Assembly: GCF_008124835.1 (NCBI RefSeq)
Contig: NZ_VNHW01000014.1
Span: 1-64,000 of the forward strand
Origin: Blastococcus xanthinilyticus
Lineage (GTDB): Bacteria; Actinomycetota; Actinomycetes; Mycobacteriales; Geodermatophilaceae
Direction: 5' to 3'
Length of the DNA: 64,000 nucleotides
Position 1 is the first letter of the stretch. The number at the start of each line of letters is the position of its first letter. The translations under genes and the position numbers were made by a program. A model generated the notes under the pieces. That model was not told the origin of the DNA. It was given only the letters and a program-made list of their open reading frames with translations, and ran no database searches. Below, in pieces: positions 1 to 64,000 of the stretch.

Positions 1-509
1 GCGATCACCGCCGGGTCGGTCTCCCGCCCGGTCGCGGCCACCTCCGCGGCGATCGCGTGGGCCCGGGGCCGGTCCAGCACCCCCGCGGCCAGCGCTCCCA
101 GCGTTCCCGGCAGCACGGTGGTGAGCAGCTCGGCGTGCTCCAGCAGCGTCACCGCCGCGGCGCGGCTGCAGTTCTGGATGGCGGCCAGCTCATCGGGCAG
201 GAACTCGCTCACCCCGCCCGGCCCGACCGCACCCGCGCCGTGCCCACCGGGCAGAGCACTCACCGGTGCGGGGCGGGCCGCGGCCAGATCCATCACCAGC
301 TCCGCCCGCAACGCCGCCAGCTGCGCCTCGGCCACCACGATCTGCCCCAGCAACCCCGCCGCCTCCGCAGCACTCCGACGGGCCGGCAACCAGCCCGACA
401 GCGGCTCACCCAGCCGCGGCAACGGCTCCGGATCCACCAGCTCCCACTCCGACGGCGGGCTCACGGGCATCACGGTCACCCCGACCGCGAACCCGACACC
501 CGACGACAT
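1..509 (-). CDS. DUF222 (13E12-type) protein, N-terminal part
   Basis: The first 169 residues are visible; the rest lies beyond the window's left edge. The start is the ATG complementary to 507-509; a second in-frame ATG lies 13 codons later. After a short Pro-rich head (PPSEWELVDPEPLPRLGEPL) comes an Ala/Leu-rich helical region (VVAEAQLAALRAELVMDLAA) and FLPDELAAIQNCS, which is typical of DUF222. In this family the missing C-terminus usually carries an HNH nuclease motif, so the complete protein is probably a DUF222-HNH protein; the HNH part cannot be seen. Such genes are multicopy in many actinobacteria and their function is poorly known. It is divergent from the phosphoribosyltransferase gene. 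Confidence 0.75.
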   Translation of the reverse strand, partial: MSSGVGFAVGVTVMPVSPPSEWELVDPEPLPRLGEPLSGWLPARRSAAEAAGLLGQIVVAEAQLAALRAELVMDLAAARPAPVSALPGGHGAGAVGPGGVSEFLPDELAAIQNCSRAAAVTLLEHAELLTTVLPGTLGALAAGVLDRPRAHAIAAEVAATGRETDPAVI

Positions 510-568
510 ACCCGCAGGCTAGAGGGCAGGTACGACATTTCCCGGTCGTGCCGACGGGCGTGCGTCGC

Positions 569-574
569 TACCGT
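569..574 (+). promoter_or_regulatory. Candidate leaderless -10 box (TACCGT)
   Basis: TACCGT fits the TANNNT -10 consensus. It ends 7 nt before the GTG at 582, where transcription would begin on or next to the start codon, and no Shine-Dalgarno sequence is present. No convincing -35 was found. Confidence 0.45.
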
Positions 575-581
575 CTCGCTC

Positions 582-1112
582 GTGACCGAGCCTGGTCGAC
601 GAGCCGTCCTGGACACCTTCCGCTGGGTCGAGGGGCACGCGGACGTCTGGCGGGTGTTCGCCGACGCGGATGCCCTCCGGAAGGTCGTCGCGGGGCTGGC
701 CGCGCCGTGGTCCGACGTCGGTGTCACGCACGTGGTGGGGATCGAGGCCCGCGGTTTCGTCGTGGGCGCACCGGTCGCCGTGGCCCTGGGAGCCGGGTTC
801 GTCGCCGTCCGGAAGGGACCAGCGGGGGCGCTGCCGGGCGCGACGCTGACGACGACGGCGGCCGCGGACTACCGCAGGCGCCGGCACGACCTCCGCATGC
901 AGGATCTCCTCGGCCCCGGGACCCGCGTCCTGCTGGTCGACGACTGGGCCGAGCGCGGGAGCCAGGCCACGGCGGCGGCGACCCTCGTGCGGCGGTCGGG
1001 CGCGGAGTTCCTCGGCGTCTCGCTCGTCGTCGACGAGCTCTCCGACGACGTCCGCACCCGGCTCGGACGGGTGACCTCGCTGGTCACCCGCCAGGACCTG
1101 GGTGACCTCTGA
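582..1112 (+). CDS. Phosphoribosyltransferase (adenine phosphoribosyltransferase-like)
   Basis: A 176-residue type I phosphoribosyltransferase. The PRPP-binding loop is clear at residues 117-130 (LLVDDWAERGSQAT). GIEARGFVVGAPVA (53-66) and VRKGPAGALPG (76-86) are laid out as in adenine phosphoribosyltransferase, which makes AMP and pyrophosphate from adenine and PRPP in the cytosol. The GTG start at 582 is chosen because homology begins just after it and a TACCGT -10 box lies 7 nt upstream; longer upstream frames read through the divergent DUF222 gene. The loop has W-A-E-R in place of the usual D-L-x-A-T-G, so the base specificity could be different. It stands alone, converging on the aldehyde dehydrogenase gene across a perfect palindrome. 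Confidence 0.75.
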   Translation: MTEPGRRAVLDTFRWVEGHADVWRVFADADALRKVVAGLAAPWSDVGVTHVVGIEARGFVVGAPVAVALGAGFVAVRKGPAGALPGATLTTTAAADYRRRRHDLRMQDLLGPGTRVLLVDDWAERGSQATAAATLVRRSGAEFLGVSLVVDELSDDVRTRLGRVTSLVTRQDLGDL

Positions 1113-1145
1113 CGCCCGCCCAGCCCTGCGGTCGGACCAGGGGGG

Positions 1146-1173
1146 CGGGTGACCTCCCGCGGGAGGTCACCCG
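1146..1173. terminator. Perfect 28-bp palindrome, bidirectional terminator
   Basis: A perfect self-complementary 28-bp sequence centred on CCGCGG, with outer arms CGGGTGACCTCCCG. It sits between the convergent ends of the phosphoribosyltransferase (1112) and aldehyde dehydrogenase (1182) genes, so both transcripts would form the same strong hairpin. There is no U-tract, as is common in actinobacteria. Confidence 0.7.
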
Positions 1174-1181
1174 GCGGGGCG

Positions 1182-2657
1182 TCAGAAGGGGAACTGGCGC
1201 CGGGTGTGCTGGACGCTCACCCAGTGGTCGGTGGTGAACTCCTCGATCGCCCACTCGCCGCCGAAGCGGCCGAGGCCGGAGTCCTTCTCCCCGCCGAACG
1301 CGGTGTTGTTCTCGTCGTTGAGCGGCGAGTCGTTCACGTGCGTCATCCCGGCCTCCACCTGGAGGGCGAAGTTGACGCCACGCAGGGTGTCGCGGGTGAA
1401 GACGGCGCTGGAGAGGCCGTACTCGGTGTCGTTGGCGATCGCCAGCGCGTCGGCCTCGTCGCGGGCCCGGATGATCGTCGCGACCGGCCCGAAGACCTCC
1501 TGCCGGGCGGTGGCCACCTCGTTGGTGCCCAGCAGCACGTGCGGGGGCAGCACCGAGCCGATCGGGCCGGTGGGGTCGCCGCCGAGCAGCTGCTCCGCGC
1601 CGTCCTCGCGGGCCTGGGCGACCTTCTCCTGGATGCCCTCCAGCTGCTTGGCGTTGATGATCGGGCCGATCACGGTGTCGCCCTCGCGGGGGTCGCCGGC
1701 CTTCAGGCCGCGCACCCGCTCGACGTAGCGCTCGACGAACTCGTCGTGCACCGAGCCGTCCACCACGATCCGGTTGGTGATCATGCAGACCTGGCCCTGG
1801 TGGAAGAACTTCCCGAAGACGGCGGCGTCGACGGCGTACTCCAGGTCGGCGTCGTCCAGCACGACCAGCGGGCCGTTGCCGCCCAGCTCCAGCGACAGCT
1901 TCTTGAGCCCCGCCTTCTCGGCGATGCCCTTGCCGACCGGGGTGGAGCCGGTGAACGAGACGACCCGCGGGGTGGGGTGGCTGACGATCGCGTCGCCGAT
2001 GTCCCGGCCGGCGCCGATGACCACCGACAGCAGGCCCGGCGGCAGCCCGGCCTCCTCGTAGACCTTGGCCAGCAGCAGCCCGCCGGTGACCGGGGTGTCC
2101 CCGGCCGGCTTCAGGACGACGGCGTTGCCGAGCGCCAGCGCCGGGGCGACCGACCGGTTGGACAGGTGCATCGGCACGTTCCACGGGCTGATGACGGCGA
2201 CCACGCCGACCGGGCGGCGGTAGACCCGGCTCTCCTTGCCCTCGATGTCGGCGGGGAGGATCCGGCCCTCCATGCGGTACGGGTAGGACGACGCCTCGTG
2301 GAAGTCGCGGAGGGTGATCGCGTACTCGAACTCGGCGGCCGGCGCCGCGGCGCCGCTCTCGCGGATGTGCCAGTCGACGATCTCGTCCTTGCGGGCCTCC
2401 ATGATGCGGGCGGCGCGCCGCATCACGTCGGCGCGGTCGCTGGGCAGCCGGGCCGCCCAGTCGCGCTGCGCCTCCTTGGCCGTGGCGTAGGCCTCGTCGA
2501 GGTCGTCGGCGTCCGCGAGCGGGATCTCGGTCAGCGTCTCGCCGGTGTAGGGGTCGGTGTCGGTAGCGGTCTTCCCCGCGCGGCCGGCGCGCCAGGTGCC
2601 GGCGATGGGCATGACGTCGAAGCCGTCGTAGCGGGGCGGAGGCGTGTCGGAAGGCAT
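1182..2657 (-). CDS. Aldehyde dehydrogenase (benzaldehyde/vanillin dehydrogenase-like)
   Basis: A 491-residue NAD(P)-dependent aldehyde dehydrogenase that oxidises an aldehyde to its acid. Visible features are [10 protein letters not shown] (158-167), the nucleotide-binding FTGSTPVGK (235-243), the general-base Glu257 in LELGGNGP and the catalytic Cys291 in FHQGQVCMI. The LELGGNGP form and overall layout resemble the benzaldehyde/vanillin dehydrogenase branch, suggesting aromatic aldehydes as substrates; this is inference. The start is the ATG at 2657, with TAGGGC (2665-2670, complementary strand) 7 nt upstream as a leaderless-type -10. It follows the WYL regulator gene by 10 bp on the same strand. 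Confidence 0.88.
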
Positions 2658-2667
2658 GGATCGCGCC

Positions 2668-3696
2668 CTACCCGGTCGGGAGCGGCGAACACGCCACCTG
2701 GCCGAGGTGCGCACCTCCCGCCGCGGCGGCGCGACGGGAGAGCGTGCTGAAGGCCTCGCCGAGCTGGACCGGCCCGACGACGCGGATGTCGCAGTCGAAC
2801 CGGACGACCGCGGCGGCCAGCCCCGTCCACGACCAGGCCCCGAGCGTGAGCCGGCAGCGGTCCGGGCCGAGCGCCTCGACGACGCCGTCGTGGGCGAACG
2901 CGGCCACCTCGGCAGCGGGCAGGCCGAGCTCGACCACGCCCGAGCACGGCCACGCGTCGCCGTCCACCGCGCCCCGGAACCGCCCGCGCACGAACGAGGC
3001 GACGTCGCCCCCGGGGAGGGGCCGCGGCGCGAACCGCGGCCCGGTCGGGGTGCGGGGAGCGATGCGGTCGGCCCGGAAGATCCGCCAGTCGTCCCGGTCC
3101 AGGTCCCAGCCGACCAGGTACCAGCGGCCGGCCCACGTCACGGTGGCGTGCGGCTCGACCCGCCGCGGCGGAACGTCGGGCCCCGCCTGCTCACCGCCCT
3201 CGTCCCCGGGGCGCTCCGGCCGGTGGTCGAAGCGCAGGACCTCGCGAGCCCGGATCGCGGCGCTGAGGGCCAGGAGCACCGCCGGGTCGAGCGCGCGTCC
3301 GCCGGAGCGGCTCGGCGCGGCCGCGACCTGCACGGCGTCGATGCGGTGCCGCAGCCGTGCGGGCATGACCTGGCGCACGGTCGCCAGCGCCCGGGCAGCG
3401 GCCTCCTCGATCCCTACGCCGCTGGCAGCGGCCACCCGCAGCGCCACGGCCAGCGCGACCGCCTGGTCGTCGTCGAAGAGCAGCGGGGGCAGCTCGGACC
3501 CGGCGTCGAGGCGGTAGCCGCCGTCGGGCCCCTTCACCGCGTGCACGGGGTAGCCGAGCCCGCGCAGCCGGTCGACGTCGCGCCGCACGGTGCGGGAGCT
3601 GACCTGCAGGCGGTCGGCGAGCGCGGCACCCGGCCAGTCCCGCCGCGCCTGCAGCAGCGACAGGAGGGTCAGCAACCGCGACGACGTCCCGCTCAT
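2668..3696 (-). CDS. WYL-domain HTH transcriptional regulator (YafY/DeoR-like)
   Basis: A 342-residue regulator. An N-terminal winged helix-turn-helix of the HTH_11 type (about residues 5-60; [20 protein letters not shown]) is followed by a WYL domain containing [18 protein letters not shown] and a C-terminal WCX-like segment. WYL domains are thought to sense small ligands or nucleic acids. The start is the ATG at 3696; CATCCT lies 7 nt upstream and GGAG 4 nt upstream, so either leaderless or leadered initiation is possible. It is divergent from the VOC-family gene at 3824. WYL regulators are often paired this way with VOC proteins, so that gene is its likely target. Confidence 0.87.
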
Positions 3697-3823
3697 GGAC
3701 TCCAGGATGCCAGCAGAAGCGGACCGAACCTGACCGCTACTGCTGCCAGAGTCGGCTCGTCCCGCCCGGCGGCACCGCCGGGCGGCCACCGAGACCACGA
3801 GTCCGACACACGAGGAGCCCGAC

Positions 3824-4246
3824 ATGAGCATCACCACGACGACGCACCTGAACTTCCGCGGCGACGCCCGCGCGGCGCTGGAGTTCTACCGCTCCGTCTT
3901 CGGCGGCGACCTGGTCGCCGTCACCTACGCCGACGCCTCCGCCGTCACCGACCCGGCAGAGGCCGACCAGGTCATGTGGGGGCAGGTCGCCACGGGGAAC
4001 GGCTTCGCCGTCATGGCCTACGACGTGCCGGCCGCCCGCGGGTGGGACGCCGGTCAGGACCCCTTCTTCGTCTCCGTGCGCGGGGACGACGCCGGGGAGG
4101 TCCAGGGCTACTGGAACGCGCTGGCCGACGGGGCCACCGTCCGTGCGCCGATCGGCCCGGCGCCGTTCTCGCCCCTCTACGGCATGCTCACCGACCGCTT
4201 CGGCGTCACGTGGGTCCTGGACGTCGCCGTGCCCTACCAGGGCTGA
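3824..4246 (+). CDS. VOC family protein (PhnB/glyoxalase-like)
   Basis: A 140-residue vicinal-oxygen-chelate fold protein: [20 protein letters not shown] at the N-terminus and FGVTWVLD at the C-terminus match the PhnB-like branch (often called 3-demethylubiquinone-9 3-methyltransferase-like by similarity). Members bind small ligands or confer resistance; the substrate cannot be read from sequence. GAGGAG 6 nt before the ATG is a good ribosome-binding site. Its promoter region is shared with the divergent WYL regulator, and a strong hairpin follows the stop. Confidence 0.85.
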
Positions 4247-4253
4247 GGCCCGG

Positions 4254-4287
4254 CGGCGGGCGGGAGCGACCGGGCTCCCGCCCGCCG
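4254..4287 (+). terminator. Intrinsic hairpin terminator
   Basis: A 14-bp GC-rich stem (arms 4254-4267 and 4274-4287, core GGCGGGCGGGAGC) with a 6-nt loop, GACCGG. It lies 8 nt after the VOC stop and before the rpe promoter, isolating the rib operon from upstream transcription. No U-tract. Confidence 0.65.
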
Positions 4288-4321
4288 TGCCGGTCCCGGC
4301 GGGGCGCCGGCGCGGCCCACC

Positions 4322-4327
4322 TAGACT
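4322..4327 (+). promoter_or_regulatory. Candidate leaderless -10 box (TAGACT) of the rpe-rib operon
   Basis: TAGACT ends 8 nt before the GTG of rpe, leaving no room for a leader. The 4288-4335 interval has none of the conserved blocks of an FMN riboswitch, so the riboflavin genes here do not seem to be controlled by an RFN element at this position. Confidence 0.5.
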
Positions 4328-4335
4328 CCGCAGAC

Positions 4336-5007
4336 GTGCCCCGGCTCCCCATGATCGCGCCCAGCCTGCTGTCCGCGGACTTCGCGCGCCTGGCAGAGGA
4401 GACCGCCCGCATCACCGGTGCCGACTGGCTGCACTTCGACGTCATGGACGCGCACTTCGTGCCGAACCTGACCTTCGGCCTGCCGGTGATGCAGGCGGTC
4501 CAGGCGGTCAGCCCCGTCCCGCTCGACTGCCACCTGATGATCGAGAACCCCGAGCGCTGGGCTCCCGGCTACGCCGAGGCCGGCGCGCGGAACGTCACCG
4601 TGCACGCCGAGGCCTGCGCCGACCCCCGCGCGGTCGCCCGCGACATCCGCGCCGCCGGGGCGCTGGCCGGCCTGGCCATCAAGCCGGGCACACCGCTGGA
4701 GGACTACCTCGACGTCCTGCCCGACTTCGACACCCTGCTCGTCATGAGCGTCGAGCCGGGCTTCGGCGGCCAGTCGTTCATCGCCGACGTGCTGGCGAAG
4801 GTGCGCACCGCGCGCCGGCTGGTGGACACCGGCGAGCTGACGCTGATCGTGGAGATCGACGGCGGCATCAACGCCGACACCATCGAGCAGGCGGCCGAGG
4901 CCGGGGTGGACATGTTCGTCGCCGGGTCGGCCGTGTACGGCGCCGACGACCCCGCGACGGCGATCGCCGCGCTGCAGGAGCAGGCCGCCGCGGCGATGCA
5001 GGGGTGA
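4336..5007 (+). CDS. rpe: Ribulose-phosphate 3-epimerase
   Basis: A 223-residue TIM-barrel enzyme interconverting ribulose-5-phosphate and xylulose-5-phosphate in the pentose phosphate pathway. Family motifs are all present: [29 protein letters not shown] (catalytic Asp and metal-binding His), [30 protein letters not shown] (second catalytic Asp) and the phosphate-binding GSAVYG. The GTG at 4336 is preferred to the ATG at 4351 because of the TAGACT box 8 nt upstream; the ATG remains possible. Its stop overlaps the ribD start by 4 nt (GTGA). As first gene of the rib operon it shares a substrate, ribulose-5-phosphate, with the RibB half of RibBA. Confidence 0.95.
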
Positions 5008-6080
5008 CCGTCACCGACGGCGAGCTGCGCGGGATGGCCCGGGCACGAGAGCTCGGCACCGGCGCGCTCGGGACGACCAGCCCCAACCCCGCGGTGGGGG
5101 CCGTCGTGCTCGCCGCCGACGGCACGATCGCCGGCGAGGGGGCCACCCAGCCCCCCGGCGGCCCGCACGCGGAGGTCGAGGCGCTGGCCCGGGCGGGGGA
5201 GCGGGCCCGTGGTGGCACCGCCGTCGTCACGCTGGAGCCGTGCGCGCACACGGGGCGCACCGGGCCGTGCGCCGACGCGCTGCTGGCCGCCGGGATCACC
5301 CGCGTCGTCGTCGCCGTGCCCGAGCCGACCGAGCTGGCCGGTGGGGGAGCCGCGCGGCTGCGTGCCGCCGGGGTCGACGTCGTCGTGGGGGTGGAGCGGG
5401 AGGCCGCCGAGCGCGGTGCGCTCGCCGGGTGGCTGACCGGTGTCCGCGCGCAGCGGCCCTATGTGATCTGGAAGGTGGCCGCGACCCTCGACGGCCGGGT
5501 GGCCGCCGCCGACGGCAGCAGCCGCTGGGTCACCGGCCCCGAGGCCCGCGCCGAGGTCCACCGGCTGCGGGCCGGATGCGACGCCGTCGTGGTCGGGTCG
5601 GGCACCGCGCTCACCGACGACCCCCAGCTGACCGTCCGGGACGCCGCCGGCCGGAACGCCGCACGGCAGCCGCTGCGGGTCGTCGTCGACCGCCGGGACC
5701 GGCTGCCGGCCACCGCCCGGGTGCTGGACGACGCCGCCCCCACCGTCGTCAGCCGGGCGGGCACACCCGCCGAACTGCTCGCCGAGCTCTTCGCCCGCGA
5801 CGTCCGCCGGATCCTCCTGGAGGGCGGCCCCACCCTCGCCGCCGCGTTCCTGCGCGCCGGCCTGGTGGACGAGGCCGTGGTCCACCTCGCCCCGAAGCTC
5901 CTCGGCGCCGGCCCCTCCCTCGTGGGAGACCTGGGAATCAGCGGGATCGGCTCGGCGCTGTCCCTCTCGGTCGCCGACCTCACCCCCCTGGGCGGGGACG
6001 TGCAGATCCGGCTGCACCCCACCCGGCACACTGGTGGGGGCGCCCGCACCGGCGGGCCGGCCACGGACGGAGGGAGCTGA
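5004..6080 (+). CDS. ribD: Bifunctional riboflavin deaminase/reductase RibD
   Basis: A 358-residue bifunctional enzyme for the second and third steps from GTP to riboflavin. The N-terminal cytidine-deaminase fold carries [11 protein letters not shown], the zinc ligand and catalytic Glu in PHAEVEAL, and [16 protein letters not shown] with the two zinc-binding Cys. The C-terminal reductase begins near [11 protein letters not shown] and includes [10 protein letters not shown] and [14 protein letters not shown]. The GTG start overlaps the rpe stop, implying translational coupling. The segment [13 protein letters not shown] replaces the more usual DPNPxVxGxG, a mild divergence between the two domains. 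Length is normal for the family. Confidence 0.95.
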
Positions 6081-6081
6081 G

Positions 6082-6701
6082 GTGTTCACCGGCATCGTCG
6101 AGGAGGTGGGCACCCTGGCCGCCCGGGAGGACCGCGGTGACTCCGCCGTCCTGAGCATCCGCGCCCGCACCGTCCTGACCGACGTCGCGCTCGGCGACTC
6201 CATCGCGGTCAACGGGGTCTGCCTCACCGTCACCGGCGTGCAGCCGGACGCCGACGGCACCGGCGTCTGGACCACCGACGTCATGGCCGAGACGCTGCGG
6301 CGCAGCAGCCTCGGGGCGGTCACCGACGGCGCTCCGGTGAACCTCGAGCGCGCGGTCAGCCCGCACACCCGGCTGGGCGGCCACCTGATGCAGGGGCACG
6401 TCGACGGCGTGGGCCGGATCGTGTCCCGCACCCCCGGCGAGCACTGGGAGGTCGTCCGCATCGGCCTCCCCACCGACCTGGGCCGCTACGTCGTCGAGAA
6501 GGGCTCCATCGCCGTCGACGGCGTCTCGCTGACCGTCAGCGCGGTCAGCGCCGTCACCGATCCCGAGCCCTGGTTCGAGGTCAGCCTCATCCCCACCACC
6601 CTCCGCGAGACCACGCTCGGCGCGCGCGCCCCGGGGGAGCCCGTCAACCTGGAGGTCGACGTGATCGCCAAGTACGTGGAACGTCTGCTGGGAGCGCGTC
6701 G

Positions 6702-6705
<4 letters not shown>
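6082..6705 (+). CDS. ribE: Riboflavin synthase, alpha subunit
   Basis: A 207-residue enzyme that dismutates two molecules of 6,7-dimethyl-8-ribityllumazine into riboflavin and the pyrimidine precursor. It has the diagnostic N-terminus [10 protein letters not shown] and the two tandem lumazine-binding barrels, the first with VNGVCLTVT and [11 protein letters not shown], the second with VDGVSLTVS. The GTG at 6082 follows a GGAGGGAG-type ribosome-binding site within the end of ribD and lies 1 nt after its stop. Its TGA overlaps the ATG of ribBA. The symbol follows Gram-positive usage; the E. coli equivalent is ribC. Confidence 0.95.
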
Positions 6706-8820
<2,115 letters not shown>

Positions 8821-8829
<9 letters not shown>

Positions 8830-8884
8830 GACCGCCCACCTGCAAGACCCCCGACCTGCAAGACCCGCCACCTGCAGGACCAGC
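8821..8884 (+). repeat. Four tandem 16-bp repeats between hisE and hisG
   Basis: Four head-to-tail imperfect units: 8821-8836, 8837-8852, 8853-8868 and 8869-8884, consensus CACCTGCAAGACCCGC. The first unit contains the last sense codons and the stop of hisE. The array fills most of the hisE-hisG gap. Function unknown; slippage-generated spacer or attenuation device are both possible. Confidence 0.85.
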
Positions 8885-8908
8885 CCCCACGAACAGGGAG
8901 ACCGACCA

Positions 8909-9775
8909 GTGCTGCGCATCGCCGTGCCCAACAAGGGCGTCCTGAGCGAGCCTGCGGCGGAGATGCTGGCCGAGAGCGGCTACCGCCAGCGGCGCAGCAC
9001 CAAGGACCTCGCGGTCTTCGACCCGGACAACGACACCGAGTTCTTCTACCTGCGCCCGCGGGACATCGCCGTCTACGTCGCCGCCGGCACCCTGGACGTC
9101 GGGATCACCGGCCGGGACATGCTGCTGGAGACCGCGCCGGCCGACGGCGAGGGCGCGGCCGCCGTCGAGGTCATGCCGCTGGGCTTCGGCCGCTCCTCCT
9201 TCCGGTTCGCCACGCCGGTCGAGTCCGACATCCAGAGCGTGGCGCAGCTCGCCGGCCGGCGGATCGCCACCGCCTACCCGGTGCTGCTCCAGCGCTTCCT
9301 CGCCGACGCCGGCCTCGACGCGGCCGTGGTCAAGCTCGACGGCGCGGTCGAGACCGCCTGCCGGCTGGGCGTGGCCGACGCCGTCTGCGACGTAGTGGAG
9401 ACCGGGACGACGCTGCGCGCGGCCGGCCTGCACATCATCGGCGAGCCGGTGCTGGCCAGCGAGGCCGTGCTGGTGCGCCGCGAGGGCGCCGAGGAGATCC
9501 CGGCGGTCGCCCAGTTGCGGCGCCGCCTCAAGGGGGTGCTCGTCGCGCGCCAGTACGTGATGCTCGACTACGACTGCCCCAACGAGCTGCTCGAGAAGGC
9601 CACCGCGATGACGCCGGGCATCGAGGGGCCGACGGTGAGCCCGCTGCAGACCCCGGGGTGGTCGGCGGTGCGCGCCATGGTGGCCAAGGCCGAGACCAAC
9701 CGGGTGATGGACGAGCTGTGGGAGCTCGGCGCGCGCGCGATCCTGGTCACCAGCATCCACGCCTCACGACTCTGA
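8909..9775 (+). CDS. hisG: ATP phosphoribosyltransferase, long form
   Basis: A 288-residue enzyme for the committed step of histidine synthesis, ATP plus PRPP to phosphoribosyl-ATP. The length is that of the long form, with a C-terminal allosteric ACT-like domain (about residues 215-285) that normally mediates histidine feedback. LRIAVPNKGVLSEPAAEML opens the catalytic domain, and DAVCDVVETGTTLRAAGL is the PRPP-binding loop. The GTG at 8909 follows AGGGAGACCGACCA, a usable ribosome-binding site. Separation from hisE by a repeat array means coupling is lost here, although co-transcription is likely. Confidence 0.94.
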   Translation: MLRIAVPNKGVLSEPAAEMLAESGYRQRRSTKDLAVFDPDNDTEFFYLRPRDIAVYVAAGTLDVGITGRDMLLETAPADGEGAAAVEVMPLGFGRSSFRFATPVESDIQSVAQLAGRRIATAYPVLLQRFLADAGLDAAVVKLDGAVETACRLGVADAVCDVVETGTTLRAAGLHIIGEPVLASEAVLVRREGAEEIPAVAQLRRRLKGVLVARQYVMLDYDCPNELLEKATAMTPGIEGPTVSPLQTPGWSAVRAMVAKAETNRVMDELWELGARAILVTSIHASRL

Positions 9776-9786
9776 GGGGACGCCCC

Positions 9787-10278
9787 GTGCGACGCCCGGC
9801 CCGCTCGTTCGTGCTGCCGCTCCTGGTGCTCGTCACGCTCGCCCTGGCCGGCTGCGCCGGGGGTGGGCGGAGCCCGGCCGGGAACGGGGACGGCTCCGCG
9901 GTGCCGGATGCCGGCGACGGCGACGCCTCGGGCGTCGGGGAGACCGCGGACGAGCTCCGGATCGTCGTCGACGCAGGCGAGGGCGCGGCGCCGCAGACGT
10001 GGACGCTCAACTGCGACGGCGCCGCCGAGGGCAGCCACCCGCGGGCCGCGGAGGCCTGCGCCCACCTGGCGGGCATGACCGACCCCTTCGCGCCGCTGCC
10101 GGCCGACCGCATGTGCACCGAGCAGTACGGCGGCCCGCAGACCGCGCACCTCACCGGCCAGTGGCGCGGTGAACCCGTCGACCTCGAGCTCTCCCGGGTG
10201 GACGGCTGCCACATCTCCCAGTGGGACTCGTTCGGTCCCGTGCTGCCGGTCCCGGTCGGCGTCGACGCCCAGACCTGA
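9787..10278 (+). CDS. Lipoprotein with subtilisin-inhibitor-like (SSI) domain
   Basis: A 163-residue predicted lipoprotein: a basic start, a hydrophobic stretch and the lipobox LALAGC with Cys23. A flexible Gly/Asp-rich linker precedes a domain (about residues 66-150) whose pattern matches the Streptomyces subtilisin inhibitor family: LNCDG, SHPRAAEACAHL, DPFAPL, RMCTEQYGGP, GQWRGEPVDL and DGCHISQWD, with four Cys in positions expected for two disulfides. In SSI the P1 residue lies two after the third Cys; here that position is Glu. The GTG start follows hisG by 11 bp behind GAGGGGA. It may inhibit an extracellular protease at the cell surface; specificity is inferred only. Confidence 0.75.
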   Translation: MRRPARSFVLPLLVLVTLALAGCAGGGRSPAGNGDGSAVPDAGDGDASGVGETADELRIVVDAGEGAAPQTWTLNCDGAAEGSHPRAAEACAHLAGMTDPFAPLPADRMCTEQYGGPQTAHLTGQWRGEPVDLELSRVDGCHISQWDSFGPVLPVPVGVDAQT

Positions 10279-10301
10279 GGGCAGGTCCGGTCCGGCGGCG
10301 C

Positions 10302-11303
10302 TCAGCGGGTCGTGCGGTCCACCAGGTCGATCGCCGTGGAGAGCCCCAGGGCCATCGCCCGGCCGCTGGTCGCCCCGGTCGCGAGCAGCCGGGCGATGGC
10401 CGGGGCGAGCGGCCGCTCGCCGACCAGGCCGTGCAGGACGGCGGCGAACTCGCCGCTGACCCGTCCCGCGGCCGCGTGCCGGAGCAGCGCCCGGGACAGC
10501 TCGGTGGTGCGGCCGGCGGCCAGGGAGCAGACGCCGGCGGCGAAACGCTCGGCCGAGGGGTGCCCGAGCAGCACGAGGCCGGCGATCGCCCCCGCCATCA
10601 CGTCGTCGCCGGCCGGGGTCAGCCCGGGGCCGAGCCCGATCAGCCGGGTGGCGGTGCGCAGCGCGGCCTCCAGGTCGGCCCGGCGGACCGCCCCCCGCAG
10701 CGCGGCCAGCGGCCCACCCGGCCCGGTGGGCAGGCCCGGCAGCGTGAAGGAGCTGTGCGGCACCCCCTCGCCGTAGAGCGCGGTGCGCAGCTGCCGCACC
10801 CCTTCGGGCAGCAGGGCCGGGCGCCCGCCGGGGAGCCGGGGCCGCGGGTTCCACCAGGCGGCCGCGCTGACCGAGAGGTCGCCGACGACGATCCGCCCGC
10901 CGCCCACCTGGGCCGGTGCCCCCGGGGGCAGGGCGACCAGGGGGCGGCCGTTGCTCGGGCGGAAGAGCACGCAGCCCAACGGCAGCCGGGCGGCGTCGCT
11001 GGTGAGCACCCCGACGACGTCGCCGCCGCCGCGCTCGCCGACCACCTGCACGTAGACGGCGGCCGGCCCGCTCAGCAGCACCCGCGCCGGGCGGACCGGC
11101 CCGCGCAACAGGTCGGCGACCCCGGTGCTCGCGGCCGCGGGGACGGCCGAGGCCACCCGGCCGGCCGGTGCGGTGCGGGCGGTGTCCTGCGCGGACTCGC
11201 GCGGCAGCGGGATCGTCGGGACGCCGGCGCGAGCGGCCTGGCCGCGCCGCGCGGCGGTCTCCGCAGGGTCGATCCGGATCTCGGTGTCGTCCATCGCGCG
11301 CAT
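10302..11303 (-). CDS. DUF2877 (AllH-like) protein
   Basis: A 333-residue protein with the DUF2877 signature GLGPGLTPAGDDVMAG in its C-terminal half. E. coli AllH, a subunit of oxamate carbamoyltransferase acting in allantoin breakdown, belongs to this family; no FdrA/AllF or AllG partner is visible nearby, so the enzymatic role is uncertain. The first 45 or so residues are low-complexity. GGAGGG lies 6 nt before the ATG at 11303. It is divergent from a PucR-family regulator, a family that controls purine and allantoin catabolism, which supports a link with purine-ring nitrogen use. Confidence 0.75.
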   Translation of the reverse strand: MRAMDDTEIRIDPAETAARRGQAARAGVPTIPLPRESAQDTARTAPAGRVASAVPAAASTGVADLLRGPVRPARVLLSGPAAVYVQVVGERGGGDVVGVLTSDAARLPLGCVLFRPSNGRPLVALPPGAPAQVGGGRIVVGDLSVSAAAWWNPRPRLPGGRPALLPEGVRQLRTALYGEGVPHSSFTLPGLPTGPGGPLAALRGAVRRADLEAALRTATRLIGLGPGLTPAGDDVMAGAIAGLVLLGHPSAERFAAGVCSLAAGRTTELSRALLRHAAAGRVSGEFAAVLHGLVGERPLAPAIARLLATGATSGRAMALGLSTAIDLVDRTTR

Positions 11304-11501
11304 GTCTGGCCCTCCGCCCGGCGGGACGGCGGAGGCCGGAACCGGGCACTCCGCCCTCGTTCTAGGCGCCCGACGGGACGGTGCAGCAGGGAGCGCCTAC
11401 CATCCAGCGAGCGGGTGGATCAGGTCGAACCTAAGCGGCGCGTCGCATGCCTTCTTATGGCGGATGTCGCCAAGAATGGGCTGGGCCGTCCGGGGACACC
11501 T

Positions 11502-11515
11502 GACAGGATTCTGTC
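11502..11515. promoter_or_regulatory. Inverted repeat upstream of pucR-like gene
   Basis: GACAG-GATT-CTGTC, a perfect 5-bp inverted repeat, lies 38 nt before the PucR start in the 250-bp divergent gap. It is a candidate operator. The rest of 11304-11553 holds AT-richer patches (around 11450) but no feature I can name. Confidence 0.3.
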
Positions 11516-11553
11516 GTGTGGCACCCTGGATGACGACCGGAAGGGGACGCCTG

Positions 11554-13500
11554 GTGACCCAGAGTGACGCATCACTCAGAGCCTCGACTCAGGGTAATGG
11601 AACGGCTCCGTTCCGTCGCAACTGGGCGGTGGACGAATCGCCGCGCATCGAGCCGCGCGACGACCGCGCGAGCTGGCAGCAGCGCTTGGGCCTGACCGTG
11701 GAGGAGGCGCTCGACCTCCCGGTGCTCGGGGGCACGACCGTCGCGGCCGGCGCCGCGGGCCTCGGCCGGACGATCCGGCACATGGTGGTCGACGACCCGG
11801 CGGAGCCGCTGGCGGCGGCCGGGCCCGACGTCCTCCTCGTCCTCGGTGCCCGCCTCCCGCCGGCGGACCCGGCCGGCTGCCGTGCGCTGGTGGACCGGCT
11901 GACCTCCGCCGGCACGGCCGCCCTGGCCTTCCGGCGCACCGACGGCCCTCCGCCGCTGCCCCCGGAGCTGCTCGCCGAGGCCGACCGCCGGGGGCTGGCC
12001 GTGCTGGCCGTCCCGGCGACCGTCCGGCTGGACGGGGTGATCTCCGAGGTCCTCGGCGCGGTCGTGGCCAAGCAGGCGCAGGCGCTCGCGCTGTCCTCCC
12101 GCATGGACGACGAGTTCACCGGGGTGGCGCTCACCGGGGGCGGGCTGGCCGAGGTGGCCCAGCGGCTCGCCGTGATGCTGCAGGGTGCCGCGGTGCTGGG
12201 GCTGGGCCCCGACCGCGAGGTGGTCACCAGCGCCGGCCCGCGCGAGGACGTGGCCGAGATCAGCGACTGGCTGTGGCTGCTGGACGCCGCCGCCGACGAT
12301 GCGTTGGCCGAGCTCACGCCGTCCCGCCGGCTCTCCGGGGTGCGGGCCGACCAGACCGTCGTCACCCCGGCCGACGTGCTCGCCGACGCCGATCTCTCCC
12401 CGGCCGACGGCATCCTGCTCGTCCCGGGACACCACCAGCTGCCCGGTGGGGTGGGGGAGTACGCCGTCGCGCCGATCATGGCCGGTGACCAGCGGCACGG
12501 CTGGCTGGTCGCGGTGCACCGCACCGGCGAGATGATGCTCGGCGCGGGCGGCGTCCTGGAGCGGGCCGCGGTCATCGCCGCCCTGTCGGTCATCCGGCTG
12601 CAGGCGGTGCACTCGGTGGAGCTCCGGTTCCAGGGCGACCTGGTGCGCCGGCTGGTCGGTGGGGCCGTCGGGCACACCGAGCGGACGCTGGCCTACACCC
12701 GGTCGTTCGGGTGGCGGCTGGACGGACCGGTCGCGGTGCTGGTCACCGCTACCGAGACCGTGGCCGACGCCACCGCCGACCCGACGCGGGCCCTCGACGT
12801 GCTGGACCGGCTGGCCGACGGGTGGCGGGCCGCCCTGGAGTCGGAGGTGGCCGGCGCCGCCGTCGCGGGCCTGGCCACCGAGATCGTGACGCTGCTGCCC
12901 CTCGACGGGCGGACGCCGGAGGAGCTCTCCGCGCTGGTCTCCGCCGTCACCTCCCGGGTCAACGGCCGGCTGCGCCGGGTGGGCCGGCTGCTCGGTACCG
13001 GCATCGGCCGCCCCGCGGGCTCGCTGTCCGAGCTGGCCGAGGCCCACCGGCAGGCGCAGCGCGCGCTCGGTGTCGGCCAGGAGATCCACGGCGGGTCGGC
13101 GGTGACCCACTTCGACCAGCTGGGCGTGTTCCGGCTGCTGTCGCTCATCCCCGACAGCAGCGAGCTGCGCTCCTACGTGGACGAGGTGCTCGGCCCGCTC
13201 GCCGACGCGGTCGACGCCGACTCCGCCGATCTGCGCGAGACGCTGCGGGTGCTGCTGGAGACCAACCTCAACGTCGCCGAGTCCGCCCGCCGGCTGCACT
13301 TCCACTACAACACCATGCGGTACCGCATCGGCAAGCTGGAGCGCATGCTCGGGCCGTTCACGACCGACCCGACGCTGCGGCTGAACCTGCTGCTGGCGCT
13401 GCACGCCGCCCGCATGCGGGGCCTGGACTCACCGGCCCGCCCGCCGCTGGACGGCGGGATGGGGCTCGGGCTGGACGACGGGTTGGACGCGCTGCTCTGA
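11554..13500 (+). CDS. PucR-family transcriptional regulator
   Basis: A 648-residue cytosolic regulator. After a variable head, LTVEEALDLPVLGG (from about residue 50) opens the PucR N-terminal sensory domain. A central CdaR/GGDEF-like region follows, and the C-terminus carries the PucR helix-turn-helix: LRETLRVLLETNLNVAESAR then LHFHYNTMRYRIGKLERMLG. Family members control purine, allantoin and related catabolic genes. The GTG at 11554 is chosen over the ATG at 11530 because GGAAGGGGA lies 8 nt upstream of it. The last 30 residues are Gly/Asp-rich. It is divergent from the DUF2877 gene, its most likely target. Confidence 0.86.
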   Translation: MTQSDASLRASTQGNGTAPFRRNWAVDESPRIEPRDDRASWQQRLGLTVEEALDLPVLGGTTVAAGAAGLGRTIRHMVVDDPAEPLAAAGPDVLLVLGARLPPADPAGCRALVDRLTSAGTAALAFRRTDGPPPLPPELLAEADRRGLAVLAVPATVRLDGVISEVLGAVVAKQAQALALSSRMDDEFTGVALTGGGLAEVAQRLAVMLQGAAVLGLGPDREVVTSAGPREDVAEISDWLWLLDAAADDALAELTPSRRLSGVRADQTVVTPADVLADADLSPADGILLVPGHHQLPGGVGEYAVAPIMAGDQRHGWLVAVHRTGEMMLGAGGVLERAAVIAALSVIRLQAVHSVELRFQGDLVRRLVGGAVGHTERTLAYTRSFGWRLDGPVAVLVTATETVADATADPTRALDVLDRLADGWRAALESEVAGAAVAGLATEIVTLLPLDGRTPEELSALVSAVTSRVNGRLRRVGRLLGTGIGRPAGSLSELAEAHRQAQRALGVGQEIHGGSAVTHFDQLGVFRLLSLIPDSSELRSYVDEVLGPLADAVDADSADLRETLRVLLETNLNVAESARRLHFHYNTMRYRIGKLERMLGPFTTDPTLRLNLLLALHAARMRGLDSPARPPLDGGMGLGLDDGLDALL

Positions 13501-13591
13501 GCCCCGGCCGGGCCCTCCGGCAGGCGGGGGCACGCGGCGGAGGAGAGGGTGGGGCGGTGCGCCGCACCCGGCGGCGCGGAGGAGGTACCGC

Positions 13592-14350
13592 ATGACCGAG
13601 GCCGCTCGTCCGCTCGCCGGCAGGGTCGCACTGGTGACGGGTGCGTCGTCGGGCATCGGGGAGGCGACCGCCGTCGCCCTGGCCGGCGCGGGGGCCGCCG
13701 TCGCCATCGGGGCCCGGCGCACCGACCGGCTCGACGCCCTCGCCGCGCGGCTCCGGGACGCCGGCTCGGCGGTGCTCCAGCTGCCGTTGGACGTGACCGA
13801 CGAGCAGGCCTGCGCCGGCGCCGTCGCCCGCACCCGGCAGGAGCTCGGCGGCCTCGACGTCCTGGTGAACAACGCCGGCGTGATGCTGCTGGGCACGATC
13901 GCCGGCGCCGACCCCGAGGACTGGCGCCGGATGATCCAGACCAACGTCATGGGCGTCATGTACATGACCCACGCGGCCATCGACGGGATGGTCGAGCAGG
14001 GCTCGGGCGACATCGTGAACATGTCCAGCGTCGCCGGCCGGCAGGCCCGCAAGGGCGCCGGCGTCTACAACGCCAGCAAGTGGGCGGTGAACGCCTTCAG
14101 CGAGTCGCTGCGCCAGGAGGTCACCGGCCGCGGCGTCCGGATCTCCCTCGTCGAGCCCGGTGCGGTCACCACCGAGCTCACGTCGCACATCACCCAGCCC
14201 GAGGCGAAGGCGGCCTCGGAGAAGATGCACGCCGGCATGCGGGCGCTGCACGCCGACGACATCGCCCGCGCGGTGGTCTACGTGGCCAGCCAGCCGCCGC
14301 ACGTCGCCGTCAACGAGGTGCTCGTCCGCCCCACCGACCAGGAGCGCTGA
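13592..14350 (+). CDS. SDR family oxidoreductase
   Basis: A 252-residue classical short-chain dehydrogenase. TGASSGIGEA binds NAD(P), NNAGV stabilises the fold, and the catalytic Ser and Tyr-x-x-x-Lys are in NMSSVAG and VYNASKWAV. The ARRTDRL segment after the second strand, with Arg rather than Asp, suggests NADP(H). The substrate is unknown. GGAGGAGGTACCGC before the ATG is a strong ribosome-binding site. A repeat element of hairpin and palindrome lies just downstream, between this gene and the convergent HTH-MurA gene. Confidence 0.88.
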   Translation: MTEAARPLAGRVALVTGASSGIGEATAVALAGAGAAVAIGARRTDRLDALAARLRDAGSAVLQLPLDVTDEQACAGAVARTRQELGGLDVLVNNAGVMLLGTIAGADPEDWRRMIQTNVMGVMYMTHAAIDGMVEQGSGDIVNMSSVAGRQARKGAGVYNASKWAVNAFSESLRQEVTGRGVRISLVEPGAVTTELTSHITQPEAKAASEKMHAGMRALHADDIARAVVYVASQPPHVAVNEVLVRPTDQER

Positions 14351-14365
14351 CCCGCATCGGCCCCC

Positions 14366-14449
14366 GTCCTGGCTCACCTGCGGTGGTCCTGGCTCACTGT
14401 CGATGGTGAGCCAGGACCCCTGATGATCAGGTCACCTGATCGTCAGGGG
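14366..14449. repeat. Interspersed palindromic repeat, copy A
   Basis: GTCCTGGCTCAC occurs at 14366-14377 and 14386-14397, and inverted at 14406-14417; the second and third form a perfect 12-bp stem (13 with the flanking pair) around an 8-nt loop. Eleven nt later comes AGGTCACCTGATC (14429-14441), itself part of a 33-bp near-perfect palindrome at 14417-14449. The same hairpin, 11-nt gap and 13-mer recur at 47369-47424. It sits between convergent genes and may double as a terminator. Confidence 0.8.
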
Positions 14450-14456
14450 TGGCTAC

Positions 14457-16001
14457 TCAGTCGCGGAAGACCTCGATGTCGGCGCCCATCTCGACCAGCC
14501 GCTCGTAGAGCTGCTCGTAGCCGCGGGCGATGATGTCGACGTTGCGCAGCACCGAGGTGCCCTTCGCGGCGAGCATCGCCAGCAGGATGCAGACGGCCGG
14601 CCGCAGTGCGGGCGGGCAGGTGACCTCGGCGCTGGACCAGCGGGTCGGCCCGGTGACCAGGACCCGGTGCGGGTCCAGCAGCCGGACGTCGGCGTTCAGG
14701 CGGGTCAGGTCGGAGAGGTGGATCGCCCGGTTGTCGTAGACCCAGTCGTGGATCAGCGTCGATCCGGACGCCTGGGCGGCGATCACGGCGAAGAACGGCA
14801 GGTTGTCGATGTTCAGGCCCGGGAACGGCATCGGGTGCACCTTGTCGATGGGCGCGTGCAGCTCCGAGGGGTGGATCGTGATGTCGGCCAGCCGGGTGTG
14901 CCCGTTGTCGGCCAGGTAGTCCGGCGAGAGCTCGTAGCGCAGCCCCATCTCCGCGAGCACCGCCAGCTCCACCTCGAGGAACTCCACCGGCGCGCGGGTC
15001 ACGGTCAGCTCCGAGCCGGTGACGATGCCGGCGGTGAGCAGGCTCATCGCCTCCACCGGGTCCTCGCTGATCGTGTAGTCGACGTCGGCGTCGAGCACCG
15101 CGCGGCCGCGGACCACGAGGGTGGTCGACCCCAGGCCCTCGACGTCGACCCCGAGCAGCTGCAGGTACAGGCAGAGGTCCTGCACCATGTAGTTGGAGCT
15201 GGCGTTGCGGATGGTGGTCGTGCCCTCCGTGCGGGCCGCCGCCAGCAGCGCGTTCTCGGTGACGGTGTCCCCGCGCTCGGTGAGCACGATGGTGCGGTCG
15301 GCGGCCGCCGGGCCCGCCACCGTCGCCTGGTACTCCCCGGCGTGCGCCTCGACCGCCAGGCCGAACGGGCGCAGGGCGATCATGTGCGGCTGCACGGTGC
15401 GGGTGCCGAGGTCGCAGCCGCCGGCGTAGGGGAGCTTGAACTCGGTGGCCCGGTGCAGCAGCGGGCCCAGGAACATGATGATGCTGCGGGTGCGCCGGGC
15501 GGCGTCGGCGTCGATGCCGCCCAGGTCGAGGTGCTCGGGGACGAGCAGGGTGAGGTCGTGCCCGTGCTCGTCCCAGGTCGCCGAGACGCCGATGGAGCGC
15601 AGCACGTCGAGGATCCGCTCCACCTCGACGATCCGGGACACGTTGCGCAGCGTCGTGCGGCCCCGGTTGAGCAGCGCCGCGCACAGCAGCGCGACCGCGG
15701 CGTTCTTCGACGACTTCACCGCCACCCGGCCGCGCAGCGGCCGGCCGCCGGTGACCCGCAGGTGCGCGGGGCCGGCCGGGCCGAGGCTGATCAGCTCGCT
15801 GTCCAGCGCGGCCGACAGCCGGCCGAGGAACTCCAGGGTGAGGTTCTGGCTGCCCTGCTCGATGCGGGCGACGGCGCTCTGGCTGGTGTTCAGCCGCTCG
15901 GCGAGCTGCTGCTGGGTGAGCCCGCGGTGCCGGCGGGCGTCACGGACCAGCGCCCCGATCCGGTGCATGGCGGCGTCGGTGGGCGGGTCGAGGAGGGTCA
16001 C
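14457..16001 (-). CDS. HTH-MurA fusion (Xre-type HTH plus UDP-GlcNAc enolpyruvyl transferase)
   Basis: 514 residues. Residues about 14-68 form an Xre-type helix-turn-helix (LVRDARRHRGLTQQQLAERL, then TSQSAVARIEQG). From about residue 80 comes a full MurA-like domain. MurA adds enolpyruvate to UDP-GlcNAc, the first step of peptidoglycan synthesis. The active-site residues look intact: Lys in KSSKNAAV, the loop Cys in AGGCDLGTR, Asp in NIDNLPFF, Arg in DNRAIHL, and Arg in ALRPAVCIL. The GTG at 16001 is supported by a TAACGT -10 box 6 nt upstream. Whether this is the housekeeping MurA, a regulated paralogue or a sensor-repressor cannot be told from one window; the HTH-MurA arrangement is known in actinobacteria but its function is not. 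Confidence 0.88.
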   Translation of the reverse strand: MTLLDPPTDAAMHRIGALVRDARRHRGLTQQQLAERLNTSQSAVARIEQGSQNLTLEFLGRLSAALDSELISLGPAGPAHLRVTGGRPLRGRVAVKSSKNAAVALLCAALLNRGRTTLRNVSRIVEVERILDVLRSIGVSATWDEHGHDLTLLVPEHLDLGGIDADAARRTRSIIMFLGPLLHRATEFKLPYAGGCDLGTRTVQPHMIALRPFGLAVEAHAGEYQATVAGPAAADRTIVLTERGDTVTENALLAAARTEGTTTIRNASSNYMVQDLCLYLQLLGVDVEGLGSTTLVVRGRAVLDADVDYTISEDPVEAMSLLTAGIVTGSELTVTRAPVEFLEVELAVLAEMGLRYELSPDYLADNGHTRLADITIHPSELHAPIDKVHPMPFPGLNIDNLPFFAVIAAQASGSTLIHDWVYDNRAIHLSDLTRLNADVRLLDPHRVLVTGPTRWSSAEVTCPPALRPAVCILLAMLAAKGTSVLRNVDIIARGYEQLYERLVEMGADIEVFRD

Positions 16002-16007
16002 CGGGCC

Positions 16008-16028
16008 ACGTTATCTCGCATGTGAGAT
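16008..16028 (-). promoter_or_regulatory. Promoter and candidate autoregulatory operator of the HTH-MurA gene
   Basis: On the complementary strand TAACGT (16008-16013) is a -10 box ending 6 nt before the GTG at 16001. Abutting it, 16013-16028 reads ATCTCGCATGTGAGAT, a 16-bp palindrome with only one central pair mismatched. Size and position suit a dimeric Xre-family repressor, and the gene it controls encodes one. It also lies upstream of the divergent gene at 16074. Confidence 0.5.
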
Positions 16029-16073
16029 CAGGCCGGCAGGGCATGCGGGGCCGCCGCGCGCCAGACTGCACGG

Positions 16074-16820
16074 GTGGACGTGGTGGTCACCGGCGGAACC
16101 GGCCGGCTCGGACGTGTGCTGGTCCCGCACCTGGGGGAGGAGGGCCACCGGGTGCGGCAGATGTCCCGCCGCGGCGCCGGGCCCGGTGGGGTGCGGGGCG
16201 ATCTGGCCACCGGCCGGGACCTCCGCCCGGCGCTGGCCGGCGCGGAGGTGGTCGTGCACGCGGCCAGCGACCCGCGCGGCGACCCGTGGGAGGTCGACGT
16301 CGCCGGCACCCGCCGGCTGGTGGAGGCCGTCGACCGCTCCCGGCTCACCCACCTCGTGCACGTCTCCATCGTCGGGGTCGACCGCGTCCCGCTGGGCTAC
16401 TACCGGGCCAAGTACGCCGCCGAGCAGGTGCTGCTGGCCTCCGGGCTGCCGGTCACCCTGGTGCGGATCACCCAGTTCCACGGCTTCGTCGACGAGCTGC
16501 TCGGCACGGCCCGCCGCGGGCGGCTGCTGCCGGTGCCCGTCGGGTGGCGGGTGCGGCCCGTGGACGTCGCCGACGCCGCCGGGCACCTCGCCGGCCGGGT
16601 GACGGCCGGGCCGACCGGCGGGGTGGTGGAGTTCAGCGGCCCTGAGGAGCTCTCCGTGGTGGATCTCGCCCGGTCGTGGGCGGCGGTGCGCGCCCCGGCG
16701 GCGCGGGTCGTGCCCACCCCCGTGCCGGGGCGGCTCGGCGCGGCGCTGCGCGAGGGCGGCGCCCTGCCCCGCCGCGGCGACCACGGCCGGCGCACGTGGG
16801 CGGAGCACCTGCGCGGCTGA
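16074..16820 (+). CDS. NAD(P)-binding atypical SDR (NmrA-like)
   Basis: A 248-residue NAD(P)-binding protein: VVTGGTGRLGRVLVPHL is the nucleotide loop, followed by the VVHAASDP strand and YYRAKYAAEQVLLASGLPVT. This is the atypical SDR/NmrA-like branch, whose members act as oxidoreductases or redox sensors. No substrate can be proposed. The GTG at 16074 has CAGACT (16062-16067) 6 nt upstream, a leaderless-type -10. It is divergent from the HTH-MurA gene and shares its short promoter region. Confidence 0.8.
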   Translation: MDVVVTGGTGRLGRVLVPHLGEEGHRVRQMSRRGAGPGGVRGDLATGRDLRPALAGAEVVVHAASDPRGDPWEVDVAGTRRLVEAVDRSRLTHLVHVSIVGVDRVPLGYYRAKYAAEQVLLASGLPVTLVRITQFHGFVDELLGTARRGRLLPVPVGWRVRPVDVADAAGHLAGRVTAGPTGGVVEFSGPEELSVVDLARSWAAVRAPAARVVPTPVPGRLGAALREGGALPRRGDHGRRTWAEHLRG

Positions 16821-16910
16821 GGAGCGCAGCGCTCCGGCCAATCTCCGGAGGAGGACCGCCGCGGCGGATGCGATGTCCGGAAACCGCCGGGGACCGTCGG
16901 CGGCCAAGGT

Positions 16911-16916
16911 TATGGT
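16911..16916 (+). promoter_or_regulatory. Candidate leaderless -10 box (TATGGT)
   Basis: TATGGT ends 7 nt before the GTG at 16924, the start preferred for the EamA transporter. This geometry supports that start over the upstream ATGs at 16873 and 16912. Confidence 0.45.
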
Positions 16917-16923
16917 CCGGCCC

Positions 16924-17838
16924 GTGTCCACCCCCGCTGTCCCGGCCCTGGGCGGGCGCACCCTGCTCGCTGTCGTCGTCACCGTGCTCGCGTGGGCGTC
17001 GGCGTTCGTTGCGATCCGGGCGGTGGGTGAGGACATCTCACCCGGCGCCCTGGCCCTCGGGCGGCTGCTCGTCGGCACCCTCGTGCTCGGCCTGCTGGTG
17101 GCCCGGCGTGGCTGGGTCCGGCCGGCGGCCCGCGACTGGCGGTTGCTGGCGGTGTGCGGCGTCGGGTGGTTCGCCGTCTACAACGTGGCGCTCAACGCCG
17201 CCGAGCAGCACCTCGACGCCGGGACGACGGCGATGCTGGTCAACGTGGGGCCCATCCTCATCGCGGTGTTCGCCGGGCTCTGGCTCGGCGAGGGGTTCCC
17301 GAGGTGGCTGGTGGTGGGCATCACCGTCGCCTTCGGCGGCGTGCTGCTGATCGGGGCGTCGACCCGCGGCGCCGACGCCGACGCGGTCGGGGTGCTGCTG
17401 TGCCTGGTGGCCGCCCTGACCTACGCGGTGGGCGTCGTGGCGCAGAAGCCGCTGCTGCGCCGGCTGCCGGGCCTGCAGGTCACCGCGATCGCCTGCGGCA
17501 TCGGTGCGCTGTGCTGCCTGCCGTGGGCATGGGCGCTGGCCGACGAGCTGGGCCGCGCTCCGGCCGCCTCGGCCGCCGGGCTGGTGTACCTCGGCGTGGT
17601 GCCCACCGCCCTGGCGTTCAGCACCTGGGCGTACGCGCTCTCCCGGATGGACGCCGGCCGGCTCGGCGTCACCACCTACCTCGTCCCGCCCCTGGTGATC
17701 CTGCTCGGCTGGCTCCTGCTGGGTGAGACCCCGCCGGCGCTGGCCCTGGCCGGGGGCGTGGTGTGCCTGGCCGGCGTCGCGGTGTCCCGGCGTCGCGTCC
17801 GCACCCCGACCGCGGTGGTGAGCGCCCCCGCGACCTGA
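16924..17838 (+). CDS. EamA/DMT-family transporter
   Basis: A 304-residue membrane protein with about ten hydrophobic segments in two EamA repeats (roughly residues 10-140 and 150-290). WASAFVAIRAV, PILIAVFAGLWLGE and YLVPPLVILLGWLLLGE are typical of drug/metabolite exporters of the RhaT/YdcZ/PecM type. The substrate is unknown. The start was chosen from the TATGGT box 7 nt upstream and because residues before it are hydrophilic; a start at 16873 would add 17 residues. It converges on the DUF998 gene. Confidence 0.85.
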   Translation: MSTPAVPALGGRTLLAVVVTVLAWASAFVAIRAVGEDISPGALALGRLLVGTLVLGLLVARRGWVRPAARDWRLLAVCGVGWFAVYNVALNAAEQHLDAGTTAMLVNVGPILIAVFAGLWLGEGFPRWLVVGITVAFGGVLLIGASTRGADADAVGVLLCLVAALTYAVGVVAQKPLLRRLPGLQVTAIACGIGALCCLPWAWALADELGRAPAASAAGLVYLGVVPTALAFSTWAYALSRMDAGRLGVTTYLVPPLVILLGWLLLGETPPALALAGGVVCLAGVAVSRRRVRTPTAVVSAPAT

Positions 17839-17851
17839 GCAGGACGACCGG

Positions 17852-18658
17852 TCAGCCACGCCGGCCGGAGGGGCCCCAGTAGTCCTCGGGATCGGTGTCG
17901 TCGGGATCGGTGTCGCCGGGGGTCGTCCCGCCGGCGGTCCCCGCGTCCCGGCGGCCGGCCGACTCGAGTGCGGCGTCGCGGGCCCGTGCCTGCTCGGCAC
18001 GACGGGTCTGCTCGCGGGCGCGCTCGGCGCGCAGGCTCGTCGCGTCCGGGCTCTCCTCGCCACGCCGGTCGGTCCACCACAGGACGACCCCGGTCAGCGC
18101 CAGCCCGAGCGGCAGGGGATAGGCCGCCGCGCGCTCGGTCCCGCCCTCCCCGAGGAATCCGGTGACGCCGGTCAGGAAGAAGATCGTCGTCGCGATCGCC
18201 AGCATGCCCAGCAGCACCACGATCGTGCCCAGCGTCTCCGAGTGCGGCCGGACGGCGTAGGCCAGCGCGACCAGGCCCAGCCCGCCCCCGACCAGGTAGA
18301 GCACGGCGCCGACGGCGTGCAGCGACCCGTTGCCGTCGGTGGGGAAGACGCCGACCAGCAGGACCCCGAGCGCCGCGGCGCCGAGCAGCACCGGCACGAC
18401 CCGCGCCGCGCCACCGCGCAGCGCCGGGCGCAGCAGCAGGGCCCCGCCGACGAAGAGCGCGGCCTGCACCACGAACGAGGCGTTCATCAGCTGCCGGGCC
18501 GGGGAGTCGCTCGCCCCCAGCGCGCTGATCACGTCGTCCACCCGGGAGTAGGCGCCGGCGTAGCGGGCCTCGGCGACGGCCTCGGCGACGAAGAACTGGA
18601 GGGTGAGCAGCCAGGTCAGAGCACCCCAGCGGAGGCGGGTCGACGTCACGGGACCCAT
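17852..18658 (-). CDS. DUF998 membrane protein
   Basis: A 268-residue predicted integral membrane protein with about six hydrophobic segments in residues 10-195, beginning RWGALTWLLTLQFFVAEAV. SRVDDVISALGA followed by MNASFVVQAALFVGGALLL and VGVFPTDGNGSLHAVGAV fit the DUF998 family. The C-terminal 70 residues are charged and soluble, rich in Arg/Glu then Asp/Pro/Gly. Function unknown. The start at 18658 overlaps the end of the EVE-like gene by 13 bp, suggesting translational coupling; a GTG three codons later is an alternative. Confidence 0.75.
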   Translation of the reverse strand: MGPVTSTRLRWGALTWLLTLQFFVAEAVAEARYAGAYSRVDDVISALGASDSPARQLMNASFVVQAALFVGGALLLRPALRGGAARVVPVLLGAAALGVLLVGVFPTDGNGSLHAVGAVLYLVGGGLGLVALAYAVRPHSETLGTIVVLLGMLAIATTIFFLTGVTGFLGEGGTERAAAYPLPLGLALTGVVLWWTDRRGEESPDATSLRAERAREQTRRAEQARARDAALESAGRRDAGTAGGTTPGDTDPDDTDPEDYWGPSGRRG

Positions 18659-19116
18659 CGTCCCAGGCGGGGGTGCGGCAGCCGGGCCAGGACGGCGGCG
18701 AACTGGCCGGCCGTCAGCCACGACGGGTTGCTGCCCGCCGGCATGCGGATCACCTCGGCCGACGCGAACGCGGGGTCGGCCAGCAGCTCGCCTCGCCCGA
18801 CCGGCTCCTCGAGCAGGGCCAGGCGCAGGGCCGCGGTGGCGCCGCCCGGGCCGTCGACCGGGCTCCCGGCGAGCACTCCGACCGCGTGCACGCCCGGGTG
18901 CCGCCGGCCGCTCAGCCACAGGAGGCAGGGTTGCCCGCCCGACATCAGCGCGAGGCGGTAGGAGGGGTGCAGGCACCGGTCCACGAGCCGCTCCTGGCCG
19001 GGGGCCCAGCCCGGGGCGAGCTCGGCCGGCGGCACGGACGTCTTGACCACCCAGCAGGCGACGTCCCCGGCACCCAGGCGCGCAGTGGCGCCGGGGGTGC
19101 GCCGCCCGGGTGCCAC
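18646..19116 (-). CDS. EVE-like domain protein
   Basis: A 156-residue soluble protein. CWVVKTSVPPAEL, then YRLALMSGGQPCLLWLSG and PGVHAVGVLAGSPVDG, follow the EVE fold pattern (W-x-x-K, a Gly-x-Pro turn, LLWxSG). EVE/PUA-like domains bind modified bases in DNA or RNA in characterised cases. The assignment is by pattern only. The GTG at 19116 comes 4 nt after the stop of the upstream 66-residue gene, and its own end overlaps DUF998, so the three form an operon. Confidence 0.65.
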   Translation of the reverse strand: MAPGRRTPGATARLGAGDVACWVVKTSVPPAELAPGWAPGQERLVDRCLHPSYRLALMSGGQPCLLWLSGRRHPGVHAVGVLAGSPVDGPGGATAALRLALLEEPVGRGELLADPAFASAEVIRMPAGSNPSWLTAGQFAAVLARLPHPRLGRWVP

Positions 19117-19120
19117 GGGG

Positions 19121-19321
19121 TCAGTCGGTGGCCGAGTGGACGTCGGCGCCGGCCGGGTCGGCGTCGTCGGAGCCCACCGCCTGGCGCTCCTGCTCGGTGC
19201 GGTGCTCCAGCGCCTCGTCGCTGAGGTGGGGGTCCTTCGCGTGCTCCTGCCGGTCGCGCGGCGCGGACTCCTGGGTGTCCATGACGTCGTCGAGGGTGGG
19301 GCGGTCGTGGGGCTCGGTCAT
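19121..19321 (-). CDS. Small acidic hydrophilic protein, stress-type
   Basis: 66 residues, strongly charged, with no Cys and few hydrophobics: MTEPHDRPTLDDVMD, RDRQEHAKDPHLSDEALEHR. I do not recognise the family. The third of three in-frame ATGs is chosen because CGGAGGA lies 7 nt upstream of it; the first two have no ribosome-binding site. A sigma-B-like promoter lies 44 nt upstream of the start. First gene of the operon with the EVE-like and DUF998 genes. Composition resembles small desiccation or general-stress proteins; that is inference. Confidence 0.65.
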   Translation of the reverse strand: MTEPHDRPTLDDVMDTQESAPRDRQEHAKDPHLSDEALEHRTEQERQAVGSDDADPAGADVHSATD

Positions 19322-19364
19322 CGTGGCGTCCTCCGGATCGATCGGCATGCGGTCGGGAGGAGCC

Positions 19365-19390
19365 ATAGCCGCCCGCCCCCCGGCCTAACC
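19365..19390 (-). promoter_or_regulatory. Candidate sigma-B-type promoter
   Basis: On the complementary strand GGTT (19387-19390), 16 nt, then GGCTAT (19365-19370), one mismatch from the GTTT-N14-16-GGGTAT pattern of actinobacterial sigma-B-like factors. It lies upstream of the small acidic protein operon. Confidence 0.4.
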
Positions 19391-19400
19391 GGGAGGATGA

Positions 19401-19727
19401 TCACCTGGGCTCCAGCCGGGCGGCGGGCAGCCAGGCCTCGACGAGCGCCGGCCCGTGCGGGCCGCTGACCGTGTACGCGACCCGCCCCTGCCAGGCGCCG
19501 CTCCGCTGGCGCCACTCCACGAGCAGGCCCGGCCACGTGCCGGGGGAGTCCGGTGGATCACGCACCCAGCAGTGCCGGCCCTCGCCGCCGTCCTCGGGCG
19601 CCGCCGGGGAGCCCGCGACGGGGCCGCGGACGGGGGGCTCGGCCGGTGCCGCGCGGGCGGCCTCGGGGACGACCCCGGACTCCGCCGCCCGCTCGCCCAG
19701 GGAGCGGCCACCTCGCCCCCGGTTCAT
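19401..19727 (-). CDS. Conserved hypothetical protein
   Basis: 108 residues. The N-terminal half is low-complexity (Ala/Pro/Glu/Arg). The last 57 residues, from RHCWVRDPP through PGLLVEWRQR and WQGRVAYTV to VEAWLPAARLEP, read as a small beta-rich module that I recall as a recurring hypothetical in actinobacteria, without known function. The ATG at 19727 is preferred; an upstream in-frame start would add 19 residues. No Shine-Dalgarno sequence is obvious. It lies downstream of the 5'-nucleotidase terminator on the same strand, so probably has its own promoter. Confidence 0.55.
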   Translation of the reverse strand: MNRGRGGRSLGERAAESGVVPEAARAAPAEPPVRGPVAGSPAAPEDGGEGRHCWVRDPPDSPGTWPGLLVEWRQRSGAWQGRVAYTVSGPHGPALVEAWLPAARLEPR

Positions 19728-19800
19728 CCCGCCCGCCACGGGAGAAGTCTCGCACGCGGCTCGAACATGCGTTCGACGGCGCACCGGCCGCGGGACGCGA

Positions 19801-19834
19801 ACGGGCGCCCCCCGCGATCGCGGAGGGCGCCCGT
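19801..19834 (-). terminator. Terminator of the 5'-nucleotidase gene
   Basis: A 34-nt nearly perfect hairpin: arms ACGGGCGCCC/GGGCGCCCGT, one C-A mismatch, then CCGCG-AT-CGCGG. It lies 14 nt beyond the stop of the gene ending at 19848. Confidence 0.65.
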
Positions 19835-19847
19835 CCAGGCTTCCCGG

Positions 19848-21635
19848 TCAGGAGGCGGGGGTGATCCGCCCCTCGCCGCCGAGGGGGTAGTCGGCGGCCG
19901 TCACGACGCCGCCGAGGTCCTCGACCAGATAGGTCTCGAGGGCCTCCTGGTAGGTCACCGGCAGGACGGTGAAGGCGACGCCGTCGAACGGGTACCCGTC
20001 ACCACCGCGGAGCAGGAAGTCGATCGTGGCGACCGAGATGGTGTCCAGCGCACCGGTCGGCGCGCCGTCCTCCACCAGGACGGTCCCGTCGTCCAGGACC
20101 AGGTCCACGACCCGGGAACCGACCGGCCGGGTCACGTCGTAGGTGACCCGGTACCCGGCCGCCTGGGCGAACTGCCCGGCCGCGCCCGGCAGGCCCGACA
20201 GGCCCCGCTCGACGCCGGCGACGAAGGTCTCCACCGGCATGGCCGGGGCGACGCCGACGAAGTTGGCGAACGGCAGGATCGTGTAGGTGTCCAGCGCCGT
20301 GATGTCACCGGCCGGGATCACGGCGGCGTTGCGGATGCCGCCGCCGTTCTGCAGGGCCACGACCGGGGGCGTCAGGCCGAGGGATGCGGCCTCGCGCTGC
20401 CCGGCGGCCAGCAGGGCGTCGGTGGCGAGGTTGCCGAGGTTGGTCTCCCGGCTCCGGACGTCGTCGCGGATGCCGTTGAGGTCGACCTCGGAGGTGGCCA
20501 CGACCTGCTCGGCGAGGTCCGCGACGTACTCCTGCACCGGCTGGACGACGAGCCGGTTCACCCCCTGGTTGGGCGCGACGGCGTCCGGGCCCTGGGCCAC
20601 GACCGGGATCGGGCGGGACAGGTCGTCGTGCACCTCGACGAGCTCACCGGCCGCGCCGAACGTCACGACCAGACGGCCGACGTAGCTGTAGAGCGCGTTG
20701 GTGGTGACGACCGGGACGACCTCGCCGTCGGCGTCGGTCGGGGTCAGCGGGTACGAGCCGTACGCCGTCCCCGCGTCGGGCGCCAGCGGGTCGCCCTCGT
20801 CGGCGAGCAGCTCGTGGCCGCCGCCACCGATGATCACGTCGATGCCGCTGAGGTCGGCGGCCAGGGCCACCTCGTTGTCGATGTCCTGCAGGTGCGAGAC
20901 CAGCACCACCTTGTCGACGCCGGCGGCGGCGAAGGCGGCGGCCTGGGCGTTGGCGATCTCGGCGAGGTCGGGGTCGATCGTGACGCCGCGGGAGCTGGTC
21001 AGGCGGGCCAGGTCGGGCGTGGTGAGCCCGATGAAGCCGATCTGCTCGCCGCGCTCGCGCACCACGTGCGAGGTGACGATGGTGCCGTCCTCGACCTGGG
21101 CGAGGAGCGTCGGCTCGGCCTCGAAGCCGAGGTTGCTCGACACGATAGTGGTCTGCGGGCGCAGCTGGCCGATCCACTCGGCGAAGAACTCCGGACCGAG
21201 GTCGAAGTCGTGGTTGCCGGGGATCGACACGTCGAAGCGGGCGGCGTTGAACGCCGTGACGTCGTAGATCGGACGCCGCGAGTCCTCGCTGGCCGCCAGC
21301 TGCGGCCCGGGCAGGAAGTTGTCGCCCGCCGAGACGGTGACGACGCCGCGCTTCTTCGCCATGCCGTCGGTGCGCGGGCCGGTCAGGGCGGCGATCTGCT
21401 GCTGCCGGATCAGCTCGACGAAGCGGTCGGCGCCGCCGTAGGTCTCGCCCTCGTCGGTCGTGGTGGGCAGCAGGGCCGACTCGAGGTCGTTGGCGTGCAG
21501 CAGCGTCAGGGTGAAGTCGGGCTCCGGGGCCGCGGCGGGCTGGGCGACGGCGGTCCCGGTCAGGGTGCCGCCGGCCAGGGTGGCGGCGGCGACGGTCGCG
21601 ACGACGGTGCCGCGGCGCAGGTGGTTCAGAGACAT
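19848..21635 (-). CDS. Secreted 5'-nucleotidase/metallophosphatase
   Basis: 595 residues. A signal peptide (TVVATVAAATLAGGTLTGTA, cleaved after AVA) is followed by a calcineurin-like metallophosphatase domain with LLHANDLE, SAGDNFLPG and GNHDFDLG, then a 5'-nucleotidase C-terminal domain with NLGNLATDALL and NGGGIR. The family removes phosphate from extracellular nucleotides. HANDLE replaces the usual HTNDxH at the first metal site, so one ligand may be altered. The ATG at 21635 gives a proper signal peptide. It is divergent from the ExeM-type nuclease gene across PHO-box-like repeats; together they would degrade extracellular DNA and liberate phosphate. Confidence 0.9.
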   Translation of the reverse strand: MSLNHLRRGTVVATVAAATLAGGTLTGTAVAQPAAAPEPDFTLTLLHANDLESALLPTTTDEGETYGGADRFVELIRQQQIAALTGPRTDGMAKKRGVVTVSAGDNFLPGPQLAASEDSRRPIYDVTAFNAARFDVSIPGNHDFDLGPEFFAEWIGQLRPQTTIVSSNLGFEAEPTLLAQVEDGTIVTSHVVRERGEQIGFIGLTTPDLARLTSSRGVTIDPDLAEIANAQAAAFAAAGVDKVVLVSHLQDIDNEVALAADLSGIDVIIGGGGHELLADEGDPLAPDAGTAYGSYPLTPTDADGEVVPVVTTNALYSYVGRLVVTFGAAGELVEVHDDLSRPIPVVAQGPDAVAPNQGVNRLVVQPVQEYVADLAEQVVATSEVDLNGIRDDVRSRETNLGNLATDALLAAGQREAASLGLTPPVVALQNGGGIRNAAVIPAGDITALDTYTILPFANFVGVAPAMPVETFVAGVERGLSGLPGAAGQFAQAAGYRVTYDVTRPVGSRVVDLVLDDGTVLVEDGAPTGALDTISVATIDFLLRGGDGYPFDGVAFTVLPVTYQEALETYLVEDLGGVVTAADYPLGGEGRITPAS

Positions 21636-21685
21636 GACGCTCCGGGGTCGGTGGGGAGCTTGCCCGGGGAGCGTCACACCGGAAG

Positions 21686-21779
21686 GTGAACGGCGCGTGA
21701 CGGGGTGACGATGTGTGACACATCCCACGCCGGACCGTTCCGTCACGTCCACGTCACCTTCCGTAGTGCGACGTGTCAC
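21686..21779. promoter_or_regulatory. PHO-box-like direct repeats and palindrome in the divergent promoter
   Basis: Toward the nuclease gene, GTCAC starts at 21742, 21753 and 21775, an 11-nt period with one degenerate unit at 21764. Toward the nucleotidase gene the complementary strand has GTTCACCTTCC next to CGTCACGCGCC (starts 11 nt apart, 21686 and 21697 on the plus strand), with further GTGAC at 21705 and 21715. PhoP of actinobacteria binds 11-nt direct repeats resembling GTTCACC. A 15-bp palindrome (GATGTGTGACACATC, 21710-21724) lies in the middle. Confidence 0.6.
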
Positions 21780-21831
21780 CCGGTCGGATTAACGTTCCGG
21801 CGTCTCCCCGTCCGTCCGGAAGGACTCCTCC

Positions 21832-24771
21832 GTGCTCGTACGCATCGGCAGGCCGCGCGTCCTCGCGCGTCGCACTGCTCTCGGCACCCTCGCCGCCTCC
21901 ATGGCGGTGGTGGGCCTGCCCGCCTTCGCCTCCGCGGCGCCGCCCACCGCCCCGTTCATCTCCGAGCTCCACTACGACAACGCGGGCACCGATGCCGGTG
22001 AGTTCGTCGAGGTGCAGCTCCCGGCGGGCACCAGCTCGGCCGGGCTGTCCGTCGTCCTCTACAACGGGGGCAACGGCGCCACCTACGACACCGACCCGCT
22101 CCCGGTGGTGACCGCGCCCGCGGACGCCCCGGCGGTGGCGGTCGTCGAGTACCCGTCGAACGGCATCCAGAACGGTTCGCCGGACGCGGTCGCCCTGGTC
22201 CGGGGCACCGAGGTGCTGGAGTTCCTCTCCTACGAGGGCGCCTTCACCGCGACCGGCGGCCCGGCCGCCGGCGTGACCAGCACCGACATCGGCGTGTCGG
22301 AGACCGGCAGCGAGCCGGCGGGCCAGTCGCTGTCCCGCAGCTACGACGCCGCCACCGACGCGCTCGTCTGGTCCGGTCCGGCCGCCGCCACCAAGGGCAC
22401 GGTGAACTCCACCGCCCCCGGGCCGGTGGACCCGCCGCCGGCCGGCGAGGTCTGCGAGACCCCGGTGACGCACGAGATCGGCGACGTCCAGGGCGCCGGC
22501 GCGACCACCCCGCTCGCCGGTTCCACGGTCACCGTGCAGGGCGTCGTCGTCGGCGACGTCCCCGGGCTGTCCGGCTTCTACTTGCAGGACGCCGACGGCG
22601 ACGGTGAGGCCGCCACCTCCGACGGCGTGTTCGTCTTCTCCGACGTCGAGGTCGACCTGGGCGACACGGTCGCGGTGACCGGCGCGGCCGAGGAGTACTT
22701 CGAGCAGACCCAGATCAGCGCCGGCGTGAACGCGGGCGTCTGCGCCGACGGCACCGCCGCGGACCTGCCGGCGGCGACCCCGCTGGACCTGCCTGACGAC
22801 GACGCCGCCCGCGAGCGCCTCGAGGGCATGCGCGTCACCCCGGCCGACACCCTCACCGTCAGCGAGGTCTACGCCCTCACCAGCTACGGCGAGCTCACCC
22901 TCTCCGAGGACGGCCTGCTGGTGCAGCCCACCGAGCTGGCCCGGCCCGGCACCCCCGAGGCCGAGGAGATCGCGGCGGAGAACGCGCTGCGCCGGATCGT
23001 CCTCGACGACGCGCTCAGCAGCCGGGTCAGCGTGACCACCGCCCCGTACCTGTCGCCGACGACCCCGGTCCGGGTCGGCGACGAGCTCACCTTCACCGAG
23101 CCCCTGGTGCTCGGCTACGGGTTCGACGCGTGGCGGCTGCAGCCGGCCGACGGCACCGCCGACGGCGTCTTCGCCCCGCAGAACACCCGCCCGGCCGAGC
23201 CGGGCGAGGTCGGTGGCGACGTCCAGCTCGGCGCGTTCAACGTGCTCAACTACTTCCTCACCTTCGGCGGGGTCGGCCGCGGCGCGCCGAACCAGGCCGA
23301 GCTCGAGGAGCAGGCCGGCAAGATCGTGCCGGCGATCAACGCCCTGGACGCCGACGTGGTGACGCTGATGGAGATCGAGGACACCGACTCCACCGGCTAC
23401 ACCCCGGGCAACGCCGACACCGCACTGGCCGACCTGGTGCGTCGGCTGAACACCGCGGCGGGCGCCGAGAAGTGGGCGTTCGTGCCGTTCCCGGAGGAGC
23501 TGTACGACGTCGACCGCGACGTCATCCGCAACGCGATCATCTACCAGCCTGCCGCCGTCACGCCGGTCGGGGAGTCGGTCGGCCTGGTCGACGAGTCGGT
23601 GTGGTCCAACGCCCGTGAGCCGATCGCCCAGACCTTCACCGCCGAGGGCGACGACTTCACGGTGGTCGCCAACCACTTCAAGTCCAAGGGTGGCAGCGGG
23701 AGCGGCGACAACGCCGACACCGGGCAGGGCAACTTCAACGGCGACCGGGTGCGGCAGGCGCAGTCGCTGGCGGTCTTCGCCGAGCAGCTGGAGGCATCAA
23801 CCGGCGACCCGGACGTGGTGCTGATGGGTGACTTCAACGCCTACACCCAGGAGGACCCGATCGAGGTGCTCCGCGGAGAGGGCTACACCGACCTCGGCGA
23901 GCGGTTCGACGGGGGCTCGTACAGCTACGTGTTCGACGCGCTGTCCGGCTCGCTGGACCACGCGCTGGCCACCGAGGAGCTGACGGCGAAGGTCACCGAC
24001 CTGGTGCACTGGAACATCAACTCGGTGGAGTCCTTCGCCTACCAGTACTCCGGTGACCCGGAGCTGTACGCGGCGAACCCCTACCGCTCCAGCGACCACG
24101 ACCCGCTGCTGCTCGGCATCGACCTGCAGGAGGAGGAGCAGGTCGTCACGCCCGGGATCAACAGCAACGTCAAGGCGCAGGTGATCAACGGCGAGGTGTT
24201 CCTGGCCCAGTTCGCCGAGAACACCGGCAACGTCCCGCTGACGATCAAGTTCAACGCGACCGCCGACTTCCCGGCCGGGCAGCCGATCACCCTCGCCCCG
24301 GGTGAGCGCAGCTACGTCCTGGTCCCGTCGGGGAAGACCTCGGTCGCGGCGTCCAAGGTCTACGTCAACGTGGTCTACACCGACGCGTCCGGCACCCGCC
24401 GGAGCCTGAACCAGGTCGAGGAGTACGCCGCGACGGCGGTCGCCCCGCAGCTGTGCCAGGGCCTCGAGCCGACCATCGTCGGCACCGACGGCGACGACGT
24501 GCTGCGCGGCACGAACGGCCGCGACGTGATCATGGGCCTGGGCGGCGACGACACCATCACCGGCCGCAACGGCGAGGACGTCGTCTGCGGCGGCGACGGG
24601 AACGACGTCATCGACGGCGACAACGGGGACGACACCCTGCTCGGCGGCGCCGGCGACGACACGCTGCGCGGGAACAACGGCGGCGACACGCTCATCGGCG
24701 GCTCGGGCACCGACGTCCTCGAGCAGGGCAGGGGCCGGGGTACCGAGGAGCAGGAGGGCGCCGACTCGTGA
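21832..24771 (+). CDS. Secreted ExeM/NucH-type endonuclease with RTX-like repeats
   Basis: 979 residues. A signal peptide (cleavage near ASA-AP, about residue 36) is followed by a lamin-tail domain (FISELHYDNAGTDAGEFVEV), an OB-fold region (about 205-330), and an endonuclease/exonuclease/phosphatase domain from about residue 466: GAFNVLNYF, LMEIEDT with the metal-binding Glu, MGDFNAY, and SDHDP at 754-758. A beta-rich domain leads to calcium-binding GGxGxDx-type nonapeptides at about 884-970. This is the ExeM/NucH family of extracellular DNases. GGAAGGA lies 8 nt before the GTG start. Divergent from a secreted 5'-nucleotidase, it points to use of DNA as a phosphate source. Confidence 0.9.
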   Translation: MLVRIGRPRVLARRTALGTLAASMAVVGLPAFASAAPPTAPFISELHYDNAGTDAGEFVEVQLPAGTSSAGLSVVLYNGGNGATYDTDPLPVVTAPADAPAVAVVEYPSNGIQNGSPDAVALVRGTEVLEFLSYEGAFTATGGPAAGVTSTDIGVSETGSEPAGQSLSRSYDAATDALVWSGPAAATKGTVNSTAPGPVDPPPAGEVCETPVTHEIGDVQGAGATTPLAGSTVTVQGVVVGDVPGLSGFYLQDADGDGEAATSDGVFVFSDVEVDLGDTVAVTGAAEEYFEQTQISAGVNAGVCADGTAADLPAATPLDLPDDDAARERLEGMRVTPADTLTVSEVYALTSYGELTLSEDGLLVQPTELARPGTPEAEEIAAENALRRIVLDDALSSRVSVTTAPYLSPTTPVRVGDELTFTEPLVLGYGFDAWRLQPADGTADGVFAPQNTRPAEPGEVGGDVQLGAFNVLNYFLTFGGVGRGAPNQAELEEQAGKIVPAINALDADVVTLMEIEDTDSTGYTPGNADTALADLVRRLNTAAGAEKWAFVPFPEELYDVDRDVIRNAIIYQPAAVTPVGESVGLVDESVWSNAREPIAQTFTAEGDDFTVVANHFKSKGGSGSGDNADTGQGNFNGDRVRQAQSLAVFAEQLEASTGDPDVVLMGDFNAYTQEDPIEVLRGEGYTDLGERFDGGSYSYVFDALSGSLDHALATEELTAKVTDLVHWNINSVESFAYQYSGDPELYAANPYRSSDHDPLLLGIDLQEEEQVVTPGINSNVKAQVINGEVFLAQFAENTGNVPLTIKFNATADFPAGQPITLAPGERSYVLVPSGKTSVAASKVYVNVVYTDASGTRRSLNQVEEYAATAVAPQLCQGLEPTIVGTDGDDVLRGTNGRDVIMGLGGDDTITGRNGEDVVCGGDGNDVIDGDNGDDTLLGGAGDDTLRGNNGGDTLIGGSGTDVLEQGRGRGTEEQEGADS

Positions 24772-24794
24772 CCTGACCGCTCCCTGAACGCGCG

Positions 24795-24827
24795 CCGGCG
24801 CGGCACCTCGACGAGGTGCCGCGCCGG
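24795..24827. terminator. Bidirectional terminator, 33-bp perfect odd palindrome
   Basis: Two 16-nt perfectly complementary arms (CCGGCGCGGCACCTCG and its complement) around a single A. It lies between the convergent ends of the nuclease (24771) and malQ (24842) genes and would terminate both. Confidence 0.7.
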
Positions 24828-24841
24828 TCGCGTCGTGGGGG

Positions 24842-26671
24842 TCAGTCGCTGTCGATGCCCTCGGCGAGGGTGCGCGCGACGGTCTGCAGCAGGGGGTGGC
24901 CCGCCAGGTCCTCGACGGGGACGGGCAGCGGCAGCGACCAGTTCGGCCGGTCGCCCGCACCGGGCATGTTGGGCCGGCGCTGCTCGCCGAGCGCGTCGTC
25001 GAGGGTGGCCGAGAGCAGCAGCGAGGGAGCGGTCGCCAGCAGCGCGTGCGCCTGCTCCACCGCCTGCTCGACGGTCGCGTCGTCGGAGAGCCCCGGCAGG
25101 TGCGCCAGCAGCGAGTTGCGGCCGCGCTCGAGCTCCTCGTCGGTGCCCGTCCCGTACTCCCGCTGCTCGTCCACGTCGGCCTCGGTCCAGAGCCCGGCCA
25201 CGGTCGGCAGGTCGTGGGTGGTGATCGCCGCCATCGCCTCGGCCGGCCACTCCCTCGGGTCGTCGTCCTCGAACCAGAGCAGCCGGTAGGAGAGCACCCC
25301 GTGCTCGGCCATGGCCTCGCGGACGCCGTCCTCGACCGTGCCCAGGTCCTCGCCGACCACCAGCGCCTGCGCGCGGGAGCTCTCCAGCGCGACGATGTTG
25401 AGCAGGTCCTCCGCCGGATAGCGCACGTACGCCCCGTCGGCGGCGCTACCGTCCGCGGGCACCCACCACAGCCGGAACAGACCCATCACGTGGTCGATCC
25501 GCAGGCCCCCGGCACCGGCCATGGTGGCGCGGATCGACTGGATGAACGGCTCGTAGTCGGCGTCCCGCAGCCGCCAGGGGATCAGCGGCGGGGAGCCCCA
25601 GTCCTGGCCGGCGGAGTTGAACGCGTCCGGCGGGGCGCCGACGCTGACGCCGTCGGCCAGCACCTGCTGCCAGGTCCACGCGTCGGCGCCCCCGCCGGCG
25701 AAGCCGATCGGCAGGTCCTGGATGACCGTCATGCCGTCGGTGGCGGCGGTGAACTGCAGCTCCAGCGCCCACTGCAGCCAGGCGTGGAAGGCGACGACCG
25801 CACCGTGCTGCTCGGCGTAGGCGGTGACGCCCGGGCCGTCGGGGCGGCGCAGCTCCTCCGGCCAGGTGTGCCAGTCGGCCCCGTGCTCCTCGGCGATCGC
25901 CGCCCAGGTGGCCCAGTCCTGCAGGGTCTGCCCCTGCTCCCCGCGCCAGCGGGCGAACGCCTCCCCGCCGCCGTGGGCGAAGAAGATCCGCATGAGCACG
26001 TCGCGCTTGCGCGCCCAGATCGCGTCGCGGTCGATGAGCGGACCGTCGGACAGCGCCCGGCCGGCGTCGGCCTCGAGGTCGACGGTGTCGGCGCCGGGCA
26101 CCTCGTCGACCCGCAGGTAGATGGGGTTGCGGAACCGGCGGGTGGCCGGCAGGTAGGGGCTGGCCTCCTGCTGCGCGATCGGCGCCACCGCGTGCAGCGG
26201 GTTGATCAGCACGAACCCGGCGCCCTGGTCGGCGGCCATGCGGCGGACGGTGCGCAGGTCGCCGAGGTCGCCGATGCCCCAGCTGTCCCGGCCGCGGGTG
26301 GCGTAGAGCTGCACCGCCCACCCCCAGGCGCGGCCCTCCGGCAGCCAGCAGCGGCCGGGGGAGACGATCAGCCGCCGGCGGTGGCCCTCCGGGGACTGGA
26401 GCCAGTGGTAGCCGAGCGGGAAGTCGGCGGGCAGCTCCCCGTCGATGTGCCGGACCTCGCCGTCCTCGCAGACGACGTCGGCCTCGTCGATCTCCAGGGC
26501 GTCGCCGGGGCGGGCGACGATCGGCGCCCGGTCGTCCAGGTCGGCGGGGGGCTCGCCGATGACCTCCCGCAGCGTGTCGATCGTCCCCTGGGCCACCTGG
26601 TGCTCCTCGTCGAGCGCATCCAGCCAGCTCGCATCGATTCCCCAGTCGTCGGTCGTCGGCGTCGTCGTCAC
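24842..26671 (-). CDS. malQ: 4-alpha-glucanotransferase
   Basis: A 609-residue GH77 amylomaltase transferring glucan segments between maltodextrins. SWGIGDLGDLR, GFVLINPLHAV, the nucleophile region GLRIDHVMGLFRLWWVP, the acid/base region VVGEDLGTV, and TTHDLPTVAGLW are clear. The first 100 or so residues (ADLDDRAPIVARPGDALEI) are the extra N-terminal domain of actinobacterial MalQ. The GTG at 26671 has GAGGAT 6 nt upstream, a weak leaderless-type -10. It is divergent from the GGDEF-EAL gene and lies some 4 kb from a GH13 enzyme, though not in one operon. Confidence 0.93.
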   Translation of the reverse strand: MTTTPTTDDWGIDASWLDALDEEHQVAQGTIDTLREVIGEPPADLDDRAPIVARPGDALEIDEADVVCEDGEVRHIDGELPADFPLGYHWLQSPEGHRRRLIVSPGRCWLPEGRAWGWAVQLYATRGRDSWGIGDLGDLRTVRRMAADQGAGFVLINPLHAVAPIAQQEASPYLPATRRFRNPIYLRVDEVPGADTVDLEADAGRALSDGPLIDRDAIWARKRDVLMRIFFAHGGGEAFARWRGEQGQTLQDWATWAAIAEEHGADWHTWPEELRRPDGPGVTAYAEQHGAVVAFHAWLQWALELQFTAATDGMTVIQDLPIGFAGGGADAWTWQQVLADGVSVGAPPDAFNSAGQDWGSPPLIPWRLRDADYEPFIQSIRATMAGAGGLRIDHVMGLFRLWWVPADGSAADGAYVRYPAEDLLNIVALESSRAQALVVGEDLGTVEDGVREAMAEHGVLSYRLLWFEDDDPREWPAEAMAAITTHDLPTVAGLWTEADVDEQREYGTGTDEELERGRNSLLAHLPGLSDDATVEQAVEQAHALLATAPSLLLSATLDDALGEQRRPNMPGAGDRPNWSLPLPVPVEDLAGHPLLQTVARTLAEGIDSD

Positions 26672-26836
26672 CCCGCGATCCTCGCCGGGGTCGGGGGTGC
26701 CCGCAGGTCGGGCGGGCGTGGCGCCGGTCTCCTCCGGCACCCGGCTCACCCCAACGGGGCGGCGCGCCGGCCCGGGGGGTCGGGGAACGGGCGCCGGCTG
26801 CCGAAGATGCGGGGACCACGGACGGAGGCGGTAGTG

Positions 26837-29494
26837 ATGGGCGAGGAGCCCGCGCGACGATCGGCCCGGCTGCGGCGGGCCGCGTGCTGGTTGCTCGGCG
26901 TCGCCGTCCTCGTGGGCGCGCACGTGGCGGCCGACGGCACCGCGTTCGCCCAGGTGCTCTACGTCCTCGTCGTCGCCGGTGCCGCGGCTCTCGCCTGGGC
27001 GGGCATCCGCACCGGGCCGGCCCGGCCCGCCCGCCTGCTCATCGCGGTCGGGCTCACGGCGTCCGCGGTCGGTGACGTGGTCTGGGAGGTGCTGGTCCGG
27101 AGCGGCGCCGACGTGGACGTCTCCGTCGCCGACGTCGCCTACCTCGGCGCCTACGTCGCTCTCGCCGCGGCCCTCACCCGCATGGCCGGCAGCCGCGGGC
27201 AGACCGCCCGGGGCCGCTTCGACGGGTGGATCGACGCGGTCATCGTCTTCGTCGCCGTGCTGGCGGTCATGTGGGACATCACGGTGGCCGAGACCCTCGC
27301 CGACACCTCGCAGCCGCTGGGCGTGCGGCTGGTCTGGGCGCTCTACCCGGCCCTGGACGCCGCCCTGATCGCCCTGGTGTTCCGGGTGATGTCGGGCAGC
27401 CGGCGCCGGGACCCCGCCGCCCTCGTCGTCGCCGCGGGAGCCGCCTGCTGGCTGGCCTCGGACCTCGCCTACATGTTCGCCCCGGATCCGGAGGTCGTCC
27501 CGTCGCTGCTGTCGACCGGGTGGATGCTCGGGGCCGGCCTGCTCGCCGTGGCCGCCCGTCCGTGGGCGCACCGCGACGCGGCAGCGACCGGGGTGCGGGA
27601 GCAGGCCGGCCGGGCCCGGCTGGCCGTGTGCCTCGGGGCGCTGCTCGTCCCGGGCGCGCTCGACCTGGTGCACGACCTGACCGGCCGGGAGCAGACCCCG
27701 CTGTCGCTGTTCGGCGCCACCTCCGTCCTGGTGCTGCTGGTCTTCCTCCGCACGGCGCGGCTGCTCCGGGCCGAGGCGGAGGCCCGGGAGCTGGTCCGCG
27801 CGCAGGCGCGGCGCAACGCGGCCCTGGCCGCGCACTCCTCCGACGCGGTGCTGGTGATCGACCGGTCGGGCCGGCTGCTCGGCGACCCGACGCCGCTGGC
27901 GACGCTGCTGGGCGTGGAGCTGTCCGCCGACCCCGCCGAGGGCGAGCTGGTGCGCGGCGCCGGGCTCGATCCGCAAGCGGCGCGCGCGGTCTTCGCCGAG
28001 GCCGTGGCCGCCGGGGGAGCGGTCGTGAGCGCCGAGCTGCCCCGGCGCTGGCGGGGGCAGGAGCTGTGGGTGGGCGTCCGGCTGGTCGACCTGTCCGCCG
28101 ACCCGGACGTCGGGGGAGTGGTGATCCACGCCACCGACATCACCGAGCGGAAGCGGGCCGAGCAGAGCCTGGCCCACCAGGCCTTCCACGACGGCCTCAC
28201 CGGCCTGGCCAACCGCGCCCTGTTCGCCGAGCGCGTCGAGCAGGCGCTCCGGCACAACGCGCGGCACGGCGACACCGCCGCCGTCGTCTACATCGATCTC
28301 GACGGCTTCAAGGCCGTCAACGACAGCCTCGGCCACCAGGCCGGCGACCTCCTCCTGCAGCAGGTGGCGCGCCGGCTGGCCACCACGGTCCGGGCCGGCG
28401 ACACGCTGGCCCGGCTGGGCGGTGACGAGTTCGCCGTTCTGCTGGAGCAGGTCGACGACGTCGCCGAGGTGACCGCGGCCGGCGACCGGATGCTCGCCGA
28501 GCTGCGCCGGCCGGTGCGGATCGGCCGCCAGTCGGTGACCGTCTCCGGCAGCGTGGGCATCGCGGTCAGCGACGCGGACGCGACCGGCGACTCGCTGGTG
28601 CGCGACGCGGACATCGCCATGTACGCGGCGAAGACCTCCGGCCGCGGGCGGGTGGCCGTGTTCGACCCGGCGATGCGGGCGGCGGTCGTGGAGCGGCGGG
28701 CGCTGGAGGCGGAGCTGCAGGGTGCGCTGGCCGGGGACGAGCTGCGGCTGGTCTACCATCCCGTCGTCGACCTCGCCGACGGCCGGGTGGTCGGGTTCGA
28801 GGCGCTGCTGCGCTGGCACTCCCCGGTGCTCGGCCCCATCCCGCCCGACCGCTTCATCCCGGTCGCCGAGGACCTCGACCTGATCGGCGAGATCGGCGCC
28901 TGGGTGCTGCGCGAGGCGTGCTCGGCCGCCGCGGGCTGGCGCAGCCGGTACCCCGGGGCCGGGCTGACCATGGCGGTCAACGTGTCGGCGGTGCAGCTGG
29001 CCTCGCCGGACCTGGTCCGGCAGATCGCCGGGGCGCTGGCGTCCAGCGGGCTGCCCGCCGGGGCGCTCGTGCTCGAGGTGACCGAGACGGCCCTGGTGCG
29101 CGATCCCGAGGGGGCGGCGGAGCAGCTCGCCGCGCTGCGGGCCCTGGGCGTGCGCCTGGCGCTTGACGACTTCGGCACCGGCTACTCGTCGCTGAGCTAC
29201 CTGCGGCAGTTCACCGTCGACGTGCTCAAGATCGACCGGTCGTTCATCGCCACCATCGACGGCGCCGAGCTGCCCCCGATCGTGCGCGGGCTGGTCGAGC
29301 TCGGCCGCACCCTGGACCTGGAGATCGTGGCGGAGGGCGTCGAGGACGAGCGCCAGCGGGACCTCCTGCGCGACGCCCGGTGCGAGTTCGCGCAGGGGTA
29401 CCTGTTCGCCGCGCCGCTGTCGGCCACCGACGCCGAGCTGCTCCTGCTCGGCCGCACCGTCCCGGCGCCGTCGGGTGAGGGCACCCCCGCCTGA
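26837..29494 (+). CDS. Membrane-bound GGDEF-EAL cyclic-di-GMP protein with PAS domain
   Basis: 885 residues. Residues 1 to about 310 form eight or so hydrophobic segments, a MASE-like sensory membrane region. A degenerate PAS domain follows (AALAAHSSDAVLVIDRSGR, ending HATDITERKRAEQ). The GGDEF motif is intact at residues 528-532, with an RAGD inhibitory site five residues before the RL preceding it. The EAL domain (EAL at 655, then DDFGTGYSSLSYL and AEGVEDE) also looks catalytically complete. It could therefore make and break cyclic-di-GMP. GGAGG lies 8 nt before the ATG; an in-frame GTG one codon earlier is an alternative. Confidence 0.9.
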   Translation: MGEEPARRSARLRRAACWLLGVAVLVGAHVAADGTAFAQVLYVLVVAGAAALAWAGIRTGPARPARLLIAVGLTASAVGDVVWEVLVRSGADVDVSVADVAYLGAYVALAAALTRMAGSRGQTARGRFDGWIDAVIVFVAVLAVMWDITVAETLADTSQPLGVRLVWALYPALDAALIALVFRVMSGSRRRDPAALVVAAGAACWLASDLAYMFAPDPEVVPSLLSTGWMLGAGLLAVAARPWAHRDAAATGVREQAGRARLAVCLGALLVPGALDLVHDLTGREQTPLSLFGATSVLVLLVFLRTARLLRAEAEARELVRAQARRNAALAAHSSDAVLVIDRSGRLLGDPTPLATLLGVELSADPAEGELVRGAGLDPQAARAVFAEAVAAGGAVVSAELPRRWRGQELWVGVRLVDLSADPDVGGVVIHATDITERKRAEQSLAHQAFHDGLTGLANRALFAERVEQALRHNARHGDTAAVVYIDLDGFKAVNDSLGHQAGDLLLQQVARRLATTVRAGDTLARLGGDEFAVLLEQVDDVAEVTAAGDRMLAELRRPVRIGRQSVTVSGSVGIAVSDADATGDSLVRDADIAMYAAKTSGRGRVAVFDPAMRAAVVERRALEAELQGALAGDELRLVYHPVVDLADGRVVGFEALLRWHSPVLGPIPPDRFIPVAEDLDLIGEIGAWVLREACSAAAGWRSRYPGAGLTMAVNVSAVQLASPDLVRQIAGALASSGLPAGALVLEVTETALVRDPEGAAEQLAALRALGVRLALDDFGTGYSSLSYLRQFTVDVLKIDRSFIATIDGAELPPIVRGLVELGRTLDLEIVAEGVEDERQRDLLRDARCEFAQGYLFAAPLSATDAELLLLGRTVPAPSGEGTPA

Positions 29495-29552
29495 GCTGCG
29501 GTCCTGCCCGGTCCGCCTGGCCGGGCGGCGCCGGCTCCGGTAGGCAGACGCC

Positions 29553-30545
29553 ATGCCGGTGATCGGATTCCACAACTCCCACGAGCAGGTGCACCCTGCG
29601 GCGCTGCTGGACGCCGTCCGGCACGCCGAGGAGGTGGGCTTCACCGCGGCGATGTGCTCGGACCACCTCACCCCCTGGAACCCCCGGCAGGGGGAGTCGG
29701 GGTTCGCCTGGTCCTGGCTGGGCGCGGCGATGGCGACGACGTCGCTGCCGTTCGGTGCCGTGAACGCGCCCGGCCAGCGCTACCACCCGGTGATCGTGGC
29801 GCAGGCCATCGCCACCCTCGGGGCGATGTTCCCGGGGCGGTTCTGGGTGGCGCTCGGCAGCGGCGAGGCCATGAACGAGCACGTCACCGGCGACAAGTGG
29901 CCGCGCAAGGACGTGCGCGACGCCCGGCTGCTCGAGTGCGTGGCGGTCATCCGCGCCCTGCTGGCCGGCGAGGAGGTCAGCCACGACGGGCTGGTCACCG
30001 TGGACCGCGCCAAGGTCTACACGCTGCCCGAGCGCCAGCCGGCGCTCATCGCCCCGGCGGTGAGCGTGGCCACCGCCCGGAACGGCGCCGCCTGGGCCGA
30101 CGGCCTGGTGACGATCAACCAGCCGCACGACAAGCTGCGCGAGATGATCGTTGCCTACCGGGACGCCGGGGGGCGGGGGACCCTGGCGCTGCAGGTGCAC
30201 GTCTCCTGGGACCCCGACCCGGACCGGGCGCTGGCGATCGCGCACGACCAGTGGCGCAGCAACGTCTTCCCGCCCCCACTGTGCTGGGACCTCGACAGCC
30301 CGGAGGCCTTCGAGCAGGCCAGCGCGCACGTGACCCCGGAGGGCGTGACCGGCGCGGTGCGGGTGTCGGCCGACCTGGGCCAGCACACCGCCTGGCTCCA
30401 GGAGTACCTCGACCTGGGGTTCGAGCACATCTACCTGCACCACGTCGGTGTCGAGCAGCGCCCGTTCCTGGACGCCTTCGGCGAGCGCGTGCTGCCCCAG
30501 CTCGGCGTCACGGCGCCGGCGCCGGCCGTGGCGGTGGACCGGTGA
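29553..30545 (+). CDS. LLM-class flavin oxidoreductase, non-F420 type
   Basis: A 330-residue luciferase-like TIM-barrel protein. IGFHNSHEQVHPAALLDAV at the start, SDHLTPWNPRQGESGF, and FWVALGSGEAMNEH fit the LLM-class subfamily described as probable non-F420 flavin oxidoreductases (TIGR03885, as I recall it). The substrate is unknown. The ATG at 29553 is preceded by TAGGCA, a partial -10 box 6 nt upstream. Its stop overlaps the GTG of the GH13 gene, so the two are translationally coupled, an unusual pairing of a flavoenzyme with a sugar transglycosidase. Confidence 0.8.
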   Translation: MPVIGFHNSHEQVHPAALLDAVRHAEEVGFTAAMCSDHLTPWNPRQGESGFAWSWLGAAMATTSLPFGAVNAPGQRYHPVIVAQAIATLGAMFPGRFWVALGSGEAMNEHVTGDKWPRKDVRDARLLECVAVIRALLAGEEVSHDGLVTVDRAKVYTLPERQPALIAPAVSVATARNGAAWADGLVTINQPHDKLREMIVAYRDAGGRGTLALQVHVSWDPDPDRALAIAHDQWRSNVFPPPLCWDLDSPEAFEQASAHVTPEGVTGAVRVSADLGQHTAWLQEYLDLGFEHIYLHHVGVEQRPFLDAFGERVLPQLGVTAPAPAVAVDR

Positions 30546-32209
30546 GGATCACCGACACCGCCGACCTGTGGTGGAAGAACGCGGTCGTCTACTGCCTCGA
30601 CGTCGAGACCTACCTGGACTGGGACGGCGACGGCGTCGGCGACTTCCCCGGGCTCGCGCAGCGGATCGACCACCTCGCCGACCTCGGCGTCACCTGCCTG
30701 TGGCTGATGCCCTTCTACCCGACCTGCGAGCGCGACGACGGCTACGACATCACCGACTTCTACGCCGTCGACCCGCGGCTGGGCAGCCTCGGCGACCTGG
30801 TCGAGGTGATCCGCACGGCGAACGACCGGGGGATGCGCGTCATCGCCGACCTGGTGGTCAACCACACGTCGGTCCAGCACCCCTGGTTCGAGTCGGCGAG
30901 GGCGAGCCGGGAGTCGCCGTTCCACGACTTCTACGTGTGGCGCGACGACGAGCCGCCGGACACCTCCGAGCAGGTCGTCTTCCCCGACCAGGAGGACAGC
31001 ATCTGGACGTTCAACGAGCCGACCGGGCAGTGGTACCTGCACCGCTTCTACAAGGAGCAGCCCGACCTCAACGTGGCCAACCCGCGGGTGCGCGACGAGG
31101 TCGCCAAGCTGATGGGCTTCTGGCTGCAGCTCGGGCTGTCGGGCTTCCGCGTGGACGCGGTGCCGTTCTTCCTCGAGACCCAGCCGGGCGCCGACGAGGC
31201 GCTGCCCGAGCCGCACGAGTACCTCCGCTCGCTGCGCTCGTTCCTGGGCCGCCGCGTCGGCGACGGCGTCCTGCTCGGCGAGGTGAACCTGCCGTTCGAG
31301 CAGCAGCTGGAGTTCTTCGGGGGCGCCGAGGGCGACGAGCTGACCATGCAGTTCGACTTCAACGGCATGCAGGCCCTCTACCTCTCGCTCGCCCGCGCCG
31401 ACGCCGGGCCGCTGGCCGCCTCGCTGGGGCAGCGTCCGGAGCTGCACCCGGACTCGCAGTGGGCCACCTTCGTGCGCAACCACGACGAGCTCACCCTGGA
31501 CAAGCTCGGCGACGACGAGCGGGCCGAGGTCTTCGCCGCGTTCGGGCCCGAGGAGCGGATGCAGGTCTACGGCCGCGGCCTCCGGCGCCGGCTGCCGCCG
31601 ATGCTGGAGGGCGATCCGCGCCGGATCCGGATGGTCTACAGCCTGCTCTTCTCGCTGCCGGGCACCCCGGTGCTCTTCTACGGCGAGGAGATCGGGATGG
31701 GGGAGGACCTCGACGCCGAGGGACGCCTCGCCGTCCGGACCCCGATGCAGTGGACCTCGGGGCGCAACGGTGGCTTCTCGACCGCGGATCCCGAGGACCT
31801 GCCCGGCCCGGTCGTGGACGGCGGCTTCGCGCCCGAGTTCGTCAACGTCGCCGACCAGCGGCGCGACCCCGACTCGCTGCTGTCGTTCATGAAGTTGCTG
31901 ATCCGCCGCTACCGGGAGTCGCCGGAGCTGGGCTGGGGCAGCTTCGCGGTGCTCGAGCAGCCCCACGACGCGGTGCTGGCGCACTGCTGCGTCTGGGACG
32001 ACGGCACGCTGGTGGCCGTGCACAACCTCGCCTCGGAGCCGCGGTCGGTGCCGCTGCGGCTGCCCGACCTCGGCGGGGCCGTGCTGCACGACCTGCTGCA
32101 GGACGGCGCCTGCCCGGTGGCCGACGACGGCTCGGTCGAGGTGGCGCTGGAGGGCTACGGCCACCGCTGGCTGCGCGCGGTGCGGGAGGGCAGCCGCCGG
32201 CTGCCCTGA
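30542..32209 (+). CDS. GH13 enzyme (trehalose synthase/alpha-glucosyltransferase-like)
   Basis: A 555-residue alpha-amylase-superfamily enzyme: DLWWKNAVVYCLDVETYLDW, VIADLVVNHTS, GFRVDAVPFF with nucleophile Asp205, LLGEVN with acid/base Glu247, and NHDE with Asp315. The layout (PHEYLRSLRSFL, and RMQVYGRGLRRRLPPML near the barrel end) resembles the TreS branch (GH13_16), which interconverts maltose and trehalose, but the N-terminus diverges, so specificity is uncertain. A small C-terminal beta domain ends the protein. The GTG overlaps the stop of the LLM oxidoreductase; the tautomerase follows after 28 bp. Confidence 0.85.
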   Translation: MRITDTADLWWKNAVVYCLDVETYLDWDGDGVGDFPGLAQRIDHLADLGVTCLWLMPFYPTCERDDGYDITDFYAVDPRLGSLGDLVEVIRTANDRGMRVIADLVVNHTSVQHPWFESARASRESPFHDFYVWRDDEPPDTSEQVVFPDQEDSIWTFNEPTGQWYLHRFYKEQPDLNVANPRVRDEVAKLMGFWLQLGLSGFRVDAVPFFLETQPGADEALPEPHEYLRSLRSFLGRRVGDGVLLGEVNLPFEQQLEFFGGAEGDELTMQFDFNGMQALYLSLARADAGPLAASLGQRPELHPDSQWATFVRNHDELTLDKLGDDERAEVFAAFGPEERMQVYGRGLRRRLPPMLEGDPRRIRMVYSLLFSLPGTPVLFYGEEIGMGEDLDAEGRLAVRTPMQWTSGRNGGFSTADPEDLPGPVVDGGFAPEFVNVADQRRDPDSLLSFMKLLIRRYRESPELGWGSFAVLEQPHDAVLAHCCVWDDGTLVAVHNLASEPRSVPLRLPDLGGAVLHDLLQDGACPVADDGSVEVALEGYGHRWLRAVREGSRRLP

Positions 32210-32237
32210 GACCAGCAGACCCGATCCGGGAGATCTC

Positions 32238-32636
32238 GTGCCGTCGTTGCAGCTGGACCTGCCGCTCCGCCTGGACGCCGGCGCCAAGCGGGCCCTCGCC
32301 CGCGAGCTCGGCGCGGTCTACGCGGAGGTGATGCAGGTCCGGCCCGAGCTGATCACCGTCGCGATCCACGACCTCGGGCCCGGCGGGGTGTGGCGGTGCG
32401 GTTCGGGCGAGCCCGAGCCGGCGGCGCTGGTGATGTGCGACGTGCGCGCCGGGCGGCCGGTGGCGACTCGGGAACGGCTGGCCCGCGGGATCGTCGAGGT
32501 GTGCGCCCGGGCCTGCGGGCTCGAGGAGGGCCGCCTCAAGGTGGAGTTCACCCAGCACAGCGGTGACGAGATGTTCCACCCGCAGCTGGGCGGGTTCGCC
32601 CCCGACTGGGCGCCCGGCGGCGGGGCGACCGCCTGA
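32238..32636 (+). CDS. Tautomerase-superfamily protein
   Basis: A 132-residue protein starting GTG-CCG, so that after Met removal the N-terminal residue is Pro, the catalytic base of the 4-oxalocrotonate tautomerase/MIF superfamily. LQLDLPLRLDAGAKRALAREL and ITVAIHDLGP match one beta-alpha-beta unit, and LVMCDVRAGRPVATRERLARGI the second. Length suits a fused double unit. GGGAGATCTC before the GTG is a modest ribosome-binding site. It follows the LLM/GH13 pair, is probably co-transcribed, and ends next to the convergent TarD-like gene. Confidence 0.75.
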   Translation: MPSLQLDLPLRLDAGAKRALARELGAVYAEVMQVRPELITVAIHDLGPGGVWRCGSGEPEPAALVMCDVRAGRPVATRERLARGIVEVCARACGLEEGRLKVEFTQHSGDEMFHPQLGGFAPDWAPGGGATA

Positions 32637-32649
32637 CCGCCCCCGGACG

Positions 32650-33897
32650 TCAGGCCAGGACGTCGCGGAGGACCGGGCCGAGGGACGCCTTCTGCTCCAG
32701 GCCGATGCCGGGTGCGTCCGGCAGCCGCACGTGGCCGTCCTCGATCGGGTACCCGTCGGCGAACCCGCCGAAGGGCTCGAAGATGCCGGGGTAGGACTCG
32801 CAGCCGTGCAGGTGGAAGGCCGAGGCGAGGGAGAGGTTGAACTGGTGCCCCCCGTGCGGCACGCAGCGGTCGGGGTTCCAGCCGGAGTCGAACAGCATCG
32901 TCACGGTCCGCCGGAACTCGGTCGCGCCGTAGCTCAGCGCCGGGTCCATCTGCAGGATGTCGCGGTCGGGCCGGAGCCCGCCGTAGCGGACGAGGTTCCG
33001 GGCCTCCTGGAAGGACATCAGGTTCTCGCCGGTCGCCAGCGGGCCCGGGTAGCGCTCCGCCAGCGCGCGCAGCTCCTCGAAGTCCAGCGGGTCGCCGGCC
33101 TCCTCGTACCAGCGCAGCGGGTACGCGCGCAGCGCGTCGGCGTAGGCCAGCGCCTGCTCGAGGTCGAAGCGCCCGTTGGCGTCCACCGCGAGGTCGCAGC
33201 CGTCCGGCAGCACGTCCAGCACGGCCTCGATGCGCCGCAGGTCCTCCGCCAGCGGGGCGCCGCCGATCTTCATCTTCACCGTGCGGTAGCCCAGGTCCAG
33301 GTAGCCGCGCATCTCCGCCTGCAGGGCATCGATCCCGCGCCCGGGGTAGTAGTAGCCGCCGGCGGCGTAGACCCAGACCCGCTCCGCGGGGGTGGCCGGC
33401 GTGCGCGGGTCGCGGGCGCGCTCGCTGAGCAGCCGGTTGAGCGGGACGCCGGCGAGTTTGGCGGCGAGGTCCCAGGCGGCCATGTCGAGGATCCCCATGG
33501 CGACCCCGCGGTCGCCGTGGCCGCCGGGCTTCTCGTCGGTCATGGCGGCCCGCCAGATCAGCTCCGGGTCCAGGTCGCCGTGCGCACCGATCAGGCCGGC
33601 CGGCTCGGCCGCCAGCACCCGGGGGATGATCCGCTCGCGCAGCAGGCCGCCCTGGGCGTACCGCCCGTTGGAGTTGAAGCCGTACCCGATCACCGGTTCG
33701 CCGTCGCGGACCTCGTCGGTGACGAGCGCCAGGACGCTGACGGTCATCTTCGAGAAGTTGATGAAGGCGTTGGACATGTCCGCCTGGATGGGGACGGTCT
33801 TCTCGCGGATGTCGACGATGCGCACGGGCCCGGCCTCTCTGACGACGGCGGTGTCCACGATGCGGCCTGCCCCGACGGCGCCGGGGGATTCGTTCAT
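32650..33897 (-). CDS. Enolase-superfamily D(-)-tartrate dehydratase-like protein
   Basis: 415 residues. The enolase-superfamily residues are present: KxK at Lys208/Lys210 (VKMKIGG), metal ligands Asp239, Glu265 and Glu291, and His348 in CVPHGGHQF. The spacing Lys-29-Asp-26-Glu-26-Glu-57-His is the same as I recall for Bradyrhizobium TarD, which dehydrates D-tartrate to oxaloacetate, and the C-terminus (CESYPGIFEPFGGFADG) is also TarD-like. The N-terminal 22 residues are extra. It is divergent from a CitA-type sensor kinase, followed by its response regulator and a TctCBA transporter, which supports a di- or tricarboxylate substrate. Confidence 0.78.
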   Translation of the reverse strand: MNESPGAVGAGRIVDTAVVREAGPVRIVDIREKTVPIQADMSNAFINFSKMTVSVLALVTDEVRDGEPVIGYGFNSNGRYAQGGLLRERIIPRVLAAEPAGLIGAHGDLDPELIWRAAMTDEKPGGHGDRGVAMGILDMAAWDLAAKLAGVPLNRLLSERARDPRTPATPAERVWVYAAGGYYYPGRGIDALQAEMRGYLDLGYRTVKMKIGGAPLAEDLRRIEAVLDVLPDGCDLAVDANGRFDLEQALAYADALRAYPLRWYEEAGDPLDFEELRALAERYPGPLATGENLMSFQEARNLVRYGGLRPDRDILQMDPALSYGATEFRRTVTMLFDSGWNPDRCVPHGGHQFNLSLASAFHLHGCESYPGIFEPFGGFADGYPIEDGHVRLPDAPGIGLEQKASLGPVLRDVLA

Positions 33898-33922
33898 TTC
33901 GTTCCCGGACCCGGCGCGCCTG

Positions 33923-33938
33923 GGTGACTCACGTCACC
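33923..33938. promoter_or_regulatory. Palindromic operator candidate in the tartrate divergent promoter
   Basis: GGTGAC-TCAC-GTCACC, a perfect 6-bp inverted repeat, lies 26 nt before the TarD-like start and 24 nt before the kinase start. A CACACT -10-like box at 33950-33955 ends 6 nt before the kinase GTG. The palindrome could control both directions. Confidence 0.4.
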
Positions 33939-33961
33939 TCCGGGGCGGGCACACTGGCCGC

Positions 33962-35596
33962 GTGCGCAGGCCCGGGTTCCCGCTGCGGCGCCGCTCCAGG
34001 CCGACCAGCCTGGCGCGCCAGCTGCTGCTCCTCCAAGGTCTGGTCGTCGCCGTCATCGTGCTCACGGCGACGGCCGTCGCCTACGTCAACGCCCACCGCA
34101 CGGCGCAGCACGACGCCGAGGTGCAGGCGACCGCCATCGTCGCCGCGCTCACCACCTCGCCGCTGGTCGCCGAGGCGGTGACCGGCCCTCGGCCGACCGA
34201 GGTGCTGCAGCCGTACGTGGAGGCGGTGCGCCGGGAGACCGGGACGTCGTTCATCACCGTGTTCGCCCCCGACCGGACGCGCTTCACCCACCCCGATCCC
34301 GCGCAGATCGGCCGCTCGTTCATCGGCACGATCGAGCCGGCGCTGGCCGGCCGGACCTTCACCGAGACCTACACCGGCACGCTGGGCCCGTCGGTGCGGG
34401 CGACGGGGCCGATCGTCGGCCGGGACGGCGAGGTGGTCGGGCTGGTCTCGGCGGGGATCACCCTGGACGCGATCGGGGTGGACCTGGCCCGGTCGCTGCC
34501 CGGCATCGTCGGCGTCGGCCTGGTCACCCTGGCGGTGGGCAGCACGGGCAGCTGGCTGATCAGCCGGCGGCTGCGGCGGCAGACCCGCGGGCTGGGCGCC
34601 CCCGTCCTCGCCCGGATGCTCGACTACTACGAGGCCGTCCTGCACGCGGTGCGCGAGGGGCTGATGCTCGTCGACGGGGAGCAGCGGGTGCAGCTGGTCA
34701 ACGACGAGGCCCGCCGCCTGCTCTCCCTCGACGTCGACCCGACCGGCCGGCACGTCGGCGAGCTGGGGCTGTCCGCGGACCTCGCCGAGACGCTGTGCCG
34801 GCAGCGGCAGACCGTCGACGAGGTGCACGTGAGCGGCGGCCGGGTGCTGGTGGTCAACCAGGTGCACGCGCATGCGGAGGGGAGCTCGGCCGGCGTCGTG
34901 GTGACCCTGCGCGACCACACCGAGCTGCAGGCGCTCACCGGCGAGCTGGACAGCGTGCGCGCGTTCGCCGAGTCGCTGCGGGCCCAGGCGCACGAGGCCG
35001 GCAACCGGCTGCACACCACGGTGTCGCTGATCGAGCTCGGCCGGGGGCAGGACGCCGTGGAGTTCGCCACCGCCGAGCTCGCCTCGGCCCAGCGGCTGAC
35101 CGACCGCGTGGTCGACGCGGTGGAGGAGCCGGTGCTCGCCGCGCTGCTGCTGGGCAAGTCGGCCACCGCCCACGAGCGGGGCGTGCGGCTGGAGATCGAC
35201 CCGGGCACCGCCGTCTCGGCCACCGGCATCCCCAGCGGCGAGCTGGTGACGATCGTGGGCAACCTGCTCGACAACGCCATCGACGCCGCGCTCGCCGGCG
35301 CTCCGCCGCGCGAGGTGCAGTTCGCCGCCTGGGTGGACGGCGACCGGCTCGAGATCCGGGTGGAGGACAGCGGCCCCGGCCTGACCGAGCAGCAGGTGCC
35401 GCGGGTGTTCGACCGGGGGTGGACGACGAAGGACGCCGGCGAGGTGCCCTCCGCTGGTGCCGGCCGGGGTCTCGGGCTGGCGCTCGTCGCCCAGGCGGTC
35501 CGGCGCAACGGCGGCTCGGTCGCCGTGCGCCCGGGCCCGGGGGCGCAGTTCGCCGTGTCGCTGCCGGTCCGCACCGTCGTGGCGGCCGTCCCGTGA
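33962..35596 (+). CDS. CitA/DcuS-type sensor histidine kinase
   Basis: 544 residues. TM1 (about 22-42), an extracellular PAS-like sensor (about 45-165, containing TGTSFITVFAPD and RFTHPDP), TM2 (about 175-195), a cytosolic PAS, and a kinase core. The phosphoacceptor is His344 in AQAHEAGNRLHT, the H-box of the citrate/C4-dicarboxylate sensor family (Spo0B-like). LLDNAIDAAL, EDSGPG and GRGLGLALV form the ATP site. In this family the extracellular PAS binds the carboxylate directly. The GTG at 33962 has a CACACT box 6 nt upstream. Its stop overlaps the response regulator start. Confidence 0.92.
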   Translation: MRRPGFPLRRRSRPTSLARQLLLLQGLVVAVIVLTATAVAYVNAHRTAQHDAEVQATAIVAALTTSPLVAEAVTGPRPTEVLQPYVEAVRRETGTSFITVFAPDRTRFTHPDPAQIGRSFIGTIEPALAGRTFTETYTGTLGPSVRATGPIVGRDGEVVGLVSAGITLDAIGVDLARSLPGIVGVGLVTLAVGSTGSWLISRRLRRQTRGLGAPVLARMLDYYEAVLHAVREGLMLVDGEQRVQLVNDEARRLLSLDVDPTGRHVGELGLSADLAETLCRQRQTVDEVHVSGGRVLVVNQVHAHAEGSSAGVVVTLRDHTELQALTGELDSVRAFAESLRAQAHEAGNRLHTTVSLIELGRGQDAVEFATAELASAQRLTDRVVDAVEEPVLAALLLGKSATAHERGVRLEIDPGTAVSATGIPSGELVTIVGNLLDNAIDAALAGAPPREVQFAAWVDGDRLEIRVEDSGPGLTEQQVPRVFDRGWTTKDAGEVPSAGAGRGLGLALVAQAVRRNGGSVAVRPGPGAQFAVSLPVRTVVAAVP

Positions 35597-36261
35597 TCCG
35601 GGTGCTGGTGGTCGAGGACGAGCCGGTCGCCGCCGAGGCGCACCGCACCTACGTCGACCGCACGCCGGGTTTCTGCACCGCGGCCGTGGCCGCCACCGGG
35701 GCGCGGGCGCTGGACGCGCTGGCGCGCACGCCGGTGGACCTCGTGCTGCTGGACATGCACCTCCCCGACACGCACGGCGTCGAGCTGTGCCGACGGATCC
35801 GGTCGGCCCGCGTCGACGTCGACGTCCTCGCCGTCACCTCGGCCCGGGAGCTGTCGACCGTCCGTGCCGCCGCTGCCCTCGGGGTGGTCGGCTACCTGCT
35901 CAAGCCCTTCACCTACGCGGCGCTGCACGACCGGCTGGTCGCCTACGCCGACTACCGCGACCGGCTCTCCGCGGACGGCGACGCGACCGGGCAGGAGGAC
36001 GTCGACCGGGCGCTGGAAGGGCCGCGCCCCCAGCGGCAGGCCACCCTGCCGAAGGGCATGCACCCGCAGACCCTCGACGCCGTGGTGGCCGCCCTGCGCA
36101 GGGGCGAGGGGCTGTCCGCCGCCGAGACCGCCGCCGGGACGGGCACCTCCCGGATCACCGCCCGCCGGTACCTCGAGTACCTGGCCGAGACCGGCCTGGC
36201 CACGCGCACGCCGCGCTACGGCGGCGCCGGCCGGCCGGAGACGGAGTACCGCTGGCGGTGA
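35593..36261 (+). CDS. CitB/DcuR-type response regulator
   Basis: A 222-residue regulator. The receiver has Asp54 (VLLDMHLPD) as phosphorylation site and Lys104 (YLLKPF). The C-terminal part (about 155-222, TLDAVVAALRRGEGLSAAET, RITARRYLEYLAETG) is the winged HTH of the CitB/DcuR class. It overlaps the kinase gene by 4 nt (GTGA) and should be its partner. Likely targets are the divergent TarD-like gene and the TctCBA genes 118 bp downstream, whose promoter region has an AT-rich inverted repeat. Confidence 0.92.
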   Translation: MIRVLVVEDEPVAAEAHRTYVDRTPGFCTAAVAATGARALDALARTPVDLVLLDMHLPDTHGVELCRRIRSARVDVDVLAVTSARELSTVRAAAALGVVGYLLKPFTYAALHDRLVAYADYRDRLSADGDATGQEDVDRALEGPRPQRQATLPKGMHPQTLDAVVAALRRGEGLSAAETAAGTGTSRITARRYLEYLAETGLATRTPRYGGAGRPETEYRWR

Positions 36262-36293
36262 CGTGGGCCGGGCCGTGGGCCCCGTGACCAGAA

Positions 36294-36311
36294 TGGACGA
36301 AATATGGTCCA
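36294..36311 (+). promoter_or_regulatory. AT-rich inverted repeat upstream of tctC
   Basis: TGGAC-GAAATATG-GTCCA: 5-bp perfect arms around an 8-nt AT-rich centre, 68 nt before the tctC ATG. Such A/T content stands out here. The core ACGAAAT recurs at the start of the divergent TarD-like gene (33894-33900, complementary strand). Candidate site for the CitB-type regulator. Confidence 0.4.
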
Positions 36312-36378
36312 CATCACATCTGGTGGTGCAGGGTGTGCCCGTCCGGAGCCGGTCCGCGATCCCCGAAGGGTTCGATCC

Positions 36379-37449
36379 ATGTCCCTGCACCACCGTGACA
36401 CCGTCGTCGCGCGCCCACGCTCGGCTCGGCACGCCCTCGGCCGGAGCTCCCGCCTGGCCGGCCTCGCCGCCGCCTCCCTGGTCCTCGCCGCCTGCGGCGG
36501 CGGGGGCGGTGGTGGCGGCGAGGAGGACCCGGCGGCCGCCGAGGCCTTCCCGGAGGACGACATCACCTTCGTCGTGCCGTTCTCGGCCGGAGGGCCGACC
36601 GACACGGTGACCCGCCTGGTCGCCGAGCCGATCGCCGAGGAACTCGGCGGCACCGTCGTCGTCCAGAACGTCGAGGGCGCCGGCGGCACCATCGCCGCCG
36701 GTGAGGTCGCCGCGGCCAACCCCGACGGCTACACGGTGCTGATGCACCACATCGGCATGTCCACCGCGCCGTCGCTGTACCCGGACCTGCCCTATGCGCC
36801 GCTCGAGGACTTCGAGCCGCTGGGCCTGGTCACCCAGGTGCCGATGACGATCGTCGCGCGGAACGACTTCGAGCCGCAGACCATGGAGGAGCTGGTCGAG
36901 TACGTCGAGCAGAACGCGGCCGACATCACCCTGGCCAACGCCGGCATCGGCGCCGCGTCGCACCTGTGCGGGCTGCTGCTGCAGGAGGCGCTCGGGGTGG
37001 AGCTCACCGAGGTGCCCTACGAGGGCACCGGCCCGGCGCTCCAGGACCTGGTCGCCGGCGAGGTGGACCTGATGTGCGACCAGACGACCAACACCACCGG
37101 GCAGATCCAGGGCGGGCAGATCAAGGCCTACGCCGTCACCACGCCCGAGCGGGTCGAGACCCTCCCCGATCTGCCGACCACGGAGGAGGCCGGGCTCGAG
37201 GAGCTCCAGGTCGGCGTCTGGCACGGCTTCTACGTCCCGACCGGGACGCCGGAGGGCATCCGCGAGAAGCTCTCCGCCGCGATCCTCGCGTCCCTCGAGG
37301 ACGAGAACGTGGTCAGCCAGCTCGGTGAGCTCGGCGCCGCTCCGTTCAGCCAGGAGGAGGCCACCCCGGAAGCGCACCGCCAGCTCCTCGAGGACCAGAT
37401 CGAGCTCTGGCAGCCGATCATCGAGGAGGCCGGCGTCGCGGCGGACTGA
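36379..37449 (+). CDS. tctC: Tripartite tricarboxylate transporter, substrate-binding lipoprotein
   Basis: A 356-residue solute receptor. The lipobox LVLAAC is followed by a Gly run, then the TctC fold: VVPFSAGGPTDTVTRLVAE, VVQNVEGAGGTIAAGEVA, NPDGYTVLMHH, and DLMCDQTTNT in the ligand cleft. TctC proteins bind carboxylates such as citrate or tartrate outside the membrane and pass them to TctAB. The ATG at 36379 has GAAGGG 8 nt upstream; an earlier ATG at 36304 lies inside the inverted repeat and is unlikely. A 14-bp hairpin follows before tctB. Confidence 0.92.
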   Translation: MSLHHRDTVVARPRSARHALGRSSRLAGLAAASLVLAACGGGGGGGGEEDPAAAEAFPEDDITFVVPFSAGGPTDTVTRLVAEPIAEELGGTVVVQNVEGAGGTIAAGEVAAANPDGYTVLMHHIGMSTAPSLYPDLPYAPLEDFEPLGLVTQVPMTIVARNDFEPQTMEELVEYVEQNAADITLANAGIGAASHLCGLLLQEALGVELTEVPYEGTGPALQDLVAGEVDLMCDQTTNTTGQIQGGQIKAYAVTTPERVETLPDLPTTEEAGLEELQVGVWHGFYVPTGTPEGIREKLSAAILASLEDENVVSQLGELGAAPFSQEEATPEAHRQLLEDQIELWQPIIEEAGVAAD

Positions 37450-37469
37450 CCAGCGGACCGACCACCGAT

Positions 37470-37503
37470 GACGGTGGGGCGGCGCGCCGGCCGCCCCACC
37501 GTC
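37470..37503 (+). terminator. Intercistronic hairpin between tctC and tctB
   Basis: A perfect 14-bp stem (GACGGTGGGGCGGC with its complement) and 6-nt loop GCGCCG, 20 nt after the tctC stop. As a partial terminator or RNA-stability element it would give more receptor than permease, a ratio common for binding-protein systems. Confidence 0.6.
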
Positions 37504-37528
37504 CTCCTCGACCCGTGAGGACCTGCTT

Positions 37529-37990
37529 GTGAAGATGCACGGTGCGCGCAAGGACCTGCTCGCGGGCGCGGTGTTCGTCGGCTTCGGGCTGGCGTTCGCC
37601 ATCACCGCCAGCACCTACGAGGTCGGCAGCGCCCTGCGCATGGGGCCGGGCTACTTCCCCCTCGTGCTGGGCAGCCTGCTGGTGCTGCTCGGCATCGCCA
37701 TCGCGGTCAAGGCGTTCGTCGCCGGCGAGGGCGACGACCTCGGGCCGGTGCCGTGGAAGGCCGGCGCGCTGATCGTGGCCGCCCTGCTCTTCTTCGGCTA
37801 CACCGTGCGCGGCCTGGGCCTGGTGCCCTCGCTGCTGGTGACGGTGTTCCTGACGGCGATGGCGGGGCGCAACGCCCGCGTGATCCCGTCCGCGGTGATC
37901 GCGGTGTCCCTGACGGCCCTGAGCATCCTGATCTTCGTCATCGCGCTGCAGCTCCGCCTGCCCTACGTCGGCCCCTGGCTGGAGGGCTGA
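37529..37990 (+). CDS. tctB: Tripartite tricarboxylate transporter, small membrane subunit
   Basis: A 153-residue protein with four predicted membrane helices: LLAGAVFVGFGLAFAIT, MGPGYFPLVLGSLLVLLG, ALIVAALLFFGYTV and VIAVSLTALSILIFVIA. The GPGYFPxxLG motif marks TctB. The GTG at 37529 has GAGG about 8 nt upstream. TctA follows after 7 bp, so the two are co-translated to form the permease. Confidence 0.9.
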   Translation: MKMHGARKDLLAGAVFVGFGLAFAITASTYEVGSALRMGPGYFPLVLGSLLVLLGIAIAVKAFVAGEGDDLGPVPWKAGALIVAALLFFGYTVRGLGLVPSLLVTVFLTAMAGRNARVIPSAVIAVSLTALSILIFVIALQLRLPYVGPWLEG

Positions 37991-37997
37991 CCGGCCG

Positions 37998-39503
37998 ATG
38001 GAGATCCTGCAGAACATCGGCCTCGGGTTCGAGACGGCGTTCACGCCGATCAACCTGCTCTTCGCCTTCATCGGCGTGGCGCTCGGCACCGCGGTGGGCG
38101 TGCTGCCGGGCATCGGTCCGACGGCGACGATCGCCCTGCTGCTGCCGATCACCTTCGGGTTCGATCCGGTCACCTCGCTGATCATGCTCGCGGGCATCTA
38201 CTACGGCGCCCAGTACGGCGGGTCGACGACCGCGATCCTGATCAACCTGCCCGGTGAGTCGTCGGCGGCGGTGACCGCCATCGACGGGCACCAGATGGCC
38301 AGGCAGGGGCGCGCCGGGCCGGCCCTGGCCACCGCCGCGCTGGGGTCGTTCTTCGCCGGCACGGTCGGCACCCTCGCCCTGGCCCTGTTCGCGGTGCCGA
38401 TCTCGGAGGCGGCGCTGCTGTTCGGCCCGGCGGAGTACTTCTCGCTGGTGGTGCTGGGGCTCATCGCCTCCATCGCGCTGGCGAGCGGCTCGGTGCTCAA
38501 GGCGCTGGCGATGATCGTGCTCGGGCTGCTGCTGGGCACGGTGGGGCAGGACCTCGTCTCGGGCACCCCGCGGTTCACCTTCGGCCTCCGCGAGCTGTAC
38601 GGCGGTCTGGACTTCGTCTCCCTGGCGGTCGGGCTGTTCGGCGTCGCGGAGATCCTCCGCAACCTCGAGGGCAACATCACCCGCAGCGTCGCCGTCCAGA
38701 AGGTGAAGAACCTCTGGCTCACCAGGGCCGACTTCCGCCGGATCCGCGGCCCCGTGCTCCGGGGCACGGGGCTCGGCACGGTGCTGGGCGTGCTGCCGGG
38801 CGCGGGGCACGTGCTCGCCTCGTTCGTCTCCTACTCCGTGGAGAAGCGGGTGTCCAAGAACTCGCACGAGTTCGGCAAGGGCGCCATCGAGGGCGTGGCC
38901 GCCCCGGAGTCGGCGAACAACGCGGCCGCCCAGACCCAGTTCGTGCCGCTGCTGACCCTGGGCCTGCCGGTCAGCCCGATCATGGCGCTGCTGCTCGGCG
39001 CCTTCATCATCCAGGGGATCGTGCCGGGCCCCAACGTCATCAACGAGGAGCCGGAGCTGGTCTGGGGCCTCATCGCCTCGATGTGGATCGGCAACTTCTT
39101 CCTGGTGCTGCTGAACCTGCCGCTGATCGGGCTGTGGGTGAAGATGCTGACCATCCCGTACCGGTTCCTCTTCCCGGCGATCATCGCGTTCGCGTCGATC
39201 GGGACGTACTCGATCGGCCTGAACGCCTACGACATCTACGCGATCGCGTTCTTCGGCGTGCTGGGCTACGTGCTGATCAAGCTGGGGAACGAGCCGGCGC
39301 CGCTGCTGCTGGGCTTCGTGCTCGGTCCGCTGCTGGAGGAGTACCTGCGCCGCTCGCTGATCATCTCCGACGGTGACCCGAGCGTCTTCGTCACCCGCCC
39401 GATCTCCGCGGTGCTGCTGCTGCTCGCCTTCGGCGCCTTCGTGCTGGCCGTCCTCCCGTCCATTCGCCGCAAGCGCGACGTCGTGTTCGAGGAGGAGTCC
39501 TAG
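37998..39503 (+). CDS. tctA: Tripartite tricarboxylate transporter, large permease subunit
   Basis: A 501-residue permease with about eleven or twelve membrane helices. The TctA signatures are LPGIGPTATIALLLP, YYGAQYGGSTTAILINLPGE and PESANNAAAQTQFVPLLTLG. It couples cation entry to carboxylate uptake with TctB, the substrate being delivered by TctC. Length is standard. The operon ends here; the next gene begins after 99 bp with its own TAGCGT -10 box. Confidence 0.94.
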   Translation: MEILQNIGLGFETAFTPINLLFAFIGVALGTAVGVLPGIGPTATIALLLPITFGFDPVTSLIMLAGIYYGAQYGGSTTAILINLPGESSAAVTAIDGHQMARQGRAGPALATAALGSFFAGTVGTLALALFAVPISEAALLFGPAEYFSLVVLGLIASIALASGSVLKALAMIVLGLLLGTVGQDLVSGTPRFTFGLRELYGGLDFVSLAVGLFGVAEILRNLEGNITRSVAVQKVKNLWLTRADFRRIRGPVLRGTGLGTVLGVLPGAGHVLASFVSYSVEKRVSKNSHEFGKGAIEGVAAPESANNAAAQTQFVPLLTLGLPVSPIMALLLGAFIIQGIVPGPNVINEEPELVWGLIASMWIGNFFLVLLNLPLIGLWVKMLTIPYRFLFPAIIAFASIGTYSIGLNAYDIYAIAFFGVLGYVLIKLGNEPAPLLLGFVLGPLLEEYLRRSLIISDGDPSVFVTRPISAVLLLLAFGAFVLAVLPSIRRKRDVVFEEES

Positions 39504-39602
39504 GCGCCCGGCGCGGCATCACCATGCGTGACCGGTCCACCGGGGCGGCGTCCCCGATGCGTGCGACGGGTGCGCCTAGCGTGGCCGCTGAGGTGATGAG
39601 TC

Positions 39603-40217
39603 ATGAGTGAACGCAACGGAAGCACGGCCGTCGGGACGAACACCGCGGAGATCCCGGTGGTCCGGCCGCCGGCTCCCGCCCCCGAGGCGGCACCGCCGGC
39701 GGCAGCCGGGCAGCCGGCCGCGGAGCCGGCCGCCCCGGCCGCTCAGCAGCCGGCCGCCGCACCGGCCGAGGAGCCGCAGGCCGGTGGCCCGGACGCGGCC
39801 GCCGAGGGCGACGTCGTCCCCGGCATGCACGCGACCTCGCCGGTGAGCGTCCGGCCGCGCCCGCGCATGCCGCGCCGTGGGCCGCTGACGGTCATGGGCC
39901 CCTGGGCGCCGGTCGCCGGCGGGCTGCTGGGCCTGGCGCTCGGCCTGATCGCCGTCCTGGTGCTCGCCGGGACCGCGGAGGGCTTCGCCGACCGGCTGGC
40001 CATGGTCTTCCTGGTGCTGGGCCTCGGGATGCTCGGCAGCGCGGGGATCCTGCTCGCCGACGAGGTGCGGATGATGCGCCAGCGCGCCCGGGACGCCGTG
40101 ATCCGGCCGGCCTACGTCGAGGTCACCGCCGGGCTGCTCAACGGCCTCACCCCGGGGCGGCTGCTGCTGCTGGCCAGCGGGTTCGTGTTCTTCCTGGCGG
40201 CCTACGTCAGCCGCTGA
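39603..40217 (+). CDS. Membrane protein with Pro/Ala-rich N-terminus
   Basis: 204 residues, family not recognised. Residues 1-95 are disordered-looking Pro/Ala/Glu sequence. Three hydrophobic segments follow: VAGGLLGLALGLIAVLVLAG, MVFLVLGLGMLGSAGILLA and LLLLASGFVFFLAAYVS. Between the second and third is a basic loop, MMRQRARDAVIRPA. GAGGTG before the ATG serves as ribosome-binding site, and TAGCGT at 39577-39582 is a likely -10. It converges on the TauE/SafE pair. Confidence 0.65.
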   Translation: MSERNGSTAVGTNTAEIPVVRPPAPAPEAAPPAAAGQPAAEPAAPAAQQPAAAPAEEPQAGGPDAAAEGDVVPGMHATSPVSVRPRPRMPRRGPLTVMGPWAPVAGGLLGLALGLIAVLVLAGTAEGFADRLAMVFLVLGLGMLGSAGILLADEVRMMRQRARDAVIRPAYVEVTAGLLNGLTPGRLLLLASGFVFFLAAYVSR

Positions 40218-40226
40218 TCCGCCGGG

Positions 40227-40245
40227 CCCCGGGGTCTCCCCGGGG
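40227..40245. terminator. Bidirectional hairpin terminator
   Basis: CCCCGGGG-TCT-CCCCGGGG, an 8-bp stem with a 3-nt loop, fills the gap between convergent stops at 40217 and 40246. Confidence 0.55.
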
Positions 40246-41007
40246 TCAGGCGTAGGCCTGCACGGCCAGGTAGACCGCCAGCCCCAGGCCGGCGACGGCG
40301 ATGACCCGGCGCAGCGCCGCCTGCGGCGCCACCCGGACGACCCGGGGGCCGATCACGGAACCGGCGAGCGACCCGATCGCCAGCGGGAGCGCCGAGGCCC
40401 AGGCGATCGACGCGAACAGCACGAAACCGAGGGCCGCCACCGAGTTGGCGACGCCTATGACGGCGTTGCGCAGGGCGTTGCTCCGGGGCAGGCCCTCGCC
40501 GGTGGTGAGCAGCAGGGTCGCGAGCATGAGGACGCCCGCGGCGGCGCCGAAGTAGCCGCCGTAGATCGCGATGGCGAAGACCGCCAGCGGCAGCCACCAC
40601 CGGTCGCGCGGCGCCCGGTGCGCGACCTCCGCGGCGAGTTCGCGCGGCGGCCGCTGGACCAGGATCGTCACCGAGGCCCCCGCGATCAGCCACGGCACGA
40701 TCCGCTCGAAGCCGCCCTCCGGCGTGCGCAGGAGGAGCAGGGCGCCGGTGGCGCCGCCGAGCAGGCCGGCCAGGGCCAGCGGGAGCAGCCGCCGGCCCTG
40801 GCCCCGCAGCTCCGGCCGCGAGGCGCTCACCGAACCCACGCCGGTGAGGACCAGCGCGGCGGTGTTGGTGACGTTCGCGGTGACCGGGGGCAGACCCGTG
40901 GCCAGCAGGGCCGGGTAGCTGATCAGCGAGGCGAGGCCGGCGATGCTGCCGACGAGGCCCGCCCCGATGCCAGCGGCCACCAGGAAGGCGAACTCCAGCG
41001 GGTCCAT
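40246..41007 (-). CDS. TauE/SafE-family permease, second of pair
   Basis: A 253-residue membrane protein with seven or eight hydrophobic segments. SIAGLASLISYPALLATGLPP and VTNTAALVLTG near the start and YGGYFGAAAGVLMLATLLL in the second half are the duplicated TauE/SafE motifs. Family members export sulfite or organosulfonates, or move other anions. The ATG overlaps the stop of the preceding paralogue (TGATG), so the two are coupled and may act as a heteromeric permease. No sulfonate enzymes are nearby to fix the substrate. Confidence 0.85.
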   Translation of the reverse strand: MDPLEFAFLVAAGIGAGLVGSIAGLASLISYPALLATGLPPVTANVTNTAALVLTGVGSVSASRPELRGQGRRLLPLALAGLLGGATGALLLLRTPEGGFERIVPWLIAGASVTILVQRPPRELAAEVAHRAPRDRWWLPLAVFAIAIYGGYFGAAAGVLMLATLLLTTGEGLPRSNALRNAVIGVANSVAALGFVLFASIAWASALPLAIGSLAGSVIGPRVVRVAPQAALRRVIAVAGLGLAVYLAVQAYA

Positions 41008-41795
41008 CAGGTCAGCAGCACCACGATGGCCACGATCCCCAGGACGACGATCGCCGAGCGCAGCAGCACCGGGTGCAGCCGCCGGCCGGCGGACGCGCCG
41101 ACGTACCCGCCGACCAGCGAGCCCGCGGCCACGAGCCCGGCGGCGGCCCAGTCGATCCGGTCGCCGGCGACGACGACGTAGGCCAGCGCCGCGACGGCGT
41201 TCACGGTCAGGGACAGCACGTTCTTCATCGCGTTGAGCCGCTGCAGCGACTCGGGCAGCAGCATGCCGAAGATGCCGATCTGCAGCACGCCCTGGCTGGC
41301 GGCGAAGTAGCCGCCGTAGCTGCCGGTGCCGTAGGCGGCGGCGAGCAGGGCCGCCAGCCGCCCGCGGGACAGGCGGAGCTGGTCGGGTTCCACCACGCCG
41401 GCCGCGGCCCGGCGGCGGGCCAGTGCCCGCTGGACCCAGGGCTGGACGATTACGAGCACGACCGCGAGGCCGACGAGCAGCGGGACGATCGTCTCGAAGG
41501 CCGCGGCGGGGAGGGTCAGGAGGAGGAACGCGCCGGTGACCGCGCCCAGGGCCGAGGCGGGCAGCAGCCGCACCAGCAGCCGCCCCTGGCCGCCGAGCTC
41601 GCGGCGGTAGCCGAGCGACCCGGCCGCGTTGCCCGGCACCAGCCCCAGGGAATTGCTGATCGTGGCGGTCACCGGCGGCAGCCCGACGGTCAGCAGCACC
41701 GGGAAGGTGACCAGCGTGCCCGACCCGACGACGGCGTTGATGCCGCCGGCGAAGAACCCGGCGGCTGCGACCGCCACCATCTCCCACCCCGTCAT
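41007..41795 (-). CDS. TauE/SafE-family permease, first of pair
   Basis: 262 residues, homologous to its downstream neighbour: FFAGGINAVVGSGTLVTFPV, PVTATISNSLGLVPGNAAG and GTGSYGGYFAASQGVLQIG. About eight membrane segments. The internal basic loop (RALARRRAAAG) lies between the two repeats. Tandem TauE/SafE genes are common in actinobacteria. The substrate is unknown. Its start region, 41796-41904, has no clear operator. Confidence 0.85.
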   Translation of the reverse strand: MTGWEMVAVAAAGFFAGGINAVVGSGTLVTFPVLLTVGLPPVTATISNSLGLVPGNAAGSLGYRRELGGQGRLLVRLLPASALGAVTGAFLLLTLPAAAFETIVPLLVGLAVVLVIVQPWVQRALARRRAAAGVVEPDQLRLSRGRLAALLAAAYGTGSYGGYFAASQGVLQIGIFGMLLPESLQRLNAMKNVLSLTVNAVAALAYVVVAGDRIDWAAAGLVAAGSLVGGYVGASAGRRLHPVLLRSAIVVLGIVAIVVLLT

Positions 41796-41904
41796 GCGCC
41801 CATCGCCGTGGAGCCTCGCACGCGGGGAGCTCCGCCACGTCCCGACGGGCGGTCGATCTCCTCACACCCGCGCGCGTTCCCGGGCACGGACGCGGTCCGG
41901 GGGA

Positions 41905-42498
41905 TCAGTCGTGGGCGGCGACGCGCCCCAGCAGATCCTCGTCCAGCGGCCGGTCGGCGTACACCAGGCGGACGGCGGCCGGGTCGGGGTTGCCGGCGTC
42001 CGGTCCGCGCCACACCCGCTGCAGCCCGGCGCGCTCGGCTCGCCCTCGGGACTCGGCGTTGTGCTCCAGCAGGTAGGCGACGACCGGCCGGTCGGGGGCG
42101 AGGGTGTGCGCCGCGTCGATCGCCGCCGTCACGAGCTCGGCGGCCAGCCCCTTCCCCCAGGCCGCCGGGGTGAAGCGGTAGTAGAGGTTCCACCACTCCG
42201 TCCCGAGGCGGAGGGCGCAGCCGCCGGTGCCGACGACGTCACCCGCGGTCAGCGCCGTCCCGGGCAGGTCGGCGCGCAGCCGCGCCGTCCAGTAGCCGAG
42301 GCCGTCGCGGGACCAGTGGCCGACGGAGTGCTCGATGCCCTCCCTGGTGCGCTCGGGGGAGGTGTGCACCCCCGACGGCAGGTGCCGCCAGACGCCGGGG
42401 TCGGAGTGCAGGGCGTAGTGGTCGTCCAGGTCTTCCGGCACGACGGCGTCCAGCCGCAGCCGTGACGTCGTGGCGTGGCGCAAGTCCGGCGTGCTCAT
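41905..42498 (-). CDS. GNAT-family N-acetyltransferase
   Basis: A 197-residue acetyltransferase of the RimJ/RimL type. TSRLRLDAVVPEDLDDHYAL opens the fold, WWNLYYRFTPAAWGKGLAAE carries the acetyl-CoA-binding loop, and VVAYLLEHNAESRGRAERAG the C-terminal helix. Acceptor unknown. The ATG at 42498 has TCGAAT 7 nt upstream, in the inverted repeat CTCGA-A-TCGAG. It is divergent from the arginase-fold gene, sharing 60 bp. Confidence 0.85.
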   Translation of the reverse strand: MSTPDLRHATTSRLRLDAVVPEDLDDHYALHSDPGVWRHLPSGVHTSPERTREGIEHSVGHWSRDGLGYWTARLRADLPGTALTAGDVVGTGGCALRLGTEWWNLYYRFTPAAWGKGLAAELVTAAIDAAHTLAPDRPVVAYLLEHNAESRGRAERAGLQRVWRGPDAGNPDPAAVRLVYADRPLDEDLLGRVAAHD

Positions 42499-42558
42499 CG
42501 CCTCGATTCGAGCACACGGAGGTCGCCGGCAGCCCTGGCGGGTGCTGAAATTGCTGTC

Positions 42559-43428
42559 GTGCTCGCCACGGATCCTCCGCCCATCCGGTTGCTGCGGGTG
42601 CCGTGGGACTCCGGCCACCGGAACACCCGGATGGGTGCCGGCCCGACGGCGCTGGCGGAGGCCGGGGCCGCGTCGAGGTTGCGCGAGCGCGGCCACGCCG
42701 TCGTCGAGCAGGTGCTGGTGTCGGAGACGGGCTGGCAGGCCGAACTGGCCACCGCCTTCGAGCTGCAGCGGCTCGTGTCGGTCGCGGTGGGGCAGGCGAG
42801 GGCCGCCGGGCAAGTGCCGCTGCTCCTGGCCGGCAACTGCAACACGACCCTCGGCATGCTCGCCGGAACGGACCGGCGCGTGGGTCTGCTCTGGCTGGAC
42901 GCGCACGGCGACTTCAACACCCCCGAGGCCGACACCTCGGGGTTCCTCGACGGGCAGGGGCTCGCTATGGTCGTCGGCCGGTGCTGGCAGTCGCTGACCG
43001 CGACCGTCCCGGGTTTCACGCCCCTCGCCGAGCACGACGTCGTCCTGGTCGGCGCTCGCGACCTCAGCGAGGCGCAGGCCCGGGTGCTCGAGGCGTCGGA
43101 CGTGACCTGGCTGCGGCCGGCGCAGGCACGGGATCCGGCAGCGGTCGCCGTGGCTCTCGATGCCCTGGCGGCGCGGGTCGACGTCCTGCACGTCCACGTC
43201 GACCTCGACGTGCACGACCCGTCCATCGCGCCCGCGAACGACTACGCCGCACCGGACGGGCTCTCCGCCGCCGAGGTGCGGCAGGTGCTCCACCTGGCGG
43301 CCGATCGGATCCCGGTCACGTCCGCGGCGCTGGCCTCCTATGACCCCGCGCACGACGCGCACGGCCGGATGCGCGACACCGCGCTGGAGCTGCTCGAGGC
43401 CATCGCCGGACGCACGACTTCCGGCTAG
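42559..43428 (+). CDS. Arginase/agmatinase-fold protein with altered metal site
   Basis: A 289-residue ureohydrolase-fold protein. DAHGD (114-118) and DLD (215-217) supply most of the usual Mn ligands, but the first motif, normally GGDH, is AGNC (91-94): the Asp is Asn and the His ligand is Cys. The C-terminal ALASYDPAHDAHGRMRDTAL resembles the arginase active-site Glu/Asp stretch but with SYDP in place of EVNP. It may hydrolyse a guanidino or amide compound with a different metal, or be non-catalytic. The GTG at 42559 has TGAAAT 7 nt upstream. Its stop abuts the convergent helicase gene. Confidence 0.8.
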   Translation: MLATDPPPIRLLRVPWDSGHRNTRMGAGPTALAEAGAASRLRERGHAVVEQVLVSETGWQAELATAFELQRLVSVAVGQARAAGQVPLLLAGNCNTTLGMLAGTDRRVGLLWLDAHGDFNTPEADTSGFLDGQGLAMVVGRCWQSLTATVPGFTPLAEHDVVLVGARDLSEAQARVLEASDVTWLRPAQARDPAAVAVALDALAARVDVLHVHVDLDVHDPSIAPANDYAAPDGLSAAEVRQVLHLAADRIPVTSAALASYDPAHDAHGRMRDTALELLEAIAGRTTSG

Positions 43429-43429
43429 C

Positions 43430-45994
43430 TCAGTCCTTTCGTCCGGCGTCGACGAGCCGCAGCACCGCGGCGCCCTCCTCGTCGGAGGCCTCGAGGTCGA
43501 CCTCGACGTCGAAGCCCCAGTCGTGGTCCCCGGCGGGGTCGTCGACGATCTGCCGCACCTTCCACAGCCGAGGGTCGGTCTTGTCCCAGATCAGCAGCGC
43601 CGGGCCGCGGGCGTCGCCGCCGGTCCGCACCTCGTCGTGCTCGGCGAAGTAGGCCTGCACCACCTCGCCCCAGCGGTCGGCGTCCCAGCCGGCGCCGGCG
43701 TCCAGCTCGCCCAGGTCGTACCAGCGGCGCCGGGCCCACAGCTCGACGCGGCGGAACAGCGCGTTGCGCACCATCGCGGTGAACGCGCGCTCGTTGCCGG
43801 TGAGCGGGCGGGGCCGGGCGGGGACGGCGACCTCGGCCACCGCGCCGTCGTCCGGGTTGGTCAGCGCCTCCCACTCGTCCAGCAGCGAGGAGTCCACCTG
43901 CCGCACCAGCTCGCCGAGCCACTCGACCAGGTCGGTGACCTCCTCGGTGCGCGCGGCGGCCGGAACGCCGGAGCGCAGCGCCTTGAAGGCGTCGGAGAGG
44001 TAGCGCAGCACCGCACCCTCGGCCCGGGTGAGGCCGTAGGTGTTCACGAACTCCCGGAAGGTGAACGCCCGCTCCCACATCTCCCGGACGACCGACTTCG
44101 GCGAGAGCGCGCCGTCGGCGGCCCACGGGTTGGACTGCCGGTACACCTCGAAGGCGTGCCCGAGCAGCTCCTCCAGCGGCTTCGGGTAGCTGACCTCCTC
44201 GAGCAGCTCCATGCGCTCGTCGTACTCGATGCCCTCGGCCTTCATCTGGGCGACGGCCTCGCCCTTGGCCTTGTTCAGCTGCGCCGAGAGGATCTGCCGG
44301 GGGTCGTCGAGGGTGGCCTCGATGACGCTGACGACGTCCAGGGCAAATGTTCCGGAGTCCTGGGCGGACGACTCCGGGTCGAGCAGGTCGATGGCGGCGA
44401 GCGCGAAGGTCGACAACGGCTGGTTGAGCGCGAAGTCCGGCGGCAGGTCCAGCGTCAGGTCGTAGCGGCGGCCGTCGGGCTCGGGCTCGGGCAGCCGCTC
44501 GAGCACGCCGGCCTGCAGCAGCGAGCGGGCGATGCCGATCGCGTCGCGGATCAGCCGCAGCTGCTTCTTCCGCGGCTCGTGGTTCTCCGTCAGCAGCCGG
44601 CGCATGGCGGCGAACGGGTCGCCCGGCCGGTCGACGACGTCCAGCACCATCGCCGTCGTCACCCGCATGTGGCTGGTCAGCTTCTCCGGCTCGCCCTCGA
44701 CCAGCCGGTTCATCGTGGCCTCGCTCCACGGCACCATGCCGTCGGGCACCTTCTTGCGCACCAGCTTGCGGCGCTTCTTCGGGTCGTCGGCGACCTTGGC
44801 GAACTGCTTAAGGTTCTCCACCTCGTGCTCGGGCGCCTGGACGACGACGGTGCCGGCGGTGTCGTAGCCGGCGCGGCCCGCCCGGCCGGCGATCTGGTGG
44901 AACTCGCGCACCTGCAGCAGCCGGGTGCGGGTGCCGTCGTACTTGGACAGCGCGGAGAACACGACGGTGCGGATCGGCACGTTGATGCCCACGCCGAGGG
45001 TGTCGGTGCCGCAGATGACCTTGAGCAGGCCGGCCTGGGCCAGCTGCTCCACCAGCCGCCGGTACTTGGGCAGCATCCCGGCGTGGTGGACACCGATGCC
45101 GTGGCGGACCAGCCGGGACAGCGTCGTCCCGAAGGCGGAGGAGAAGCGGAAGCCGCCGATCAGGTCGGCGATCGCGGCCTTCTGCTCCTTGGTGGCCACG
45201 TTCACGCTCATCAGGGCCTGCGCGCGTTCCAGCGCCGAGGCCTGGGTGAAGTGGACGACGTAGACCGGCGCCTGGGAGGTGTCCAGCAGCTCCTGGATCG
45301 TCTCGTGCATCGGGGTCGTGGCGTAGTAGTGGTGCAGCGGCACGGGGCGCTCGGCGTTGGCCACCAGCGCGGTGGGGCGGCCGGTGCGGCGGGTGAGGTC
45401 CTCGCGCAGGAAGGTGACGTCGCCCAGCGTGGCGCTCATCAGGAGGAACTGCGCCTTCGGCAGCTCCAGCAGCGGCACCTGCCAGGCCCACCCGCGATCG
45501 GGGTCGCCGTAGAAGTGGAACTCGTCCATCACCACCAGGCCGATGTCGGCGTCCGCCCCCTCGCGCAGCGCGATGTTGGCCAGCACCTCGGCGGTGCAGG
45601 CGATGATCTGCGCCCCGGCGTTGACGCTCGCGTCGCCGGTGAGCATGCCGACGTTCTCGGCCCCGAACACCCCGCACAGGGCGAAGAACTTCTCGCTGAC
45701 CAGCGCCTTGATCGGCGCGGTGTAGTAGCTGCGCCGGCCGGCGGCCAGTGCCGCGTACTGCGCACCGGTGGCCACCAGCGACTTGCCCGAGCCGGTCGGG
45801 GTGGCGAGGACGACGTTCGCACCGCTGACCAGCTCGATGAGCGCCTCCTCCTGCGCCGGGTACAGCGTTGTGCCACCGGCCTCGGCCCAGGCGGCGAAGG
45901 AGGCGAACAGCTCGTCGGCGTCGCCGCCCGTGGCGCGCAGCGCGGTGAGGTCGGTCGGGTCCGCGAGCAGCGGGGGAGCGGTCGTGGTGGTCAT
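43430..45994 (-). CDS. Ski2-like DEAD/DEAH-box RNA helicase
   Basis: An 854-residue ATP-dependent helicase. Walker A ATPTGSGKS (64-72), Walker B MDEFH (156-160), LLMSATLG (motif III) and HQIAGRAGRAGYD (motif VI) are present. The C-terminal half, with DFALNQPLSTFALAAIDLL and WYDLGELDAGAGW, corresponds to DUF3516, typical of this actinobacterial Ski2-like group. Roles in RNA turnover or ribosome biogenesis are inferred from the Ski2 family. The ATG at 45994 has no clear ribosome-binding site. The gene is divergent from the small CxxC protein gene. Confidence 0.9.
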   Translation of the reverse strand: MTTTTAPPLLADPTDLTALRATGGDADELFASFAAWAEAGGTTLYPAQEEALIELVSGANVVLATPTGSGKSLVATGAQYAALAAGRRSYYTAPIKALVSEKFFALCGVFGAENVGMLTGDASVNAGAQIIACTAEVLANIALREGADADIGLVVMDEFHFYGDPDRGWAWQVPLLELPKAQFLLMSATLGDVTFLREDLTRRTGRPTALVANAERPVPLHHYYATTPMHETIQELLDTSQAPVYVVHFTQASALERAQALMSVNVATKEQKAAIADLIGGFRFSSAFGTTLSRLVRHGIGVHHAGMLPKYRRLVEQLAQAGLLKVICGTDTLGVGINVPIRTVVFSALSKYDGTRTRLLQVREFHQIAGRAGRAGYDTAGTVVVQAPEHEVENLKQFAKVADDPKKRRKLVRKKVPDGMVPWSEATMNRLVEGEPEKLTSHMRVTTAMVLDVVDRPGDPFAAMRRLLTENHEPRKKQLRLIRDAIGIARSLLQAGVLERLPEPEPDGRRYDLTLDLPPDFALNQPLSTFALAAIDLLDPESSAQDSGTFALDVVSVIEATLDDPRQILSAQLNKAKGEAVAQMKAEGIEYDERMELLEEVSYPKPLEELLGHAFEVYRQSNPWAADGALSPKSVVREMWERAFTFREFVNTYGLTRAEGAVLRYLSDAFKALRSGVPAAARTEEVTDLVEWLGELVRQVDSSLLDEWEALTNPDDGAVAEVAVPARPRPLTGNERAFTAMVRNALFRRVELWARRRWYDLGELDAGAGWDADRWGEVVQAYFAEHDEVRTGGDARGPALLIWDKTDPRLWKVRQIVDDPAGDHDWGFDVEVDLEASDEEGAAVLRLVDAGRKD

Positions 45995-46067
45995 CAGGCC
46001 CACCAGCGTGCCCGATGCCGGCCGGCTCCCGCCGAGCGAGGCCCAGGACGCGCTGATCCGAAACAGA

Positions 46068-46087
46068 CGATAACGATCCGATAACGA
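46068..46087. promoter_or_regulatory. 11-bp direct repeat (CGATAACGA x2)
   Basis: CGATAACGA at 46068-46076 and 46079-46087, start-to-start 11 bp, in the 170-bp gap between the divergent helicase and the small CxxC gene. Direct half-sites one helical turn apart are typical for OmpR-type regulators such as MtrA or GlnR. No other feature is evident in 45995-46164 apart from an A-rich patch near 46130-46145. Confidence 0.4.
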
Positions 46088-46164
46088 GACGTGCGGAAGA
46101 GTGTGACCCGTGCCGTACTCGGAGAAGAAGGTGAACAAGAAATGAACGGAAGGTGGCTGCAAGC

Positions 46165-46296
46165 ATGCGTGAACGTTTCTGCCCGGAGTGCCGGTGGACC
46201 GTCGTGACCGACCCGACGGGCCGGCGCCGGCTCGAGATGCGGTGGGTGCCCCTCGGTGCCACCGCCGACCAGGCCCCGGTGGCGCGCGCCGCCTGA
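46165..46296 (+). CDS. 43-residue CxxC protein
   Basis: A short reading frame beginning MRERFCPECRWTVVTD and continuing GRRRLEMRWVPLG to a TGA at 46294. CPEC is half of a zinc-ribbon pair; with only two Cys it might bind metal as a dimer or bind a partner. It is Arg-rich. GGAAGG lies 10-12 nt before the ATG. Upstream are direct repeats and downstream a very strong hairpin, so a short transcript of this gene alone is likely. Codon use is GC-rich at third positions like its neighbours. I do not know the family. Confidence 0.55.
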   Translation: MRERFCPECRWTVVTDPTGRRRLEMRWVPLGATADQAPVARAA

Positions 46297-46313
46297 GCCC
46301 CGGTTCAGCCCCT

Positions 46314-46370
46314 CGACCCGGGCGGTAGGGGAGACGCGCTGTTCGTGCGTCTCTCCCACCGCCCGGGTCG
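46314..46370 (+). terminator. Very long hairpin, 24-bp stem
   Basis: Arms 46314-46337 and 46347-46370 pair over 24 bp with one A-C mismatch and one G-U, around a 9-nt loop GCTGTTCGT. The outer part is CGACCCGGGCGG/CCGCCCGGGTCG. It starts 18 nt after the small gene's stop. Probably a terminator; its size would also suit a stable structured RNA. Confidence 0.7.
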
Positions 46371-46389
46371 CGCGCTGTCCGGGGCCCTG

Positions 46390-46415
46390 GGTTCCCTGCT
46401 GCTTCCGGCGGGTAG
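46390..46415 (+). promoter_or_regulatory. Candidate sigma-B-type promoter
   Basis: GGTT, 16 nt, GGGTAG: one mismatch from the sigma-B-type -10 GGGTAT. It lies 60 nt before the ATG of the general-stress-type SDR. Confidence 0.4.
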
Positions 46416-46474
46416 CGCGCGGTCGAGGCCGGACCGCTCGGGTCCGGCTCCGCCACGTGTTCCGGAGGACAGCC

Positions 46475-47332
46475 ATGTCGTCGCCCCGCCCCGAGTCCCA
46501 GCCCGCCCAGCAGCAGAGCACCCCCGGCACCCTCGGCGCGATGACGCCCAAGCCCGACCACGGCGAGGACAGCTACCAGGGCTCCGGCCGCCTGACCGGC
46601 AAGGTCGCCGTGATCACCGGCGGGGACAGCGGCATCGGCCGCGCCGTGGCCATCGCGTTCGCCCGCGAGGGAGCCGACGTCCTCATCTCCTACCTGAACG
46701 AGCACGAGGACGCGCAGGACACCGCCAAGTACGTCGAGCAGGCCGGCCGCAGGTGCGTGCTCGTGCCCGGGGACCTGGCCGACCGCGCGCACGCCAAGAC
46801 CATCGTCCCGAAGGCAGTCGAGGAGTTCGGCCGGATCGACATCCTGATCAACAACGCCGCGTACCAGATGAGCCACGACTCGCTGGAGGAGATCTCCGAC
46901 GAGGAGTGGGACTTCACCGTCGCCACGAACCTCTCGGCGATGTTCACCCTCACCAAGGACGCCATCCCGCACATGCAGCCGGGCGCCTCGATCATCAACT
47001 CCTCGTCGGTGAACTCGGACAACCCGAGCCCGAACCTCATCGCGTACGCGATGACCAAGGCCGGCATCGCCAACTTCACCGCCAGCCTCGCGCAGCTGCT
47101 GGCCGAGAAGGGGATCCGCGCCAACAGCGTCGCCCCCGGCCCGGTCTGGACGCCGCTGATCCCGGCGACCATGCCCGAGGAGAAGGTGGAGAGCTTCGGG
47201 CAGCAGGTGCCGCTGGGGCGTCCCGCGCAGCCCGCCGAGCTGGCGCCGGTCTACGTCCTGCTGGCCAGCGACGAGGCCTCCTACGTCTCCGGCGCCCGCG
47301 TCGCCGTCACCGGGGGCAAGCCGATCCTGTGA
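46475..47332 (+). CDS. SDR oxidoreductase, general-stress (YghA/YdaD-like) type
   Basis: A 285-residue SDR with an N-terminal extension (MTPKPDHGEDSYQGSGRL) found in the YghA and Bacillus general stress protein 39 group. TGGDSGIGRAVAIAFAREGA binds the nucleotide, NNAAYQ follows, and the catalytic residues lie in INSSSVNS and AYAMTKAG. Reactions are poorly defined in the group. CCGGAGGACAGCC provides a strong ribosome-binding site for the ATG at 46475. The sigma-B-like promoter at 46390-46415 fits a stress role. A repeat element lies just after the stop. Confidence 0.88.
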   Translation: MSSPRPESQPAQQQSTPGTLGAMTPKPDHGEDSYQGSGRLTGKVAVITGGDSGIGRAVAIAFAREGADVLISYLNEHEDAQDTAKYVEQAGRRCVLVPGDLADRAHAKTIVPKAVEEFGRIDILINNAAYQMSHDSLEEISDEEWDFTVATNLSAMFTLTKDAIPHMQPGASIINSSSVNSDNPSPNLIAYAMTKAGIANFTASLAQLLAEKGIRANSVAPGPVWTPLIPATMPEEKVESFGQQVPLGRPAQPAELAPVYVLLASDEASYVSGARVAVTGGKPIL

Positions 47333-47344
47333 CCGCCCGCTGTT

Positions 47345-47424
47345 GATCAGGTGACCTGATCGTTCCGGGTCCTGGCTCAGCACCGGTGGTGAGCCAGGAC
47401 CACCAGTGCTGAGGTCACCTGATC
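47345..47424. repeat. Interspersed palindromic repeat, copy B
   Basis: A 17-bp palindrome GATCAGGTGACCTGATC (47345-47361), an 11-bp stem (GTCCTGGCTCA 47369-47379 with TGAGCCAGGAC 47390-47400), then after exactly 11 nt AGGTCACCTGATC (47412-47424). The last piece contains the stop codon and final codons of the convergent mmuM-like gene. Hairpin, 11-nt gap and 13-mer are the same as at 14386-14441. Confidence 0.8.
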
Positions 47425-48323
47425 ATCATGGCGAGCGCGGCGACGTCGGTCGGGCGGACGCGGCAGCAGCCACCGACGAGCCGGGCGCCCGCGCCGACCC
47501 AGCCGGGGACCTCGGCCTCGTCGATCCCCGGCGCCCCGGCCCAGCGGCGCGCCGCGGCGTCCCACGTCTCGCCGCTGTTCGGGTACACGGCGACCGGCTT
47601 CCCGGCGGACGCCGCCGCGGCCAGGGCGGGCCCGACCGCCTGCGGCGCGGTGCAGTTGATGCCGACCGCCACGACCCGGTCCAGCCCGGCGGCCATCGCG
47701 AAGACGTCGGCCGCCCGTTCCCCCCGGCGGGTGCGGGCGACACCGTCGTCGTCCACCGCCGTGGTCAGCGACAGCCAGATCGGCACCCCGAGGGCCTGCG
47801 CCTCCAGCAGCAGCGCCTCCGCCTCGGCCGCGGCCGGCACCGTCTCGCACGCCAGGACGTCGGCGCCGGCCTCGGCGAGCAGCTCCATGCGGGGGCGGTG
47901 GAACTCCCGCAACCGGTCGACGCCGACGTCGGCCACGTAGCCGCCGGTGTACTCGGACCCGTCGGCGAGCATCGCGCCGTACGGGCCGACCGAGCCGGCC
48001 ACCCACCCCTCGCCCTGTCCCTCGCCCTGCCCCTCGCGGGCCAGCGCCACCGACGAGGCGATCAGCCGGCGGGCCGCCGCGGCGTCCACGCCCGCCGCGG
48101 CGAACCCCTCCACGGTGGCCTGGTAGCTCGCCGTCGTGGCCACCTGCGCGCCGGCTGCGGCGAACGCCGCATGGGCGGCGACGATCGCCGCCGGGTCGTC
48201 GCGCAGCAGGCGAGCCGACCACAGCGACGAGGAGACGTCGTGCCCGCGGGCCTCGAGCTCGGTGGACAGCCCGCCGTCGAGCAGCACCGGCCCGGCAGCG
48301 AGGGCAGCGGCCAGATCAGGCAT
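47415..48323 (-). CDS. mmuM: Homocysteine S-methyltransferase
   Basis: A 302-residue zinc-dependent methyltransferase of the MmuM family, forming methionine from homocysteine and S-methylmethionine or [15 protein letters not shown] starts the barrel; the zinc Cys residues are in GINCTAP and LVGGCCRV. The ATG at 48323 gives a normal N-terminus; an ATG three codons upstream is possible. A short internal [10 protein letters not shown] repeat interrupts the region near residue 100. The last six codons and the stop come from the interspersed repeat, so the native C-terminus may have been altered by that element. Confidence 0.9.
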
Positions 48324-48379
48324 GGAGGCCATCCTCCCGCGGTACCTGCGCACGCATGGTCTTCATCTGGAGCAGCGGC

Positions 48380-48850
48380 ATGGGCCCGCGCCGGCGGCGT
48401 CCCCGACGCGGGTACGGCGGCTACCGCGGGCACTACGCGGGGCACTACGGGCCGGGCTACGGCTACGGGCGGGGCTACGGGCGGGGCCGCCGCGGCGGCA
48501 ACGACTCCTGCCTGCGCGACCTGCTGTTCCTCAACACCGGCTGCTGCCTGGCCAACGCGATCGGCTGCGGCCTGGAGCTGATGCTCGTGGCCCCGCGGTC
48601 GCTGCCGGCGATCCGCGCCCAGCAGCGAGGCACCGGCCTCGCGGCCCGGCTGATCGCCGCCGTCCGCTACTACCAGCGCGAGATCAGCCCGAAGCGCCGG
48701 CCGTGCTGCCGGTACACGCCCACCTGCTCGACGTACGCGGTCCAGGCGCTGGAGACCCACGGGGCCCTGCGCGGCTCGTGGCTGACGCTGCGCCGGCTCG
48801 TGCGCTGCCGCCCCGGCGCTGCCGGTGGGGCGGACCCGGTCCCGGTCTGA
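48380..48850 (+). CDS. yidD: YidD-domain protein with Gly/Tyr/Arg- and Cys-rich N-terminus
   Basis: 156 residues. The last 65 are a full YidD domain ([34 protein letters not shown]), which aids membrane protein insertion near YidC. Preceding it are a Gly/Tyr/Arg-rich stretch ([19 protein letters not shown]) and a Cys-containing hydrophobic segment, [20 protein letters not shown]. The ATG at 48380 is chosen because GGAG lies 7 nt upstream; an ATG at 48356 would add eight residues. The usual yidD context (rpmH, rnpA, yidC) is absent, so this is likely a paralogue or a displaced copy with an added domain. Confidence 0.8.
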
Positions 48851-48869
48851 CCGGCGGCGGGGAGTCGCC

Positions 48870-48875
48870 TACGGT
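48870..48875 (+). promoter_or_regulatory. Candidate leaderless -10 box (TACGGT)
   Basis: TACGGT ends 6 nt before the GTG at 48882, with no ribosome-binding site between. Supports that start for the phosphotransferase gene. Confidence 0.45.
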
Positions 48876-48881
48876 CGCCCG

Positions 48882-49886
48882 GTGACCCCCACCGGCGCGC
48901 GCACCTGGCGGGACCCGAGGTGGCGGGCCGCCGCTCTGGCCTGGGCGGCCGAGCAGCTGGCGCGGGCCGGGCTGGTCCCCGCCGGGAAACCGGAGCAGCC
49001 GCACGTGCGCGCCTGGTCCACCGCCTTCCGCATCCCGCTGCGCGGCGGGGGCGCCGTCTGGCTGAAGGCGGTGGGGCCGGGCTCGGTGCAGGAGCCCGTG
49101 CTCGCCGAGGCGCTCGGCCGCTGGGTGCCGCAGCAGGTGCTGGTGCCGCTCGCGGTCGACCGGGAGCGGCGGCTGCTGCTGCTCCCCGAGGGCGGCCCGA
49201 CCCTGCGGGAGACCGGCGCGGACCTCCCCGCCTGGGCGGCGCTGCTGGCGGGGCACGCCCGCCTGCAGGCCGAGGTCGCGCGTCATGCCGACGAGCTGGT
49301 CGGCCTCGGCGTCCCCGACCACCGCCCGGAGCGGCTGCCCGCACTCGTGGCGGACCTCCTGGCCGACCACGGGGCGCAGCGCTCCGGCCACCCGGAGGGG
49401 CTCGCCGACGACGTGCGCGCCCGCGTGCTGGCCGGGCTCGGCGGCTACGCGGCGGCCTGCCGGGAGCTCGCGGACGGCGGCGTCCCGGCGAGCGTGCAGC
49501 ACGACGACCTGCACGACGGGAACGTCTTCGCCGGCGACGGTCTGCACCGGGTCTTCGACTGGGGCGACGCCTCGGTCTCGCACCCGTTCCTCGTCCTGCT
49601 CGTCGCCCTCCGCTCGGCAGGTGGGGTGCTGGGCCTGCCGCCGGGGGACCCTGGGATGCTCCGGCTGCGCGACGCCTACCTCGATCCGTGGCTGGACCAC
49701 GGCAGCGCCGCCGAGCTGCGCGAGCTGTGCGACGTGGCGCTGCGCGTCGCGCCGCTCCAGCGGGCGCTCACCTGGCGCCGGATCCTGCGCGGCGTGCACG
49801 AGGCCGAGCGCGCGGAGTGGGCCGGCGCGGTGCCCGGCTGGACCGCCGAGCACCTCGCCCCGGGCCCACTGGCGCCAGGCGGCTGA
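48882..49886 (+). CDS. APH-family phosphotransferase/kinase
   Basis: A 334-residue protein of the aminoglycoside-phosphotransferase fold. The catalytic loop is QHDDLHDGNVF and the metal-binding motif FDWGDA. RIPLRGGGAVWLKAVGPGS holds the N-lobe Lys. The substrate is unknown; many such actinobacterial proteins act on small molecules rather than antibiotics. The GTG start follows a TACGGT box by 6 nt. The ArfB gene follows after 22 bp with its own -10-like sequence. Confidence 0.85.
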   Translation: MTPTGARTWRDPRWRAAALAWAAEQLARAGLVPAGKPEQPHVRAWSTAFRIPLRGGGAVWLKAVGPGSVQEPVLAEALGRWVPQQVLVPLAVDRERRLLLLPEGGPTLRETGADLPAWAALLAGHARLQAEVARHADELVGLGVPDHRPERLPALVADLLADHGAQRSGHPEGLADDVRARVLAGLGGYAAACRELADGGVPASVQHDDLHDGNVFAGDGLHRVFDWGDASVSHPFLVLLVALRSAGGVLGLPPGDPGMLRLRDAYLDPWLDHGSAAELRELCDVALRVAPLQRALTWRRILRGVHEAERAEWAGAVPGWTAEHLAPGPLAPGG

Positions 49887-49908
49887 ACGCGTCGGCCACA
49901 CTGTCCCG

Positions 49909-50349
49909 GTGCCCGGGACCGACGACGCCTCCGGTGACCTCCCCGTCACCGGCTCTCTCGTCGTGCCCGCCGGCGCCCTCTCCTGGCGGTTCTCCCGGTC
50001 CTCGGGGCCGGGCGGGCAGGGCGTGAACACCGCCGACTCCCGGGTCGAGCTGTCGGTCGCCCCGCTGGACCTGCCGGGGCTCAGCGACCCGCAGCGGGCG
50101 CGGCTGGCGTCCCGGCTGGGCGGGCGGCTGGTCGACGGCGTCCTCACCGTCGCCGCCAGCGAGCACCGCCAGCAGCTGCGCAACCGCCAGGCCGCCCGCG
50201 AGCGGCTGGCCGCGGTGCTGCGCGCCGCGCTGGCCACGCCGGCGCCGGCCCGGCGCCGCACCAGGCCCACCCGGGGATCGCAGGAGCGCCGGATCGCGGC
50301 GAAGAAGCAGCGGGGCCAGCTGAAGAAGCAGCGCGGCTCCTGGGACTAG
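49909..50349 (+). CDS. arfB: Alternative ribosome-rescue factor ArfB
   Basis: A 146-residue peptidyl-tRNA hydrolase that frees ribosomes stalled on non-stop mRNA. The catalytic GGQ is in SSGPGGQGVNTADSRVEL, and the basic C-terminal tail (QERRIAAKKQRGQLKKQRG) enters the empty mRNA channel. The length matches ArfB/YaeJ, without the codon-reading domain of true release factors. The GTG at 49909 has CACACT 6 nt upstream. Its TAG stop and that of the convergent DUF1905 gene are formed by the same CTAG. Confidence 0.92.
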   Translation: MPGTDDASGDLPVTGSLVVPAGALSWRFSRSSGPGGQGVNTADSRVELSVAPLDLPGLSDPQRARLASRLGGRLVDGVLTVAASEHRQQLRNRQAARERLAAVLRAALATPAPARRRTRPTRGSQERRIAAKKQRGQLKKQRGSWD

Positions 50350-50627
50350 CTCAGCCGCTGCTGCAGGTGCACGGTGACCTCCTCGCCCGCGCGGCTCTTC
50401 CCGATGGCCGAGCAGATCGCCGCCCGCAGCGGCAGCCAGTGCGGGCCCTCGCCCGACGGCATGAGGGTGGCCGCGAAGGCGTGCCCGTCCGCGGTGCCGG
50501 TCACCTTCACCGCCCGGCGGGTGCCCAGCAGCTCGGCGGAGTCCGGCACGACCAGGTAGGTGGGGAAGGCGCCGTCCTTCTCGATAGGCGCGGTGAAGGT
50601 GAGGTCCAGGGCGGTCGGGGTGCTCAT
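50346..50627 (-). CDS. DUF1905 protein
   Basis: A 93-residue beta-barrel protein: [54 protein letters not shown] and EEVTVHLQ match DUF1905, a domain of unknown function often near stress or YdeI-type proteins. The ATG overlaps the sigma factor stop (ATGA), placing it third in the yciI-sigma-DUF1905 operon. Its TAG stop shares CTAG with arfB. Confidence 0.82.
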
Positions 50628-51862
50628 GCCTCCTCTGACCGCCGCGGCGCCGACAACTCATCGCGGCGCCGGCGGAGGAACGCCCGCTCGCGCTCGTTGC
50701 CGCACCGCTCGATCGCCTCCCCGTAGGCCGCGACCGCCTCGGCCGGGCGCCCGGCGCGGCGCAGCAGGTCGGCGCGGACGGCGGGCAGCAGGTGCTCGTG
50801 CGGCAGCTCCAGCTCCTCGACCAGCGCCAGCCCCGCGGCGGGGCCGTCGAGCTCGGCGACGGCGACCGCGCGGTTGAGCGCGACGACCGGGCTCCGGGTG
50901 AGGGCCAGCAGCTGGTCGTAGAGCGCGACGACCTGCCGCCAGTCGGTGCCGGCGGCCGTCGCGGCGTCGCCGTGCACCGCGGCGATCGCCGCCTGCAGCT
51001 GGTAGGGCCCCGGCCGGCCCCGCCGCAGGCACCGCCGGACCAGCTCCTGGCCCTCGGCGATCAGCGCGCGGTCCCACCGCGACCGGTCCTGGTCGGCGAG
51101 CAGCACGAGGTCGCCCTCGGCGGAGGTCCGCGCCGGGCGGCGGGCCTCGGTGAGCAGCATCAGCGCCAGCAGCCCCAGCACCTCCGGCTCGTCGGGCATC
51201 AGCTCGGCGAGCAGCCGGCCCAGCCGGATCGCCTCGGCGCACAGGTCGGGCCGCACCAGCCGGTCGCCGGAGGTCGCGGTGTGCCCCTCGGTGAAGACCA
51301 GGTGGACGACGGCGAGCACGGCCGGCAGGCGGTCGGGCAGCTCCGCCTCGCGTGGGACCCGGTACGGGATGCCGGCGTCGCGGATCTTGGCCTTGGCCCG
51401 CACCAGGCGCTGGGCCATCGTCGCCTCCGGCACGAAGAACGCCGCCGCGATCTCGGCGGTGGTGAGGCCACCGAGCAGCCGCAGGGTGAGCGCCACCCGG
51501 GCGGGCGCGGCCAGCGCTGGGTGGCAGCAGGTGAAGACGAGCCGCAGCCGGTCGTCGTGCACGGGTCCCTCCTCCACGGGCTCGGGGGCGCTGCCGAGCA
51601 GCGCGGCCTGCGCGTGCCGGTCGCTGCGCACGGAGTCCCGCCGCCAGCGGTCGATCGCCCGGTTGCGGGCGGTCGTGACGATCCAGCCGGCCGGGCTGGG
51701 CGGCACCCCGTCGGCCGGCCACCGCGCGAGGGCGGCGACGAAGGCGTCCTGGACCGCCTCCTCGGCGGCGTCGACGCTGCCGAGGAGGCGGATCAGGACG
51801 GCGACCGCCCGGCCGGAGTGCTCGCGGAAGACCCGCCCGACCTCGGCGACGGCGTCGTCCAT
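50624..51862 (-). CDS. ECF42-type RNA polymerase sigma factor with C-terminal extension
   Basis: A 412-residue sigma factor. Region 2 ([21 protein letters not shown], ending [16 protein letters not shown]) and region 4 ([19 protein letters not shown], then [12 protein letters not shown]) occupy the first 170 residues. The remaining 240 are a TPR-like helical extension ([31 protein letters not shown]). This is the ECF42 group, lacking an anti-sigma factor and linked to YciI/DGPF proteins, as here. The start is 4 nt after the yciI stop. Confidence 0.92.
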
Positions 51863-51866
51863 CGGC

Positions 51867-52217
51867 TCAGACGGTCCGGGCCACGGGTCGGACCTCGACC
51901 GGCAGGCCCCCGAGCACGCGGGTGAGCTTTCCGGCCCAGACCAGCGCCTGGTCCAGATCGGCGGCCTCGATCACGTCGAACCCGCCGACGAACTCCTTGG
52001 CCTCGGCGTAGGGGCCGTCGGTGATCAGCACGTCACCGCCCTCGGCGCGGACGACGGTCGATGCCGCCGGCTGGTGCAGGGCCGCGGCGAAGACCCACAC
52101 CCCCGCCGCCCGCATCTCCTCGGTGAGCGCGGCGAGATCCCTCATCACCGGCTCGAGGAACTCCGGCGGGGGGATCTCGCCGACCGGCTGGACGATGTTC
52201 AGCAGGTACTGCGCCAT
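51867..52217 (-). CDS. YciI-family (DGPF) protein
   Basis: A 116-residue ferredoxin-like-fold protein. [21 protein letters not shown] is the DGPF signature. These proteins accompany ECF42 sigma factors; their role is not settled, though they are regulon members in studied cases. AGGAGG before the ATG at 52217 is a strong ribosome-binding site. First gene of the operon, behind a candidate ECF42 promoter. Confidence 0.9.
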
Positions 52218-52268
52218 GGCTGCCTCCTGTGGGTGCGGCGCCGGCCGCGTGCCGGTCGCTCACCGCCT

Positions 52269-52296
52269 GTACGAACGAGGTGCGGCCGGATCGACA
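52269..52296 (-). promoter_or_regulatory. Candidate ECF42 autoregulated promoter
   Basis: On the complementary strand TGTCGA (52291-52296), 17 nt, then CGTAC (52269-52273), 52 nt before the YciI start. This resembles the TGTCGA/CGA-type motif that I recall for ECF42 promoters. It suggests the operon is read by its own sigma factor. Confidence 0.5.
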
Positions 52297-52374
52297 CCTG
52301 TGCGGAAACTCTCCAGCGCCGCCACGGGAGCGCCAGACCTCCGGAGCAGCACGGAGGGTGCAGGTGCGGGCTCC

Positions 52375-53274
52375 TCAGCCGGCGAGGACGGCGGCCATCA
52401 TCCGGCGGGCCCGCCGCCCCTCGGGCACCGGCAGCAGGGCGTGCACGTGGACCAGGCCCTCCTCCTCGTGGTGGTCGACCGGCACGCCGGCGGCGCGGGC
52501 GCGCTCGACCAGCAGCCGGGTGTCCGGGCTGGTGATGTCGCGGGTGCCGCTGAACACGGTCAGCGGGCCGAGCCCGGCCGGCTCACCGAACAGCGGGCTC
52601 ACCAGCGGGTCGGTCAGCGGCAGCTCGCCCCGCCAGAGCTCGATCGCGGCCCGGGTGCCGGGCCGGGCCAGCCACGGGTCCTGCGGCTCGACGAGGTCGA
52701 TCTCGGGGTTGGCGAGCGTCAGGTCGAGCGCGGGGGAGACCAGCACCGTCCGGTGCAGCGGCGGCACGCCCCGGTCGCGGAGCAGCAGCGCGGATGACAG
52801 CGCGATCTGCCCGCCCGCCGAATCGCCCATCGCGGTGACCCGCCCGGCGCCGTGCCGCTCGGCCAGCGCGCCGATCAGGTCGGCGACGGCCGGCACCACC
52901 GTCGCCGCCGTGCCCACCGGCGCCAGGGGGTAGATCGGCACGGTGATCGCGGTGCCGGTGCGGGCGGTCAGCCCGGCGACCAGCCGCCAGTGCAGCGGGT
53001 GGATCTGGTTGACCCAGGCGCCGCCGTGCACGTAGACGGCGGCACCCTCCGGCGTCCGGTCGCGGGGCACGACGCGGTAGACCGGCCAGCCGGTGCCGTG
53101 GTGGACGTCCACCTCGATCGTGACGCCGCGGAGCCCCCGGGGAGGCCCGTACGGCGCCGGGCGCACCAGGCGGTCCTGCACGCCCCGCAGCAGGACCTCC
53201 GGGTGCTCGAACTCCCGCCGGAAGCGCAGCAGGCGGAGCAGCGGGGGCAGCAGGCGGCCGGCGGGGCTGGGCAC
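52375..53274 (-). CDS. Alpha/beta hydrolase (HSL-family esterase)
   Basis: A 299-residue esterase or lipase of the hormone-sensitive-lipase family. The oxyanion motif HGGAW is followed by the nucleophile elbow GDSAGG, the Asp in SGTRDITSPD, and His in LVHVHALL. PVYRVVPRDRTPEGAAVYVH leads into the core. Substrates are probably short acyl esters. CCGGAGGTCCC before the GTG gives a clear ribosome-binding site. The gene lies 47 bp downstream of the acetyltransferase gene on the same strand. Confidence 0.88.
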   Translation of the reverse strand: MPSPAGRLLPPLLRLLRFRREFEHPEVLLRGVQDRLVRPAPYGPPRGLRGVTIEVDVHHGTGWPVYRVVPRDRTPEGAAVYVHGGAWVNQIHPLHWRLVAGLTARTGTAITVPIYPLAPVGTAATVVPAVADLIGALAERHGAGRVTAMGDSAGGQIALSSALLLRDRGVPPLHRTVLVSPALDLTLANPEIDLVEPQDPWLARPGTRAAIELWRGELPLTDPLVSPLFGEPAGLGPLTVFSGTRDITSPDTRLLVERARAAGVPVDHHEEEGLVHVHALLPVPEGRRARRMMAAVLAG

Positions 53275-53320
53275 GGGACCTCCGGGGGGTCGGGGGTGCG
53301 GTCCGGGTGGCGGACGGCGG

Positions 53321-53980
53321 TCAGCTCAGGGCGAGCGGTTCGCGGACGAGCACCCACAGCGGTAGCTCGTCGTCGCTGGTGCGGGTGGTCTCGGTGACCT
53401 GGAAGCCGAAGCCGCGGAAGAAGCGCACGTTGGCCCAGCCGAACACCGCCGCCGCGGCGGGGGTCTTCTCCGCGTCGCAGCGCACCAGCACCGGGGCGAG
53501 CACCGCGGCGGCGAGCCCTCGGCGCCGGGACGACGGGCGGACGCCCAGGTGCCGCAGCCGCCAGTGCGGTCGGTCGGGCAGCGCCGCGGTCACCAGCGCC
53601 TCGGTCTCGGCGACCACCCGGGCGCGCGGCCCGGACAGGTAGGGCAGCTCGCGGGCCAGGGCGGCGCGGACGTCGTCGGGCAGCGGTCGGGTGCCGGGCG
53701 CACCGGGCGGCGGCTCCCACACGGCGACGGCGGTCACGTCGTCGGTCACCCACGCGGTGCCCGTCCCCACCCCGCGGTGCCCGGCGTCGAGCTCGTTCAG
53801 CCGGGTGAGCCGCTGCATGCGCCCGTCGTCGGGCAGCGCCCAGCGGGTCCATCGGGAGTCGCCCAGCGCCAGGGTGAGGGTGGCGGCCACGCGCGGCACG
53901 TCCCGCTGCTCGGCGGTGCGGACGTCGGGGCCCTCCTCGTCCGGGTCGTCGATCCGCCGGACGGTGGGGCCATGGGTCAC
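53321..53980 (-). CDS. GNAT-family N-acetyltransferase
   Basis: A 219-residue acetyltransferase: RTAEQRDVPRVAATLTLALG begins the fold, WRLRHLGVRPSSRRRGLAAA is the acetyl-CoA loop, and FFRGFGFQVTETTR ends the core. The substrate is unknown. The GTG at 53980 has TCGAAT 6 nt upstream; no in-frame start lies nearer the domain. It reads away from the hydroxyacid dehydrogenase gene. Confidence 0.85.
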   Translation of the reverse strand: MTHGPTVRRIDDPDEEGPDVRTAEQRDVPRVAATLTLALGDSRWTRWALPDDGRMQRLTRLNELDAGHRGVGTGTAWVTDDVTAVAVWEPPPGAPGTRPLPDDVRAALARELPYLSGPRARVVAETEALVTAALPDRPHWRLRHLGVRPSSRRRGLAAAVLAPVLVRCDAEKTPAAAAVFGWANVRFFRGFGFQVTETTRTSDDELPLWVLVREPLALS

Positions 53981-54116
53981 CGGGCCATTCGACCACGCCC
54001 CGGTGCCCGGGATCGCGGGGCGCCGGAGGACGCCGCCCCGCCGCGACGCCGGGTTCCCGTGGCGGCAGGCGATGCGCCCGGGGGCCACCGCGGTGGCGGG
54101 GTGCGGCCGGAGGGCA

Positions 54117-54155
54117 GAGAGTGGGACCGGTGAGCGGAGAGTGAACCGGTGAGCG
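54117..54155 (+). repeat. Tandem duplication over a start codon
   Basis: Units 54117-54136 and 54137-54155 (GAGAGTGGGACCGGTGAGCG and the same less one base). Each carries GGTGAGCG; the second holds the GTG used by the dehydrogenase, the first an out-of-frame GTG. Confidence 0.7.
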
Positions 54156-55072
54156 AGCCCGCCGACGCCGGCGTTCCCGTCTGGGTCGGCCCGCGGCCGG
54201 ATCCGGTCATCGCGGACGGCGTGCGGCGGGGCGGCGGCCGGCTCACGGGCTCCGACGAGGCCGAGGCCGTGGTGTGGCTCGACCGGGGGCCGACCGGGCT
54301 CGGCGAGCACCTGCACCCGGGCGTGCGGTGGGTGCAGCTGGCCCTCTCCGGCGTCGACTCCTGGGTCGGTCACCCGGTGATGCGCTCGGCAGCGGAGTTC
54401 ACGGCGGTGCGCGGCATCTACGCGCCGCAGGTCGCCGAGCACGCCCTGGCGCTGCTGCTGGCCGGCGCGCGGGAGCTCGCCCGCGCCGCGCGGAGCACCT
54501 CCTGGGACCGCCCGGACACCCGGCTGCTCAGCGGGGCCACCGTCGTCATCGTGGGCGCGGGCGCCATCGGCCGGGAGCTGATCCGGTTCCTCGAGCCGTT
54601 CCGCTGCCGCATCGTCGCGGTCAACCGGTCCGGTGCGCCGGTCGACGGCGCCGCCGAGACGCTCCCCGTCGCCCGCCTCGACGAGGCCTGCGCCGTGGGG
54701 GACTACCTGGTGCTGGCCGCCCCCGCGACGCCGGCCACCCGGTCGATGATCGGCGCGCATCAGCTCGCCCGCATGCCGCGGCACGGGTGGATCGTGAACG
54801 TCGGTCGCGGATCGCTCGTCGACACCGCCGCCCTCACCGCGGCGCTGAGCGAGGGGACCGTCCGGGGTGCCGCCCTGGACGTCACCGACCCCGAGCCCCT
54901 GCCGCCGGACCACCCGCTGTGGCGCGAGCCCGGCTGCGTGATCACGTCGCACTCGGCGAATCCGGCGGACGCGCGGTTGTCCGCGCTCGCCGACCGCGTG
55001 GCGGAGAACGTGGCCCGCTTCGCCCGCGGGGAGCCGCTGCTCGGCTCCATCGACCCCGAATCGGGCTTCTAG
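54149..55072 (+). CDS. D-isomer-specific 2-hydroxyacid dehydrogenase
   Basis: A 307-residue NAD(P)-dependent dehydrogenase. VVIVGAGAIGRELIRFL is the nucleotide loop; catalytic Arg, Glu and His are in VNVGRGSLVD, VTDPEPLP and TSHSANP. It would reduce a 2-keto acid or oxidise a D-2-hydroxy acid. GGAG lies 12 nt before the GTG. The IlvD/Edd dehydratase follows after 24 bp, and an enolase-superfamily dehydratase converges on that; together they suggest sugar-acid catabolism. Confidence 0.88.
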   Translation: MSEPADAGVPVWVGPRPDPVIADGVRRGGGRLTGSDEAEAVVWLDRGPTGLGEHLHPGVRWVQLALSGVDSWVGHPVMRSAAEFTAVRGIYAPQVAEHALALLLAGARELARAARSTSWDRPDTRLLSGATVVIVGAGAIGRELIRFLEPFRCRIVAVNRSGAPVDGAAETLPVARLDEACAVGDYLVLAAPATPATRSMIGAHQLARMPRHGWIVNVGRGSLVDTAALTAALSEGTVRGAALDVTDPEPLPPDHPLWREPGCVITSHSANPADARLSALADRVAENVARFARGEPLLGSIDPESGF

Positions 55073-55096
55073 GCGACCACCAGCGGAGGTGCAGCG

Positions 55097-56779
55097 ATGA
55101 CGGAGAAAGCCACCGGCGTCGGCCGGAACATGTCGTCCTACGGGGACGCCGGCTTCAGCCGGTACCTGCGGGCCGCGTTCCTGGCCGGGGCCGGCTACGA
55201 CGCGGACGACCTCGGCCGGCCGTTCGTGGGCATCGCCGACCTGAGCTCGGACTACAACCCCTGCCACCGGCTGATGCCCGGGCTGGTGGAACAGGTGAAG
55301 CGCGGGGTCCTGCAGGCCGGCGGACTGCCCTTCGTCTTCCCCACGATCAGCCTGCACGAGAGCTTCGTCGCGCCGACCATGCTGTACCGCAACCTCCTGG
55401 CGCTGGAGACCGAGGAGATGATCCGCGCGCAGCCGATGGACGCCGTGGTCCTGCTCGGTGGCTGCGACAAGACCGTGCCGGCGCAGCTGATGGCGGCCGC
55501 GTCGTCGGACGTGCCGGTCGTCGTGGACGTGGTCGGCTCGATGCTGGCCGGGTCGTGGGAGGGCGAGCGCCTGGGCGCGTGCACCGACTGCCGCAGGTTC
55601 TGGGCGCGGCACCGCAGCGGTGAGCTGGACGAGGCCCGGATCCGCCAGGTGGAGGGCTCGCTGGTCAACACCGCGGGGACCTGCATGGTGATGGGCACGG
55701 CATCGACCATGGCGGCGGTGACCGAGGCGCTGGGGATGATGGTCCCGGGCGGGGCGACGCCCCCGGCCCCGTCCGGCGACCGGCTGCGGCACGCCACCGC
55801 GACCGGGCGCCAGGCGGTCGCGCTGGCCCTGGAGCCCCGGCTGCCCCGCGAGATCATGACCCGCGAGGCGTTCGGGAACGCCCTCACCGTCATGTCGGCC
55901 ATGGGTGGTTCGACGAACGCGATCATCCACCTGCTCGCGGTGGCCCGGCGGGCCGGTGTCGACCTCACGCTGGACGACTTCGACCGGGTGTCGGGGGAGA
56001 CCCCGCTGCTGCTGGACCTCAAGCCCTCCGGCGCCGGCTACATGGAGGACTTCCACAACGCCGGCGGCGTGCCGGTGCTGATGAAGGCGCTGGAGCCGCG
56101 GCTCGCGACCGGGCACGTCGGCGTCACCGGCCGGTCGCTCGGCGAGCAGCTCGCGGAGGTCCGGCCGCCGGCGTCGTGGCAGACCGTCGTCCGGACCCTG
56201 GAGGCGCCGCTCGGTGCCGGTGGCGCCCTGGCGGTCCTGCGGGGGTCGCTCGCACCGGAGGGGGCGGTCATGAAGGTGTCGGCCGCGACCCCGGATCTGC
56301 TGCGCCATCGGGGGCCGGCGCTGGTCTTCGATTCGCCGGAGGACGCCGCCCGGCGGATCGACGCCCCCGACCTGGACGTCACCGCCGACTCCGTCCTGGT
56401 CCTGCGCAACGCCGGGCCCATCGGGGCGGGGATGCCCGAGGCGGGGTCGCTGCCGATCCCGCGGCGGCTGGCCGAGGCCGGCGTCCGCGACATGGTCCGG
56501 GTCTCCGACGCGCGGATGAGCGGCACGTCCTACGGGACGGTGGTGCTGCACTGCGCTCCGGAGAGCGCGGCCGGCGGGCCGCTGGCCCTCGTGCGGGACG
56601 GGGACCTGATCGAGCTCGACGTCGGCGAACGGCGCATCGACCTGCTGGTCGACGCCGAGGAGCTCGAGAAGCGGCGCGCGGACCTGCCCGCGTTCCCCGT
56701 GCCGGAGCGCGGCTGGCGGCGGCTGTACGCGACCACGGTGCTCTCGGCGTCCGAGGGCGCCGACATGGACTGGCTGTAG
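55097..56779 (+). CDS. IlvD/Edd-family dehydratase, sugar-acid type
   Basis: A 560-residue iron-sulfur dehydratase. The three cluster Cys are Cys56 (DYNPCH), Cys123 (GGCDKT) and Cys196 (NTAGTCMVMG), and the C-terminal barrel has GPIGAGMPEAG and SDARMSGTSYGTVVLH. Sequence and context favour an aldonic acid (arabonate, xylonate or galactonate type) over branched-chain amino-acid synthesis, because a hydroxyacid dehydrogenase precedes it and an enolase-superfamily enzyme follows. Extra Cys residues (ACTDC, 161-165) are present. GGAGGTGCAGCG is a good ribosome-binding site. Confidence 0.88.
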   Translation: MTEKATGVGRNMSSYGDAGFSRYLRAAFLAGAGYDADDLGRPFVGIADLSSDYNPCHRLMPGLVEQVKRGVLQAGGLPFVFPTISLHESFVAPTMLYRNLLALETEEMIRAQPMDAVVLLGGCDKTVPAQLMAAASSDVPVVVDVVGSMLAGSWEGERLGACTDCRRFWARHRSGELDEARIRQVEGSLVNTAGTCMVMGTASTMAAVTEALGMMVPGGATPPAPSGDRLRHATATGRQAVALALEPRLPREIMTREAFGNALTVMSAMGGSTNAIIHLLAVARRAGVDLTLDDFDRVSGETPLLLDLKPSGAGYMEDFHNAGGVPVLMKALEPRLATGHVGVTGRSLGEQLAEVRPPASWQTVVRTLEAPLGAGGALAVLRGSLAPEGAVMKVSAATPDLLRHRGPALVFDSPEDAARRIDAPDLDVTADSVLVLRNAGPIGAGMPEAGSLPIPRRLAEAGVRDMVRVSDARMSGTSYGTVVLHCAPESAAGGPLALVRDGDLIELDVGERRIDLLVDAEELEKRRADLPAFPVPERGWRRLYATTVLSASEGADMDWL

Positions 56780-56807
56780 CGGGCCGCCCCGGGCCCGCCG
56801 GAGCGGC

Positions 56808-57929
56808 TCAGCTCCAGGGGCTGGTCTGGTACCGCCGCACGACGTCCTCGTCGAAGCCGAATCCGATGCCAGGGGTCGTCGGCAGCACCAGGCTCCCGTC
56901 GCGCACCTCCAGCTGGGTGTCCACCAGCTCGCGGAAGTTGAGCACGCTGGAGTCGGCGAAGTACTCGACGAAGGTGGCGTTCGGGGTGGCACCCACGAGG
57001 TGCACGTGGAGGTCGTGGAACCAGTGGGGGGCGACCGGGATGCCGTAACTGGCGGCGGTCCCGGCGATCCGCCGGAACTCGGTGACGCCGCCGGCCACCG
57101 CGGCATCGGTCTGCAGGATCGCGGCCGCCTCCTTGTCGAGCAGCTCCTTGTGCCGCCAGCGGCCGGCCTCGATCTCGCCGGTGGCCACCGGGATGGAGGT
57201 GCTCCGGGCCAGCCGGGCGTGGTTGTCGATGTCGTCGGGGGAGAACGGCTCCTCGATCCAGTACGGGTCGTAGGCCTCGAAGCGGCGCACCGTCCGCAGT
57301 GCGGTGGGCAGGTCCGGCCAGGCGTTGTTGGCGTCGAGCATCACCAGCACGTCGGGGCCGACGGCGTCCCGCACGGCGGCGAGGCGCTCCTCCTCCTGCG
57401 CCGGCGCCAGGCGGCCGACCTTGATCTTCACCGCCTGGAACCCCTGGTCCACGTACCCGCGCGCCTCCCCGGCCAGCGCCTCGGGGGTCTTGCCGTCCTG
57501 GTAGTAGCCGCCACTGGCGTACGCCGGCACCGTGTCGCGGTGCACCGCCCCCAGGAAGCGCCACAGCGGCAGCCCCACGGCCCGCGCGTTGTGGTCCCAC
57601 AGGGCGATGTCGATCGCGCTGAGCGCCCGCATGGTCGAACCCGTCCGGCCGTGCAGCAGCCCCTCCTGGTACATCTCCCGCCAGAGGCCCTCCACCCGGT
57701 ACGGGTCCTCGCCGACGACCAGCCCGGCGAACAGGTCGCGGACCGCGGCCGCGACCACGGCGCCGCCCGAGGTGCCGGCGTAGTTGAAGCCGATGCCCTC
57801 CACCCCGTCCTGGTCGCGCACGCGGACCAGGCAGTACTCCCGGGCCACCACGCCCCGGGTGGAGAACGACAGCGGCCGCTCCAGCGGTACGCGGACCGTG
57901 CAGGCCTGGACGTCGGCGACGACTGACAC
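56808..57929 (-). CDS. Mandelate racemase/enolase-superfamily sugar-acid dehydratase
   Basis: 373 residues. KxK at Lys168/Lys170 (VKIKVG), metal ligands Asp199, Glu226 and Glu252, and His302 in APHWFHDLHVH place it in the mandelate racemase subgroup, with bases on both faces. It probably dehydrates or epimerises a sugar acid; which one cannot be said. The GTG at 57929 has GGGAG 5 nt upstream. It converges on the IlvD/Edd gene (28-bp gap). It is a different subgroup from the TarD-like protein at 32650-33897. Confidence 0.88.
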   Translation of the reverse strand: MSVVADVQACTVRVPLERPLSFSTRGVVAREYCLVRVRDQDGVEGIGFNYAGTSGGAVVAAAVRDLFAGLVVGEDPYRVEGLWREMYQEGLLHGRTGSTMRALSAIDIALWDHNARAVGLPLWRFLGAVHRDTVPAYASGGYYQDGKTPEALAGEARGYVDQGFQAVKIKVGRLAPAQEEERLAAVRDAVGPDVLVMLDANNAWPDLPTALRTVRRFEAYDPYWIEEPFSPDDIDNHARLARSTSIPVATGEIEAGRWRHKELLDKEAAAILQTDAAVAGGVTEFRRIAGTAASYGIPVAPHWFHDLHVHLVGATPNATFVEYFADSSVLNFRELVDTQLEVRDGSLVLPTTPGIGFGFDEDVVRRYQTSPWS

Positions 57930-58075
57930 GAGAGCTCCCGGAGGCGAGGTGGGCTGGCCGCGGACCCGCCACGGGAGCCCGGGTGCCCATTACACGCCAC
58001 CCGAGGCGCCGCCGTCCTGTCGTCACGGGGCCGTGGTCGCCCGGCTGCACCGCCCGCGACCGCGCCGGGCAACCG

Positions 58076-58112
58076 GACGGGGGCCGCCCCCGGGATGGGA
58101 GCGGCCCCCGTC
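58076..58112 (-). terminator. Hairpin terminator
   Basis: GACGGGGGCCGC and its complement form a 12-bp stem with a 13-nt loop, 24 nt beyond the stop of the membrane protein gene ending at 58137. The rest of 57930-58075 shows no gene. Confidence 0.6.
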
Positions 58113-58136
58113 GGAGGTCCTGCGGTCGGTCGTCGG

Positions 58137-58775
58137 TCAGGCGACGTCGAACCCCGCGCGGTCGACCTTGCGGTGGTAGCGCTCGCCGAGCTTGCCGCCG
58201 AGGATGGCGCCGAGCAGCGTGACGAGCAGGATCGCGACCAGCGTGATGATGCCCGCGGTGGTGGCGGTGCCCTCGTCGATCGGGATGCGCGGCAGGTTCA
58301 GCTGCTGGAGCACGTTGTACTCGGAGCCGAACACCAGCCCCAGCACCGCCAGCGCGATGACCACGAGCAGGCCGATCACCCACACGGCGATGCCCTGCCG
58401 GACGCCGTCGAAGCGCGCCATGCGGCCGGCGACGTACCCGCCCGCGTAGTAGGCGAGGAACAGGACCACCAGCAGCACGATGCCGCCGACGATCCCGACG
58501 GTGTCGGCCTGGTCGGCGACGTCCTCGGCGGCGTCCCCGACCGAGGACACCCCCTCGGTGAGGCCGAGGGCCAGGCCGGCGGCGCTCAGCAGCGCGACGA
58601 GGAGGACGGCGAGGCCGTTCGCGGAGAGCCAGCCGAAGAACGCCGCTCCCCACTTGATGCCGCCGTAGCGGGAGTGCTGGGCGTCGACGGCGTCGCGGGC
58701 GACCCCGCGCGTGGAGTGCGCACCGTCGGCGCCGGGGGTGGCGCCGTCGCCGGGATGGGCTGCAGGTGTGGACAT
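58137..58775 (-). CDS. Integral membrane protein of unknown function
   Basis: 212 residues. A hydrophilic head (VARDAVDAQHSRYGGIKWGA) precedes four membrane segments: FFGWLSANGLAVLLVALLSA, GIVGGIVLLVVLFLAYYAGG, IAVWVIGLLVVIALAVLGLV and GIITLVAILLVTLLGAILGG. The last loop ends in a basic tail (GERYHRKVDRAG). The KWGAAFFGW start and GGYVAGRMAR loop resemble small YrzE-like membrane proteins, without assigned function. GAGGAGCTCCGTC before the ATG is a clear ribosome-binding site. It follows the PRC/DUF2382 gene on the same strand but past a hairpin. Confidence 0.75.
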   Translation of the reverse strand: MSTPAAHPGDGATPGADGAHSTRGVARDAVDAQHSRYGGIKWGAAFFGWLSANGLAVLLVALLSAAGLALGLTEGVSSVGDAAEDVADQADTVGIVGGIVLLVVLFLAYYAGGYVAGRMARFDGVRQGIAVWVIGLLVVIALAVLGLVFGSEYNVLQQLNLPRIPIDEGTATTAGIITLVAILLVTLLGAILGGKLGERYHRKVDRAGFDVA

Positions 58776-58833
58776 GACGGAGCTCCTCGGGGAGGGGACG
58801 GCCGGCGGGGTGCCGGGCCGGGGGGTGGCGGGA

Positions 58834-58850
58834 GCCGGCGGATCGCCGGC
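58834..58850 (-). terminator. Short hairpin after the PRC/DUF2382 gene
   Basis: GCCGGCG-GAT-CGCCGGC, a 7-bp perfect stem with 3-nt loop, 14 nt beyond the stop. May only partly separate the stress gene from the downstream membrane protein gene. Confidence 0.5.
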
Positions 58851-58863
58851 CCCCGCCGGGGCC

Positions 58864-59703
58864 TCAGCGGCGCGGGTTCGTGCCGTCGCCGTCCAGCTCG
58901 ATCTGCTCCTTGCGGACCTGCTCGTTCACGGTCACCTGCTCGGTCACCGTCTCGGTGTCCAGGCGGACGCGCTCGACCGGCACGGCCTCCTTCTCCACCA
59001 CGGGGCGCTCGGCGTGGAGGACGACCTCGTGCTCCTCCTCGCTGATCGCCGGGCCGTCGAGGGCGTTGCCCACGTTGGCGTCGGTGATCGGCTCGCGCTC
59101 GAGGCGGACCTCCTCGCGGGTCACCGGCACCGTCTCGGTGACGTTCTCGCTGACCACGTACTTGCGCAGCCGGGCGCGGCCGGACTCCTCGGACCGGGTG
59201 CCGACCCGGAGCTGCTCCTCCGACCGCGTCATGGCGTTGTCCGTGGTGGGACCGGAGGTGTCGTGGCCGACGCTGCCCCGGGTGTCGGTGCCGGTCGTGC
59301 CCGTCGTCCGGGCCGTGCCGGTGGTCTCGGTCCTGCCGGTGGTCTCGGCCCTGCCGGTGGTCTCGGTCATGCCGACCGTGGTGTCCGTGGTGCCGGTGCC
59401 CAGGCCGTAGTAGCGGTAGAGCTCCTGCTCCTCGGCCGGCGACAGGTGCCCGTCGGTGTCGATGTGCGGGGCGTTCTTGACCTTGTCCTTGTCGTAGGGC
59501 ACCCGCAGCTCCTCGCCGGAGACGTCGGCCTGCGCCAGGGGCACGAAGGCCTCCTTGGTGCCGAACATGCCGGTGCGGACGGTCGCCCACTCGGGGCGGC
59601 CGGTCTCGTCGTCGAGGTAGACCTCGCCGACGGTGCCCAGCTTGCCGTCGGGCCCGACGGCGGTGCTGCCGATGACTGCGCTCAGCTGCTGCTCGGTGAT
59701 CAC
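58864..59703 (-). CDS. PRC-barrel/DUF2382 (YsnF-like) stress protein
   Basis: 279 residues. The PRC-barrel domain (about 8-80: VGPDGKLGTVGEVYLDDETG, then FVPLAQADVSGEELRVPYD) is followed by a Thr/Gly-rich linker with short TTGR(T/A) repeats (about 103-150), then DUF2382 (about 165-275: LRKYVVSENVTETVPVTREE, VEKEAVPVERVRLDTETV). Proteins of this type (YsnF/AvaK) accumulate under general stress. The GTG has AGGAG 6 nt upstream, and a sigma-B-like promoter lies 75 nt before it. Confidence 0.88.
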   Translation of the reverse strand: MITEQQLSAVIGSTAVGPDGKLGTVGEVYLDDETGRPEWATVRTGMFGTKEAFVPLAQADVSGEELRVPYDKDKVKNAPHIDTDGHLSPAEEQELYRYYGLGTGTTDTTVGMTETTGRAETTGRTETTGTARTTGTTGTDTRGSVGHDTSGPTTDNAMTRSEEQLRVGTRSEESGRARLRKYVVSENVTETVPVTREEVRLEREPITDANVGNALDGPAISEEEHEVVLHAERPVVEKEAVPVERVRLDTETVTEQVTVNEQVRKEQIELDGDGTNPRR

Positions 59704-59777
59704 GTGCTGCTCCTGGGTTCGAGGCGGGATGGGTCGGCCGCCCCGGTGCGTGCTCTCGGAGCGCGGCCTTTCCGTCG

Positions 59778-59802
59778 ATGCCCGGTCGCTTACGTTGTAA
59801 AC
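59778..59802 (-). promoter_or_regulatory. Candidate sigma-B-type promoter
   Basis: On the complementary strand GTTT (59799-59802), 15 nt, GGGCAT (59778-59783): a full -35 and a -10 one base from GGGTAT. It is upstream of the PRC/DUF2382 gene, a family often under sigma-B control. Confidence 0.55.
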
Positions 59803-59829
59803 GGATCACCCCGGCAACTCCGCGGGCCG

Positions 59830-60627
59830 CTACGACGGCCGCGGATCACCCCGGCGCGGACTCCGCGACTCCTGCCGGACCGCCTCCAGGCGCCCCAGGA
59901 GGTTCTCCAGCGCCTCCTCGAACTCGGCGGCCGACTCGTCCAGGGAGAGCAGCGACTCCAGCCGGACGACGGTGGGGTAGTTGCGTAGGTCGGTGCTCTC
60001 CGCCGCGTCGGGCACCCCCTCGGGCTGGTCCTCCGGGCTGATCTTCACGCCCTTCTGCGAGACCTCCAGGAGCAGGTGCCCGAGCAGGAAGCTCGAGTAC
60101 GCGCGGTAGGCCGCGACGGCGGCCTCCTCGGTGAACCCGCTGTCGAGCATCGCCTCGAGGAACGACTCCACCCAGCGCAGGCTGCGCAGCGGCGGGCGCA
60201 CCCACGGGGCCGCCGGCGGGCGGGTGGCGACGAGCGGGAACACCTCCGGGTGCGCCAGCGCGATCCGCCGGACGCCGTGGGCGAGGCGCTGCAGGTAGTC
60301 CTGCCAGCCGTGCGAGACGCCGAGGTGGACGTCGGGGTCGCCGTACAGCTCGTCGATCACCGACTCGACGACCCCGTCGAGCAGCTGCTCGCGGCCGGGC
60401 ACGTAGCGGTAGAGCGCCATGGCCTCCACGCCCAGGTAGGAGCCCAGCCGCCGCATCGTCAGGGCGTTGAGGCCGTTCGCGTCGATGAACTCGATCGCCG
60501 CGCCGAGGATCCGGCGCCGGTCCAGCCCGCTGCGCCCGGCGCCCGGGGGCGCGGCCGGGATCGCGGCGGCGGTGCCGCCGCGCCCTTCGGGGCTGTCGGG
60601 ATCGGCGCGCGGGTCCGGCTCGGTCAT
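59830..60627 (-). CDS. TetR-family transcriptional regulator
   Basis: A 265-residue regulator. The HTH (about 45-90: RRRILGAAIEFIDANGLNAL, TMRRLGSYLGVEAMALYRYV) is followed by a TetR_C_1-like ligand domain. A 40-residue Pro/Ala-rich head precedes the HTH. GGAGGAG lies 7 nt before the ATG at 60627. The gene is divergent from nitrate reductase, but that promoter has a GlnR-like box, so TetR's own targets are unclear. Confidence 0.88.
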   Translation of the reverse strand: MTEPDPRADPDSPEGRGGTAAAIPAAPPGAGRSGLDRRRILGAAIEFIDANGLNALTMRRLGSYLGVEAMALYRYVPGREQLLDGVVESVIDELYGDPDVHLGVSHGWQDYLQRLAHGVRRIALAHPEVFPLVATRPPAAPWVRPPLRSLRWVESFLEAMLDSGFTEEAAVAAYRAYSSFLLGHLLLEVSQKGVKISPEDQPEGVPDAAESTDLRNYPTVVRLESLLSLDESAAEFEEALENLLGRLEAVRQESRSPRRGDPRPS

Positions 60628-60703
60628 CGGGCGCTCCTCCCTCGGCTCGGTCTGCGGTGCCCATCCTGCGTCCCGGCAACCGCACACTCCCCGGCGGGCC
60701 CGT

Positions 60704-60741
60704 GTGAGGGGGACGGAACACAGCGTTGACACCGAGGTCGA
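60704..60741 (+). promoter_or_regulatory. GlnR-like box upstream of nitrate reductase
   Basis: GTGAG-n6-GGAAC-n6-TTGAC-n6-GTCGA, four pentamers at an exact 11-bp period, close to the actinobacterial GlnR pattern GTnAC-n6-GAAAC repeated. TTGACA at 60726-60731 could also serve as a -35. A CACGCT -10-like box (60763-60768) ends 7 nt before the GTG. Confidence 0.6.
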
Positions 60742-60775
60742 GGAAGGGACACGACCGCCGCCCACGCTGGTCGCC

Positions 60776-63397
60776 GTGTCCACCGACGTCGTCCCCGCGC
60801 CCGCCCGGCCGGGGGGCTGCGTCTCGCGGACCACGGAGACCCACTGCCCCTACTGCTCGCTGCAGTGCGGCATGGCGGTCACCGCCGGCGCCCGCCCGGC
60901 GACCCTCGTGCCGCTGGACTTCCCGACCAACCGGGGCGGGCTGTGCTCCAAGGGGTGGTCGTCGGCCGAGCTGCTCGACCACCCCGAGCGGCTGCTGCGC
61001 CCGCTGGTGCGAGCCGTGCCCGGCGACCGCACCAGCCCGCTGGTGGAGACGACGTGGGACGACGCCCTCGACCGGGTGGTGGCCGCGATCAGGGCGACCC
61101 AGCAGGTCCACGGCCGGGACGCCGTCGGCTGCTTCGGCGGCGGGTCGCTGACCAACGAGCAGGCGTACCAGTTCGGCAAGTTCGCCCGCGTCGCGCTGCG
61201 CACGTCGGCCATCGACTACAACGGGCGCTTCTGCATGTCCTCGGCCGCGGGGGCGGCCAACCGCGCGTTCGGGCTGGACCGCGGGCTGCCCTTCCCGCTG
61301 TCGGACGTCGCCGAGGCCGACGTCGTCGTGCTCGTCGGCAGCAACCCCGCCGACACGATGCCGCCGGCCATGCAGTGGTTCGACGCCGGCCGCGAGCGCG
61401 GGGCGCAGCACGTCGTCGTCGACCCGCGCCGCACGGCCACCGCCCGCAACGCCGCCCTGCACCTGCAGCCGCTGCCGGGCACCGATCTCGCGCTGGCCAA
61501 CGGGCTGCTGCACATCGCGATCGCCGAGGGGCTGGTGGACGAGGCCTACGTCGCCGCGCGCACCACCGGCTTCGACGCCGTCCGGGCCGGCGTCGCCGGC
61601 TACTGGCCCGACCGGGTCGAGCGGCTGACCGGGGTCCCGGTCGCCGACCAGCGGCGGACGGTCTTCGCCCTGGCCCGCGCGGACAAGGCGATGGTCCTCA
61701 CCGCCCGGGGCGCCGAGCAGCACCGCAACGGCACCGATACCGCGCAGGCGTGGATCAACCTGGCCCTCGCCCTCGGGCTGCCCGGGCGGCGGGGGAGCGG
61801 CTGGGGCACCGTGACCGGCCAGGGGAACGGGCAGGGCGGCCGGGAGCACGGCCAGAAGGCCGACCAGCTGCCCGGCTACCGGTCGCTGGCCGATCCGGCC
61901 GCGCGTGCGCACGTCGCCGCCGTCTGGGGCGTCGACCCCGACGACCTGCCGCTGCCCGGGAGGAGCGCCTTCGAGCTGCTCGACGCGCTCGGCAGCGACG
62001 GCGGCGTCCGCACCCTGCTGGTGCTCGCCTCCAACGTCGCCGTCTCCGCGCCCGACGCCCGCCGGGTGATCAGCCGGCTGCGCGGCCTGGACTTCCTCGC
62101 CGTCAGCGACTTCTTCCTGTCCGAGACCGCCGAGCTCGCCGACGTCGTCCTGCCGAGTGCCATGTGGGCGGAGGAGGCCGGCACCATGACCAATCTCGAG
62201 GGGCGGGTGATCCGCCGGCGCCGGGCGCTGGACCCGCCTGCCGGGGTGCGCGACGACCTGCAGCTGCTCGCGGAGCTGGCCGGCCGCCTCGGGGTGGGGG
62301 AGCGGTTCAGCGGCGACCCGGAGACGGTGTTCGAGGAGCTGCGCCGGGCCAGCGCCGGAGGAACGGCGGACTACTCGGGGATCAGCTACCGGCGCATCGA
62401 CGAGGAGCGCGGCGTCTTCTGGCCGTGCCCCGCGACGGAGGACCGCGCCGCTCCGCACCCCGGCACGCCGCGGCTGTTCACCGAGCGGTTCGCGACGCCC
62501 GACGGGCGGGCGCGCTTCCTGCGGGTGGAGCACGCCGACGCCGCCGAGCGCCCCGACGCCGACTACCCGCACGTGCTGACCACCGGCCGGGTGCTGGCGC
62601 AGTACCAGTCCGGCACCCAGACCCGCCGCTCCCGCAGCCTGCAGCTGGTGGCGCCCACCCCGCGCGCCGAGCTGCACCCCGACCTCGCCGCCGCCCTCGG
62701 CGTGGCCAACGACGACGTGGTCGAGCTGGCCACCCGCCGCGGCCGGGCCCGCTTCCACGCGCAGGTGACCGACGCGATCCGCCCGGACGTGGTGTTCGTG
62801 CCCTTCCACTGGGGTGGCGGCGCCAGCGCCAACGCGCTGACCGGCGCCGACGCGCTGGACCCGGTGTCGAAGATGCCGCCGTTCAAGGTCTGCGCCGTCG
62901 CGGTCACCCGGGTCTCGGGGCCCGAGGAACGCGTTCCGCCGCCGGCCCCGGCCACCCAGCCCCGTCCGTCGGAACGCCGCCCGCCCGCCGCCCCCGCACC
63001 GCACCCGCCGTCCCGCACGCCCGCCTCGACGACGATCCGGAGAACCCCCGTGAAGAGCACCCCCCGCTTCCTGCAAGGCGTCTTCCCGATCACCGGGGAG
63101 GGGCTGGCCAAGCCCGGCCCGGTGGACCCCGCGCTGCGCTACACCGTGCCCGCAGGCAGCAGCGCCCAGGCGCTGTACTTCCGCGGCGGGAACTCGACCG
63201 GCGAGCTGGTGTACGTGCTGCTCGTCCGGGACGGCGAGCCGGTGCGCTGGTTCCCGATCGGCGCGCGGGCCGACACCCACGTGCCGCTGCGCGTGGTGGA
63301 GGACCTGCCCGGCGGCTCGGTCGTGGAGCTGCACGCCGCGGCGCCCGAGGGCATCACCGGCGAGATCGTGGTCGACCTCGGGCTGGTGGAGGTCTGA
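60776..63397 (+). CDS. Assimilatory nitrate reductase, molybdopterin subunit, with C-terminal domain
   Basis: 873 residues. Cys24, Cys27, Cys31 and Cys57 (CPYCSLQCG and GGLCSKG) bind a 4Fe-4S cluster. NGRFCMSSAAGAANR holds the Mo-ligating Cys, and the molybdopterin domains extend to about residue 710 (HWGGGASANALTGADAL). This is the NarB/NasC type that reduces nitrate to nitrite in the cytosol. A Pro-rich linker then leads to about 115 residues (from 759, RFLQGVFPITGEGLAKPG, YFRGGNSTGELVYVLL, VPLRVVEDLPGGSVVELH) that I do not recognise. A GTG at 63050 with GGAG 7 nt upstream could start that part separately. The stop overlaps the nirB start (TGATG). Confidence 0.88.
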   Translation: MSTDVVPAPARPGGCVSRTTETHCPYCSLQCGMAVTAGARPATLVPLDFPTNRGGLCSKGWSSAELLDHPERLLRPLVRAVPGDRTSPLVETTWDDALDRVVAAIRATQQVHGRDAVGCFGGGSLTNEQAYQFGKFARVALRTSAIDYNGRFCMSSAAGAANRAFGLDRGLPFPLSDVAEADVVVLVGSNPADTMPPAMQWFDAGRERGAQHVVVDPRRTATARNAALHLQPLPGTDLALANGLLHIAIAEGLVDEAYVAARTTGFDAVRAGVAGYWPDRVERLTGVPVADQRRTVFALARADKAMVLTARGAEQHRNGTDTAQAWINLALALGLPGRRGSGWGTVTGQGNGQGGREHGQKADQLPGYRSLADPAARAHVAAVWGVDPDDLPLPGRSAFELLDALGSDGGVRTLLVLASNVAVSAPDARRVISRLRGLDFLAVSDFFLSETAELADVVLPSAMWAEEAGTMTNLEGRVIRRRRALDPPAGVRDDLQLLAELAGRLGVGERFSGDPETVFEELRRASAGGTADYSGISYRRIDEERGVFWPCPATEDRAAPHPGTPRLFTERFATPDGRARFLRVEHADAAERPDADYPHVLTTGRVLAQYQSGTQTRRSRSLQLVAPTPRAELHPDLAAALGVANDDVVELATRRGRARFHAQVTDAIRPDVVFVPFHWGGGASANALTGADALDPVSKMPPFKVCAVAVTRVSGPEERVPPPAPATQPRPSERRPPAAPAPHPPSRTPASTTIRRTPVKSTPRFLQGVFPITGEGLAKPGPVDPALRYTVPAGSSAQALYFRGGNSTGELVYVLLVRDGEPVRWFPIGARADTHVPLRVVEDLPGGSVVELHAAAPEGITGEIVVDLGLVEV

Positions 63398-64000
63398 TGG
63401 CGCCGCGGACGGACGCACCGGTCCTCGGCGCGCGGCGCGCCGCCACCACCACGCTGCGGCTCGACGACGAGCTGGACGCGCGCGGCCGGCTGGTCGTGGT
63501 CGGCAACGGCATGGCCGGTGCGCGGCTGGTCGAGGAGGTGCTCGAGCGCGGCGGCGGGGAGCAGTTCCGCATCACGGTCTTCGGCGACGAGCCGCACGGC
63601 AACTACAACCGGATCATGCTCTCGCCGGTCCTGGCCGGGGAGTCGCACGAGGACGACATCGTCCTCAACTCCCACGACTGGTACGCCGACAACGACATCG
63701 ACCTGCGGGCCGGTGTGCGCGTCGAACGGATCGACACCGCCGCCAAGCAGGTGCACGCCGCCGACGGCAGCGTCACCCCCTACGACCACCTCGTCCTGGC
63801 CACCGGCAGCCACTCGTTCATCCCGCCCATGGCCGGGGTGCGCCGCAAGGACGGCGAACTCCTCCCCGGCGTCTACGGGTTCCGCACCATCGACGAGACG
63901 CGGGCGATGCTCGAGGCCACCGGCCGGTGCCGGCGCGCGGTGGTGATGGGCGGCGGGCTGCTCGGCCTCGAGTCCGCCCGCGCGCTGCAGGGCCACGGGC
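63397..64000 (+). CDS. nirB: Nitrite reductase (NAD(P)H) large subunit, N-terminal part
   Basis: The first 201 residues; the gene runs off the window. RLVVVGNGMAGARLVEEVL is the FAD-binding loop, NYNRIMLSPVLAG and LVLATGSHSFIPP are typical of NirB, and VVMGGGLLGLESARAL is the NAD(P)H-binding loop. NirB with siroheme and 4Fe-4S reduces nitrite to ammonium; those domains lie beyond the edge. The ATG overlaps the nitrate reductase stop, so nitrate and nitrite reduction are coupled under one GlnR-like control region. Confidence 0.9.
   Translation, partial: MAPRTDAPVLGARRAATTTLRLDDELDARGRLVVVGNGMAGARLVEEVLERGGGEQFRITVFGDEPHGNYNRIMLSPVLAGESHEDDIVLNSHDWYADNDIDLRAGVRVERIDTAAKQVHAADGSVTPYDHLVLATGSHSFIPPMAGVRRKDGELLPGVYGFRTIDETRAMLEATGRCRRAVVMGGGLLGLESARALQGHG

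Follow-up and report, generated by a model that had tools for sequence, protein, structure and literature searches.

The HTH-MurA gene and its promoter

The window, i.e. the whole stretch of 64,000 nucleotides of Blastococcus xanthinilyticus that was analysed, belongs to a genome of 4.6 Mb and carries on its minus strand a gene that starts with GTG and encodes a protein of 514 amino acids, called here HTH-MurA (Table 1). The range 14457-16028 given in the original prediction ends in a non-coding tail (16002-16028), which is the promoter. An Xre-type HTH joined to a MurA-like enzyme had been proposed, and Pfam profiles recovered both parts above their cut-offs, HTH_3 on residues 19-70 (48.9 bits, cut-off 23) and EPSP_synthase (PF00275) on residues 83-502 (159.7 bits, cut-off 22.8). 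The protein also passed the cut-off of the NCBIfam MurA subfamily NF006873 (314.2 versus 297 bits); its score with the murA equivalog TIGR01072 was below the cut-off (302.6 versus 392.7 bits), and it is therefore not filed as a murA equivalog. The Streptomyces orthologue is murA2 (SCO5998, sven5810/vnz_28735), with 68-70% protein identity. This orthology was drawn from the relative S. coelicoflavus, among others; its locus (L102) lies next to aconitase and contains a near-identical copy of the SigB promoter sequence given for SCO5998 in the available part of PMC8346170.

Table 1. Positions of the genes, domains and promoter elements at the HTH-MurA locus of the window.
Feature	Position	Strand	Basis
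HTH-MurA gene, Streptomyces murA2 orthologue	14457..16001	-	ORF, Pfam/NCBIfam profiles, homologue searches
MurA-type enolpyruvyl transferase domain; Lys, loop Cys, Asp and Arg residues kept	14496..15755	-	Pfam, alignment
XRE/HTH_3 domain, residues 19-70, recognition helix TSQSAVARIEQG	15792..15947	-	Pfam; coordinates from residues
-10-like hexamer TAACGT overlapping the palindrome end, putative leaderless layout	16008..16013	-	Sequence; 135 orthologous promoters
Candidate operator, 18-bp frame (16-bp palindrome 16013-16028)	16012..16029		Sequence and orthologue comparison
Divergent NAD(P)-binding gene	16074..16820	+	Pfam; locus comparison

Upstream of the gene lies the palindrome ATCTCGCATGTGAGAT (16013-16028), self-complementary at 14 of its 16 positions. 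It was the sole match in the window to ATCTCRCATGYGAGAT with up to two mismatches (0.03 expected) and is one mismatch away from ATCTCANNNNTGAGAT. Read on the minus strand, the promoter sequence is GATCTCACATGCGAGA-TAACGT-GGCCCG-GTG, and the palindrome touches the -10 box as had been described, its one base in common being the first base of TAACGT (16008-16013). Since the GTG start codon is only 6 nt downstream of this hexamer, the HTH-MurA transcript is probably leaderless. At the other end of the gene, the interval that separates it from the SDR gene (14360-14445) contains inverted and direct repeats of TCCTGGCTCACC, possibly a terminator or a repeat element, which occupy the same place in loci L007 and L010.

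The candidate operator among HTH-MurA orthologues

The original prediction was made to depend on conservation of the palindrome upstream of HTH-MurA orthologues. We scored upstream regions at the 14 arm positions of TATCTCA-N4-TGAGATA with a threshold of 11/14 and found the palindrome at 11/14 or better upstream of the HTH in 174 of the 176 assessable non-redundant orthologues (L075 begins at the edge of its contig and was left out). With such conservation the palindrome is real beyond doubt. In the 1.05 Mb surrounding 80 orthologues, 127 sites reached at least 11/14, namely 79 operators (one per locus, except L075), 44 copies on the acnA side and 4 others, of which 2 are within the HTH-MurA gene and 2 are 64 bp upstream of a Cellulomonas operator; this count and the conservation together rule out a chance feature. 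Because some families have TAACTC or GAGTTA half-sites, we took TAWCTCA-N4-TGAGWTA as the working consensus. The operator was found in ten named actinobacterial (NCBI) families and in coded families. A shorter upstream interval gave the site in 135 of 138 cases, and the miss in L032 is due to a repetitive N-terminal extension, the site being present. In this Geodermatophilaceae protein (G043), tandem AHEASAAAP-like units lie between the start codon and the HTH. The second operator-like palindromes of Cellulomonas, exactly 64 bp upstream of the first in L084 (5837, 5901) and L086 (5836, 5900), possibly serve cooperative binding.

The promoter layout is conserved as well. A TANNNT -10 sequence starts at palindrome position 17 in 132 of 135 orthologous promoters, and the start codon is 6-8 nt past the -10 in 128 of them; over these 135 sequences, no column of the 45 bp further upstream exceeded 0.2 bits. 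Five of the 174 sites are just at the 11/14 threshold (L085, L088, L128, L175 and L184). One operator half is visibly damaged in L085 (Serinibacter) and L128 (Stackebrandtia) beside an intact HTH, which counts against the reading of the palindrome as HTH-MurA's own operator. By eye, the symmetry of the operator showed no pattern with the variant residue of the recognition helix (Ala, Asn or His).

The original prediction also held that the divergent NAD-binding gene might share the control. Among Geodermatophilaceae, 13 of 15 loci have the NAD-binding gene near HTH-MurA, and no locus searched from other families has it. A divergent aconitase gene, identified by a Pfam match in L102, lies beside HTH-MurA in 44 of 48 Streptomycetaceae loci, the query for this count being the ORF that lies opposite acnA and tracks it; Cellulomonadaceae and other loci have neither neighbour. 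The operator persists while the neighbours change, and shared control is thus not supported as a general feature. The 44 acnA-side copies, all in Streptomycetaceae, are a second perfect 18-bp palindrome, TATCTCGATGTCGAGATA, located upstream of the divergent acnA (e.g. L102:5662-5679) and staying with acnA where that gene is far from murA2 (L116, L125). This palindrome is probably the site of TamR, since a passage of the review PMC5487221 ties TamR to aconitase as its repressor. Its arms are very similar to those of the murA2 operator, and HTH-MurA may cross-bind there.

We then considered the proteins and genomes that lack the recognition helix, the operator or the gene. Among 177 unique proteins, a TSQSA-like recognition helix is absent only in two members of genus g22, L050 and L176 (a third sequence without a visible helix, L075, is cut off by the contig end). 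The helix region reads MTEQDIEQIE and MTGTDIEQIE in these two proteins, as against forms such as TSQSAVNRIE, and they are exactly the two orthologues without an operator. As this joint loss is confined to one genus, it probably reflects a single event. Autoregulation would be dispensable in g22, since the enzyme was kept when operator and HTH were lost. In these genomes, G742 (L176) and G250 (L050/L180), where the helix is decayed and the operator gone, HTH-MurA is the sole MurA found; the G250 copy has a frame break. The two genomes have 2 and 5 one-mismatch sites elsewhere.

None of 25 standalone murA genes, taken with estimated starts, had the operator in its upstream region (best score 9/14). 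No ATCTCA-N4-[TC]GAGAT was found in seven genomes of the same genus without the HTH-MurA gene; three of the seven have one single-mismatch site each, the mismatch affecting another arm letter. On its own the bare pattern is thus weak, since the window's genome has a mismatched site of its own and single-mismatch sites occur in gene-less genomes. One perfect ATCTCANNNNTGAGAT elsewhere was present in 3 of 11 gene-less genomes of families f2 and f3, a control that speaks against the own-operator reading. A one-mismatch search of nine fusion-bearing genomes gave 1-4 sites each, and only the murA2 site was common to all. Among the 12 other sites, blastn joined a single pair, from two Streptomyces (G134/G304, 87% over 1190 bp), which is orthologous and within a reading frame 98% identical; the ten remaining sites had no blastn match to one another. 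The pattern ATCTCN6GAGAT occurs at three sites elsewhere in the genome of the window, one within clpX and one within a MarR-type gene (identities from reading the ORFs). Of 20 genomes scanned with a looser pattern, 19 contained 1-6 sites each, and the one without any, G680, has an operator with a variant half. Given these scattered sites in genomes searched with loose patterns, HTH-MurA may have weak further targets beyond its own promoter. The proposal that the protein binds its own promoter is nonetheless supported by an operator that is present in ten named families and whose loss in one genus coincides with that of the recognition helix; such binding is very probable.

Distribution and enzyme domain of HTH-MurA

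To judge from homologue searches, HTH-MurA with its matching promoter site is found in many soil actinobacteria. Of 112 Geodermatophilaceae genomes, 93 contain the fusion in whole or in part, and the other 19 (six of them less than 90% complete) gave only matches at the level of standalone MurA or none. In the window's genus, 16 of 23 genomes have it and 7 lack it. It was present in 113 of 394 genomes of the class sample and in 16 of 396 genomes spread over the phylum, the window's genome included; none of these 396 had a fusion outside the class. Beyond the phylum, a plasmid collection and a contig scan were covered, among the matches listed. MurA-like proteins encoded on plasmids of Rhizobium, Caballeronia and Streptomyces were looked at and gave no lead. 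Named fusion loci come from Streptomycetaceae, Geodermatophilaceae, Cellulomonadaceae, Promicromonosporaceae, Nocardioidaceae, Microbacteriaceae, Dermabacteraceae, Rarobacteraceae, Beutenbergiaceae and Glycomycetaceae, with one more from Nonomuraea; loci were kept best-first, so Streptomyces and the window's family are over-represented. The locus search was seeded with the peptides ERGDTVTE and RNAS[SP]NYM, and ORFs were picked by ERGDTVTE; in 40 genes obtained from a profile search without peptide filter, each ORF had ERGDTVTE or a similar motif. A few orthologues are broken by an internal stop or frame break (L023 in G031, G017, and L179 in G770).

The search for a second murA in the window's genome gave a standalone gene (G000 C11, L002:1501-2718) in which Asp replaces the loop Cys (GGDAIGSR). 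The same Asp is at the position of Cys115 in 19 of 25 standalone MurA loci (L002, L213-L229 and L259), and Cys in L230-L235. Other lineages appear to have the fusion alone. With the Streptomyces-type family f5 left out, 73 genomes of the class sample carry the fusion, and in 40 of them no MurA-family protein other than HTH-MurA was found, the criterion being the fusion as only match of the murA model at E <= 1e-30. Exactly two EPSP-family genes were present in 39 of the 73, and these 39 plus G250 make up the 40; the second gene was AroA in 9/9 genomes checked. The sole-MurA genomes fall in f8 (33 of 36), f7 (5/5) and f111 (2/2). Family f8 is Nocardioidaceae (it includes Mumia quercus), so that HTH-MurA is the sole MurA found in most of those sampled; three other f8 genomes and, for comparison, the window's genome have a standalone MurA besides the fusion. 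In the other 33 genomes there were at least three EPSP-family matches, presumably with a standalone MurA among them, which was confirmed in some. The murB gene was present in 39/39 sole-MurA genomes checked, in 38 above its cut-off. Because the fusion is the sole MurA-family protein in 40 genomes and murB accompanies it in all those checked, HTH-MurA most likely performs the MurA step there, on evidence that is strong though indirect; its enzyme domain would be first of all a working MurA, and not only the sensor that had been proposed.

The active site had been described as apparently intact, and for the PEP and catalytic side this stands. HTH-MurA of the window has Lys22, Asn23, Arg91, Cys115, Arg120, Asp305, Arg331, Arg371 and Arg397 (E. 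coli numbering); the first five are invariant in 177/177 fusion sequences and the last four in every fusion sequence covering them. It does not stand for several UDP-GlcNAc-side positions and His394. Indeed, positions 121, 160, 162-164, 188, 232, 369 and His394 are replaced in all fusion sequences covering them, the invariance of positions 160-166 being partly by construction since ERGDTVTE was a search seed, and D123 is retained in only 2 of 177. We take D123, K160, S162, V163, E188 and D369 to have a UDP-GlcNAc-side role. The roles of Cys115 and His394 in MurA are treated in the available part of PMC9346081. With several of these positions and His394 replaced, the acceptor of HTH-MurA could differ from that of canonical MurA. 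In a tree of 39 proteins, the 19 fusions formed a single clade (100/100) whose stem measures 3.1 changes per column; Asp-type MurA and Streptomyces MurA1 fall outside it. The tree program warned that long branches meet. As judged from sequence, the fusion is a separate actinobacterial class of MurA.

Probable autoregulation by HTH-MurA and known systems

The reading that we favour, with a probability of about 0.8, is that HTH-MurA is a working MurA of this separate class that doubles as the regulator of its own transcription via a private operator. A dimer would bind the single private palindrome through the N-terminal XRE domain. The operator sits over the -10 and the spacer, as fits a repressor, and we thus infer autorepression. 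Since the operator fills the spacer of a presumably leaderless promoter and touches the -10, bound HTH-MurA should exclude RNA polymerase. Rising HTH-MurA would lower its own transcription, and the supply of MurA would be held at a set point. By conjecture, occupancy of the enzyme by substrate, product or UDP-MurNAc could alter DNA binding, as in a trigger enzyme.

Two versions of this autoregulation have to be weighed. Plain negative autoregulation, with an ordinary MurA domain whose catalytic state is without effect on DNA binding, has nearly an even chance of being right, as it satisfies all the comparative evidence without a ligand effect and, the operator looking private, the circuit need only count protein. 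Nothing speaks directly against it, but the joining of a regulator and a metabolic enzyme in one protein hints at coupling, and E. coli MurA binds UDP-MurNAc, a regulatory ligand (available part of PMC12077105). An autorepressor that responds to ligands, whose operator binding would change when UDP-GlcNAc, PEP or the feedback ligand UDP-MurNAc occupies the active site, is a tentative proposal to which we give two chances in five.

It is unlikely that HTH-MurA instead activates its promoter in a spacer-centred, MerR-like mode. The promoters have no conserved -35 box, and there is no information at -35 over the 135 of them, which speaks for such a mode; however, a good -35 is missing from many actinobacterial promoters anyway, the XRE activators known to us bind upstream of the -35, and here the operator abuts the -10. 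We are equally doubtful that HTH-MurA, instead of being a UDP-GlcNAc transferase, serves mainly as a regulator that senses metabolites or transfers enolpyruvyl to another acceptor. The replaced positions, the long stem of the clade and the missed murA equivalog cut-off would all suit this possibility. The catalytic-side residues are, however, all invariant where covered, and the 40 genomes with no other MurA-family protein, in which murB was found whenever checked, would otherwise miss the first step of peptidoglycan synthesis. Least probable by some way is that another conserved regulator binds the palindrome and the HTH acts elsewhere or not at all: BldM-WhiI footprints do lie on Streptomyces murA2 (available part of PMC4125116), but the palindrome accompanies the HTH-MurA gene across many families and neighbourhoods, is absent at the 25 standalone murA genes and was lost where the recognition helix was lost.

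If HTH-MurA is such a self-regulating MurA, what it controls is the first committed enzyme of peptidoglycan synthesis, and together with its private, ancient operator it would form a direct feedback loop at the gene level at the entry of this pathway. The reach would extend to Streptomyces, where murA2 is a developmental target, and to most sampled Nocardioidaceae, where HTH-MurA is the sole MurA found. Were DNA binding responsive to ligands, wall-precursor levels would set MurA synthesis without an intermediate regulator in sole-MurA lineages such as Nocardioidaceae, and fosfomycin and other Cys-reactive compounds would selectively hit the regulator where the other MurA has Asp. The changed substrate side of a protein that must still carry out the MurA step is a clear structural question.

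In the literature available in part, Streptomyces murA2 is one of two UDP-GlcNAc transferase genes and is controlled from outside: BldM-WhiI footprints mark it as a developmental target (PMC4125116), SCO5998 has the SigB promoter mentioned above and a DmdR1 site is predicted at the MurA2 gene (PMC12161575); its overexpression has also been described (PMC11005364). An HTH domain or own operator of murA2 is not mentioned in the available parts of PMC12161575, PMC4125116, PMC11005364, PMC8346170, PMC5487221, PMC12077105 and PMC9346081. For XRE motifs, PMC12565409 gave only reference-list matches in the part available, and that of PMC4255298 contained nothing relevant. Among the matches listed, in which subscription journals are thinly covered, no title or start of an abstract reports a MurA with a DNA-binding domain. 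To judge from these matches, what is new here is the HTH in murA2 orthologues, the conserved operator of their own and the sole-MurA status in some lineages.

Canonical MurA (TIGR01072, E. coli) is of the same family as HTH-MurA and has the same catalytic Lys, Cys, Asp and Arg at 28% identity; it differs in having no HTH, and its Pro121, Lys160, Ser162, Val163, Gly164, Glu188, Arg232, Asp369 and His394 are all replaced in the fusion clade. The Asp-type MurA of the window's genome is a paralogue that presumably performs the same step, but it has a loop Asp in place of Cys, a loop of the fosfomycin-insensitive type, and neither HTH nor operator. In design, HTH-MurA resembles the trigger enzymes PutA, NadR and BirA, which also combine an enzyme and a DNA-binding domain in one protein and for which ligand control of DNA binding is established; to our knowledge, none of them is a cell-wall enzyme. 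The controls of MurA that we found in print, PrkA/ReoM in Firmicutes (PMC7286690) and CwlM and inhibition by UDP-MurNAc (PMC12077105), act on the protein according to the parts available, whereas the loop proposed for HTH-MurA would act on the gene.
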